Shown here piece after piece: positions 1 to 64,000 of a DNA stretch of 64,000 bases. Both the position numbers and the translations under genes were made by a program. Numbering within the stretch: position 1 is the stretch's first letter; each line of letters opens with the position of its first letter. The DNA is from Xestospongia bergquistia (Eukaryota > Porifera > Demospongiae > Haplosclerida > Petrosiidae), in assembly GCA_963965975.1 (NCBI GenBank), contig OZ014411.1:188501-252500 (forward strand). Direction: 5' to 3'. Under the pieces are notes generated by a model. The model was not told the origin of the DNA. It made no database searches and worked only from the letters and a program-made list of their open reading frames with translations.

Positions 1-256
1 TGTTTTAATGGGAGAAAAAGACATACGGAAGTTTGAAATGTTTTGAAAAAACAGTTCAACAACTTCAGATGAATAATAAAACATCCCTTTTGCAGAGTAC
101 TTCATTAGAACCTACATAGACAGAATACAACAATGAGCATGATGATACAGATAAGGATCATTTATCAATACTAATATATACATTAAAGCTTTCCTTCTTG
201 CTTTAAAATACATATACAGTAATGGAAGATCAATTACAGTAGACAATCAACATTAA

Positions 257-571
257 TTTGCTAATGAAAATCACAAGGGACAAAGCATTCCAACAATTTA
301 TAAAAATATCCAAGGGTATTTATGTACATATCAAGACTGTGTTGCCATAGAAAACATTTGCAAACACATTAATTTAACAGTACACTTTCAACAACACAAC
401 AATCCAAAACGACTACATAAAAGCAACTCAACTAATGATAGAAAGAATCCAGACAATGAGCTAAATGACTTACTTGAAGCAATAATGTCTGATGGTGGTG
501 ACTTGGATGTTATCAAAACAAGACAACGCATTTTTGGCAAAGTTCAGGCTATTACAACATTATTAGAATGA
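257..571 (+). CDS. Unrecognised open 3' exon at the left edge
   Basis: Reading in the frame of the TGA at 569-571, there is no stop for 104 codons back to a TAA at 254-256. There is no early ATG, so this would be a last exon of a gene entering from the left, possibly spliced in after an AG near 276. The translation is hydrophilic and not low-complexity, with a short acidic stretch DNELNDLLEAIMSDGGDLD near the C-terminus. A C-x4-C followed by HFQQH gives a loose zinc-finger-like spacing, which is weak. I do not recognise the family. It could be a chance open frame or a decayed exon. Confidence 0.35.
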   Translation, partial: FANENHKGQSIPTIYKNIQGYLCTYQDCVAIENICKHINLTVHFQQHNNPKRLHKSNSTNDRKNPDNELNDLLEAIMSDGGDLDVIKTRQRIFGKVQAITTLLE

Positions 572-1586
572 TATACTTATAAGTCGATGCTATAAATAAT
601 TAATACAGCATAGTAGAAAAAGAAAGAAATTTGAAAAAAACTTAAAAAAATACACTATGACAAAGAAAGTAGCATATGTAGGCCTGAACTTAACATCAGT
701 GAGTAATTAATAACATTCACCTTCTATTTGTAGGTACTCTAATGCTGTTATGTACCAAAGATAGAACAAATAAGGTCATTGATGGAACAGCAGCCAAATT
801 TGTACTGGTACAATTTTAAAAGAGATTGAACAAGCTTCTAGAACATATATTTGACTTCAAAATAACTAACATACACTGATAGGATTAAATGACAAAAGAA
901 GCATGGGAACCATTATAACATCTAGGTAAGATCACGTGGTATTATACTGAATTATGATCAGTAACCTAAGTACTAAACATTTGTATGAATGTGCTCTCAA
1001 TGTCAACTATCTATGAGACACAGAAATATGATAGAATGTGCATGACTGCTGTAGGTGTTTTCACTGGTAAGTTCATTAAATGTATATTTATATACTACAA
1101 TAGATATTAACATATAGACCAAGAATTAACACATAATAAGTCAATAGTTTACCTTCTATTTTCTAGGACATGTGTGAACATGGACATTCCATCAACAACT
1201 GTATGGAATTGCTTGAGTTGTATTTGATAAAGTCAATTGAAAGAGAGGAATGATTATATTTTAAGTTATGCAGTTATAAATTGCAGCTTGTCATCTATAG
1301 AAAAAGATTACAGTGTTGGTTTAACTTGTTATTATTTGATTTAACAATTTTCTATCATAGTTATGTAAGGTACAAAATATGCATACATGTTCAATACAAA
1401 AATTAACTATTATGCATTAAAATAATCAATAATAATTATTATTTTCCTTTTAGATAGGTAAGAGAAAATCAGACTGTACTATAGACAGAATGGATCAATT
1501 TTCAGATGTTTACTTGTATCTCTTCCCAAGTCAATTTATACTCATGCTTCTTTGTTTGTAATAAGAGAGAGATTCCATGCATTCAT

Positions 1587-1640
1587 TAGGATTATTAGGA
1601 TTATTAGGATTATTACGATTATTACGATTATTAGGATTAT
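1587..1640. repeat. 9-bp tandem repeat (ATTAGGATT type)
   Basis: About six head-to-tail copies of a 9-bp unit reading ATTAGGATT, with ATTACGATT variants. Simple microsatellite-like array in intergenic DNA. Confidence 0.85.
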
Positions 1641-1694
1641 TAAGTTGATAGATTATTGTCATGTTGTGACACCATTTTAATTATGATATATATT

Positions 1695-2010
1695 TAAACA
1701 TAAATAGCAGGGGTGGAGAACATATTTGAATTTGGGGGGGGGGGGGCACCAAAGGAGGAGGTCTGGAGGGCACAGCCCCTAGAAGCTGAGGAGTGTTTTT
1801 GCTTTTAATCTATTAAATACACATCAATCTTGGTACCCAATTGCCACAATTATTTTATAATTACAATGAGCGTTTTTCATTGTTCTCTACATATTGCATA
1901 CTTCAGTTTAAATTTTTTTTGGGGGGGGGGGGTACAATGAGTGTGTTGTATTTTTTTGGGGGGGGGAGCATGTACCCCTGGTGCCCTATAGGTTCCTCCG
2001 CCACTGAATA
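1695..2010. repeat. G-tract-rich interspersed repeat
   Basis: Contains three runs of 8-13 G (near 1734, 1921 and 1959) next to T-runs, and repeats the phrase TACAATGAG. It contains GC-rich phrases such as CCTCCGCCACTGA that stand out from the AT-rich surroundings. This looks like a decayed transposable-element copy. No coding sequence or clear termini were found. Confidence 0.4.
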
Positions 2011-2310
2011 GTATTAAGAAATAAACATATATAGGTTTAAGCCAATGACTTTAAAGTGAGTCTTTTCATTTAATGATAAATCCAATGGAAAGGACATTGA
2101 GATACTCAGTTTTGGTACTCTAGAACTTGTAGTAATTAAGCCATACAGTAATTATGTATTGAAAGAGGAAATATTGTTATGTTGGCTTAGTACATTATAG
2201 TTCACTACAATAGCTTCATTATTTTATTATGCAGATTTGTAAACTCTTCTTTTAGCTATTCTCCATTGTAACAATGATAATTTATTTGTTTATAGTAAAA
2301 CAATGAATGA

Positions 2311-2320
2311 ACCGGAAGTG
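2311..2320 (+). promoter_or_regulatory. ETS-type promoter motif (ACCGGAAGTG)
   Basis: A perfect ETS/GABP-like core ACCGGAAGTG lies about 120 bp upstream of the PARP14-like start codon. Such sites are common in animal promoters. Function here is inferred from sequence and position only. Confidence 0.4.
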
Positions 2321-2440
2321 AATGGGGAAGTTAATAATTTTATTTTAAAATACTTAACTATTAATAATAATTATTAAAAGTTATTGCGAGGAATCCACTA
2401 TTAATAAACTGATAACATCTTGTGGTATTTCCCCAAAAAG

Positions 2441-5400
2441 ATGGCAGAACGCAGTAATAGTGTATTCGTTGGAAGCGGCTTGCCCAGCTTTGTACGCGAA
2501 CATCATTTAAAAGATCACTTTAAAGATTTGAGCGATGATATATCTCATATTCGATTGATTCGTGACAAAGAAACCAAACGGTTCAAAGGACACTGTTTTA
2601 TAACCTTTCGATCTCAAGAGTCAGCTCAATTAGCTGTAAAGAAGTACAACAAGTCGTTGTTGCTTGACAAATTCAAATTAAAAGTAGAATTTGATAAAAA
2701 TCCTGTCTTATTAGAAAGATTACCTTCTCCACAAGACATTTCAAAGAAGCCACAACATAGAAAAAGGCACACTAACAAAAAACAACAACAGAGATCGTTA
2801 ACACCAATAATGGCTGGTCAAGAAAGCCAATTTCAGCCTTTTGATAGTCCTGAGAAAGAAGAAGATTGGCCTGAACTTAGTCAACCAAGTGAAATGTTGT
2901 CATCTACAAATTATTATGACAGCGAAACAAGTACAACTACACACATAAGTCAACATGTTTACTCAATGTCTTATATACCACATGATATTCAACCATTGTT
3001 ATGTCAGCCCTTAATTGCTACTGACTCTCAACAGGGAGGTACGTCTATGTCTGACAATGAAACAAGTACTGCAGCATACTTGAGTCAACCTACTACTTAC
3101 TCAATGCCTTCTTCACTACCTAGTGTTCAACCATTGTTAAGTCAGCCCTTAATAACTACTGACTCTCAACAAGAAGGTATGTCTATGTATGACAATGAAG
3201 CAACTGCAATGACATATATAAGCCAATTTTTTTACTGAATGCCCTTTTTTCCACCTAATCATAACCAATTTTTATCTTTCAATACCTATAGAGTCTTGGC
3301 AGAAAGATGTGTCTATATCTAACAAAGAAGTCTCAACAACTGTACTGGACATTGAAGAGCCACTACCACCTCCTATATCTCTAGATCCATCACTTGAAGT
3401 TCTATTGATTTCAGCAGATAAAAATTCTCAGGCCATGTTAGCTGATTTTTCAGTAAATTCTAATGAGAACCTATCTGAGATACATACAAGAGAATCCAGT
3501 GAATCTGATGGTGTTGATCAAAGCAGACATTCAGCTTTTGGTAAATCTCCACCTGTTGTTAGTGTGAGTCCTGAGATGATCAAGGTTCATCCAAGAAGGT
3601 ATTAATTATCATTTGTACAAGAGAATAGAGATATATCAAATCTCTGTACTAAAATTTTACTACATTTTCAAGAGTTTAACACAAATAGATATGTATGAAA
3701 TATATTTCTTGGATAGACAAAAAGGTCTCAATAGCTGTTGATAGTATAAGATAGCTACTTGTTGATAAATATAATAGCAATGGATGTAACTATAAAACAT
3801 TCCCTTATCATATGCATATCTGATTCATTGTGAGAATAGTTCTATTGTATACAGTTCAGTATACTTGGACATTGCAGGATCTTCATATTAATTAATATGT
3901 TATACTCTATTCATTTCAACAGTATTATGTATTATCATGTCTTCATTTTATTTAATTAGGATAACTATGTCACAGCACCTTTATGCTTATTTTATGAATG
4001 ATGCTACACAAGATATTAAGGCATTTAATAATGGAAGGGGCAAACTTACGTTTCAATCAGGAAATTTATACATCGAAGCTTCTACCTCTAATATGATTGA
4101 TGATTTCCTGAACAATGTTCTAGTACGATATTCAGAGACAGAATTGCCAATTACTAGAGAGCAATGGACTGAACTAATGGCTAATGAATCTAATAAATTT
4201 AATTCTCTTGTGTCTCCATTTCGAACAAATCCTAATGTTGAGATTATTCCATTACAGGACCCCATTCCTCGGGTAGTATTTTGTGGCAAGACTGAAGCTG
4301 TTAACTCAGCTTATGAATATTTCTATTCTAGTTTTGGGAAACAGATAATAGTAAATAGGTGAGTAAGATATAATATATATTAAATATAATAGTAAATGGA
4401 ATTAACATATATTGATATATAATATGTGTATTAAGAACATATACTTTGCAATGACATATTAAATATGTTGATTGAGTTCATATTTAATATAGTAGATTAT
4501 GATCATGAATACTGTTAAGGCTGTTCAGATGTACTATTTTCTTTTTTGTTTTACTTATAGCATTAAACTTGAAGCATTACAAAAGCTTTATCCTGATATT
4601 GACCAGAAAATGTTGGACAAATTTCAAGTTATTCTTACATTTGGCACTGGGATAATTACTCTAGATGGTTTAACAGAAAATGTTCACTCTGTTAGATGTG
4701 AAGTTGAACAGCTTTTGTTGCAGATACAAGTTGGTGTACTTCCACCTCTTAAGCCTATTCTCTACCTTTCCTTTAAGAGAAGGATATCATGTCTGGGAAG
4801 TCAAGTTGTAATTATAGATGATTCTAAAGGTACTCGTAATGTTTGTTGTACTACAAGAGAGACAGTTCAAGAGTTACTTGAAATTAGCCAATCTCCATAT
4901 CGAAGAGAGGTTCGTATTATGTCCTCCACAGTTCAACAAGACTTAAGTCACAAGTATTCTAAAGATATTGAGCTTATTGAGCAGGACCACCTCATTGAAA
5001 TCACTTGGGAGGAGCAGAAGGCAATCTTGCGAGGCTTTGTAGTATCTGACTTGAATTCTGCTAAGTCAAAGTTGTTAAGTAAAGTGAAAATTTTGAGTAA
5101 AGTAAAGAGAGCTCTTCAATGTCCTTATCCTATATCTTCCTACATTCATTATATTCTATTTAAACAAGAACAATCAGAGGAAACAAAAGTATTTGTGTCC
5201 AACCTCAAAGTAAAACTGACTTCACAAAATGAAAAAGTTTATATAGAAGGTCCAGACAGTTCTATTGCAGAAGAAGAGAAGAAAGTGATCAACTTCTTTG
5301 CTCCTCTAGAGCTCTTGTACAAAGCATTTTCATATGAGTCTGATTGTTGTTTCATTTCACAAATTGAAAGAACTTGTCTTCGTGACTTACATAAACAATA

Positions 5401-8400
5401 TCAGTTTACTTATCTCATTGCAAGACACTCTAAATGCTGTCCCGCTCCAGAGAGAAGTACGACCCCAGATAAAGTAGTATGTCAACGTAGACACTCTTCC
5501 TCTTCTGAAAACAAAACAGAATTGGGTTTCACTATTACTGTGTATAGTAATAATACAACTGATTTTGAGCAAGTGTGCTCTGTTTTACAGGTACATTTTC
5601 TACAGATTAGCCTTCATAATCATTACAGTAACTGTGTTCATACTTCATAGTTATATTGTTTAAAGCAATGTACATTTGAAGCATGATGTTATCATGTTTG
5701 AGTTTTATGAACTTCGTAGGCAGCCAGCCTGACTCAGTGCCATTTGTGAGCATAGATTGCACTGTATGTTATGAATGAATGAATTTTGATGTCAATATGT
5801 AGTCAATCTGTAAATTTAGTTTGTGAAATGCTACATGAAAGACAATCGTCCCTTGAACATAAGCATTATTATTAATTATATAATATTGGCATGCAATGAT
5901 AATGTTCATAATAGTATATTTGTTAATATATTTATGTTCACAGGCTTTGAATCCACACACAGAGAAATTTCCAATCCCTCTCAAAACAGCTGATCATGTC
6001 ATGAAAATAAAGAGCCAACTTGAGAAAAAACATTCAGTAAGAATATTTGTTAATAAATCAGAGATGGTATCCGTAACAATTCATGGACTTCGACACAATG
6101 ATATAATGACATGTCGTGAAACATTGGAGGGCTCACTTTTTGTATCAAGGAAGATTAATATCAATCGTTATAAGGCAATTTACCTCGAGAAAAAATACTC
6201 TATTGAAATTGAAGAATATCGAAAGAAATGTCACAAATTTTCAATGCCACCACCAAATGAATCAGATAACTTATCTGAGAACTGCTTCATTCTAGTGATA
6301 GGTAAGTCTTCTGATGTAGAGTCAATTTGTAATGATGTGGAAAAACTTCTTGAGAACTTTTCAGTAGAGATGTTTGTCATTACTTGTCCACAGTTCATAG
6401 TTGGTGCATGGAAACAAAGGTGGTCTCAAGTGAAGGATGAGTTAGAGGAGGATCGTAATGTCATAATCAACTTTAGTCAAAGTGGTGTCTCTCAAGTTGG
6501 CAGAAGAGGTAGTTCACAGGCTAAACCTGCACTACCGCCATCAAGCGATATAAAAGTTGCAATGAATTTTGTGATATTTGGGCCCAACAAAGACGATGTT
6601 TCTGAGGTTCATAAGATTATAGAGGAAAAAGAAAATGGACAAGTCATTAGTAAAATGATTCCAATTAAGAAGGAGTATCCTTCAGTTACTCATCCTGGAG
6701 TTCTTGTAAAGTCTTTAGAACTCAATCGTTTTATGGTATGGCTACATCTTCAAGGCAATAAACTTTGTCTTAGTGCTCCTTGTACAGCCACAACTGACCT
6801 TGAGGAGGCAAATGTACTTCTAATCAATCATTTGGAGAAGATGTCATCAAAATCAGACACTCTTGAATATGTTGATGATGTCATTGGAGAAATACTAAGT
6901 TCAAATTGTGAGTCCATACTAAAAGAAGCAACTGCAACAGCAAAGTGTCACAAAGTAATAATACGTTTGAATATTATGAAAAAGCCTGTGATCACATTTA
7001 CTCTGACTGGTTCTCAGGAAGGGTTAGACATTGTAAAACCAATGGTTAAAGAGGCTATTGAAAAAATAGAGGCTGACATAGACACCTGTCAATTACCAGT
7101 TGATTATTTAAAACTTCCGTACCTTAAAACTCAAGAATTCAAACAATTTGCAGCACAGGTAAAGAAACGGCATAATGTTGTTATTAAACAACCTTTAAGC
7201 GGCAAAGTCAATAAGGTCATTTTACAAAGGAGCTTGCAGCTGTCGCTATCACATTCCCTTAAACTATCCATCATCGAAGGAGATATTCTTTCTGAAAGTG
7301 TCGATGCTATAGTCAATGCTGCCAATGAGGATTTAAAGCATATTGGTGGTCTAGCAAAGGCCATTCTAGATACTGGTGGTCCATCAATACAATCTGAAAG
7401 TACTAGATATGTTGAAAAGAATGGTAAAGTAAAAGCTGGGAATGCAGTTTGTTTAGGAGCTGGTATGTTGCCTGTTAAGCATGTTATTCATGCAGTGGCT
7501 CCTAGATGGATTTTGGGTATGAAAAATGAGAGTACAACTCTTTATAATGCTTTTCTAAATATATGCAAATGTGCAGATAAGCATAACTTATCAAGTATAG
7601 CTATTCCAGCATTAGGTACTGGTATTTTTGATATTCCAGTTGACATCTGTGCACAAGAATGTTTTAATGCTTTGTGTGACTTTTGTGAAAGCATGCATTC
7701 TAGTTCTCTCATTGATGTACGTCTTGTACTTCAATCAGCATTAATTCCATCATTTAAAAAACATTTCCAATCCCTTCCTGGTCCACATTTACCGATGACA
7801 TCATGTAGCACTAGTTTGGTATCACCTATTGGTAGTTGGGCATGGCTTGATGATACTCATTCTTATAAACCATATGATTCTCAAACAAATAAAATTCTAT
7901 CCCAGCATTATCATCAGACTCCTGATGTACCATGTGCTATAAAAGTCAATGATACAAAGTATGAAGTTGACTTTCAAAGAATGGTCCAGGTCAATTCTAT
8001 TACAAATTTTAAGCGAAAAATTAAATTTTGCACTTCAGGAAGCTCACTAGTTTCTCCAGATGCTATGATTGACTCTTCTGAATGTGTCCAATGGTATTAT
8101 AAAGATGATCTACAACAGTGGTCTCCATATCACACTCAAGACTCAAGTCAGTTAGAAAGATGGTACCAGGCTGGTCAGAGTCCTGTCGGTCATTTACGTA
8201 TTGGTAAACACGTGTACTCATTTGACTTTACTGCAATGCATCAAATAAATATTGTAAGCAAGAATACTCGAGCTATTAAGAGATCCTCTTTGGAAAGTGA
8301 AGAGAGGAGGAAAGTTCAGTGGTCATTTCAAAATGATGAACTTGTATTTCAACCTTATTCAGCTGAAGACTCTCATCAACTTGAGTTTTTGTATCAGAGA

Positions 8401-9501
8401 GAAACAAGTGGTGAATTAAAAATAGGAAAGTTTTCATATTCTTTTAATTTCACTGCTATGACACAATGTAATACTCATACTGGTAAAGTTCGTAAGATTA
8501 AAAGATTACAAAATGAGGAAGAAATGACTCCTACTACTGCTTATAAAGCACATAGTCCAGTTGTAGTTACATTACGTGGAACTAGAGAAGGTGTTGATAA
8601 GACATTAACTCTGTTTCAGGCTCAACTGGATAGCTGTTTATCCAATGACCAAATCAAACTTTTATCTTCATCCAGAGAGTTAGAAATTTCTCTTTATAAA
8701 GTAGCCACTCAGCACAACATTCAACTAGATATTCAGCCAAGAAAGGAAGGTAAAGTAGCTGTCTTATGTGGTGTGAGTCATCTTGTTAAGGATGCTCTCT
8801 CTGAGATGCAGAAATGTGTTATTACTCACATGGAAACTTCAACTGGGACAAAAGTACAAAAACCTAAAGAGTGGCAAGCACAAAATCGTACTACAGAGCT
8901 ATTTAATGTTCCTTCACACTCTACTGAATATACACGTGTTGTAGGAAAATTCACAGCAACTTTGCCTAATGTCAATATTGTGTTTGTACAACGAGTACAA
9001 AATCAATACCTTTGGCAGAAATTTGTACATCATAAAAGTATGATCGAACAAAAGAATGGTGGACAGGCCAATGAAATGGAGTTGTTCCATGGAACTAGTA
9101 ACAACAACCCACAACAAATCTATGATTCCGAGGAAGGGTTTGATATGCGATTCAGTGCTTCTGGAATGTGGGGTCAAGCCAACTATTTTGCAGTCAATGC
9201 TAGCTACTCTAATACCTATGCTTACTGTTTAAAAAATGGACAAAAACAAATGTTCTTAGCTAAAGTTCTTACTGGAGCCAGTCAAACTTGCCCATCAAGC
9301 CGTTCACTTCGTATGCCTCCTGAGAGACCATCTTATGCCACTGCTGCCAGTACTGATGTTCAGCTCAGTCAAATTCGTTATGACACAGTCAATGGAACAA
9401 CAGGTGGATCAACTGTCTACATGACTTATGATAACTTAAAAGCATATCCAGCTTATCTTATTACTTATGAAGATAGATCTTCTCGATTTTCTTTTTTCTA
9501 A
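2441..9501 (+). CDS. PARP14-like mono-ADP-ribosyltransferase with RRM, macro and WWE domains
   Basis: Five exons joined in phase: 2441-3176, 3292-3598, 3960-4358, 4561-5590 and 5944-9501, giving 2009 residues. The ATG at 2441 has an A at -3 and a G at +4; an upstream TTG in frame is not used. Order: RRM (about 5-85); serine/glutamine-rich tandem repeats (about 155-260); a long KH-like region; one macro domain (about 1255-1433, with GDILSESVDAIVNAAN and a GTG loop); three WWE domains (about 1456-1680); PARP catalytic domain (about 1807-2009). The NAD-site His is at 1873 (LFHGT) and the Tyr at 1905 (NYFA). The position of the catalytic Glu of polymerising PARPs appears to be Val1982, which predicts mono-ADP-ribosylation. 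PARP14 of vertebrates has three macro domains; only one is evident here. Targets are unknown. Family members act in the cytoplasm and nucleus in stress and antiviral responses. Confidence 0.9.
2867..3345 (+). repeat. Tandem coding repeat spanning the first intron of the PARP14-like gene
   Basis: Units of about 46 codons follow the pattern (S/Y)DxETST..ISQ..YSM..QPLL.QPL..TDSQQ.G. Two full copies lie in exon 1. The start of a third copy continues across the donor into the intron (YDNEATAMTYISQ). The start of exon 2 (DVSISNKEVSTT) matches the beginning of the same unit. The donor GTATGT sits where copy 2 has coding GTACGT. Confidence 0.75.
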
Positions 9502-10529
9502 GTTTTTTAACAAAGCAGAAGAATTATCTAGCTTAAGTAATTTATACAATGATGATAATTGTGAAGACAAAAATAGTTGACAGTAGGTAACGCTACACAT
9601 AATATTATTATTACTAATAATAATTTAATTAGTGTATAGTAAGTAGAAAGTATTGTTTGTTAATTTTAATATAATAATTTTTTATATTTGTGAATAATCA
9701 TGTGAGACAGTGAGATGCAGTAAAATGCTTTCTATGGAATTAAATTTTTGAAATTGTAGACATTATGGGACACAATAATTATAGTGAAGAAAAGTTTTAA
9801 AATTAAGTAGAATTGTGTTGTGCTGTACCCAGATCTAGATACTTCTCAGTATCTGCACCCAGCTTACTTAAAATGTAGCCTTGTCAGAGCCCCTGATCAC
9901 ATGTAACACATGTAGTCATCATTGAATCATCAGCAATCACTAGTCTGGTAGTGATACATAATATATACAGGATTTTCTTGGATCCTATTTCCTCTCATTT
10001 TTGGTGTTACAGAGGTGTTCTAATATCTATACTGTACTACTATTATTAGACCTATTTATCTCCATGGACAAGATTGTGTATAATCTAGGATAGCAGCAAA
10101 TATAAAAGAATAATATTATACTAGAGTATTCGAGGGTATTGTAGTCCTTTAATTTGAGCTAGAATAGTATTTGTGTATTTTAAAAATACTTGCAAGGTAC
10201 ATTTACAAATTTAATGTAAAGAATGTGCCTGTAATATATTGTTAATGACTGTGGAGTGTATTTTGTTATTAAAAATGCTAAGTATCATTATTAATTCCAT
10301 TTCATATTAAAGTATTGCTTTCTTTGCAGGCTGCTTTAACATTTTCCTCTTAAACCTTAAATTTGTATGTATGGGCTCAGCTTAACATTCTATAGTATTT
10401 TACATTTAAAACTGATCAGTTCCAGTAATTTAAATAGATTTTTTACAAACAAAAATATGTAAATAAATGATGAAAAAAACTTGAAAAACAATAAAAAATA
10501 TTATTAATAGATTTCAAATTAAAAAAAAT
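9502..10529. other. 3' flank and intergenic DNA
   Basis: AT-rich, with no recognisable exon on either strand. It includes the presumed 3' UTR of the PARP14-like gene; I could not fix a polyadenylation signal. Confidence 0.5.
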
Positions 10530-10995
10530 CCTTGTGTGTTGCCCAAACGATTCCTACTCGCTCACCCACTCAGGCTTCCACTTAGGCTCCAGGATTCCCT
10601 GCTATTGCTAGCTGGGACCGCCACCTGGCTTGGTAACCCTCGTCTTCGCGAGGTAATCCTGGCTGGAGCATCGCCCTAACTTAAAACCAGCCGTACGGGA
10701 TTCCAGCTCTTAGGGAATGTCGCATTCAGGAACCGGGCCCCACAAATACACCAGCCTCATCTCGTTTAAAGGGAGACTACCAGCCCTATCCTAGTCGGCC
10801 TTTCGGATACTCCGTAGAGTATGCTGGTAACCATCTCAGAGGTCTGATGCATTGCAGAACGCTGGCCCACAACACACTGGCAATCATGACTATTTCAGTT
10901 TCTTTTTATATGTACGTCAGATTTTCCCTTCATGCTCTTGTGGGACGCGTCGATTAGCGCTATGAATCTCATTAACGTTAGTTCTGAATCGATGG
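10530..10995. other. GC-rich island with several perfect hairpins
   Basis: Roughly 460 bp that are much more GC-rich than anything around them. Perfect short hairpins: 10638-10653 (CCTCG/CGAGG), 10715-10727 (GAATG/CATTC) and 10807-10822 (ATACTC/GAGTAT). Palindromes include CCGTACGG at 10691-10698 and GACGCGTC, TAGCGCTA near the right end. There is no long reading frame. It does not read as 5S, 18S or 28S rRNA or a tRNA to my eye. A structured retroelement UTR or another structured RNA is possible; origin unknown. Confidence 0.45.
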
Positions 10996-11213
10996 AGTAA
11001 GAATGAATTAAAATTATATTTTAAAGGTAAGGAATAAAATTAGTCTTATTTAAACAAACTAGGGCAATACTAATCCCATAAATTTTTTAACATTCTTATA
11101 TTAAGCCACTCATAATTCAAATTACATGTTTACACTATATCAAATGCTAAGCTAACACATTCAAAATGGTTTAAAAAGGACACATTTTAAACATCATCTA
11201 ACTTCTACTTTTT

Positions 11214-11432
11214 TATGAAGTTAGCTATATAGGTCCTTGTTAAGTGACATTATTGTTACTGCTCAAAAGTGTTGCGTTTCATATTTAAAAATATTTATAT
11301 AATGGCCTTTGTTCTACTAATAAATGTACATGTAAATTAAAGAATCTGTTTAGTTTTTTTAAAGACTTTAGCATCATTTCTGAACACAAACAATTACTCT
11401 ACTTAACAAGGACCTATATAACTAACTTCATA
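11214..11432. mobile_element. MITE-like element with 32-bp terminal inverted repeats
   Basis: The left end (11214-11245) and the inverted right end (11401-11432) match at 31 of 32 bases around TGAAGTTAG, with TA on both sides. That is the pattern of a Tc1/mariner-type MITE. It has no coding capacity. The family is not identified. Confidence 0.7.
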
Positions 11433-11545
11433 AAAATTTGAAGTACCTATCATCTTAGCCCATGTTTTAGCTTAATATCATGGACCAAAAGGTTAAAAAC
11501 TAAGAATTTGGTCCATGTCACTAAATTAGTTAAAATATTTTGTGG

Positions 11546-11667
11546 AGTTAGCTATATAGGTCCTTGTTAAGTGACATTAATATTACTCCTCTAAAATAGT
11601 GAGTTTCATATTTAAAAATATTTATAAAATGCACTTTGTTCTACTAGTAAATGTACATGTACATTAA
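11546..11667 (+). repeat. Second, partial copy of the MITE-like repeat
   Basis: About 120 bp that closely match the left half of the element at 11214-11432, in the same orientation. It ends one base before the DRC4-like fragment, so this insertion or a rearrangement may mark the fragment's truncated edge. An inverted repeat CATGGACCAAA / TTTGGTCCATG lies just upstream at 11479-11517. Confidence 0.7.
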
Positions 11668-11668
11668 T

Positions 11669-12010
11669 GAGGTGCTAGCTGCTTCCAATCTTGATCCATC
11701 AGCATTGACTATGGTGACTAGAAAACTTGAGGTACAAGGTTTCACATAGGGTTCTCAAAACATAATTTCTTTCTCTCTCTCTTCCTATATCTCAGGATGT
11801 CTTGGACTCCAAACATGGTGCTATTCGTGACCTACAATATGAACTAGCTCGAATTTGCAAGGTAGTTTAAGAGGCTATTATTGTTAACATTATTATGTAA
11901 AGGCTCATAATGATCTTATCAAAACCTATGAAGCTAAAGTCTCAAGTTTTGGAGTCCCTGTTGAAGAGTTGGATTTCAAGCCTCTGCAATATTGTATTTT
12001 ATTATATTGA
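11669..12010 (+). pseudogene. DRC4/GAS8 C-terminal gene fragment
   Basis: Three small exons in phase, 11669-11731, 11796-11861 and 11903-12010 (TGA), with GT-AG introns of 64 and 41 bp. They encode the conserved end of dynein regulatory complex subunit 4 (GAS8). Recognisable stretches are LAASNLDP, IRDLQYELARICK and AHNDLIKTYEAK, then FGVPVEELDFKPL. The intact protein is a coiled-coil subunit of the nexin-dynein regulatory complex in motile cilia. The upstream exons are absent: a repeat abuts the first exon. This is therefore a truncated segment, not a retrocopy, since introns are kept. Whether it is transcribed is unknown. Confidence 0.8.
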
Positions 12011-12298
12011 TAATGCAAAGACACTAAAAGAAATAATACTCATGACTAAATATGACCAATAATTACATTGATCATGAGGTACTATGGAAGATAACTGCTG
12101 CCAATTCACATCAGTTTGAGGAGCAGATTTTGAAGAGAACTGACTTAATTTTGATGCAAACAGTTCAATTAATCTTACAAAATAACCTGTCACACTCCAT
12201 TGTGTAGGAATGTCATCAACTCCATAATAAGCTCCTGCTAACTGACCATATATAGCTCCTACTGTATCAGTATCATCACCTAAATTAACTACAGTATA
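12002..12298 (-). pseudogene. ADP-ribosylglycohydrolase (DraG/ADPRH family) C-terminal exon fragment
   Basis: A minus-strand open exon after an AG at 12300-12299 reads [19 protein letters not shown], then [15 protein letters not shown]. This is the metal-binding LGDDTDT motif and following helix of ADP-ribosylhydrolases, which remove ADP-ribose from proteins. It stays open to a stop at 12002-12004. Upstream (about 12310-12385) only a frame-broken, stop-containing remnant of the preceding exon can be guessed, and no start or N-terminal domain was found. The 3' end overlaps that of the DRC4 fragment tail to tail. A truncated gene copy is the best reading. Confidence 0.7.
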
Positions 12299-12519
12299 CT
12301 ACATAATTATAGTGTAGATAACATACATCTCTTTTGTAGTCTTAATGCAATGGAAGATGCCCACATGCTTTCTGCTCTTAATTAAAGCTATGCAAACTTT
12401 TAAGAGAAAAGCCCGGAATATGGGGACTACATTAGTAATTGGTGAATAAGGATGAGACAACCCAGAGGATCATAAACCCAGTGTTACTGTGATTTTCAAT
12501 AAAAATCCTGGGATGGTCA

Positions 12520-12830
12520 TCATGAGCTTGTTTATTACAAAATTAATAATTAAATAATTACTTAATAAAATAATTAATTAGTTATTTTATTATTAGAGTA
12601 GTTTAATTAAAATAATAATCTTAGTTCATTTATTGAAATATTATTACATATTTAATTTCATTAATGAAATGACTAATTAATCGTTTAAAATAATTAATTA
12701 AATTAATTATTTTATCTGCTCGTTCATTTATTAATGATGTTAATCAAGCCATCAATAAAGTAATAAAATTAAATATTTCAATAATTATTTGTAATAACAA
12801 GACGAACAATAGATAATCAGTTTATTAAAA
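12520..12830. other. Very AT-rich stretch with TTAATTAA-type palindromes
   Basis: Almost only A and T, with many short inverted motifs (AATTAATT, TTTAATTAAA) and no reading frame. Nothing else was seen between the ADP-ribosylhydrolase relic and 13310. Confidence 0.5.
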
Positions 12831-13310
12831 ACATACAAATAGTATTATATTAATGACAGATAATACTAGCAAAACTAAGAAGACTATGGTAATAGGAAAG
12901 CACATAACAATGCTCCATTAGTGAACTAACACTTACAAATGTAAGATTATATAACTGCTAGCACAATACCCACTCATCAAACTTCATCTGCCACACCCAC
13001 TAACTATTTTTAGTGTTGTTTACTTTGACCACACCTCATATTATAATTGAACAAGCACAAAACAAAGTAGTAACAATTATAGTACATGAAATGAATGCAT
13101 ATGAAATGGATACATACATTTATTACTTGAGTTTGCAGTATTGTCTCTTCTTGCCTCACATGAGTACTTGGATTTTTCTCTGAAGTCACATATAGTTTGA
13201 AGTTACTGTATCACGAGCACTCTTGCCAGAAAATATTGAATCCAATAACTACGAAAAGAATTAAATTGCTTTGTCATTGTTTGTGTTTGTATTATTGTCA
13301 CCTAGTTGTC

Positions 13311-13520
13311 ATGGTTCAAACCACCTCAAACTACTATATATACTGGATATATCAATACAAAATTAATGATTGATGTGTAATGGTTTGAACCATTTGCACC
13401 ACTTCTAACTTGATTTTCCCAAATTGTGGCATAACATCACTTTGCACTACAAGAATTGATTATATATATTTAATGTGATTTTTACAGAAGTTTGAGGTGG
13501 TTAGACTGGTTTGAACCATT
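13311..13520. mobile_element. Possible MITE with imperfect inverted ends
   Basis: ATGGTTCAAACCACCTCAAACT at the left is mirrored at the right, where nine extra bases interrupt the match. A near-palindrome AATGGTTTGAACCATT lies inside at 13379-13394. It is about 210 bp and non-coding. Confidence 0.45.
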
Positions 13521-13783
13521 ACAAATCCATCATTTGAATTGATTCAGTTATATCAATATGATGCTGATACTGTAAAAAACTCCTATTACTGACTTGTATT
13601 CATACAGGATATTGGGATATTGGTTTGTAGACTGTCCAATTTGCCTTACTATTAGTATTACCATAGTCATGATAATAACAAAATAATAACACAAACAACT
13701 AAATAAAAACTTTTACAATAACATTAACAATAAAGTCAGGCTATCAGTCTCATATATCAGAAGAGCTCGAGGACAAAGAGAAA

Positions 13784-15001
13784 ATGGTTTCAAAGTTTAC
13801 TTTATCATGTACAAGAGCTGATGTTTCCAAGTCATTACAAAGTACACTTAAATGTTACCAATGTCAAGTTTTAGTTTGTTCAAAAAAGGACTAGAATCTG
13901 AGGAAATCGCATGAAAATTTTCAATTCCCTATAATCTTATACATGTGGCAAACGTTTTGAATATCAATAACCTCGACAGATCATCCAATGAGGAATTAGC
14001 TGGAAAATGCATTAAAGATATTTGTACTCAAGAGGGATGGGAATACTCATTTATAATCAACAAAGAAATCAATGGAGTGTCTCCTATGAGTAAACTACCA
14101 CAGCTATATGCTTCGTCTCACTTCAGACCAGATGTTATATACAATAGTGAAGAAAAACAAAAAAGAAAATTGTTATGAGTCATTGAAGTCCATTCATCAC
14201 CAATAAGAGGAAACAGAAAAAAACCTCAATTTTTACTGCAGTGGACCTTATCCGTTTCTTGCGGAATACTGACAAAACGTTTGGTAAAATAACTGTGTTT
14301 GTTTTCACTAAGCAAGAGGAGATCACTTGTATTACTTCTATATCTGTTAAGTGAGACAATGTGAAGTTCATCTATACTTTGTACAAACACAAGACCATAC
14401 AAGATGGGGGGTACAAGAAATCAAAGATGTTTTAAGGAAGCAAATCAATGTTTCTTTAATACCAACTGGTGTCTCTCATTATTTAATGCATCTGACTCAA
14501 GAGGAAATGAAAGATATGTGTGGTGAATCTGAATCTAGTTGTGTACAAGTCCAGTCTCCTCTACACATCATGGTGGGTTGTGGTAGATGTATGTACAAGT
14601 TAGTGCATGACATAAATGAATGCGGTTCTCTAATTGATCTTAGAAAAACATTGTCACAAGCTATCCTAAACATTTTGTTATGCCAAAAAGATACCTGTTA
14701 CATTAATAGCTATTTTAGCATTGTTGAAATGTTAACTTGTATCATAAAATCAAAATAGCTTTCTATAAGGAAATGAAAGGTGTGAACAGTTATGAAGAAA
14801 GAACTAAAAAAAGAAGAATGTCAGATAATAATTATTAGGACAAAAAGGCAACAAGTTGTCACTTTAGAAGAAGTCAGTGATTAATTTCAAATCTATAAGT
14901 TTGAAATGTGACAAACTGCTTGAAGTCCTGTCAAATAGTACTTCCACTAAAGACAAGTTGATTCTTCTTGAAGAGATAATTCCTGACACAATAAAAGTAT
15001 G
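13784..15001 (+). pseudogene. Decayed gene of an unrecognised family (possibly PD-(D/E)XK-like)
   Basis: Coding-like sequence runs through several frames. It starts at an ATG at 13784 (VSKFTLSCTRADVSKSLQST). It continues from 13945 to an in-frame TGA at 14176-14178. After that, a frame change near 14215 and a TGA near 14350 break the reading. A long open piece at 14351-14758 follows, and more coding-like sequence (SLKCDKLLEVLSNSTSTKDK) ends near 15001. RPDVIY followed some 10 codons later, past the stop, by VIEVHSS recalls the PD...ExK nuclease layout, but the Lys is His. I make no function claim. At least two stops and two frame changes suggest it is dead, unless unseen introns repair it. 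Confidence 0.5.
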
Positions 15002-16228
15002 ACTAGTTGTAAAATTTGATCAGAAAGAGCATTTCAGTATCACTATCATTTAACTCACAATACCGAACACTATTATATATCTTATTTTATTTTTAAGAGC
15101 AATTAATATTTACATTATTTATATTTTTAATTGTCTAGCTACCCTGCAAAAAAACATCATACTTTAATTTGAAATTAATAATGTTGTTTTTGTGTTACTT
15201 TTTATTTATGAAATATATCCATTTACATGTATTTGCTGGTCAAGTTTGGAAAAGATTGTAAGCAAAATGTATAAATTTCATTACCTAACACTATGATATT
15301 ACAATGTAATGTACTAGACTAAGAGGCAATAGATATAAACAATGACATGTTTATTTGTACATATACATGTATCTAAGTAATAAATCAAAATAAGATATGG
15401 TTCTACTTCCAGTGAGGTCACCATTGGTACAGTTGTATACTTCCATCTGCTCAAAAAAACTTTTAATTATATAGAACTTGTAGATGTACCTTCATTGCAC
15501 TTGTCTTTTGACCATTAAGTTCTGTAGACAGAGTCAGACAAATAGTGTTGACAGTCTTGATATACCTTAAATGTACTATTCCAAAACTAAGGCAATACTT
15601 GATAACTACATTGATAGTTCTATACTATAATACTGAATGTGACAATAAATAGTATAGTTGTCTGCTTGTGTCATAATGTTTGTTTTATTTGTTAATTTCA
15701 TATTACTAATGTAAAATATCATTGTCTCTTTTTTATGTTACAACAAATAAAAATCCTTACTCTATCAATTCATAACCTGTAACTTCTGTTGACATGAGAG
15801 AATGCAATAAAAACTTAAAAGAAGGGGTTAAAAATTTGATAACCTCTGGCTAATAATTATGTGGAGAAATAGTACTGTAAGAAATACAACTGCATGTATA
15901 CAACTATTATATATTAGACTTTTTAACAAATGTGGTCTCTTTTTTTAATCAGATTACATATTTCTAAGACAAACACAATTCCATTACTTCGTAACATATT
16001 ATTGACTGTGGTCAACTTGAAAACTTACTTGGTGTTATACTTTAAGTTGTTGTAATAAGGAGTAACATTTATATTAAATTACACAATGCAGTAAATAAAA
16101 CAATGAAACATTTGAATAAAATAATTGTTAAAACAGTACAAGTTTGTTATTATATTTACTATACAACTATTATATATTAGACATGACAAACAACATAACA
16201 TTATTATCTAATGTTGTCACAATCAACA
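15002..16228. other. AT-rich intergenic DNA
   Basis: No exon was recognised. A 20-odd-bp phrase (ACAACTATTATATATTAGAC) occurs twice, near 15900 and 16164. The right end includes the 3' flank of the minus-strand membrane-protein gene. Confidence 0.5.
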
Positions 16229-19200
16229 TTAGTCATCTTCATTAAACAGTAATGATTCTCGTCTCATTACCACTGACACCACTGACACTGAACTGGTTTC
16301 ACATATATAAGCAGGAGATCCAGGAGACATCAAAGGAATATCTGTATCATCTAAAGTAGAAAATGGTGCAGGTGTCTTGTATAACATTTTGACTTTTGGA
16401 GTTATTTTTTGTAAGCAAGACTTTAACAGACGATCCCAGACATGAAAGAGGATAATTCCACAGAATACTACAAATGACACTAGTACCATAGCAACACTTA
16501 ATATGTCACTTAACTTTGACTTTTTACACCTTTGTACATTTACATAAGCCATAAACATGAGGTTAAGAAAAAAAGACATCTCCAGACATGCCAAAGGTAA
16601 ATGTCGATATATTCCTCTCAAAAGGAAGTACATTGATATAATAAAAATTAAAATACATGTTAGAACGTCTAAACTGACAGTAGCTTCTGTATCTAGAGAA
16701 ACAACAAATGCTAAGACAACACGAACTAGGAGTAAAAGTCCTGTCCAAAAACGACACTTGTCCTTATATGGACCTCCATATGCATCAAAGAAAGGTTTCA
16801 TATACTTTAACAACTTATGGCAGCAGCACATGTACTTTGATAGAGGTCCTTCAAATAATGGTATAGTGAGAAGGTAGAAAGTGTATGGAATAATTAGTAA
16901 AATGAGTACAGCCATTGAGAATAGGAACAATGGTAGATGACAGTAACCTCTGAGATATTGGACATTAGCATCAATGTACCACCTCAATAATGTGACATTA
17001 TTCTTACCTCTACATTGAATATTGGTATAGTGGAGGACCTGAAAAACAGTTCGTATTAGTTTGGTATATGAAAGAAGGATCATAGTCGCTAGTACTGGAA
17101 TTGCTTGTCTTCCAACAATACGAACCATTTTGCTAGAATATTGTGATAATATTATTATGAGTATGAGGAGAAACCAAACATAGCCTGGAAAGATAAATTG
17201 TAGCCATGCCTTATGGCAAGAGCTCAAATTATGATAGAAACAAGTCTCAACATTTATATCTAGATTAACCCAGGAAAAAAAATGTCTAAGAATTGGAATA
17301 TTTCCAGTAGGAAAAAAAAATGGTTCATATATTTTGACAACATTAGCATAGAATATAACTCCATTGACTGTACCCACAGACACTGTTAGATTTAAAGTAA
17401 TTAAAAAAGCTACCAATGCTATGCCAGCAACAGCAAATGGAATAATAAGAGCTAAGTAGTCATTAGTACATTGTCCACATCGATTGGAACCTAACATGAG
17501 ACTGAATCCCTCAGCACATTGTCCACAGAGTAGTCCAGATCGATTATAAAGACATTGTGCATTGGGTGATGTCATTTTAAAATGAATGGTATTATCATTA
17601 CAATAATCAAAGGGACAGTTCTGATAAATAATGAGACAGTCTGAGTCATTTTGATAACCAATCCACATATTACCATCTCTAGTAATAATTTGAGTGTTAA
17701 TATCACAAGTTATTGGAGGAGTATTTAATTCATATCTGCAAACACAAGTGTCATTCAATAATGGAAATCCAATTGGACAAGAATCAATGGTAATACTGAT
17801 AACTTTAGCTTGGGAGTTATGTAAAGGATCTACAATTGAACTTTCAAGTGTTGCATAGATATCTGTAGCATTTATCAAATCAGGATTTGCACTTAATGTG
17901 ATGGTTACATTCGTACAAGTAGCATTTAGTCTCTTATTGTCAGCTTGCACATTGGATGAACTATCTGGTGATGACAATTTTATGACACCCTTTGTTAGAC
18001 CATTCAATAAGCCAACAGTAGCTAGTGATATATTGACATCAATCCCAGGCATTGCAGTAACATTCATCTTTTGAATAGAACAGTTTGGTTTGTGTGATAC
18101 ACAAAAACACACTTCAATAGGATCTGATGACACTACTGATAGACCATCTTGTTTAGGATAGTGAAAAAAATTATTAAATCTACAATCATCAATTTCACCT
18201 CCATACAATACATCACCTGATATGTTAGCTGTATTGTTGACAAAATATAAACCAGCACTAGCATTAGATGGAATAGCTTGAAAGGTACACTTTGTATAAA
18301 TGTCTGTATTAAGAAGTTGTGATACAAAGATTCCTCCACCTGACTTACTAGCGTGATTATTGACAAATGATACATTTGTTTGTTCCTTTAGGAATAATTG
18401 GGAAGATTTGTATAAAGCAATACCTCCACCATAAACACCTGAATTGTTTACAAATATGTTTGTTTTATCAAATGTTATTAGGCTGTTGAAACTCACTAAA
18501 CCAGTTGTGTTATGATTACTTACCTCAATTTGGTCAAAAATAACGTCATGAATGTTGACTAATACCACAGCAGATTGAAATACATCATGTATGATGGTTA
18601 CTTTATTGGAATAAAATGAAACATTTGTAAACCAAAAGCTATTTTTTGAAGAAAAAGCAGCAGAAGCACCGAGATACAAACCTGATCCAACATATGCAGT
18701 ATTATTATATATAGTGGAGTTACTAAATTTAACAATGCCATACCCACGAGAAAAAATGTTCACTCCTCCTCCAAAGCTCTGAGCAGTATTACTATATATA
18801 ACACAGTTCTGAAACTCAATACTACTCTCCCCATGCAATTGAATGTTCACTCCTCCTCCAAAGCTCTGAGCAGTGTTATTGTATATAACACAGTTCTGAA
18901 ACTCAATACTACTCTCCCCATGCAAATCAATGTACACTCCTCCTCCATATCTCAAAACAGCATTATTGTAGATAGTGCAGTTACTAAACTCAATACTGCC
19001 ATTGCCATATCTGGCTGCATAAATGAACAATCCTCCTCCTTCATTATTCTGAGAAGTATTATTAAATATAGTGCATTTATGAAACATAATACTGCTACTT
19101 CCTTCAAGGAAATCAATTGACACACCTCCTCCATTTCCCTTTGAAGTATTATTATACATAGTGCAATCACAAAACTCAATTCTACCATTCGTGGATGTCT

Positions 19201-19803
19201 CAGAATAAATGTACAATCCTTCTCCCTCATCTGTCTTAGCAGTATTGCTATATATAACACAGCTACTAAACTCAATACTGCTATTCCCATGCAAATGAAT
19301 TGATGCTCCTCCTCCTTCATTATTCTGAGCAGTATTGCTATATATAGTGCAGTTATGAAACATAATACTGCCATTGCTATATCTGTCTGAATAAATGTGT
19401 AATCCTCCTCCTTCATTATTCTGAGAAGTATTATTAAATATAGTGCAGTTATGAAACATAATACTGTTACTTCCTTCATGGAAATCAATTGACACACCTC
19501 CTCCATACTTTTGAGCAGTATTGCTGTATATAGTACAGTTATGAAAGTCAATACTACCATTTCCTTCATTTGAATGAATGCTTACTCCTCCTCCATATTT
19601 CCGACCAGTATTGTTGTATACAACACAGTTACAAAACCCAATACTACCATTCCTATGTGAATGAATAAGTATTCCTCCTCCTCCAATATTGTGTGAAAAT
19701 ATACTGTGTTTAATGACTACATCAACCTCAGTATCATGTATGAAAAAATGAGTAGCTCCAAAACTCAATGTAAAGTTTGATTGCACAATATTAACTTTGG
19801 ATA
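16229..19803 (-). CDS. Beta-helix repeat/multi-pass membrane protein, 3' part of a transposon-split gene
   Basis: An open frame of 1191 codons including the stop, running from the transposon edge. The first third holds about ten units of about 32 residues with GGG(V/L).I..... SI.F.NC.IY.NT, typical of right-handed parallel beta-helix proteins and of chlamydial Pmp-like repeats. A middle extracellular part with many N-glycosylation sequons follows. Then comes a Cys-rich motif (GLLCGQCAEGFS, CGQC), and about eight hydrophobic segments end in a cytosolic tail. Families of this layout are expanded in sponges; the ligand is unknown. Alone, this part lacks the signal sequence encoded at 25356-26045. 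The frame could start only at a Met in the transposon end (19852), giving 1207 residues without a signal peptide. Confidence 0.8.
18720..19690 (-). repeat. Tandem repeats of about 96 bp encoding the beta-helix rungs
   Basis: Around ten diverged copies of about 93-105 bp, each encoding GGG....NGSI.F.NCTIYNNTA. The two copies around 18765-18930 are nearly identical, which suggests recent unit duplication or conversion. Confidence 0.85.
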
Positions 19804-19945
19804 CACTGTTAAAACAAGGGTGTACATTTACACCAAAATAGGTGTGCACCATACACTTTAAAAACTCTACCCCTAGGGTGTAAATCTAAGACTGATATTT
19901 ACACCATATTGGTGTATATCGCAACTCTTTCAAGTGTAAATTGGA
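19804..19945. repeat. Left terminal and subterminal repeats of the transposon
   Basis: CACTG terminus followed by TTTACACC/GGTGTAAA motifs at about 19826, 19878, 19900 and 19911, with degenerate ones nearby. They are likely transposase-binding sites by analogy with CACTA elements. Confidence 0.7.
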
Positions 19946-20114
19946 AAATTATTTTAAAATTGAAATCTGTAACATTATTTTATTATTATATAAAACACTC
20001 AATATAATACATACCTGTTATAATAAATAAACTATAATAAACTAATAAACTATACATTATATAAATAAACTATAATAAAACTAAACTATAATAAACTAAT
20101 AAACTATACATTAT

Positions 20115-21970
20115 CTAATTATAAAGTATACTGTCCATCTTCTTTAGAGATGTAACAATCTCAATAACTGCAGGGGTATCTTGTTGTGAGTCTTCTAGTC
20201 CAAATACATAGTGCTGGATCATTAATAAAAGCGACTGGACAGGCTTTGGGTATGCTATATCATAAAGGAAGTAAGAGCCAACCAGGTGGATCAAGGCACT
20301 CTCAAAAGAACTGAGTTCACATGTGACTTCTTCTTCTACCATGATATGGAAAGTGGTCTCTTCAGCAGAATGGCATACGATCATGTATGGAGCACTGAAC
20401 TGAACTTTTGCGGAAAAGACTGACAAGTCATCTGAATTCTAAAGTGAAATTAAAGAACTTTTATGAATATTAAAAAAAATTTTGAGGAAATCTCTGAGTC
20501 AAATTGTTAAATCACAACCAAAAACATAACAATTACCTAAAGTTAACATTACCTTCACAAACTGTACCAGCCTCTCATGGCGGCTTTTAGGAATCAACAA
20601 TTCAGATAATAATTGAAAGGCTACTAAACCTATTACAAAAAATCATGTTATTGTATTCACTTGAATTATAGTGAAGCACCTTTATCCACAAGTCCTTCAC
20701 TTTGCTCATCAAGAGTGGTGAGAAGCTGTTTCAGTTTTGGCCTATGCTTGAATTCCAATCGAGAATAAGCAATTATCTTTTTTTCCCATGTTGGCCAACT
20801 TTCCATGAGTGAATGGATGCTAGTCTTTTCATCCAAGCCAATAATAGTTTTGAATTCCATCCTAAACTGGAATAGAGAGGCAATTTACACGTGTAAAATA
20901 ATTACTATGTTAAATTGTTTTAAGAGATAACTTACTACTTTCCGAATCTTCAATGATGGGTATTGCTCGAGGATTTCTACAACTGGAGGTTGAACATTTG
21001 TTATCCATTTCCGTCTACTAGTAAATGTGCTGCTGGTCAAAGATTGTATTGTAGCAAGGGAACGGTCCTTTTTTTGTTTAGAACACCCGTGCTGTAATTC
21101 AGCCAATTTTGTTGTCAGCATAACATCATCTAGATCATCCATACATGTACTTGTGTCACTTCCAAGACGTTTTGAGGTCTTCTGACGTTTTGGAGATGGC
21201 TCAATACTAACAGAATCTGTTTTATAAGTAGATGGATAACGAAGAAACTTGAATCGGTCCCGTAGCTTTTTTTCCCAAGAACCCTAAGAAATGAACAATT
21301 TCTTAGTCATAACAAGTTCACAATAAAAAAATTACCACACACTTACATAGCCAGTAGAGCCAATTTCATCTTTAAGTATTGGATAGGTTTCAATCAGTTT
21401 ACGACACACAGTGTTGTACTGATCACTTGAAGGGGTTCTTGTATGTATCATCATCGACATTGAGAGAGCTTGGATGATCTCTGTTCTCACTCTTCTAGTG
21501 ATCTGACCAGTGGCTAAGGCTTCCTCTGTCCGGAGAGAGAAAGCAGAGGGTATCACAAATGTGTGATGCCAATTTTGAGATGGGACATTTAAAGTTGAGG
21601 AACAATGACTGCCATTTACGTCAAGACTTCTGTTTTCCTAGCAATGATAATTGTTATGATAATTTGCTTAGAGAAAAACTTTATATCAAGCACAGATGGG
21701 CAACAGTCAACACTAGATAACATAGTGACAAAATATATCACTGACCTTTTTAGCAGATATTGTACTGTCTATAATCTTTTTCAACTTGACCCTATCGGGT
21801 ATTTTCTCAGCAACTTCCTTGAGATGTCCATCGCTCATAGAAAGAAACGTTTCTCCGTCAATGGAATGGCTTTGAAAGTTGTCCAAAACTTTCTGAGGGA
21901 TTCCTTTGGATGACAGGAACAGAGACAGTTCATCAGCAGACAAATCTTCCAATACAACGCAACTCGCCAT
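20115..21970 (-). CDS. SAM-domain protein encoded inside the transposon
   Basis: Six exons join in phase: 21970-21746, 21637-21347, 21283-20936, 20866-20680, 20629-20553 and 20438-20115, all GT-AG, for 483 residues. Residues about 8-66 (LSADELSLFLSSKGIP ... IPDRVKLKKII) form a sterile alpha motif, a protein- or RNA-binding helical bundle. A basic serine-rich linker (SPKRQKTSKR) follows, with a possible nuclear signal. The C-terminal half ends in an acidic YPKPVQSLLLMIQHYVFGLED-type motif that resembles SAMD3-like animal proteins. No stop or frame shift was found, in contrast to the transposase. The role is unknown. A TNPA-like DNA-binding or assembly partner, or a captured host gene, are both possible. 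Confidence 0.75.
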
Positions 21971-22029
21971 TGAAAAGTAGAGAGACTGAGTGCAGCTGTT
22001 AAGGCAGGTGCTAAAACTGGTTGAAGTTT

Positions 22030-22041
22030 TGCGCATGCGCA
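22030..22041. promoter_or_regulatory. NRF1-type palindrome between the two transposon genes
   Basis: TGCGCATGCGCA is a perfect match to the animal NRF1 consensus. It lies in the 139-bp gap between the divergent start codons (21970 and 22110). It is a good candidate for a shared bidirectional promoter element, inferred from sequence only. Confidence 0.55.
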
Positions 22042-22109
22042 ACACCATGCTGTTTAGAAAAATAGAAGGCAGGTGGCAGTTATCATAAACCGTTCTCAAC
22101 AGATAACTC

Positions 22110-25100
22110 ATGGATCCCGGAAATATCAAAGTTTGCCCACTGTGTTCATTTATGGTACCAAGCCTCATGTACTTGCTTAAACATGTTCGAGAAGTCCATG
22201 CACACAGACCTGGATTTTGTATCACCTGTTGTCTCGGTGGTTGTCGAAAACAATTTAGAAAATTCGAAGTTTACAGAAATCATGTGTATGATTTTCATAC
22301 GGATTCTGAGCCTGTTATTCAATGTTCTACCTTTCAAGATCAGGATGACCCTGATCATTGGTTGAATTGTGAAACTGACTCATTCAATGACCTTGTCAAA
22401 TTCTGGTATTGACCACACACGGCTTCAGGGATTTGACCAGTTATTTAGTGCTAACTCCTTTTATACTAATCCATTTTTGGGATTAGAAACTCAGCATGCA
22501 CAGCTGAAATATTACAAAGAGTCGTTGAATTTTGTGGTAAGAAGTATTATAATAAGATATTTGTATTGGTCAGTAATAACTTTATGTTCATGTTATTTAC
22601 AAGGAGCCAGAGCCAATTCTTCTTGGCACCGAAAGACAGTGGACAGGGAGTGGGAAAAAGAGAAGACATGCTGAAGTGCGAGAAGAAATGATGTATATTC
22701 CTTTATTGAAAACCATTCAGTCCCTCTTTTATAATCTTGATGTTGTGAGAATGGTATGTTCATAAGTAAATATGTACACTTTTAGAAAACACATTATTAA
22801 ATATCTATCTAGATGGGCCATAATTCAGATGATGGAATTATTAGAGACTATTGTGATGCCACTATGTTTTCAAAACATCCCCTCCTAGCATTAGACTCAA
22901 ACTTTCTTCAGATATTTTTATATTAAGATGATTTAGAGGTATGTAACCCACTAGGTTCAAAACGTATTATCCACAAGCTGGGTAAGTTATTCATTCATCC
23001 TTGTGATATAATTTACAGTCTATCTCCGCCTCTATGCAATATAGCTGTATTTTATTTTGTCCTTGGAAACCTTCCTCCTTTATTCCGCTCAAAGGTGAGC
23101 CGGATTCAACTAGCAGCTATTGTAAAGAGTGAACTTTTGAAGAAGTATGGTGCTAACAAAATTTTGAAGCCTATTATAGAAGACATAAAGAAATTGATGA
23201 GCAATCACATCTACTGTATCTTGTTAACTTCTTGTTGACTCTTTTATAGGAAACAGGATATATGTTTCAGATCAGAGGACAGCCTCAAATGAAATGGGGA
23301 ACTCTATGTTTGGTTCCTGCTGACAACTTGGCAAGCAATATATTAGGCGGCTTTAAAGAAGGTTACACTGCCCATAGAGGTTGTCGTCACTGCCTTGCTC
23401 TACCATCTGACATTCAGTCAATATTCACTGAATCCAAACTTATATTACGTAACCCTGATGAACACAAAGCTAACTGTGATGAACTTGACAAAGCAACTAG
23501 TCAACGAGACCGAGACAAACTATCTATGGAATTTGGGATCAACCAGAGGTCAATTTTGGATGAGTTACTGTACTTCAAAGTTTGTTCAGGAGCCCTTGTA
23601 CAGGATGTCATGCATGATGTCCTTGAAGGTACAAAAGCATACTTGCTTATTCATTTAATTAAAATCTTCTATATGTATTCTTGAGTATGAAACAAAAGAA
23701 CTCCTTCAGCAACACATAGACAAAGATGGTTACTACTCTTTAGAGTATCTAAACCAACAAATAACTGGCTTTGAACTAGGATTGATGGAGATGAAGAATC
23801 GACCATCAACTATTGCTTTATCTACTCTACGAAGTAATGATCACAAACTGAAGCAAGAAGGTAACAAAGGTTTCAACATCATGTTTATTTTTTTGACTTT
23901 ACTACTTTGTAGCTGCACAAATGTGGTTGCTAGGAAGGGTTCTACCATTGATGGTTGGGGACAAGGTTCCTAGTGGTGATGAATTTTGGATCAATTATTT
24001 GGACTTATTGGAGATTGTTGATATCCTAATGGCCCCAGAGCTCACTGAAGATGATGTAGCTAATCTAGCAACACTAATTTCTGACCACCATCAACAGTTC
24101 AAGCTACTGTATCCTAATGCCTCCATCACTCCTAAAATACACTATATTGTGCATATGCCAAGGTTGATTCTTGAGTGAGTTTATGCAAATAACAAGTTCA
24201 GACAGACATATACATGTATGCAATTTTTATATTTTTATATTTTTAACAGATTTGGACCACTAAGACAACACTGGACAATGCGTTTTGAAGCAAAACATTC
24301 CTATTTCAAAAAAATCACTCAAAGTGTTGGTAACTTCTACCATACACTCTGACCATGCGTCATCAGAAACTTCAGTGCTACCATAGGATGAATAATTTTG
24401 AGTATCATTCTGGAACATTGGATGTTGGTCCAGGTGAATACATAATTTCTCATTTGCTATCATTTTCACCCCATTCATCTAGGTGACATTGTGTCTGCTT
24501 TGGTTGCTCCACCAGAGTTAGTTGAGTGCTCAGGAGATATTACAAGGTTATTATGATTACACTGTTTGAATCTCCTACCTATGTGTACCTTGTTTTAATT
24601 AATTTCCGCTAACAAATTTCTGAGAATAACTCTACCTGAAAGTATTACAATTTTAAACATGCAATCACTAAAGTCCCTCCCTTCCTAACAAGTGACTTGG
24701 CTATGAGACTAGCTATATTTGTTGTTGTAAATTTAGAACTGCCTTGATTTGGCATCAAGTACTTATAAGGTTATTTTGTGATTCTTTATTACAGGGTTGT
24801 ATGGGTATTGACGGCACATTGTACAAGAAGTCTTGTGCCTTGGTGGTGAAGATGGACACAGATTATCCTGTGTTTGGGAAGCTGCTCAATATATTTGTCA
24901 TTGATTATAATGAAGTTTATTTTGAAGTGCAAGTTTTAAACACATTAGAATTCAATTATCACTATCATTGTTTTGTTGTTCAAATGTCCTCAGTTAAATC
25001 CACAGTCAAATACAATGACCTTTTTTCATTCCAACCACATCATATTAGAACAATGCCTGTTTGTCATTCAGTCATACACTGTATAGTTCCTAAACATTAT

Positions 25101-25112
25101 TTCACATCATGA
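22110..25112 (+). pseudogene. tnp2-type (CACTA/EnSpm) transposase gene, damaged
   Basis: Starts with a C2H2-like region (CPLC...HVREVH, CCLGGC...HVYDFH). Pieces 22604-22753, 22813-22981, 23045-23196, 23250-about 23628, 23683-23860, 23913-24174, 24250-24350 and about 24740-25112 encode a PF02992-like transposase. Landmarks are DDLEVCNPLGSKR, FYFVLGNLPPLFRSK, DNLASNILGGFKEGY, CRHCLALP, VMHDVLEG, MWLLGRVLPLMVGD and HWTMRFEAKHSYFKK. Lesions: an in-frame TAA at 22924-22926, where relatives have YYDD; a probable lost donor at 23197 (ATGAGC for GTGAGC, the phases fitting exactly); and a frame shift just before the TGA at 24350. A segment also seems to be missing near 22406-22428, because the only apparent intron there would be 23 bp. 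The junction near 23629-23682 could not be resolved. Confidence 0.75.
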
Positions 25113-25224
25113 TTTTAATAAATTAATAATAATTAATTTTAATAAATTATTAATAATAATTTATGATAATTAAGATTTATGAGTTAGAAAAGTAAAAGGC
25201 AGAGTAAATCATATCATCATTGAC

Positions 25225-25355
25225 CAATTGTTATGGTGAATGCATGTGTTTTACACCTAACTGCTTTACTTTACACCCTAAGGTAGATTTACACCCCTAA
25301 ACCAAGAATAAGTTACACTCTGGTATACGATATTTACACCCCATTTTTAACAGTG
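25225..25355. repeat. Right terminal and subterminal repeats of the transposon
   Basis: TTTACACC-type motifs at about 25231, 25252, 25268, 25310 (degenerate) and 25333, then TTTTTAACAGTG at the terminus. It mirrors the left end. Confidence 0.7.
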
Positions 25356-26045
25356 TAGGCTATTAAACTGGCCATTATAATATATATATGCATTCCCTCC
25401 AAAACCCTCAGGAGCTCCATTATTGGAGAATGAGGAATAACCAATTAACACATCAAAACTATTGACTAGACAGAGTCCAAAACCAGAACCATCCCGGACT
25501 GATACCCATTCCAACGTGACATTAATGATGTCAACAAGGTATAAGCTATTACTAATTTTTTGGTCATAAATGTAAGTATCAAACATACAGTTTGCTATTA
25601 GCAGTGATTTCATTGCAATGTTTCTGCTACTAGTAAATTGTATACCAGTTCTGTCGTTATCACTACACATTATTACTGAGGTAGATTGCATAACTGTCTC
25701 ATGAAAACCTTGTTCTATATGACCCAGTCCCTGTAGAGTTATATTACTTACATTGCTGATATTTAATATACCTTGTAGAGTGTGAGTTCCTTCTAGGAAG
25801 TAGAAGACAGTATCATCAGTGAAGTAAGAACTATAGTCAGCAACATAATAGGAGAGGTTATGACAAGGTAGGTTAGTAGTAGGACAAGGTATTCCATTAG
25901 GAGCTGCACAAACATAATATTCAGAAGCAGTGACATGTCCACTGAAGATATACACCATAATTGTTGTTATACAATAGATATGACACCAACTCGTGACGAC
26001 AGCGGGTCCAAAAAAATTACCCGAGATAGAAGACATTGTAGACAT
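25356..26045 (-). CDS. Signal-peptide end of the transposon-split beta-helix membrane protein
   Basis: 230 codons from the ATG at 26045 up to the transposon edge. A hydrophobic segment (about residues 18-38, ITTIMVYIFSGHVTAS) looks like a signal peptide. Then come paired cysteines and hydrophobic repeats (NISNVSNITLQGLG) that begin a beta-helix. As it stands the frame runs two more codons into the transposon and stops (232 residues). Joining to 19803 after dropping one TA continues the frame without a change: FNSL then SKVNIVQSNF. The pre-insertion protein was therefore 1420 residues. In this allele the gene is probably disrupted unless the element is removed by splicing or excision. Confidence 0.8.
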
Positions 26046-26082
26046 CGTCTAAGTTTGAATTATTAGTGACTTTTGAAGACAC

Positions 26083-26112
26083 TCTCTCTCTCTATATATA
26101 TATGTATATATA
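26083..26112. repeat. CT/TA microsatellite
   Basis: A short (CT)n followed by (TA)n run just upstream of the beta-helix protein gene start. Confidence 0.8.
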
Positions 26113-26119
26113 ATTCGTC

Positions 26120-26129
26120 GCGCATGCGC
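26120..26129. promoter_or_regulatory. NRF1-like palindrome upstream of the beta-helix protein gene
   Basis: GCGCATGCGC, about 75 bp upstream of the minus-strand start codon. It is the same core as in the transposon's divergent promoter. A candidate promoter element. Confidence 0.4.
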
Positions 26130-26406
26130 ACTTCATTAGTTATAAATAGATACCATTTATTATACACTAATTTATATATGTACTACAAGAACTCACAACC
26201 ATAAACTGTCTTTTGCTATGGCAGGAATCCATAGCAGGAGTGAGGAAATTGTATACTCTTTCTTCTTTTATTTGCAATAATGTTCAAACTTATTTCATTG
26301 TTTATGGAATAGATTCAAAATACAAATAATAATTCAAAATATATATATATTATTTTATATTATGATAATATATATATTTCACTATGATCAAGTATACACA
26401 TAAAGT

Positions 26407-26735
26407 CCTTTGTAGTACAGCTTCCAAAGGTCAAAGTTAATTAAGAAGCCAAACACCATAGTTCTTTGTGGTGTGGCTTCCAGTAGTCAGAGTTAATTAA
26501 TTAAGAAGCCAACTCTTTGTGGTGTGGTTTCCAGTAGTCAGAGTTAATTAATTAAGAAGCCAAACACTAGCTCTTTGTGGTGTGGCTTCCAGTAGTCAGA
26601 GTTAATTAATTAAGAAGCCAACTCTTTGTGGTGTGGTTTCCAGTAGTCAGAGTTAATTAACTAAGAAGCCAAACACTAGCTCTTTGTGGTGTGGCTTCCA
26701 GTAGTCAGAGTTAATTAATTAAGAAGCCAAACACT
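26407..26735. repeat. Minisatellite with alternating 57- and 62-bp units
   Basis: Six units around CTTTGTGGTGTGGCTTCCAG and AGTTAATTAATTAAGAAGCC. After the first unit, long (with AACACTAG) and short (AACTCTTTG) versions alternate, making a dimeric higher-order repeat of about 119 bp. The first copy is the most diverged. Confidence 0.9.
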
Positions 26736-26883
26736 TTTCCTTGGTCATTGCATTTACTACAAAATTGGAATATAAAGTATTTACTGACTACAACATCATT
26801 ATTGTATTATTTGATGAAGACTTTGACAAAATTTGTAAAGACTTAAGAGAACAAAAATAATAGTAATAGTTTTAGTATGTTAA

Positions 26884-27198
26884 AATGCTAAATGTCATCA
26901 AAGAATAATATGTTATGAATTAGCACCAGCAGGTGTACTTTTATATATTCCTCTTGAATGTAGTCCAGCTAGAAGTGGAAATTATTTAAATCAAGTAAAA
27001 GATGAACAAAAAAATATTCACAATTGCTTAATTAGTGTTGTACCAAATGTAAGCTTGGATTACACAATTTTCAGACCAAAATGGGTACCTAAGAATGGTA
27101 TTATATATGAAAACAATAATGCCTATCTTATGACATGTACAAGATGGATTAGATCCTATATTTTGTCATTTAAATGTAATATTGGTCATTGGTGGTGA
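26884..27198 (+). pseudogene. Coding-like open relic, family unknown
   Basis: 104 sense codons between stops without an early ATG, ending at TGA 27196-27198. The amino-acid content is protein-like (CYELAPAGVLLYIPLECSPA, then VPNVSLDYTIFRPKWVPKNG) despite the AT-rich background. It has no clear splice acceptor and no partner exons nearby. Probably a fragment of a sponge gene family; I do not recognise it. Confidence 0.4.
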
Positions 27199-29411
27199 CA
27201 TGATTCTTTTTATTGGTTTCGTCATGTAATGTACTTTATTTTGATACCCACATTGAAAAAAGCATGTTGTCATTTTAACTAAGGTCTTCATTACTACAGT
27301 TTCATCTTTATGATGTAAGCCCAATTCAAAGTTGCTACAAGACTAGTGTAATTCAATAAGCATGAAGCGAACTAGTTGCATCTACAGCTACCACCCACTT
27401 TACTATAGTAGTTGAATCATGGCTTTAGTTGAAGCTATAAGTAGATAATAAGTTAGTTATGTTAAACAGTATCTACCTCTTCCTCATAATTTCAGTTATT
27501 TGACATAAACTACGAAGAGTACTTTTTGCTTCTAGTTGGCTTTTCACATATTAAGTTAGACCAGTTTTTGGCTTTGTGGTACTCAATATTATATTGGGCT
27601 ACATCAACTTGATGAGATTCTGGTAACAAGGACAACGGTTGAAATGACAAAAGGCTATTTTAAGTGCATTATTATTCCTATGTCATTTCTGTTTCTTCAC
27701 ACCAGTCATTAATATCTGATTTATTTGATTATAATGTTTATCATGGTCATAAACTAACAGATGGTTTGACTTATATTTATCTAAAACACTATGTTATGTA
27801 AACTAATGTTGTTTTTTCTCCCTTTTACCAATTTGTTGTAATAACTAGATTACATTGTTATTTTGGTGTTAAACTACCTAAACTAATTATAGTAACAGTC
27901 AGTCAACATGGTAGCTTCAACCAACTTAGTTACATTAACCCATTTTAGTTAAAGTTACCCAGGAATGTCACTTCAATTACATGTAGGTTAATATAGCTAA
28001 TTTCTATTGTAGTTGATACAACTGTTGCAGGTAGTTTTAACATTGTTCTTTTTGCTGTGTATCAGCTACAAAAATACTTGCCTATTTCATTAGAGAATTT
28101 TTATATGCTTGTAGCTAATCAATATATATTAAAATTAAAGTATGTGCACGTGCTAAGCATACCAGTGTTTAATGCATGCAATATGAACTTTTCCGTTCCA
28201 TTAGACATGTTAATAATCAATACTGTATGAAACTAGCAAGTACATAATGTGACTAATATGTTCTATAAGGTTTGTTAAAATATTATCTATATTTTACTTC
28301 ATGCTTCAACATTGCAAAGGTTTGTGACTCAACAATACTACAAGTGCTTTCACAGTCATTCATGCATGAACAGATAACAAAAAGTTATTGTTTTAACCAA
28401 CATAATTACTACTTTATTAATGCCTATATTAATATTATACAATGAAACCTAATTAATGTATAGTCTAAGGAATGAACATCTTAAATAAAAGACACTAGGC
28501 TCAGAATAGAATATCCGGTTAAAAGTTAAAATACTTTGTAATATCCAAGAAAACAAAGACTTGAGTTTATAATATCATATTTACTATAACTAATTGATTA
28601 ATTGTAATGTGATAAGAAACCTTTTAAACATACCCACTAATTAATAAGTAATAGCACTTCACATAGTTTACACAAATCTTAGTTACATATTGGTTATTAA
28701 ATTTGTAACATTATTTGTATAGTCTAATTTTATAGCTGTACAGCAATGAAATATCCAAGAGAATGAAGTGATGCTAGTCAGTCATTGATATTAATATTAA
28801 TAATATGTAACATAGTACAACTACCAATAGTAGAAGATATAACAGAAGGTAAATATATAGTCTTGTGGAAGAGGGGGCTAACTATGAAAAAATTAAGTTA
28901 ATATAGTCAATGAGACAATTGCATTTAATATAAAGGAGATGGCTCGTGTGTCCTATAAACACATATGTATTTGAAATTTTGAATTATCAGATAATACATT
29001 CAGTTGATTCTATTAAAGGGAGGGGCATGTTAATGAGACCAAACAACACAAACTCAGCTGTTATTTGTTGCCATGGTAACTAAGTTGTCATCAGTTTTTT
29101 TTAAAGATGTTTAAATTGAACCTTTTACCACTGACAGCAATTTTTAAAATTCTATATTATATTAGAATACAAGTAGAGATTAACATATTTATAAAAAACA
29201 ACATGTAACTAAACTCACATTAACTTAACTATTAGAGGTTTAGTTCATTTATCCTTCAAAATTGCAAGCTTCTATGGTATCATTAGTATCAATAGTAGAC
29301 TTTTTTTTGCTAGTACTATCAGTATGTCCTAAACTTTAGAAGATTATGTAAAGACAAAACATTGATTTAAAGTTTCTCTTGTGATGTATCTATGTTACCT
29401 GCAAAGTCACT
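27199..29411. other. AT-rich gene-free DNA
   Basis: No exon, long repeat or RNA gene was recognised. Confidence 0.45.
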
Positions 29412-29558
29412 AGTCACAGTTTTGATCTGGATGATGTGCAAGAATTGTTGTTAAAGAATTCAGCACCTCTATTCAAACTCTCTCTCTCACTGTTCCTGAC
29501 AGAAGACAACATCCTTGACCTCTCACCACCATTCATTGACCACACCCAAATTAACTAA
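29412..29558 (+). pseudogene. Short coding-like C-terminal exon relic
   Basis: 48 codons in one frame ending at TAA 29556-29558, reading FDLDDVQELLLKNSAPLFKL then SLFLTEDNILDLSPPFIDHT. An AG at 29411-29412 could be its acceptor. The family is unrecognised. It could be a lone surviving exon. Confidence 0.3.
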
Positions 29559-31309
29559 TGTTACAACGTAGAATTTTTTAATATATTTAATGAAAATATT
29601 ACGTTTTGGTATCTGAATGTATATTTTGTTATCATTTACAGATGTCCTTGTTTTAAATACAATATTAATTATCCATAAAACTGTTGGAAACTTATTAAAG
29701 AAATTAAAATACAAAATTACAGTGTTGTACAAAGACCTTGCATAATTTGCAATATATACATTAATACATACTATACTATATTACAATTATTGTAAAGGAT
29801 TTTAATAATGTTAGCTGAACTTTAAATGAATAAAATAAACATAACTTATTAACTCCTAAAGATTTCTAATAATCCATAACATCATCATGAACTTTTTTAC
29901 AAAAGTAAATCTTACATTTTCCTCTTCATATATTACATCTAACTGAGAAAACCAATGCTTGTTGCTTGGATAGTTATCGCCTAAATATTTGGTCAGTTAT
30001 GTACTGATAGAAAATGGAATTGTGTGATCAATCAGTCAATGATTGAATGAAACTACACCATGTAAACCTAAAGTGACCTATCATCATGATGTGTCATGGT
30101 ATCTTCCATGACAAGTTGTTTACTACACGCCAGTTACAAACGTTAAATATGACCTTCCTATTTTTGGCAATTGAAATAGTAGGTTTGCACTATTTAATAC
30201 TTGTGTAAAAATTGATGTACTACTAATAACTTCCATTTGAACATTTATAGGTGAAGGAGTATAACAAAAGTGTGTTGGCATTTCCTATAATTGTAACATA
30301 GTCTATATATTACTTGCTATCCAATACTAGACCAAACAATTAATTATACCTCTTCATCAGAATGATTATGGCTTGTTAGATGATAGGTACTTCCATAGTG
30401 TAGCTAATTCAGACAATAAAAACAACGAAAATGTAAATGAATGACAGACCAACAATCTTATTAGTCAAAATAATGATGGTGTCCATATCCTGTACATAAC
30501 AATGTTTTTAGGTACTCTAAATCAATACAAATATTGTTTGGCTACCTACAGTGTACATGTGACGTAGTTTGAATTCCTTCTAATAACCACTCTATCATAT
30601 TTTGGTTGTTTGGCACTTTAACATCTGATTCATTCCATTACAAATTACTGGTATAGTTACATCATTACTACTGTACACAATATATTGTCTTTTGTCCTAT
30701 AGTAAACTTTAAAGTTTACAGAAGCTATTCAGTCATTATGTATATTATAATATGCATATAATCATAATTGTATATCCATTGTCATACTATACTTGCCTAT
30801 GGATCTTGTGCTAAATCCTATTCTCTATAATCTCATGCATATCAATGTTATTTTGATGTTATTTTTGGTTTAAATTTATTGTCATCTAAACCTAATGCAC
30901 AGGCTTTAGTGCAATTTTATCAAGAAGAATCACAATTACTTTCAATATTAAAACATTAATCAGCACACTCTGTAACAATGGTTGTCCTTCCCAAGTCTAT
31001 AAGCAAATTGTATCAGCAAACTCTTTGAATGCAGGCTTAAACTTACACGAGTTGACTCATTTTCTTGCCAGGCCTATATTTGGAAAGCTATGTGCTATCC
31101 ATTGGTGGTTACAGACTCAGGCAAATTTTGTCATTGCAATTATTATTTTAATTTTTTTAAAAATAATGGATTTTTCTAATAACTTATAAAATATTCTACA
31201 CATATTGTGATAACTAATTCGTCATGCTTTGTGAATACTTCATTTTAATTAACCTAACTGTATCTTTTTCCTACAGCTACCTAGCTGTGGTCTTGTATCG
31301 ATAAAACTT
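29559..31309. other. AT-rich gene-free DNA
   Basis: No supported gene. A short coding-like phrase near 30900-30957 (LVQFYQEESQLLSILKH) ends in a stop and could not be extended. Confidence 0.4.
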
Positions 31310-31705
31310 TTTAAAAACATTTATATATGTTTACAAGATTATATTGTCCCTTCTTTTTTTGTGATTCACACAATATTGTTGCTACTAAGGCATTATATTG
31401 AAGTTGATGCACAGTGTTGTATATAGACAAGTGATATTATACTTGTTTGACTACTACCTCATTATCATATATTCCCCTTGCACTGTGAACACCTAGTAAT
31501 TGTTTACTTTCCTCATTCCAATGCTTGATAAGATCAAATTGATTAATTAATTAAATCAGTATTATTTAATATTAAGTTATTGGTATTTTAATACATTATT
31601 ATATATCTAGTATAAAGATATGGTAGTCACACTTGTATCAATTCTTAGTAATTAGGTAAAGTATTAATATTTTCACTCCTTGCATTGTTTGTAAATAGGT
31701 GTTAA
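31310..31705 (-). repeat. Dispersed repeat copy 1 (carries the HWNEESK coding relic)
   Basis: Similar to 38595-38960 and 41740-42060, and inverted relative to 40270-40560 and 42480-42760. On the minus strand it reads DLIKHWNEESKQLLGVHSAR. Other landmarks are AAGATTATATTGTCCC and CTGTGAACACCT. Stops break the frame. Confidence 0.65.
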
Positions 31706-31711
31706 TTTGAT

Positions 31712-32187
31712 ATGGAGCATAACATGTCACGATAATGGAGTTTCCTTCATTAATGTGTTAACTAACACTCTCTTAGCCATATTTCCAAATGCCTTCCACA
31801 ATAGCTCTCTAATTTCATTGAATGTGTGTTTATCAGTCTCCCATTCTAGAACAAACTTGATGGTTTCACATTTGAGAAGAGCTGATGGACCTGTCGTGAA
31901 ATTTTCCTTTTGGCAAACAGTGAGTTTGATTTCTTCACAGAGATAATCAACTTCAGATTTGTAGGTAGTGATATGAGCTTTAGCTTCTTCAACATTGTAA
32001 TGACTGATAATGGTTTCCAAGTAACCAATGTTAACTACAGTACATTTCTCTTCAACTACCTCCATGACATCATCAAATGATTAGCTATAGACAATTGAGG
32101 TTTTAGCTCTCAAAAGTACCTTCTAAGATATTTTTTGAGCTTGTCCAGATTTGGTGAAGGCACTTCCAATGAAGCTACCTCAAAAAT
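31712..32187 (-). pseudogene. Broken partial copy of exon 3 of the adjacent death/LRR gene
   Basis: About 475 bp that are over 90% identical by eye to 35419-35887, which lies in exon 3 of the gene at 32323-36741. It sits about 135 bp beyond that gene's stop codon, in the same orientation. One-base deletions against the parent (at about 31757 and 32080) shift the frame, leaving a 112-codon piece with VEEAKAHITTYKSEVDYLCE. The similarity ends where intronless exon sequence ends on both sides, with no splice sites. A recent partial duplication. Confidence 0.8.
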
Positions 32188-32322
32188 TATAAAAATTGTT
32201 AACTTCGTTAGAAGATAATGAACTGGAAGTATAGCATTTAAATAATAATTGACTTATTTCAATTTGAAATAATTTATTTTTAGTAAAAAAGGTAACAACA
32301 ATAGTACAAAAATAACTATTAA

Positions 32323-35300
32323 TTAATGGAGTTTTTTCAAATCAAAGTACAAACTCAAACTATTATTGTTAACACAAACATTATATAATTGTTGTTCACC
32401 AAATTTAGTAATTTTAGGACAGTTATAGAAATATAGATTTTGCAAAGTTTTACTGTCATTGATAAGATTACAGAAATGAGGTATGTCCCTATCAGTAATG
32501 TTAGTGTCATTATACAAGCCTAATATTTTTATTATTTTATTACTTGTTACAGCTGTTGTTAGTAAGTGGTAAGTATTTGGTAAGAGGGAAGAGGAGTGAA
32601 AATATAGGTACTCTATTGTTTTGTTATAAGTTATTACTTGTGATAGTTGACTGACACAGGTACTATCAAAATGAGTGTTCCATATATCAAGACCCTTCAC
32701 TTGACATTCATTAATATCAGTTAATAATGTTAGTATACTTTGAGCAGATAATGAGTTTAGTTCAATCCACCATGTTGTATGTTGTTGTCTCTTTAATTGA
32801 TGTATCACTTCTTTACATTCTGCCACAGTGGATGAAGTAAGTGTAACACTATCACTCTCCCACTTAACAGTTCCAGTGTCTCCTATAATAAAAATAGTTA
32901 CAATATAATATTTTATACACACAACAATAGTGATACACATGCTCTAACACGTTCAACCATGACTATTGAGGCCTAATTACGAAGACAACACCATTACTGG
33001 TGTTAGGTTACTATGGCAATGATGTACAGAGACGAATGGATTCTACAAAATGGACTTGAATTTACCAAGTGTTATACTAATAATTTACTGTATTAGATGG
33101 TCTGAGCTAGGATGGGGATATCAATATCTACTTCATAGATGGGTCCACAAAATTTTTCAAAATTTAATTTAATTTTAATACTACATCTACAATTATTACT
33201 AAACTTAATTTCATAAATAGTTTGAATTTGCTAAATTTTAGTCTCCCTAATATTACCACTATACAGCATGTATATGTACAATATCATTGTATATAGTATG
33301 ATGTAGATGATGAGTTATGTCAAATGGACAATGGCATGCAAGACTATATAATTTTTTTTCAAGTCATTGTTGTCCTTACAAGGTAGTGACAGTGTTTCCT
33401 TATATCTACAATGTAGTACTACATATATAGTGCATTATCTGTAGATAATAATTACCACTATATAATCTTCACTTCTTAGCCTTCTTAGTTGTATTTAGAG
33501 CTGATATATTTTTGACTTTTGAATATCTAACTCATTTGGGTGATGTGTGTTTGCTGGTTTCTATGAATGATATGTCAAAGTCTTCTAATGTAGTTGCTAG
33601 TAACTTTTATTGTTATTTCCTTGTAGTTCACAATACCAATTGCACAGTGGCTTAGATAATAGATCTTTCATTTAAAACATGCTATTGCTTTTCACTAATC
33701 TTCAGTATAGTTTGTGTTGTCCTATTGCTATAGTCTAAAACAGTTTCAGTATAGTTTGTGTTGTCCTATTGCTATAGTATAAAACAGTTTCAGTATAGTT
33801 TGTGTTGTCCTATTGCTATAGTCTAAAACAGTTTCAGTATAGTTTGTGTTGTCCTATTGCTATAGTCTAAAACAGTTAGATGTCTCAACCAATAGGACGC
33901 ATGCATATGTGGATAGATGACATTTATTAACCTACAGATGCACATAGATACATTGCATTCCACACTCAATATCTGTAAAAGGCTTCCTTGGGTTAATAAA
34001 TTGCATAGATCCCTGGTCTTAGCCAACAACCTATATTTAAACTCATGGACAGTAAAACCTACAACTAACCAATCAAATTGCTTCCTTATATTACCTATTA
34101 ATTTATATATCTTACTTTGACTAGTGATGTTTTCTGTTTCATGATCTGATGAAGTTAACTTAGAAGTATCATCCACTTTATCATCTGGTTCTTCTTGAGT
34201 TACTTTGTCATCTGATGATAGCTCTTGTTGGATAGCCAGTGCCTCCTCACTTTTTTGAGTTAACTGAGGATCATCATTTTTAATCTGATCATGTAACTGT
34301 ACCACCTGAGACTGTAGAGCTAAACAGATTATTTGATATAATAGAATATCTAGTAATGGATTACCTTTTATGTTCTCTAATAACTGACTAATCTTTTCTT
34401 CTCTCTCTGTTAACTGCAAAGTTAGCAACATTATCTTTTCGTGTAGCATTTCAATCTCTTTTTCTTTCTCTACTAATACTTTATCAGTAGCTATGGAACA
34501 TAAACATTTATGGCATGTACTACTAACAGTACTATAGCTCACTTTCTTTATATCTGGTTAACTCTTCAATCTCTAATGTCTTTGCCTTACTCATTCTATC
34601 CAATAGTTTGACCTTCTCTATTTACATTAAGCACATAGTTATATCTCAATTAATCTACATGTACCTGATAAAGTGTCAGTTGATGATTGATCTTGTGGTC
34701 CTTCTCTGTCCATGTCATGTGCTAGAACTAATAAAATATACAAATGTAATACACAACTGATTATTATTAGCTCCCAGTTTTGTTAAGAAATAATTGTAAC
34801 AAAAACATTGTCAAGTTGTCATATTAATTTTATTGTAAAGTATATTAGTGAGAAATAGAAATAATTTGACATTCATGAAATAGCAATTAAAGATTTGGAA
34901 ATTTTATGTAAATTCTACTAACTGTAGCTTGTACAGTTAAAAACATTGCCAAATCATTACATTAATTTTAACCCTTCACCAATGATACCCACACTGTGAT
35001 ATGTACTCAACTCACTTTCCATTTCTTGGAGAGCAGAGGCTAACTTCTTTGACTGTAACTCTCCTTCAGGAACAGCTAAAATAATATGCAAGGACTACTA
35101 ACACATGTGTGTACATTATACCTTCATCAAAGACATCTTTTGATCTCACAAGGTTACTATAATAGAGTAATTCCTCTTTGAGTGAAGCAACCTTCTCTTC
35201 AAGAACTCTCACCTCATCCACTAGACCTCTCACCTCCTATATATACCAAAACACATAATACTGTCTAATACTTCACATACTCATGTCTTACTTTATCTCC

Positions 35301-36741
35301 ACTATGTTCATCCCATACGGTATGAAAGGCAATTATTAACTTGATTACTCCCATCTTTATTAATATGTGAAGATTCTTTTGTGCTTCCATCAATAGAATA
35401 TTCATTACATTTTCTGGAGCATAACATGTCACGATAATGGAGTTTCCTTCATCAATGTGTTTAACTAACACTCTCTTAGCCATATTTCCAAATGCCTTCC
35501 ACAATAGCTCTCTTATTTCATTGAACGTGTGTTTATCAGTCTCCCATTCTAGAACAAACTTGATGGTTTCACATTTAAGAAGAGCTGATGGACCTGTCAT
35601 GAAATTTTCCTTTTGGCAGACAGTGAGTTTGATTTCTTCACAGAGTTCATCAACTTCAGATTTGTAGGTAGTGATATGAGCTTTAGCTTCTTCAACATTG
35701 TAATGATTGATAATGGTTTCCAAGTAACCAATGTTAACTACAGTACATTTCTCTTCAACTACCTCCATGACATCATCAAATGATTTAGCTATAGACAATT
35801 GAGGTTTTAACTCTCGAAAACATCTCCCAATGAATTTTTTGAGCTTTTCCAGGTTTGGTAAAGGTACTTCTAATGATGCTGCCTCAAGCGTAGGTACTTC
35901 TGGCGAATTTGAGGGAGGTAATGCGATGACAGCAGATTTAATGAGAGGTATTATAGTATCAATTAGTATTCCAAATTTTCCTCTTATACGAACAAAGTTA
36001 TCTTGATAAGTAGGTGACAGATAGAGCTCTGCTACATGACCTACAATAATTATTTCTATGATTACTTAATTCTGTACATTAACTAACTTACCATAATCTT
36101 TAAGTGTGTCTTTTGCTACGTGTACTGTATCCTCTGATTTTAATAAGACACTAGCGAAAGTTTTTAACTGACTAGGATCTTTAGATACTGTATTATGTAG
36201 TGCTGTCAATGGACCATCAGCTAGTGAGCCTCCTGATTGTTCAATGTGATTATATGTCTCTTTTGATATAACTCCCTCTGTATATAATGTCTGAACTACT
36301 TCCATTGGAAGAATGAGGTTTGACAAACTTTCAGAATGTTTCTGAAGTATTTGATCAGTGAGATCATAAACTGTGTAAAGATATAAAGAAAAAATAATTT
36401 TAATAAGTACAGTTACAATAGGTCTCACTTTCTTTTAAAGCTTTGTTATAGTCTTCTGCAATTGTCTTCTCACTAATGGCTTCTGTCCTCAGTGTTTCTA
36501 TAATCTCTCTTCTCGTAGCAGTGGAATTACAACTAAGCCACAATTCAAACATTTTAATAGCTTTGAAGCCACTGTCTTCATTCATCAATCTGATATCCTC
36601 TAGCTTAGACATATCTAACTTGAGGAGTACGCCAAACTTATACCATTTTGTTTCAACTCTAACGTGCCTACATAATTCATCAAGATTTGGTTTTTCGTTC
36701 AGAAAAGCCTCAAAATCTGTTAGTTCTCCTCCAACTGCCAT
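32323..36741 (-). CDS. Death domain/CARD-like/coiled-coil/LRR protein
   Basis: Ten exons in phase: 36741-36429, 36370-36092, 36040-35292, 35236-35122, 35075-35016, 34727-34665, 34617-34543, 34490-34365, 34319-34116 and 32882-32323, for 847 residues. Most introns are phase 1. Order: Death domain (about 30-100, WYKFGVLLKLDMSKLEDI); CARD-like death fold (about 105-197, LQKHSESLSNLILPMEVV); a sponge-type domain of unknown function (about 270-440, CETIKFVLEWETDKHTFNEI); coiled coil built from small exons (about 448-661); leucine-rich repeats of ribonuclease-inhibitor type (about 662-847). There is no NACHT domain, so it is not a classical NLR, but the parts are those of innate-immune or cell-death adaptors. 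If the last intron is retained, exon 9 reads on to a stop at 33823. Ligand and partners are unknown. Confidence 0.8.
33703..33878. repeat. 44-bp minisatellite in the last intron of the death/LRR gene
   Basis: Four almost identical 44-bp units beginning CAGTATAGTTTGTGTTGTCC. Intronic. Confidence 0.95.
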
Positions 36742-38594
36742 AGTAGAAATACAATAGGTGGGAGTGGCATGCTCAAAATGCAACTCCCACGACCATGATG
36801 GACAGCATATATGTATCATAATTGTGATATTGTTGTTGACAATCAGTTCTTACTGGCAGATCTGCAAGAAATTCACTTTTTTAAAACTAGTCTGCCATAG
36901 TTGGTCATTCCTCCATCATATTCATAGCAACATTGACTAATGTTTCTCATCATCATGACTCTACCTTTTAGACTATTTTGAATTTGAATAAATTCTACTA
37001 TATCAAATTATGTCTCAACATCCACTTGTTAGGGTTGACTGGATAGATAGATAGAGAAATGATAGACAGATAAAAAGAGAGGGAAAATGGATGTTAGGTA
37101 TTCGTTTTTTAGTCAACTCGTCTCTGTATACTTGACAAAGTTAGTGTGATTTCATCTGATGGTATCCTATTGATAATGTATGGTATTTGCAGATCCAACT
37201 ATTGGAATAGATCATTATGACATCATACAATTTACTTCACTGTTTCTTTCTATCAGTTTTGATATGCTCATTACCTCAAATGATATCTTATTCTTCTACA
37301 AACCCTGCTACACTGATCGTTCAAAAGCTTGAGTCCCTTTCATCCCTAATACCTAAACTAATGATCCTTCAACATTGGACGTCGTTATTGACTCAAATAA
37401 TTTGATTATTCAGATATGGACACCATAGCACAAAATGGATGATGTTTACATTATCATGTGTTCATTCAAAGATAGTTGTGTTACTTTAGATATAGAACAA
37501 TCAGATAGAAAGATTAGTTCTGTTGTAGTACCAAATGATGATGTCTCTTTATTATGTATGAGATTAAACTATTAGTATTATTGGTTAAATTGTTATTACT
37601 GTCTTTTTATAGTCTACCCTGTACATATATAAAGTGTCTGGATGGCCATGTTCAATTAATCACTTCACTTGTTGTGTGTAAAGACGTCCACTACATGCTA
37701 TCATTATTTACTTTATCAGAATGATATGCAAGTCAATTAAAACTATTATTTTTTATAGATATTTGTTGTTCTGGTGTAGACATATAAGAGTTCAAAAATA
37801 GAGATGATTATCCGGTAAAATTATGTTGCATGTGTTCTTTAGACTGAATTGCTGGTGTATATCACGAAGGAGAACAGGTGTCCAATTGCTTCTTCCTTTA
37901 TGATATTATTATTAATACTATCAGTCAAACTGTAAGGGATAAATGAATGAATGGATGGATGGATAGATATATAAAATGGCTCTGTATGAAAAACTATATT
38001 TCAAAAACCTCTCTTTATTACTGAGAATTCTATACTATGGAGTGCATGGTCTAATGAAACCTTTAAAATCAAAATCAAAGCTGTTTTTAATGGAGGTTAT
38101 ATCAATTATTCCATCTATGTAAGGAGTAGAGAGTATTTAATAAAAGTTATAAATTGTACTCTCTCTGTCTGTCTGTCTCTCTGTCTGTCTAGTCAACAAG
38201 TTCTTATTGGTGGTATTGTTCAAGAAGTGAAAGGATTCCCAACTGACTAGAGTATTTGGTTGAATAGTGGGTTTTGGCAATGATCCAACTAATGGATACA
38301 GGTATGTTGTCATAATGATATAATTAAGTAGACAATATGGATCTACCATACCCACTAGTAATCATAAAATTCAACTGTACACAAATGATGTTAAACATTC
38401 ATCATTACGCACTGCATGAGACAAAGGTATATGAATAGCTATCAAAATACGTTATACTTCCTTTCTGCATCGTCATTGCCCAGTATTTTGTATTGATCCA
38501 TCACTAAAAGAATTGGTTATTGCTTAGGCATATAATTCTGAAGCTACTTAAAATAAGCTTGTACAATTACATATAAAAGAATGAGGCAGCAATT
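36742..38594. other. Gene-free DNA upstream of the death/LRR gene
   Basis: No supported exon. Simple repeats are present: GATA-like near 37040, GGAT/GATA near 37955-37970 and a (TCTG)n run at about 38160-38192. Confidence 0.5.
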
Positions 38595-38960
38595 ACTAAA
38601 ACATACATATATGCTTACAAGATTATATTGTCCCTACTTTTGTTATGAGTCACACAATATTGTTTGCTTCTAAGGTACTATATTGAAGTTGACATACAGT
38701 GTTGTATATACACAAATAATGTTAAACCAACTGCCTCATTATCATGATCTTCCCCCTGCACTGTGAACACCTGGTAATGTTTACTTTCCTCATTCCAATG
38801 CTTAATAAGATCACTAAATTGATTAATAATTGAATCAGTATCATATGGAATTAGGTTATTGGTATTCACCCATCATTATATATTGTACTAGTCCACTATT
38901 TAATTATGGTAGTCATACTAGTACCAACTCTTTAGTTATTAGACAAACTATTAATGGTTT
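38595..38960 (-). repeat. Dispersed repeat copy 2 with coding relic
   Basis: Aligns with 31310-31705 and 41740-42060. On the minus strand, 38869-38678 stays open for 63 codons (DLIKHWNEESKHYQVFTVQG, then EDHDNEAVG), the best-kept form of the recurring relic. The function of the original protein is unknown. Confidence 0.65.
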
Positions 38961-39384
38961 CTCTTTTTGAACTCTTTGTAAAAAGAGTTTAATCTGATAA
39001 GACAAATCAAATGGACATTAATCTTATTTTTGTACCATTATGCAAATATCATTGTTACATCTTTTATGGTACATAATAAGAATTTTTGCTTGGTCATATA
39101 ATTATGAATCTAATTATGATGCTAGGTTTAAGTACTGTTGTTAGTCTTATCATTTGTTACCTTATATGTACTCTGTATACTCGTTGCTGTTAAGGCAGTT
39201 ATCATTGTACACATGACCCATCATTCGTTATTTTACATGTCACTTTTAGTCATTGATCTACTTAACCACAAAAGAATAAGGTTGTTTTTAATCCATGTAA
39301 CATTTGTTGTTGATCCAGTTCTTCAAAACTTTATTTGTAACAAAGTGTAATTGATTGAGTTGATATGACTGCAACAATTATATT

Positions 39385-41539
39385 CTATATATATATATAA
39401 CTGTTTACATTCGTATTTGGACAACCCTTTAAAATCAATCTGTAGAAATATTGCAATAGAATATTAATGAATGGGCAATTTGTATTATGCAACTATGTAT
39501 TATACAAACCTGCTGACATCTTATTCTCTCCATAACATTGTCTCTTTTTTTCACCATCACACCTTGCTTGATACAAAGGTGCATGTATGACTATTATTGT
39601 ACATTATACTTGCTATTTGCATCATATAATTCTGACGCTTCTTATACTAAGCTAGTACAATTGCATACTAAAGAAGACAATTTTTTAGTAATTAAGTAAA
39701 TGGTTTAATTCCATGCACTGTTTGTATGTGGGAGTTAGTTTGGTATGTAAATGTACATTACTTATTAGATAATGCATTCATCCATTCATTCGTTCATTCA
39801 AAAATTTTGTTAGTTTTTATTAGCTTGATAATTGGAAGTTCTGTGAAATTGAGCATTATTGTCAAAAGAATGGATGAATTGTAAAATGAGTAAATATTTA
39901 AGACTTGCTAAGAAATGGTAATTGAGTAAGAAATTTAGTGCAATACTTAATCGTTCTCCTAGACTCATTTAAGGACAAAGGTGTAAGATAGGTCTTGATC
40001 AATGTACTTCTTTGGTAACTGTCAAGGTATTAATGGTAGCAAAACGCAATAGAAAGTTGTTAGAACAACCATATTCTATGTCTAACCATTCCTTTCATAA
40101 TTTAGACAACTAATCAATCTGGATAAATATTGCCAGATAAGTGAGTCACTTTTTAAAAAAGTATCAAACAAACTACAATTACACAAAACTTCACAAGAGT
40201 TACTAAATTGTTTACGCTATTCACAATCACATATTTCTCTAGTCAAATGCTCATGTGTAGATACTAATACTGATTCAGTTTATCATGAATAAAAAGGTTA
40301 ATAATGTAGTTAATCACTGGAATGAGGAAAGTAAATAGCTACATGGTTTCATTGGAAAGAGGAAAGATCATGATGATCACAGTCTTTTACTGTCAAAAAA
40401 TTATAATAGCATATGTATATACACAACACTTTACATCAACTTCAATATAGTAGTTATATGACAATACTATATTATAATATTATTGTGGAAGTAGTATTGT
40501 GTGCTATGACATGAATCATAATTAAACTAGGGACAATCTAATGTATACATACATCTTCATAAAAATTTGCATAGTTTGCATATGAATTAACTTATGTACA
40601 CTTGTTGTCAGTACATATATGCTGCATTCTAGTTCTCAACACTTTGCATACACTTTCTATAGTGTGTATAATATATTTCAGTATGTAAGATGTAATTCTC
40701 TAATATAAGCTTATATTATTAATGAAACTAGCTAAGACCAAAGATGTTGTCAAGAATAATGTTAGTTTGGTATGATAACTAGCTTTAGAATAATAATTCC
40801 AAACAACATCAAAATTCCTTAATTAAGCACCTTATATTACAAATGTTGGTCTATGATGGCACAAAACAATACATGTACATTAGCTCTTATTAAATTAAGC
40901 TCATTATGCAAACAGAACAAAAAAGAAACCATTTAAAGTTCACCTAATTACTGAAATGTGGGAGGAAATAAGCACTAGTGTGATTACATTATAATACATC
41001 TGGATTGAATAATGTAAAATAGAATAGTGACTCAATTCTATATGATCACCACTTCATTAGATAATCAATATATTAATTAATTCATTCATTCATAATTGTA
41101 TAAGTTAGTTTGGTAGAATAGAACATCATAATTTTACATTTCTAGTTCTTGTTGTTGTTTATTTATTATAGGAATCTTACTATTCATTTGACATTGTTAT
41201 AATGTAATAGCTTTTTTATGTATTAACCTAACATTTTTGAAGAAGACAACCTTGAAGTGATATGGTTAGGTTATAAATTATAAGTAATTTACTAATTTAA
41301 TTAATTGACTAAAAGTAACTGATTACTCTGTGCTACTATCACAAATGTCATATAGTTTCTGTAAAAGAGTGACACTGTGATATAAGAGTTAAATGTATGT
41401 TACAAGCATGTAATTTAATTGGATGTAAAATATATGATGTTTGCTTTATAAATTACTACAGATGTTGTGTATATGAAATACACATCACTTAAATGGTCAG
41501 TTTGAAGGTTATGAAAACATTATTAAAACATATTTTAAT
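39385..41539 (+). repeat. 2.1-kb tandem duplication, copy A
   Basis: From AACTGTTTACATT to TATGAAAACATTATTAAAAC it matches 41620-43749 at roughly nine bases in ten, in the same order. The exception is a swapped or deleted block around 39490-39680. It contains a decayed plus-strand coding stretch (about 40140-40440: NKLQLHKTSQELLNCL ... DTNTDSVYHE), followed by the HWNEESK relic in another frame. Confidence 0.85.
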
Positions 41540-41619
41540 TAATAAGTAATTAAGTACTCTAGCAAAGGGCTTGTGCTTGTGCTTAAGCACTTTTCCAAAG
41601 GGCTTGACACAACCCTGAA

Positions 41620-43749
41620 TATATATATATATATATATATATAACTGTTTACATTCCTATTTGAACAACCCTTTAAAATCAATCTGTAGAAATATTGCAA
41701 TAGAAAATTAATGAATATGCAATTTGTATTTACTAAAGAAGGCAGCATTACTAAAGCATACTTACACACTAATAACATGATATTGTCCCTATTTTTGTTA
41801 TGATTTAAAAAATATTGTATGCTACTAAGGTATTATATTAAAGTTTACACAAGTGTTGTATATAAAGAAATGATGTTATACTTATTTGAGTACTGCGGTC
41901 ATATTCCCCTTGTACTGTGAACACCTGGTGATTGTTTACTTTCCTCATTCCAGTGATTAATAACATCACTAAATTTATTAATTTATTGAATCAGTATCGT
42001 TTTACTTATTGTTACATATCATACCAATCCAGTATTAAAATGTGGTCATCACACTAGTACCAATTCTTTAGTAATAAAGTAAATGGTTTAATTCCATGCA
42101 CTGTTTGTATGTGGGAGTTAGTTTGGTATGTAAATGTACATTACTTATTAGATAAATCGTTCATTCAAAAATTTTGTCAATTTTTACTAGTTTGATGTTG
42201 GAAATCCAGTGAAATTGAGACAAGGTATTAATGGTAGCAAAATGCAATAGACAGTTGTTAGAACAACCATATTCTATGTCTAACCATTCCTTTCATAATT
42301 TAGACAACTAATCAATCTGGATAAATATTGCCAGATAAGTGAGTCACTTTTAAGAAAAGGTCAAACAAACTACAATTGCACAAAACTTCACAAGAGTTAC
42401 TAAATTGTTTACTCTATTCACAATCACATATTTCTCTAGTCAAATGCTCATGTGTAGATACTAATACTGATTCAGTTTATCATGGATAAAGAGGTTAGTA
42501 ATGTAGTTAATCACTGGAATGAGGAAAGTAAACAGCTACATGGTTTCATTGGAAAGAGGAAAGATCATGATGATCACAGCCTTTTACTGTCAAAAAATTA
42601 TAATAGCATATGTATATACACAACACTTTGCATCAACTTCAATATAGTAGTTATATGACAATACTATATTATAATATCATTGTGAAAGTAGTATTGTGTG
42701 CTATGACATGAATCATAATTATACTAGGGACAATCTAATGTATACGTACATCTTCATAAAAAATTTGCATAGTTTGCCTATGAATTAACTTATGTACACT
42801 TGTATGCTGCATTCTAGTTCTCAACACTTTGCATACACTTTCTAGAGTGTGTATAATATATAATTTAGTACGTAAGATGTAATTCTCTAATATAAGCTTA
42901 TATTATTAATGAAACTAGCTAAGACCAAAGATGTTGTTAAGAATAGTGTTAGTTTGGTATGATAACTAGCTTCAGAATAATAATTCCAAACAACATCAAA
43001 ATTCCTTGGTCATCTTATATAATAAATGATGATCTATGATGGCACAAAATGAGCAAATGTACATGTACATTAGTTCTTATTAAATTAAGCTCCTTATACA
43101 AACAGAACAAAAAAGAAACCATTGAAAGTTCACCTAATTACTGAAATATGTGAGGAAATATGTACCAGTGTGATTACTACATACTGGATTGAATAATGTA
43201 AAATAGAATAGTGGATACCAATAACTCAATTCTATATGATCACCGCCTCATTAGATAATCCATATATTAATTAATTCATTCATTCATAATTGTATAAGTT
43301 AGTTTAGTAGAATAGAGCATCATAAATTTTTACATTTCTATTTCTTGGTTCTTGTTGTTGTTTGTTTAGTTATTATTATAGGAACCTTACTATTGACCTG
43401 CTATTGTTATAATGTAATAGCTTTTTTATGTATTAACTAACATTTTTGAAGAAGATAACCTTGAAGTGATATGGTTAGGTTATAAATTATAAGTAATTTA
43501 CTATAAGTAATTTAAGTAATTGACTAAAAGTAACTGATTACTCTATGCTACTATCACAAATGTCGTTGCCGTAAAAGAGTGACACTATGATATAAGAGTA
43601 AAATGTATATTGAAAGCATGTAATTTAATTGGATGTGAAATGTATGATGTTTGCTTTATAAATTACTACAGATGTTGTGTATATGAAATGCACATCACTT
43701 AAATGGTCAGTTTAAAGGTTATGAAAACATTATTAAAACATATTTTAAT
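41620..43749 (+). repeat. 2.1-kb tandem duplication, copy B
   Basis: Second copy. It additionally holds an inverted version of the relic-bearing repeat at 41740-42010. Arms of about 250 bp (41740-42010 against 42480-42760) therefore form a long, imperfect inverted repeat. The plus-strand relic at about 42485-42660 reads SNVVNHWNEESKQLHGFIGK. Several frame breaks show that neither copy is a working gene. Confidence 0.85.
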
Positions 43750-44265
43750 GTCTACAGTTATGACAGGTGGTGTGATATTTACACTAAGTTGTCATATAGT
43801 TTACTTATCATGTATACAGTTTATTTATTAATAACTTAAGTAATATTTATTATAATAAGGAAACATGTTTGTTGTCTTTATTCTCATGCAGTTAAGCCAC
43901 GTTTTAAGTGCATAATCCCAGACAACTGTAATCATCAATTAGCTTTATTGAACATAATGTAGATTGTGATGTAATTGGGAAGATATGACAACCATAACAA
44001 CAGGCACATATACACACACACAATGGACACACATACAGATTGCTACTTTAGTTACTGCCTGTAAAACATCTGCTTATAGTTATGATTTCAGTACATCTTG
44101 GTTATGAAGATAACTTATTAACCCTTATTGCATTTCCCTTCTCTCGAAAAATTTACAAGAGGTCATAGCGAATGTTCTCAGAGATATAATTGTATTTCAA
44201 TATTGTTTGCATTTTGGATCACTTTAATCATGAGTGGGTGGAATGGGCTGGGTCAACGGAGTAAA
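43750..44265. other. Intergenic DNA upstream of the ankyrin/death gene
   Basis: No exon seen. A short CA repeat lies near 44010-44036. Confidence 0.45.
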
Positions 44266-44268
44266 TTC

Positions 44269-44278
44269 TTATATAAAT
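44269..44278 (+). promoter_or_regulatory. TATA-like box of the ankyrin/death gene
   Basis: TTATATAAAT about 240 bp upstream of the ATG. It is followed by what looks like a 5' UTR exon with a donor at 44346 (GTAAGT) and an acceptor ending at 44452. Placement is inferred. Confidence 0.4.
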
Positions 44279-44511
44279 GACTCTTTTTAGTGTGCCTTCG
44301 CTTTTGAACTTCAGAATAATTATTCACTGGACTTCCTTTGAACTTGTAAGTGACAAAGTCTTTTACTTTACAATATATAGCACGTAGCAAAGTTTATAAG
44401 CAGTATATAATGTATTTGCTTAGATAGTTTGTCGTTAATTTTATTTTTATAGCTAGTGCTACATAAATAAGGAGAGGAGTAGTCGTTCATTTAGTTTACT
44501 TTGGAGCAGTC

Positions 44512-47500
44512 ATGGCTTCAAAACAGGAACTTGTGAGTTGTTGATATTTCCATTCTAGTTTTAAAATATCTTTGTTATTAAAAAAGAATGTCACTCGTTC
44601 AAGAAATTTAAATTATCTTTTTTTTGCACGCCTTAAGCCAGATGATTACTGAAACGTCTCTCTGCTCACTTATTTGCCAGGTAGCGATTGTTCTAGCTAT
44701 ATATATATTATACAAGAAGCTATAAAGCTTGTAATGCTTTATGTAAGTAACAGTCTTGCATGCAGGAGTAACAATAACCTGCTTATTCATCTCCTAAGTG
44801 TCACTAGGAAATCTTGACAAAGGAAGGAGGCCACTTTACATAAAAGTTGCATTAGTTAAAAATAACAATAGTTGTCAAAATATCCTTTTGTTTGTTTTAC
44901 TCTGTGCTATCTTATTACTCTGTGCTATCTTATTATCACATTTTAACCAATAGCAACTACAGTACTCACATGCATATACCAGTGTGTCAGCCTATTGCAG
45001 GCAATGTTAGTCAAAATGTTTATTAATATAATAATTTATCTCTTTTCTATACATCCATAATTTCACAACTGTGTATGTGCCTAAGTTTACCATTGCTATA
45101 AAGAAATGAGTAGGTAAGGAAGAAAAGTGGTTTGATCAAACTATGGCTTTCTCTCTTGCTGATGTTTTAGCTAATTTCAGGATACAGACTGTTATAGTTC
45201 AGAGTCTGCGATTTAGTACCGTCTCTTACAATTTTAAGTAACATCAAAGTAAACCCACATTCATAGCTATGTTGTACGAATTTAAAAATGTCTCATGATA
45301 ATGCAACATTGCTTCTTTCTGACTTAGTGTCAAAATAACATTGGTTCCACACAGACTCATCTTATAATAAAGAAACAGAAATATTAGCTTTATAAATTTT
45401 TTCTTTACTTTTAATAAGAATGAAGCACTGCTCACTGCTGTTAAGAAAGGAGATATACATGGAGTGAAAGCTTCTCTAGAAAAAGGAGCTGATGTGAAAA
45501 TCCATGATAATGAGGTTAGTGCTTGCATATGTTTAAAGAAACAAACATTGAATTAATGTCATCATTATGTTTGATCTACTCCTTAGATCCAATGGACACC
45601 TTTGCATTGGGCTGCTGAAAAAGGTATAACAGAAATTGGACAATTGTTATTACAGAAAGGAGCTAATCCAAATGCTTCAGAAAATAGGGTAAGATTTTGA
45701 AAATAGAAGGTTCATACTGTATTAAGGCTACTAATGTTGCATGATTATACTGTGTAAATTTTTCTATGGATAACCATACCATCCTTGGGTGAAATATCTG
45801 ATAATACTAGCACATGAAAATTAATTTAAAGAAATGGAATTATATGGCTCATCTGTAGACATTTCATACAACCAATATGTAATGTATGTATTAGATATAG
45901 AAAGACTATTAATTTTGTTTACAATTTACATTACTGATGCATTATATGTTATCTAACCAAGGAATCCAGCTTTTGTTTACATTGCTAGTAGACAAATCCT
46001 TATTTGAATTTCAGTAAAATAATCATTAGTCTAGACATTGTGTACTTAACCAAGATCAATGAAGTTTAACCAAACAACAAAACACTCAGGACAGAACAGA
46101 ACAACATGTGCTTGGCTGTGACCTTATTGCTCCCATACAATCATAATAATTAATAACATGATAATAATGTATTACATCAATATACCACAAATTTCTATGT
46201 CAACAAGTGTATTATTGTATATTGAGGGGATTGGATTCACTTAATCTTGAACTCTTTTTCTCAACTGCAGTAGCAAAGCATGTAGAACATGCAGTGGAGA
46301 ACACTGTATCTTAACAAACCTTAACAAACCTTCAATATGTCCTACCATAGATTAATTCAGCATGTATCAACATCCTTCTTGACTCAGTTTTCCACATTTT
46401 TGAGTTATTAGTTATTCCATTTTTATAAAATAAAATTGAACTATAACAAAATGACTGAACCAAAAAACTGTATATTTATATATCAGTGGATACTCCATTA
46501 TTTATGAGTGCAGTTATCAGCTTGAAGTATTGCTCAATAACTTGCTACATTTCTGCTTTACTTGTCCTAAAAGTTGATTTACTGAACTACTTTTATCATA
46601 ATTGCCTAAAAATGTTTTAACTCATTATCATTATTAATTATATGTTATTATTGTTATTATTATTATTGTTGTGATTTGTCCAAGATTACATATTGTGGGA
46701 TTTGACAGTTTTGAGATAGACATTCCAAGTTCCATTTTTAACCTTATATGTGGCTATCCTACATTAAAACTTTATGTTTTAGTACATGATCATATCAATC
46801 AACCATCTAACCATCCTAGGATATCAACACTATGTATCAGCACTGTGGTGCTGAGATATAAAGTTATTGGTCAGTGTACTAACTGCATGTTGGGTCATGT
46901 CAATTTTGTTAAAAGGTGCATGAAAATCACTTTTAAATTTATTAACATGAAGATGTTGAAGAATTCAAGCTGAGAAATCTTAATATAGCTATCCAAAGTA
47001 TAATGTCATATTGACATAGGTATGCTATTTTTCTGGCACTTCAAGTCAAATAGTTGGTAAACCTGAATAAATTACTACTGTGATCATTCTTTTATTTTCA
47101 TGTACATTGTACATACAGAATCAGTTAATGTTACTTATGAAGTAGTGTGGTATATTAATGCCAATATTAATAGCAGTATACATATAATATACAAATTTAC
47201 TTATAATGTTAATGAATTGCTCCTCAAGATAGCAAGTTCTTTAATATAAATAAGTAAATTGGCAAATTTTAATTATGCTATGAGCAGTACTTTACATTCT
47301 TTGATCTTACATGAAATTATGGAAAGGATAGCCATTTTTTTTCAAATATTATTGATTGTAGTACAATACTATATCTTAAACATATTTATTTAGTTCAAGG
47401 TAACACCACTTCATTGGGCTGCTGCTAAGGATGACACAAAAATGGTAGAATTATTGTTAGAATATATGGCAGATCCAAATGTTACAGATAATAAAGTGAG

Positions 47501-50500
47501 TATATTATAAATACAAGCAATAATTTCCTATTTAAATTGCAATAAATGAAAAGAGATAGCATACAGCACATTCTGTTCACAAAATAGAATCTTCAGTAAT
47601 ATAGTTTATCCTTTACAAATAGACTTTAAAAAGCTTCATAAGTACTTATTGAGAATTGTTAGGTTTTAAATGACAAATACATTACCAATAAGTTCCAAGT
47701 TCACTACAAGACAATGCTAAATGAAGAGCTATAGAGATTTACTGGCTTAGAGGTTTGACTTGAACAATAAAAAGATTGATAATCAGGCAAACAATGCCTG
47801 GAGTTTGATTTGCAGTAGCCTGTCAAATTTTACATTATAACACCTACATTGGTAGTTTAATAAGTAATTTATTACTCAATATTGCTAACTTTGTATAGTA
47901 TTGGGTCATCTCCATACACAATGTGATATGAAGTGCATCAATTAAATAATTAAAGAATTAGTATATAGTTAAAATTCTCAAAAATAAAGTCAATCTTTAT
48001 TATCTAAAGTTTTATTCTGATTAAAATGAATGCATTTCATGATTGAGTTTTTACTCTATTTTATAAAATTACATAGGGAGGAAATTCCTTACATTTTGCC
48101 ACATCCAAAGGTCATATTGATGCTATGCTTTTTCAACTTTCTGAAATAGAAAGAACTGATTATGTAAGTTACCTAATTCACAAATAGAACATGTTACATT
48201 ACATTTAATTGTGTCCTCCTTTTTTTGCAGTTTGAGAAAATTAAAGTATTTTTTCGGCAAGTATTTTTTCAACGAGCAGCTGGAGTATGTCAACTCTTTT
48301 CAGATAATACTATTTTAAATTTAACATTTTGGTATCATTATACTACTTTTATTTAATATATTTAATATCCGAGAGGTTGTAGGATAATATAAACTACCCA
48401 AACTTGTATGAAGGTTTTATCAACAATCAGATCCAATATATATCATTTGAAATATTATATATAGCTATATAATAAAGTTAAATTAAAATTTGCTTTTAAA
48501 ATTATCTTTTTTAACTTTTGCCTGTACCTTAATATCAATAACTTATTAGTCATCAAAATTGTACAAAGTCTTCACTACAAGACATTCTGTCTTTATTTAT
48601 TGTGGAAATGTCCTGACTTTATAGTTTTACTTAACTTGAGTTTTTTAATGAAATTTTCAGCATGTATGACAATATCCTAATTGCTGCATGGATAACATAA
48701 TCAAGTCTGAAAGTTTAAAAATGTGTTCTGTTTTTTAGCACCAGGAAGCACCTTCACAGACCGAAGAATCAAATGAAAGCATTCCAACAGTGAAATTGTT
48801 GCTTCAGTATGGAGCTAATCCTAATGTGGTGGACCATGTTAGTCCAGTTTTACTATATTATTTAAAGTACTTATTTTTACTCAGGTGGGTAATACAGCTT
48901 TGCATTATGCTTGTATAGAAGGAAATGTTGACATCATCCAATACCTTCTTGCTCAAGGAGCAGATGCTTCCATTAAAAATGTTCATGGTAAAAGTCCCTT
49001 GGATTCATGTCAAGATGCAAACAGAGATGTCATTATTAATCTCTTCATTGAGTACAATCCAAAGAAAGGTAACTATTCAAAATGACATCTAAATTTAGCT
49101 TGAATAAATAATTAAGTTAGGTGCATTTTCTTGTGTTTGTATCATTAGTTGTTGAAAGAGTTTTTTGGTGGACTGTTGAAAATTTTGATGATGAACAGGT
49201 CTTTGAGAATCCAGATTATGGGTTCCAGGTAGCGATTCCATCATCATCAGTCGAAGAGGGAAAGGAAGTCAATATGAAAGTACAGGTTGTTCTTCCAGAG
49301 AAATCTGATATCAGAATTCCAGAAAATATTAATGTTGTCAGTTGTTTGAATAATGTCAAGACTAATGAAACATTAACCAATCCCATTAATTTTTGTCTCC
49401 AACATAATGTTGAGATCAAGTCACAAGAAGATTCTAAACAACTGGTCTTTCTAAGAGCTGTTGGTCCTCCTCCATACAACTTTGAGGAGGTGGGAGATCA
49501 AGTATTTAAACCTAATGACAACTCTGGCATAGTACCAGTCTCTGATTCCTCTGTTTTGGTGGCCATAGGATCTCGTTCTCCTCAACTAGCTTGCAGTTTC
49601 CGGTATACAATGACATTATTTTTCAAACTAATGAAGGAGTCATTTTGGCAAGTTAAGGCTGTCATAACAAAAGATCTTGGACCTTTTAATGAGGTAAGTA
49701 AATAATTACGTAAGTACTAATAATTTTTTAATAATATCCATGTACTTGTATTGCAATGACAATATGTATAAAAAAGTATGATTATGGAGAAAGCATGATT
49801 TGATTGAAATTTCATCATTTTATTAGAGAGTGAAAATGGAAAAATGCCTTGATGATTGGAATAAGAGGGAGCCAGTCTCTTTCTACTTCAACCCAGATGT
49901 CAGAGAAATAACGATGTTAATTGCTAATGAATTTTATATTATTAAACCACTGGGACGACTTCGGGTACAATCAATTTTAAAAAAAAAAGGATCATTTTTT
50001 ATTCATAGGTTACTAAAGAAGACATTGATGATAGTGTCCCAGATTCTGCACTACTTTATTTATATTTTAGCATCAAACTCAATGTCATTACTCAAGAGCT
50101 TCCTGACTTAGAGCTCACTTTTAATGGCATGAGAGATGAGAAGACTATAGTAATTGCCAGCTATGAATTGGAAAACAAAAGAGGTATGGTTGGGGATTAT
50201 TGGTTGAATCTGACTTTTTATTTTGTTCTAGGTCAAAGTTTTAAGCCTCCTGGTATGGAATCCACTTCATCTGAAATTTCCAATGAATTATTATGTGAGT
50301 AAAAAAGATGTTAAGTTGAACAGTAAAATACATAAGGAAAAGAAAAATCTTTCATAGTTTGTCCTTGTATATAACAATTGTTTACTGTAGTTTATATAAA
50401 CATAAATGACCAAAACACTACTTTTATAGATAGCTCATATGATTGGTTTTGTAGTTGCTTTAACTGTTGATTAAGATGCCATTTGTTTTCTATTTGCTTA

Positions 50501-50995
50501 ATTTAGCTACGTTGAATTAAAAGTAATATTTATGTGAAACACTTCATTTGTTATTAGGTAAAGCACCTAAGATGAATCATCTTATGACTTTACTGAGCAA
50601 AATTAGATTCAAATGGGAAGAGATTGGTGGACAACTTGAAATTAGTGCACACGAGTTAGAAAATGCAAAAATGGAGAATGGGCTACAAAACAACACTCAA
50701 AAGCTTGCATATATGTTACGAAAGTGGAATGATACTAAGTCTTGTGAATTTTCTTGGAGAAAGATTATCTCTGTTGTAGAGGAGCCACCAGTTGAAAACA
50801 AAAATGTAGCAGAAGAGATACGTCAGTTTTTAGCAAGGCCTGTTTCTCAGCATGAGTACATTCCACAAGACAAAAGTGGTAAAATAAATATTGTATTTAT
50901 AATTAACTTTTTTGTTAGAATTCCCAGGTACTTCTCCCCCAACATTTATTATTCCACAGCCAGTTCCACCAAAACAAACTAAAGTAAAACAGTGA
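44512..50995 (+). CDS. Ankyrin-repeat/ZU5-like/Death-domain protein
   Basis: Fourteen exons in phase: 44512-44532, 45419-45514, 45587-45688, 47394-47495, 48077-48163, 48231-48284, 48739-48837, 48885-49068, 49149-49693, 49827-49964, 50009-50183, 50232-50294, 50558-50878 and 50919-50995, for 687 residues. Ankyrin repeats occupy about 8-235 (TPLHWAAEKG, TPLHWAAAKD, TALHYACIEG), largely one repeat per exon. A ZU5-like beta domain (about 265-400, YGFQVAIPSSSVEEGKEVNM) and a probable UPA-like part (about 400-535) follow. A Death domain lies at about 565-650 (WEEIGGQLEISAHELENAKM), then a Pro-rich tail. ANK-ZU5-UPA-Death recalls ankyrins, while ZU5-UPA-Death recalls UNC5 and PIDD. With only about six repeats it is far smaller than ankyrins, so a signalling adaptor is likely. 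No signal peptide or membrane segment is seen. Confidence 0.85.
45689..47393 (+). other. Long intron of the ankyrin/death gene
   Basis: 1.7 kb, AT-rich. It contains a 100-codon open frame at 46671-46973 that looks like chance. The introns at 44533-45418, 47496-48076, 48285-48738 and 50295-50557 likewise hold nothing recognisable. Confidence 0.5.
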
Positions 50996-51049
50996 ATGTA
51001 ATGTTTTAAATATATGCTTTGACTTAGAGTATGTACTTGTGAAACAGTT

Positions 51050-51055
51050 AATAAA
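51050..51055 (+). terminator. Polyadenylation signal AATAAA
   Basis: A canonical AATAAA 55 bp after the stop codon of the ankyrin/death gene and 118 bp before the proposed start of the next gene. Confidence 0.6.
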
Positions 51056-51172
51056 GTATGAAAACTATTTGAAATCATTTGTATTAGCTTGAATTAACCT
51101 ATTCTAATATATACTATTTTAGAATTACATTTTATTTTTAGAGAAGACTACCAACAATAAAATTGTTGATAA

Positions 51173-54100
51173 ATGTTGAATAGAATAATCAACAAACGCC
51201 TGTACATATGTCTGTGCAATGTTCATTTCTGTAGAAAAGAAGATTTTGAGTCTGCTTATTCCTCTTTCTTTATTTGGCTAAAAGATGTGGAAGAAAGAAT
51301 CCAATGTCAGAACAAACTGAAGTTAGAAGTCAATGATCTCATGAATGGCCTTCATCAACTCAAGGTAAGCTTTAGAATCTAAACTGATGAATTTCAAAGT
51401 AAATTTCAAAGTATTGTAAGCAATATTAATAACATCTATTAATAAATAATTATAGTGAACCTATTTTATTTTAACAATCACAATGAGATTTACAAAATTC
51501 GACTCATCAAATTCATCTAAATTTTATTGGAAGTGATAGTGCTCATTATGATCATGATACATATTCTATTTCATATATCAGAGTTGCTTCTGAAGTGCAT
51601 GTTATCATATATGCCTAATTTAAAGTAAAATATCTTTGTTAAAGAGATTCTAATCATCATGTGGGTAAAAATTCATGTTTCACCACTACAGTCTTTATTC
51701 TCTGAGATATCTGCTCATGTGGAACATTATCAAAATTTATGTGAACAGTTTGATACTATAATAAAAAAAGACGAGAAAGAAGAAACAAAGAAGAAATTTG
51801 AGGAGTTAAAAATATGCTGGGATAGCATACAGGTTCAAAAATAGATTTAAAATTTTACATTTAGTTTCTTGCTTCTTTCAGAATGTTCAAATAAATATAG
51901 AGGTCATTTCTGACATTGTTGATAAGTTGAAGTTGTTTTATTCATCCTATGATCAGCTGTTATTAAAAACAAACATATTGCTGAAAAAACTTCAAGAGTA
52001 TTCTTCATCAACTACTACCAAAGAAGAGTCAAAGGACAAAATGGTGGAGCTTGAGGTTGGTGTAATAGTATCTGACTAGATGAGTGTGACAAAATGATAA
52101 AACTTTTGTCACACATTTCAAAAATATCGTTGTTGATAATACTTTATTGATACTCTTTTTAACTAGAGTCTGGTTCAAGAACAAAGATCCTTACAAACCC
52201 AGTCTGACACATTAATATCAGATTATGATCATTTATTGGAATATGATTTACTTTCTGACAAGACTCATTTTCAAAGTGATATTGACATTTTGAGAGATCA
52301 TTTAAAAGATTGTAAGCTTCTAAAGGACAAGAAAAGCAAGGATTTGATGGTGAGTGTCCCTTTGATATATTATTTGGTTGTTGCATTAAAATTTTGCCTC
52401 TTTGTCTGTGATTTGTAATCTCAATACCTATCACCGAAAGTAACATCTTTAAAAACTACTGGGAATAGTTTAACCAGTATTTTATTTTGCCTGTGTTGGG
52501 ATTGTCTAGTCCTTTGTCTTAATAATTATGGTAATATGCAGTACTGTATTAGCACAATTAAAATTTATGTAGCTTATAATAAGAAACAGATTGAGATAAT
52601 CTATCATAACAATTTCAATTTTCTCTTTATAGCATATCAATAATCGACTTCAAACACTAGAACTCAGTAAAAGTGACTTTGAGATTTGGTTGATGTCTGT
52701 AGAAAAGAAAGGAAAAAATTTAAGTAGTTCTCTTGTAAAAAATGGAGTGAAAATGACAGAACAGTTGAAAGTGCAGGCTTTGGTAAGAACTTGTTGATGC
52801 ATAATTGAATGATATAAGAGATAAGAAGATTTATGTGTGGTATAAAGGAATATAAGACCAATAAAAGAAAGTTTACAAATATTGTAGGCTAATGACTAAA
52901 TAAAGTTTTACAATATTATAACTGAGATCCACAAAATTATTGTTTTAAATTTGTGTAGAAAATTCAGGAAGATATCACAGAACACAAGACTTCTCTCGAC
53001 TTAATTGAAAACTTTGTCTCATCTCTTTCAACTTACATTGAGGAATGTCATTCACAAAAACTAGAAGCACATTTTGCTGTTATGAAGTTTCGTTATCATG
53101 TTCTAGACTTCACTGTTCAAGCATACATTATGGAGGTTCAACTTAAAAGTAGAGCTGGAGATTTACACTCGTTGCAGCAGGCAGCTGTCCAAAAATTACC
53201 ATTAGTTGATCAAATTAATAGCACTGACAAGATTCATGACCAGTTGGATTGTTATCACAGTTTCATAGAAGACCTAGAGTCCCATTTTGTTTTCACGCTA
53301 CATGCTGATCAATTAGAAGCTAATTTTTCAAAAGTTAAAATGAGCACGATTATACAGGACTACTCTAAGTTAAAATCACTCACAAAGATGCGGTTGGTAA
53401 AGTTAAAGCTATTCCTACAGAGAATTGAATCATTCGAATGTTCTCTTGAAAAATTAGAAGAGAATATTTCTAAGTGGGAGGTATTACAACATTCATTAGA
53501 TCCTCCTACAGCTTCACCTGCACTTCTTCATTCCCAAATTGCTAACATTGAGGTAATGTATTCAATTTGACTTTAATATTGTTACTATAGAAGTCACTTC
53601 ACTTCATTGCTTGACACTTTAGATGTGAAAAAAGAGTAACATTATTAGACTCTTAACTTAGTTTTATAACAATCTTAATGTTGCCTTAAATACTGAAGTG
53701 TTTATTTGTATAGGGCATTCAGTCCATGATTTTTAATCACAAACCAGATTTTCAGACACTTGTTGTAGAGGGTCAGAACATCTGCTCAGGACCAGAAGAT
53801 GAAGAGACATACTTAGATGAATTGAAAAATTTCGTTATATCATCTAGTTGTTTAATGAAGGACGAAACAAGACAAGGTATTATACTTGGTAGTAGACTTA
53901 AGCCAATGCAGAAATGTGTGCAAAAAATAGTTATCAGCTATTTTGGTTGATGCATTTATCATCCTCTTTAGTAGATAATACTACAAATCACAACCAACAA
54001 ATTGTTATTATAAGTCCTTTCTTTTGATTGGTAATGCAATATAAAAACTCACAGATAATTTTTTTAAAATGGTGTGTTTATCATGAACACAGCTTCTAGA

Positions 54101-57100
54101 AAATAGCAGCTGTTGAAACACCTTTAGTAACTTTTTTGGGGACAAATTTTCATTGTAATTCTGTAACATTTTTTCTTACGAACTGAAATAGGATTTTAGC
54201 ATTTGTTGCCTTTTCACAGCTTATCTTAACAAATGAATGACCTTTCATTCACATCCATTGATAAGTCTATTGTTTAAATATAAAAATAGTAATTAATTTA
54301 TCTTATGAATTTTACTAGGTCAACCTGAACTACAATGTAGACTAGAAAAAAATAAAAAATGTCTACAGAAATTGAGTCAATTTTTCTCTGAGAGATTGTT
54401 AAGAGTAACAGCTCTTTGTGATAATTTGAAGAGGTTTATTAGCCTCACTGATGAGTTGGGGACATGGTTACAAAAACAATCATCTGCAGCTGCTGATTTA
54501 TTGATTAAAGACCCTACCTGTCATGTTTTACAGAAAAAAATGGCAACATTTCAAGTAATTAATTTTATTTATTGTTATTTATATCTTAAATGCACAATAC
54601 ACTTGTCTTTAAAAATATCTGTCATGTTTGGCTACTACATAATTTATTTAATATTCATTCACTTTAGTCATTACGAAGTCATGTCATGCAGAGCACTTCA
54701 AAGAAAAATCAACTTGCAAAATTATATCGAACCATTGCTTCAAATATCTCATCTGATGATACAGAGTTATTAGTTTTGAAAGAAAAAATGGAAGAGATAC
54801 AGAGAAAGTGGTCTGACCTGTCTGTCCAAATAACCCATGCTCCAGCAGTTTTGAAACCTTCTATAAAGTTTGCAATGTCATATGAAAATGGAAAAGTCCT
54901 ATTGACATCATGGATGGAAAAGGCTCTTGATGATATTACCAGTCTTGAATCCATTCCATGTCAGCCTAAGGCTCTGCTTGAACAGAAAATGAAACTTGAG
55001 GTATGATATATTATATTGTAAAGAATAGGTGTATTGTTTAAAGGAAACATGGAGATGTGTTCACTATCTAACTCATATTATCTTTAATTTTAAACAGGAA
55101 ATAAAGACAAAATATAATGATTTAGCAGAAGTTTTAGCTCAATGTAACAAAGATGGATTCCGTTTAGCCAAGTTTATAGAAGATTCCACTTACAGGGATC
55201 GTTTTACTACTGATATTGTTGACTTACATAAAAAATGGGCTGATATTGGTAGGTTTCCTGTCTTTCCATTGCTATATTAATGGTATTATTAGGTTGCAAT
55301 TGCTAATTACTATTAGTCTAAATAAAATAAAACAGTCATATACAATTTATAACCTTGTTACATTTTTGTATATGCTTTCATCCACTTTAGGTAATAAGCT
55401 GAGTGAAAACTTTGAAAAATTAAACTATAGTCTAATGCAAACACAAGAATTTCAACAATTGGCTAGCAATGTTGAAGGATGGATTAATAGTACACAGACT
55501 ACTTTAAATCATTTAAAACCTATTGCTGCTTGTGTAGGACTGATAGAGTCACAACTTGAAGGACTTAAGGTCAGGCTATATACAAATAGTCTTGGCCAGA
55601 ATACTAAATTATAATGTATGCATTCAAATTTCCTAAACTTAACAAATCAAAAATCAATGCAAAGGAAACACTGAAAGCTGTTTTTGTTTAGGAATGAATT
55701 ACTATTAATATAGCTAAACATAATTAAAAATTTTGTTTTTTTAAAATTACTATTGTATAGCCAATACAAGAGGACATTAAACTGAACTACACTTCATTGG
55801 AACAAGCTAAACAATTGGGAAACAAAGTGGCATTACAGGCTACTACTGAAGAGAAATCTAAGATTGAAGCAAGACTTCATACATTGGACTTAAATCTTTC
55901 TGAAGTCAACAAATCCTGTGAAAATAGAATAAAGAATTTGCAGGTTAATAAGCAGATTGTTGATTGATGCAACAATAAATAGATGTACAGTATTGGCATG
56001 AATTAACATTTTAAATCAAGATATTCATGTTTACAATATTCGTAGACTGCACTTCGATCAGCTACAGACTATGAGGATAAGTCTTCACATCTGTTTGAGT
56101 GGCTAAAGAAAATGGATGAAGATCTTTCATCTTGGCCAGCCAAACCAATTACATCAAAGCAATTGAAGGATTTACAAAAAAAGGCTAAGGTAAAAGGACA
56201 TTGATGGATGGATTTATCATGAATTGATAATTTATTACATGTACATAATTAAGATAAATGTCCTGATTACTTGATGTGAATATCATACTAACCCACAGGA
56301 TTTCAATCATTTGGTTCAGTCTTATCAACAGAAAATTCAGGAAATGTCAACAAGTGAATCAACTCTCTTCAGTGTTGACATTTCTATAATATTTCATTAT
56401 GAAAGTTCCTTAGCAAAACCACAACAGGAGGGATCTCAACCATGTGAAAAAAATGTTTTAGAAGGATCATCATCTTATCAACAATCACAATTAGATCCTG
56501 TAATCACTTCTGTGATTTATCAGGATATTTTAAATAGGCCTGGAGCAAAAGAAGCTATCAAAAGTGGTAGAAAGATACGACAACGTTATGAGAAGCTGAA
56601 AACTGATGCTAAGTGCATGCAAGATGAGGTAGTGGAACAGTTGGAGACTGTTTTGACATATGAATCTAGTTATTATGACTGTTTTGACTGGCTGGAAGAA
56701 ACAATTTCTAAATTTAAAGAAATTGGCCCACTTCAACCATCTTATAATGTGCTAAAAACTCAACAAGATGTGGCCCAGGTGAGTTATTAATGAGGCTATG
56801 GTCTCAAGGGTATATAATATTGCTGAACTCAAACTTATGCAGCTATTATAATAAAGGTTTTCCTTATATAAACAACAATCAGTAATATTTTGAATTGCTA
56901 AAAATCCATTTTTATTGCAGGAATTTCAAGTTGAATTGCAGAAGAAGCAGTCTACTTTAGACTCAATCTTTGTAAAAGGAAAATCCCTAATGGATAGTTG
57001 TTTTCATGATGAATCACATGATGAAGTGAAGAAAACCTTAGAAGAATTAAATGACAAATGGGCAGATTTATTAAGAAAGCTTAGTGAAAAGTCAGATCAA

Positions 57101-60100
57101 CTAGCACAAGGAGTAAAACTTTCTGTGAAGTATGAAGCTCAACAATGTCAATTCAATTCATGGTTAATGAGCTGTAAAGAACATTTTGTTTTAAAATGTG
57201 ATTTGACTAGTGATTTTGACCAAACACTCCAAGATCTTACTGTATGTTATAGTTTATTATGATAATACATTTTCTATCATATTGTAGAGCTTTGAAGCTG
57301 AAGTTTCTTCTAAGAGTGAGCATTTAGATGCAACAATCAAGTATGGACAGGCTTTAGAATTATTTGTGTCCAGTAATAATGTGGAGCCTATAACATCTGC
57401 TGTTGCAGGCTATCTTGAATTACAGGATTCCTATGATCACCTAGTTAAACAACTTGACAAGAAGAAAAGTGAACTTGAACACAACATATCTAAAGTGAAA
57501 GATTTGCGGTTAGTGATCTTACCATAAATCACTCAAATATGTAATATCAGATGTTTGTGACATATTGTGTATATAGCATACCAGCATGTTGTTACAAGTC
57601 TATCATTATTCCATTTAGAAAGCAACTAAAAAGTTATTTAGAGAAGCTACAGCATATAAGGAGCATTCTTGGTAACCATAAGCCTCCTCGTCTTTCACCA
57701 GAACGAGTAAAAAAGCAGTTGCAGCACCTTGAGGTTAACTTTATAATTCTACAGAATAATATACTTACCTATAGTGTAACAATAAATTCATTTAATATTT
57801 TTTTATGTAGAAAACCTCATCTGAGTGGGTTGAATTACAATCTCCTCTAGAAAATCTTTTAAAATCTGTTGAAAATTTTGCTAAACATGGTACCATAAAA
57901 ATAATTATTTTAATAAAATATTGTAATTGTGTTCATTAAAGTAATTATGTTCATTTGTCCAATCCTTTTTTTATTTTTAGAAGATGATATTGGAATAAAA
58001 ACAAGTGAACTTTCTACCTGCAATGAAACTATTAAGGCTCTCCTTGATCATTGGAATACTAAGTTGGAAGCTGTACTGGAAGCAACTACTCAGTTTAACA
58101 AAGACTATGAAAGATTTAGTCGTTGGATAATAGGCACCCAAATAAAGTTAAACGCATTAGAAGATGTAGTAGCTTCAGTGGATGGAGTAAAGAAACAGAT
58201 GATGGAAACTGAGGTATATGTTTATCTGCATTATTTTATATAAATATATATGTCTGGTATTGGGTTACTGCAATTTGCTGATTAATTTATTATCATAAAT
58301 TGTCCTGTGCTTTTTTCTTTATATCTCTCTACTTATTTTTCTTTTGTCAGGCTTTGAAAAGTGAAATAATTCAACATCACCAATCACTTCAACAGTTACT
58401 GAAGCATGGACGAGAGATGATGAGTGAAGCTTCACCAGAGGATCATGCAAAAACAAGTGATCGTTTAGCACATGCACAAATAAATTATGATATTATGAAG
58501 AAACAAGTCTCTAGTCACCTAAAGACACTGAATGATGGGCTAAAAAATGTAAGTGTAACATTCCTTACATTGGTATTATTTAAGGCACAAAAATTAGTGT
58601 TTACTACTGTGCTATTTATAGTGAGAATGTCTATGGCTTTAATTTTTAGACTCTAACCAATTTACTAGGAATATACATTTATATAAAACCTCTGTAACAT
58701 GTTCAGATCACAGTTACTATACTCTAACAGGTGTATTAAAATTTAAAATGGCTAAAGAGAGCTTTGGAATAATAATTTACATTTCCTTTTTTTTTCTGTC
58801 ATTTACTCCTACATCATTCTGTGTATTTCTATATACATGCATATATATATGTGTATCTGCATGTATCATGATTCTTTATATTCCAAATTTCAATATTTTA
58901 AACATTAAAATCACTCTTAAAAATTATGTGTTGACCACACACTTTATATGATCATGCTGCTTAACTTTATGATAAAGAAATTATAATATTAGTCATGACT
59001 TGCTGCATAAGTTGGTTTTCTCTTCATTTAGTCTGAAGACTTTTTGAAATCCTATAATGAAGTCATTCAGAACATTGAGGTAATTTCAACTGATATGGAC
59101 ACAATTCCAGGTGTAGGAACAAATATGGAAACAGTTAAAAAGCAACTTGAACATTTAAAGGTAACAATGTACTTACATTATCACATAATTGATAAATTCA
59201 TTTTGTTATGTATCCATCACATTTTTCTTTAAGTCATTGATGTCGAATCTTTATTAACAGGAACTTGAGACAAAGCTGCGACAAATTAAACCAATAATAA
59301 CTGGCTGTAACACGAAAGGGAAACACCTCAAAGAATCTTGTCATCGTGATCCTTGGGTAGATACAAAACTAATTGAAGTGAATACAAAATGGAAGGAGCT
59401 CCAATCCTTATGTGATTCAAGGCAAAATCAGTTGGAGACTGCTCTTTTGCAATTAGGACAGTTCCAAGAGGCTCTTACTGAATTGTCAGAGTGGATAGAT
59501 GAGAACACAGATGTTTGGGGAGGGAGAGAGATATCTGTTGTTCTTTTAGAAGACTTGGAAAGTTTTCAAAATGAATTGGAGGTATATCGGAAAAAATTAG
59601 ATAATAATGCATGATAGCAGGAAGTGAAATTTAAGTTTGTGGTTACAAAAGTATCATTTGAAGTTGTTATTTGAAATAATGTGCAATTTTAGTGTTAATG
59701 AAATCTATTATGTATTTATTGATAGGTTTTGCAATCAGAGATTGTCAAGAAAGGTGTCAGTGTTCAATCTTTAAAGGAGATTGATATCACTGGTAGCAGT
59801 GATGGTTCTAGTTTGGAGATCTCAATCAAATTCAAGGAATTCATTAAGAAGTGAGTACATCTGTCCAGTCATCTAAGCAAATCTTTTGTCATTTTTCTAT
59901 AAAAATCATTCATTATTGTAACCTTACAGATGGGAGTCTCTTAATAAGCTGACAAATGAAAAACAAAAAATCCTTTCAACAACAATTAAACAAGCTCGTT
60001 CTTTCCATACCAAATTAAAAAGGATAGTGGATCAATTAAACAAATCAGAAGAGCAGTCCATTCAGGACTGGACACCACATGGTCTTCCAGAGACTTGTCA

Positions 60101-63100
60101 AATTGATTTAAAGGAACACAAAAAGTTCATGAATGAAGTATTAGTAAAAGATTTAATTGAGGAATTGAAGACAGAGGCCGAGACTCTTAAAAGTCAGGGC
60201 ATTGCCAGTGATCAAGAAACTATAGATGGTTTGATATTGGAAGTTGAAAAGAGAATGACTGATATTGTTGCAAATATGGAAGAAAAACAGGTATGATTCA
60301 GAAAGAATGAACAAATATTGAAGTAATAGTCAATGTTGTTCTAGAATTTTTATTGTAATCAAGTTATCAAATAAAATCATGCCCCACTACTACAATATGA
60401 TAATAATTGACAATAATGCTTACACAAAACATTTAAATGCAACCTGTATATACCTTCTACATACAATGCCAATATTACTCTGTTTTTGAAATTGTTACTT
60501 TAACTTTAGACTCAACTAGAGAAGGCTAAAGAAGATGCTGATGAGTTTGACAAATTACATAATACCCTGAGAGACCAGTTACACCAGTTAGATAAACAAT
60601 TTCAAGATCATTTAGTGAATCAAACAGATTTTCAATCTGTTAAACTACAGCTCCAAAGTCACACAGTAAGTCTACATAAACAGATTGTAAGCAGAACAAT
60701 AAAAACAACAATGCTTCATTTGTGGTTTGTTTAATTCTAGACTTTAATGAAGCAGTTAGAAGAGTTAAAGTCTCATGTTAAGGTGGTAGAAGCCAGAGGA
60801 CTTGATCTAGTGGAGAACTGCACTAAAGAAGATGGAGATAGTATAAAGGCAAAATTGAAAGCTTTCAGGTAAATATAGATATACTAATGGATGAATGGTC
60901 AGATAAAGAGGTTGTTCAATAGATTTGTGGATGTATGTATGGATAGGCCAGAGATAAATGGACTATGATCATCTATTTGATCTTTCTTTAGGGCTTATTA
61001 TGACGAACTACACAGTAATTCTCTCTCTCAATTGTCTAATATTAAAGAAAGTTTGTTAACTCATGGACAATTTGAACATGCATATAATGATCTAAACGGA
61101 TCGCTATCCAAACTTTGGGTCCAATTACAGAATCCAGAACCTATTACTGGACAGTTGGATCATATCACTGATTTACTTGACAAACATCAAGTTAGTAGAA
61201 ACTTTTAATCATGCCCTCTATTCATCCATCATCTAATATTATTATGTTTACAATGAATGATACCGATGCTAGATAGACTACAATGACAAGGAATTGGTAA
61301 AAGCTCTTTACAGAACTACCTTTTCTTTAAAGTTGTAGATGCAGACATTTTCTTTCATTTTCATCATAAAAATCTAAGCTATTGGTAATAGTAATTGCAT
61401 TGTATTTATTTCAATGTCATAGATGCTTTTTTTTATCCTGGCAATGCTTCCACAACTTTTGAGGTAGTGTCTTAAAATTGTGTTTGTTACCATTTATACC
61501 CAGTTGGTCAATATCCTAAGCAGTACCATAGAGTTCCAAGTTAAGAGAGTCATACTTTTTAGACTAGAAATGACCTATAATTAAAGCAATGGACTTTTTT
61601 GATTAAGTGCCATACATTACCACATTATCTCTCTCTCACACACTCTCTCTCTTTACATATATGGACTACCACCAAATTTATTGTTATTGTTATTGATTCT
61701 TAACCAAAGTTAGTTGTTTTGTTTGTTTACTCAATTTAGACTCTGAGAAAGGAAATCAGTGCTTTTATCATCAACTATGAATCATTGACAAAGGTTGGTA
61801 GAAAACTAATGGAGTCAGATGTAGAAGACAAAAAAGACCTTGAAAGGAAATTAACAGATCTTCAACAAGATAAGGAAAGTGTGGAGAAGATGTCAAATGA
61901 TTTACAAAAAAAACTTGAAGAAGCTAAAAAGAAGGTATATACTAATTCTTAATGCTAAATAGTGTAGCCGTAGTCAATACATTTAAGATTGTATTTGCTA
62001 ATTTAGTGCTATATGCAGTTGAAAGGTAGTATTACAGATGCTTTCAAACATATCATAAAGGTGTATGCAGTAGACTATAATCAAGATTGTTTATTAATAT
62101 ATATATATAATGCTGTACTTTATGCTTTTCTTATGAGACATTCTTCTCTTAGTTGCTTCAATTTGAGTCCCAGGTTCAACCTTTTAATTCTTGGGTGAAC
62201 AAAGTCCTTTTAACTTTGGATGACTCAGAGCCAATATATGGTGATGTATCCATTGTCAATGAAAGAATGGATAATCATAAGGTATAGCTATTGTAAAATG
62301 TATATGATACTAGAATGAATGTGTTTGCATGAAATATATTTATCTTTAAACTACAACTGACTTGATACTGTCTTGAAAATCTTGAATATATCTAGGACAT
62401 TGAATTGAAATAGTTGTTGTATTTGCATGTCTTTGATACAGTCTTTAATTAAAGTAGTGTCAAATCCTTCCTTACAACTTTATTCTTTTTACAATGTTTG
62501 TTGTTTTAGGCTTTTCAGGAAGATCTTGAATCTCATCAGAAAAGTATTGATGCCATAAATGCATCAGGAAGAAATATAATGGAAAATGTACTTGATAATT
62601 CATCAGCCATTAAGGATGAATTAGATGAACTTAATACAATGTGGGAAGATGTCTGTAATAAATCTACTCTGAAACTTGCCAGACTTATGGAAGCAATGAA
62701 AGTGAGTGTTCAATCTCCACATAACCAAAGTATATTTCTGAATTTGGGGGCCATATTTTCTTAATATGAAACTTTGCCTGTTACTTAGATAATATACAGT
62801 TTTGAAAGAGATTGTAATATCATGTATTCACTGATCTATTCATTCATATATCTTCTCTATCTATATATATATACACATTAAAGAAAGCCACTGACTTTAG
62901 TCAAGGTGTTCAAGACATATTAGATTGGGTAAAAGAGATGGAGACATCACTGGAAATGATGGCTCCACCAACCTTTAATATGACAGAATCTCAAGAACAG
63001 AATAAAGAACAAGATGTAAGCTTTAACTTTTATATTTTTAGGTTTTGGTTTGAGCACAATGAGAAATAATAACAACTTCTACAACTTAAATTTTAAATTT

Positions 63101-63917
63101 TAAATTGTTATGTGTTAAACGTTTATGACTTATACAATTTTGTCGATGAAATTAATGACATTAATCCACTAATATCTTGACAACTTTCTATCTTATAGAC
63201 TTTAAAGAAAAAGATGTTAGAAAAACAATTACAATATGAAGAAGTCTTACAAGCAGGCTTAAGTCTGAGTCAACTGGCTCAACCTCAAGCAGACACAATT
63301 TTTCAGCAATTAGAGCAACTAAAACAAAATTGGGCAGAGCTTAAGGCTAAAATGAATGCTCGCAGTGAACAGCTGGCATCTATTATGTTGGAAATTCATG
63401 GATTACAAGATATATTAAAACCATTCTCTTTGTGGTTGTGTGAGGCAGAAGAGACAATGACCTATGCTGAGAGTATTCCTATTGGAAATGACTTGAAGAT
63501 GGTAGATCAACAATTAGCTAAACACAAAGTACGTAATAAGGAGTGCTTTGTCAAATTTGACCTTGAGATGGACATCATGACAAGCCTTGAATGTTAAATT
63601 AGTACTTTAGTCAAAATATTGTCTTAAAACTATTTGAAGCATATTACATGCAATTGTCAATCAATGATTTTTTATACATTTTCATATTTCTTTTTTAAAT
63701 ATTAGTCATTTCAAGAGGAAATAGCTACACATCAGCCTAATATGGATGCCCTTAAGCAACGAAGATCAAGTGTGTCATCTCAGACCAACACAACAGATGT
63801 AAGTGGTACAATTGATCAGCTATATAAGCGATGGCAAAGCCTTCAAAAGAGATCATCTGAGTATTATAAACAACTACAAAAGGAACATGAAAGACTGGAA
63901 TTTATTACTGTTGAAAG
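51173..63917 (+). CDS. Giant spectrin-repeat protein, 5' part (continues past the window)
   Basis: At least 33 exons join in phase. Examples are 51173-51364, 51692-51832, 51882-52055, 52167-52349, 52633-52782, 52959-53552, 53714-53876, 54319-54554, 54668-55000, 56299-56778, 56921-57241, 59261-59581, 59930-60290 and 63199-63528, with the last seen at 63706-63917 (phase 2, open at the right). Over 2359 codons are present, almost all alpha-helical coiled repeats of about 105-110 residues. They show the W-containing helix A motif (FFIWLKDVEERI, FDWLEETISKF, FSLWLCEAEETM) and LNDKWADL / LKQNWAELKAK. This is the layout of nesprin, dystonin/MACF or dystrophin rods. No actin-binding CH domain, plakin domain or ankyrin repeats precede it. 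The ATG at 51173 is the only start found; an upstream phase-2 exon cannot be excluded. Likely a cytoskeletal linker or scaffold. Confidence 0.85.
61191..61739 (+). other. Long intron of the spectrin-repeat gene
   Basis: The longest intron seen in this gene, about 550 bp, with a CT-rich run near 61627-61652 and no coding sequence. Confidence 0.6.
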
Positions 63918-64000
63918 GTTTGTAAAATATTCTATCATTTGAATTAATGTTAGAGTAAAGTGTGTATATTGTAATTATAAAACTATTATCACTGTGGTAA

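Follow-up and report, generated by a model that had tools for sequence, protein, structure and literature searches.

Our analysis suggests that the gene for a sterile alpha motif (SAM) protein, which stands beside the transposase of a transposon, is an old and integral second gene of an animal CACTA-like (CMC-type) clade, and that its product acts together with the transposase on the element ends. We put the probability of this reading at about 0.6. The same pairing of the two genes recurs across very distant element families, which makes the SAM gene look like a long-established working component of these elements and not like a stolen host gene. The features that carry this reading, namely the structure of the gene, its place within the element, its recurrence across lineages, its head-to-head order with the transposase, the correlated divergence of the two genes and the repeats at the ends, are all directly observed. 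Against it stand the weak constraint on the SAM gene in young copies, the spread of copies whose SAM gene is broken, and the 80 SAM loci that have no partner among the matches listed.

A CACTA-like element of a recently mobile family

The window, i.e., the whole 64,000-nucleotide stretch of DNA analyzed here (C1:188501-252500, in a searched genome of 146 Mb and 21 contigs), contains a CACTA-like element of 5552 bp at 19804..25355, delimited by its inverted ends and TA flanks. Wnt matches above the Pfam cutoff at three loci mark this genome as that of an animal, and a set of three Wnt genes would suit a demosponge. The inverted ends read CACTGTTAAAA.. at 19804 and ..TTTTTAACAGTG at 25355; the longer end sequences are CACTGTTAAAACAAGG.. 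on the left and the inverse of CACTGTTAAAAATGGG.. on the right. The TA target-site duplications lie at 19802..19803 and 25356..25357, the left one being placed on the basis that the host open reading frame (ORF) is unbroken once the element and one TA are removed. This removal in silico leaves one uninterrupted minus-strand ORF (window 26048-16232; 1421 codons), which indicates that the element inserted within a long host reading frame. The two parts of the split host ORF lie at 16232-19801 and 25358-26048 on the minus strand, and its product, judged by eye, contains numerous beta-helix-like repeats and, after them, several hydrophobic stretches that resemble membrane spans. By eye, the first 750 bp of a separate SAM locus, L081 (C10:3740200-3744600), resemble the membrane part of this host gene, and the SAM gene next to that host-like stretch has open exons. 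Judged by this resemblance, elements from two different lineages may be located within or close to genes of one host group.

Copies at C12:2661241 and C6:5730967 are identical to the window element across all 5327 bp compared and stand beside left flanks that differ from the window's, so the family transposed recently. A TA/TA target duplication was present in all three family copies for which the right end and its flank were located. The bare 11-mer CACTGTTAAAA was non-diagnostic genome-wide (888 matches, compared with 244 for a reversed control), and at six of six inspected loci outside the element no GGTGTA repeat occurred within the next 150 bp; for both reasons it was dropped as a copy finder. 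When the end was combined with the first subterminal repeat, the query returned 44 genome matches versus 0 with the reversed control, and 25 of these 44 are left ends of the window family (family A).

Class of the transposase and of the element

The transposase gene, which is probably tnp2-like, occupies 22110..25112 on the plus strand, has several exons and is broken in the window copy; its end was set by eye from the likeness of the last ORF to the C-terminus of the transposase of another lineage, L061. The window copy has a 166-bp deletion that 3 of the 15 readable copies show and the other 12 do not, and its premature stop and lost splice donor each occur in 4 of 19 readable copies. The remaining frame breaks look like introns by eye.

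Elements of the CMCT clade are described as having CA..TG termini, target duplications of 2-5 bp and transposases that carry the motifs C(2)C and H(3-4)H (PMC12730594). The termini found here agree with this description of CMC/CMCT elements (CACTGTTAAAA..TTTTTAACAGTG in the window family; CACTGTAAAAT at both ends of L075, an element of another lineage), and so do the target duplications (TA/TA in the family and CA/CA in L075). Family A transposases contain, by eye, CRHC and HYIVH as C(2)C and H(3-4)H motifs, and C-x2-C and H-x3-H were likewise seen by eye at equivalent places in the transposases of L069, L072, L073 and L061. In L071, CRHC was seen and the DNA read stops short of the H-x3-H exon, while L070 has HYMVH and a stop codon within its C(2)C. 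The transposases also show conserved stretches with D and E, candidates for the DDE/DDD catalytic residues. Profile matches stayed below threshold: the L061 lineage matched Pfam Transposase_21 at 17.1 bits (cutoff 28.6, E 0.0034), followed by DUF4218 at 13.1 bits (cutoff 27, E 0.087), and an L070 piece matched DUF4218 at a sub-threshold 15.4 bits (E 0.018). Neither Transposase_21 nor DUF4218 was matched by the family A transposase pieces searched.

Compared with plant CACTA elements, the ends here read CACTG instead of CACTA, and the target duplication is 2 bp, whereas the plant element Tgmt* is described as making 3 bp (PMC2613891). The animal TRC/CACTA element SmTRC1 likewise has 2-bp target duplications, and a tnp2-like transposase, which the transposase here probably resembles; TRC ends, however, begin with CCC (PMC1636069). 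The accessible portion of the SmTRC1/TRC description reports alternative splicing that gives rise to distinct ORFs and mentions neither a SAM protein nor a divergent second gene (PMC1636069).

The SAM gene and its product

The SAM gene of the window lies at 20115-21970 on the minus strand and has six exons, five GT..AG introns and an intact frame of 483 amino acids. Exon 1 (21746..21970) encodes the predicted SAM domain and ends at the donor GTCAGT; it is followed by exon 2 (21347..21637), exon 3 (20936..21283), which encodes a basic linker and whose 5′ intron is common to other lineages, exon 4 (20680..20866), exon 5 (20553..20629) and exon 6 (20115..20438), which encodes a conserved C-terminal domain and ends with the stop codon TAG. 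The coordinates of the original prediction, a six-exon gene of 483 residues, were thereby confirmed, and the window indeed contains this gene intact, inside the terminal repeats and divergent from a damaged transposase. An interval of 139 bp (21971..22109) separates the two divergent start codons and is probably the shared promoter of both genes.

The predicted N-terminal SAM domain exceeded the Pfam cutoff in a relative and stayed sub-threshold in the window protein. The window protein scored 14.6 bits against Pfam SAM_2, under the cutoff of 20.5, and weakly matched two SAM domains in the PDB (E 0.41 and 0.77), while the homologous exon of L070 exceeded the Pfam SAM cutoff (29.1 bits versus 20.5, E 1.2e-6). 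The SAM pieces of L073 (SAM_1, 16.8 bits versus 23; SAM_2, 16.2 versus 20.5) and L079 (SAM_1, 13.2 bits versus 23) were under the Pfam cutoffs. For the middle and C-terminal regions, searches of Pfam, NCBIfam and the PDB returned nothing credible. DNA binding by the protein was not supported by any match in Pfam or the PDB, and no relatives were found among viral contigs.

Head-to-head pairs of SAM and transposase genes across the genome

When the genome was searched with SAM and transposase protein queries and the matches were clustered, this identified at least 137 SAM loci and at least 131 transposase loci; the locus lists were compiled by hand, with adjoining exon matches of one locus often entered once. 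Among the matches listed, 57 of the 137 SAM loci have a transposase match within 9 kb; random placement averaged 3.0 such SAM loci and never gave more than 9 in 1000 trials. All but one of these paired loci (56 of 57 among the matches listed) are arranged head to head, and the last one consists of two adjacent pairs that had been fused by clustering, both of which show the same order when resolved. Tighter clustering with fewer queries gave 50 pairs within 9 kb, the two fused ones included, and every one of them is head to head. The 56 head-to-head pairs comprise 22 of the window family and 34 non-family pairs, again among the matches listed. Hits to Pfam Transposase_21 were kept out of this count and compared to the SAM loci separately: two of the 39 genome hits have a SAM locus within 9 kb, one of them head to head (C1:20157901), and the pairing therefore looks like the mark of one transposase clade and not of all tnp2 elements.

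Within the window family, 24 of the 25 left ends carry the SAM gene, whole or partial, the exception being C6:6302873. Three of the 24 SAM-bearing copies are incomplete, with exon 1 missing at C5:6880439 and C4:5661298 and exon 3 missing at C13:851098. Conversely, SAM exons have been retained despite lost transposase sequence at C5:6880439, C4:5661298, C1:27277138 and C1:12670042. Together with the head-to-head pairs in distant families, these counts uphold the original prediction that the SAM gene belongs to the element and recurs with it; the genome search for flanked copies did not return a single-copy host gene alongside element copies devoid of it. The accompanying description of the gene as a passenger is unsupported, as the SAM gene looks like a second core gene.

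Divergence, a shared intron and selection

Six non-family lineages were read in DNA: L069, L070, L071, L072, L073 and L079/L061, the last of which has a transposase that is mostly one exon. In pairwise comparisons of lineages, transposase pieces are 36-68% identical and SAM pieces 19-43%, and recognizable exons and conserved residues persist across lineages whose SAM pieces are this divergent. The distances of the SAM and transposase pieces are correlated (Mantel r 0.69, exact p 0.0034; calculated from 20 of the 21 pairs among seven lineages, with exon pieces cut by hand), which is predicted by long shared descent and not by repeated capture. In family A, L071, L073, L079 and L081, moreover, the AG acceptor of an intron falls on one and the same codon, directly before an SW-x-KK/KR motif. 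The presence of this intron is only probable in L070, and the acceptor AG is absent in L069; the part of the gene that bears it was not found in the DNA read for L072.

Comparison of dN/dS between copies, which the original prediction had put forward as a check, gave weak support in young copies and a clearer signal between related elements. Synonymous distances within the window family are 0.01-0.024, and SAM omega is 0.46-0.93. A stop in SAM exon 1 is common to subfamilies A3 and A4, and three A3 copies in different places (C1:12670042, C4:548791 and C14:1907810) share an identical broken SAM sequence, which indicates that SAM is not needed in cis. Such copies, like those with a broken transposase, presumably spread by help in trans. 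The transposase pair L060/L061 has 2 synonymous and 9 non-synonymous changes (omega 1.2) and thus shows no constraint in young copies. Between related elements, SAM omega is 0.27 for L071/L075, 0.32 for L071/L078 (dS 0.33) and 0.55 for L071/L080, and transposase omega is 0.12 for L061/L066, where dS is nearly saturated. Synonymous sites are saturated among the distant SAM lineages.

Subterminal repeats and a possible role at the element ends

The outermost 150 bp on each side of the window element together hold nine occurrences of the hexamer GGTGTA or its complement TACACC, five subterminal repeats at the left end (19804..19953) and four at the right end (25206..25355), and the inner 5252 bp hold none. 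The motif was picked by eye after the ends had been read; in 2000 trials with shuffled ends, which preserved base content only, the maximum was 2. The ends of the L075 element hold eight occurrences of GGTGTCA/GGTGTTA and its interior one, a pattern that does no more than suggest a divergent binder matched with a divergent repeat. An automatic end search for L069, L070, L072, L073 and L079+L061 gave nothing convincing. The basic linker of the SAM protein contains an AT-hook-like GRP core in L079 and L081.

In the plant En/Spm system, TNPA recognizes short subterminal repeats, and TNPA and TNPD are both required (PMC2613891, PMC1636069); plant families differ in both the repeat and its binder (PMC2613891). 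The element described here resembles En/Spm in having end repeats and a second conserved gene. However, TNPA arises by alternative splicing of the TNPD transcription unit, whereas the second gene here is separate and divergent and encodes a SAM domain. A transposase accompanied by a separate DNA-binding protein (Myb/SANT) is also a feature of Nuwa-type Harbinger elements, which belong to another superfamily and use another second protein (PMC12730594).

By analogy, a TNPA-like function of the SAM protein as a DNA-binding or assembly factor, as originally proposed, appears plausible, since subterminal repeats and, in one lineage, AT-hook-like cores would fit it. We envisage that the SAM gene would be transcribed away from the transposase out of the short intergenic stretch that they share, and that the middle region and basic linker of its product would bind the GGTGTA-type subterminal repeats. 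The SAM domain may then multimerize the bound protein and draw the two ends together, with the C-terminal domain contacting the transposase. The SAM protein would also be needed for transposition, and would thus fill the job that TNPA has in plant En/Spm.

Alternative explanations

The SAM protein might instead be integral to the element as a regulator that represses or re-activates the shared promoter or counters host silencing, a reading that we consider rather unlikely. The 139-bp interval common to both genes would suit such a regulator, as would the spread of SAM-broken copies, and TNPA too regulates the Spm promoter (PMC1636069). The repeats, however, are located at both ends (5 + 4), and none is found in the inner part that contains the probable shared promoter, an arrangement that fits end recognition better. 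Regulatory and end-assembly roles are not mutually exclusive.

Less probable still is an ancient captured gene that rides along and has no role for the element. Weak constraint and stops in young copies speak for a gene of this kind, but its exons and conserved residues have been kept at 19-43% identity across lineages, omega is 0.27-0.32 between related elements (although 0.55 for L071/L080), and 24 of 25 copies retain the gene, including some that have lost transposase sequence. It is extremely improbable that the window family took up a host SAM gene recently and only once, because the same head-to-head pairing is present at 34 non-family loci among the matches listed and in deeply diverged lineages, several of them with a common intron position, so that this view would require an independent capture, for each of the distant pairs, of one gene at one position. 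Recurrence across lineages rules out a single recent capture, and no evidence was found in its favor.

Relation to SAMD3-like proteins

SAMD3 and SAMD3-like animal proteins, which the SAM protein may resemble in its C-terminal half, have a SAM domain first, followed by a C-terminal half of unknown kind. The interpretation of the SAM gene as an integral second gene can be extended to a broader proposal, to which we give slightly less than even odds: a large animal CACTA-like clade would have inherited a transposase and a SAM end-binding protein as a unit since early animal evolution, and the many annotated SAMD3-like genes would mostly be its second gene or domesticated descendants of it, possibly including vertebrate SAMD3. 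If this is true, a partner protein could be named for animal CACTA-like elements, a multi-copy group of “host” genes could be explained as mobile DNA, the TNPA/TNPD system would gain a testable animal counterpart, and SAMD3 would become a candidate for transposon domestication. Judged by titles and the opening of abstracts, full-text searches of open-licence literature listed no report of a SAM protein in CACTA/EnSpm elements or of a transposon-borne SAMD3; one of the papers listed deals with SAMD9 (PMC11346364).

SAM and transposase loci without a partner

Among the matches listed, 80 of the 137 SAM loci and 73 of the 131 transposase loci have no partner match within 9 kb. Reading of the DNA at unpaired SAM loci revealed a transposase remnant at L074 and, at L082, a head-to-head transposase piece that earlier searches had overlooked. 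Two further loci, L075 and L078, derive from the L071 lineage and have the SAM gene alone, between ends of the CACTGTAAAAT type; both ends are seen in L075, and those of L078 have decayed. L075 (C10:5236500-5244500) contains, at 2413-4651, a SAM-only element of 2.24 kb with inverted ends and CA duplications, and is a non-autonomous form that retains the SAM gene and shows no match to a transposase. At L081, no transposase was present within the 2.2 kb read upstream. The reading of unpaired SAM loci as host genes was rejected on these five loci; a host gene may be among the other 75 of the 80. Related transposase pieces are clustered at C1:18.19-18.78 Mb and C1:7.18-7.22 Mb, with no SAM match within 9 kb. 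Finally, at C4:6663203-6764665, an L072-like and an L071-like SAM gene lie on the same strand about 4.4 kb apart in three places, an arrangement that is perhaps a duplicated nested array.
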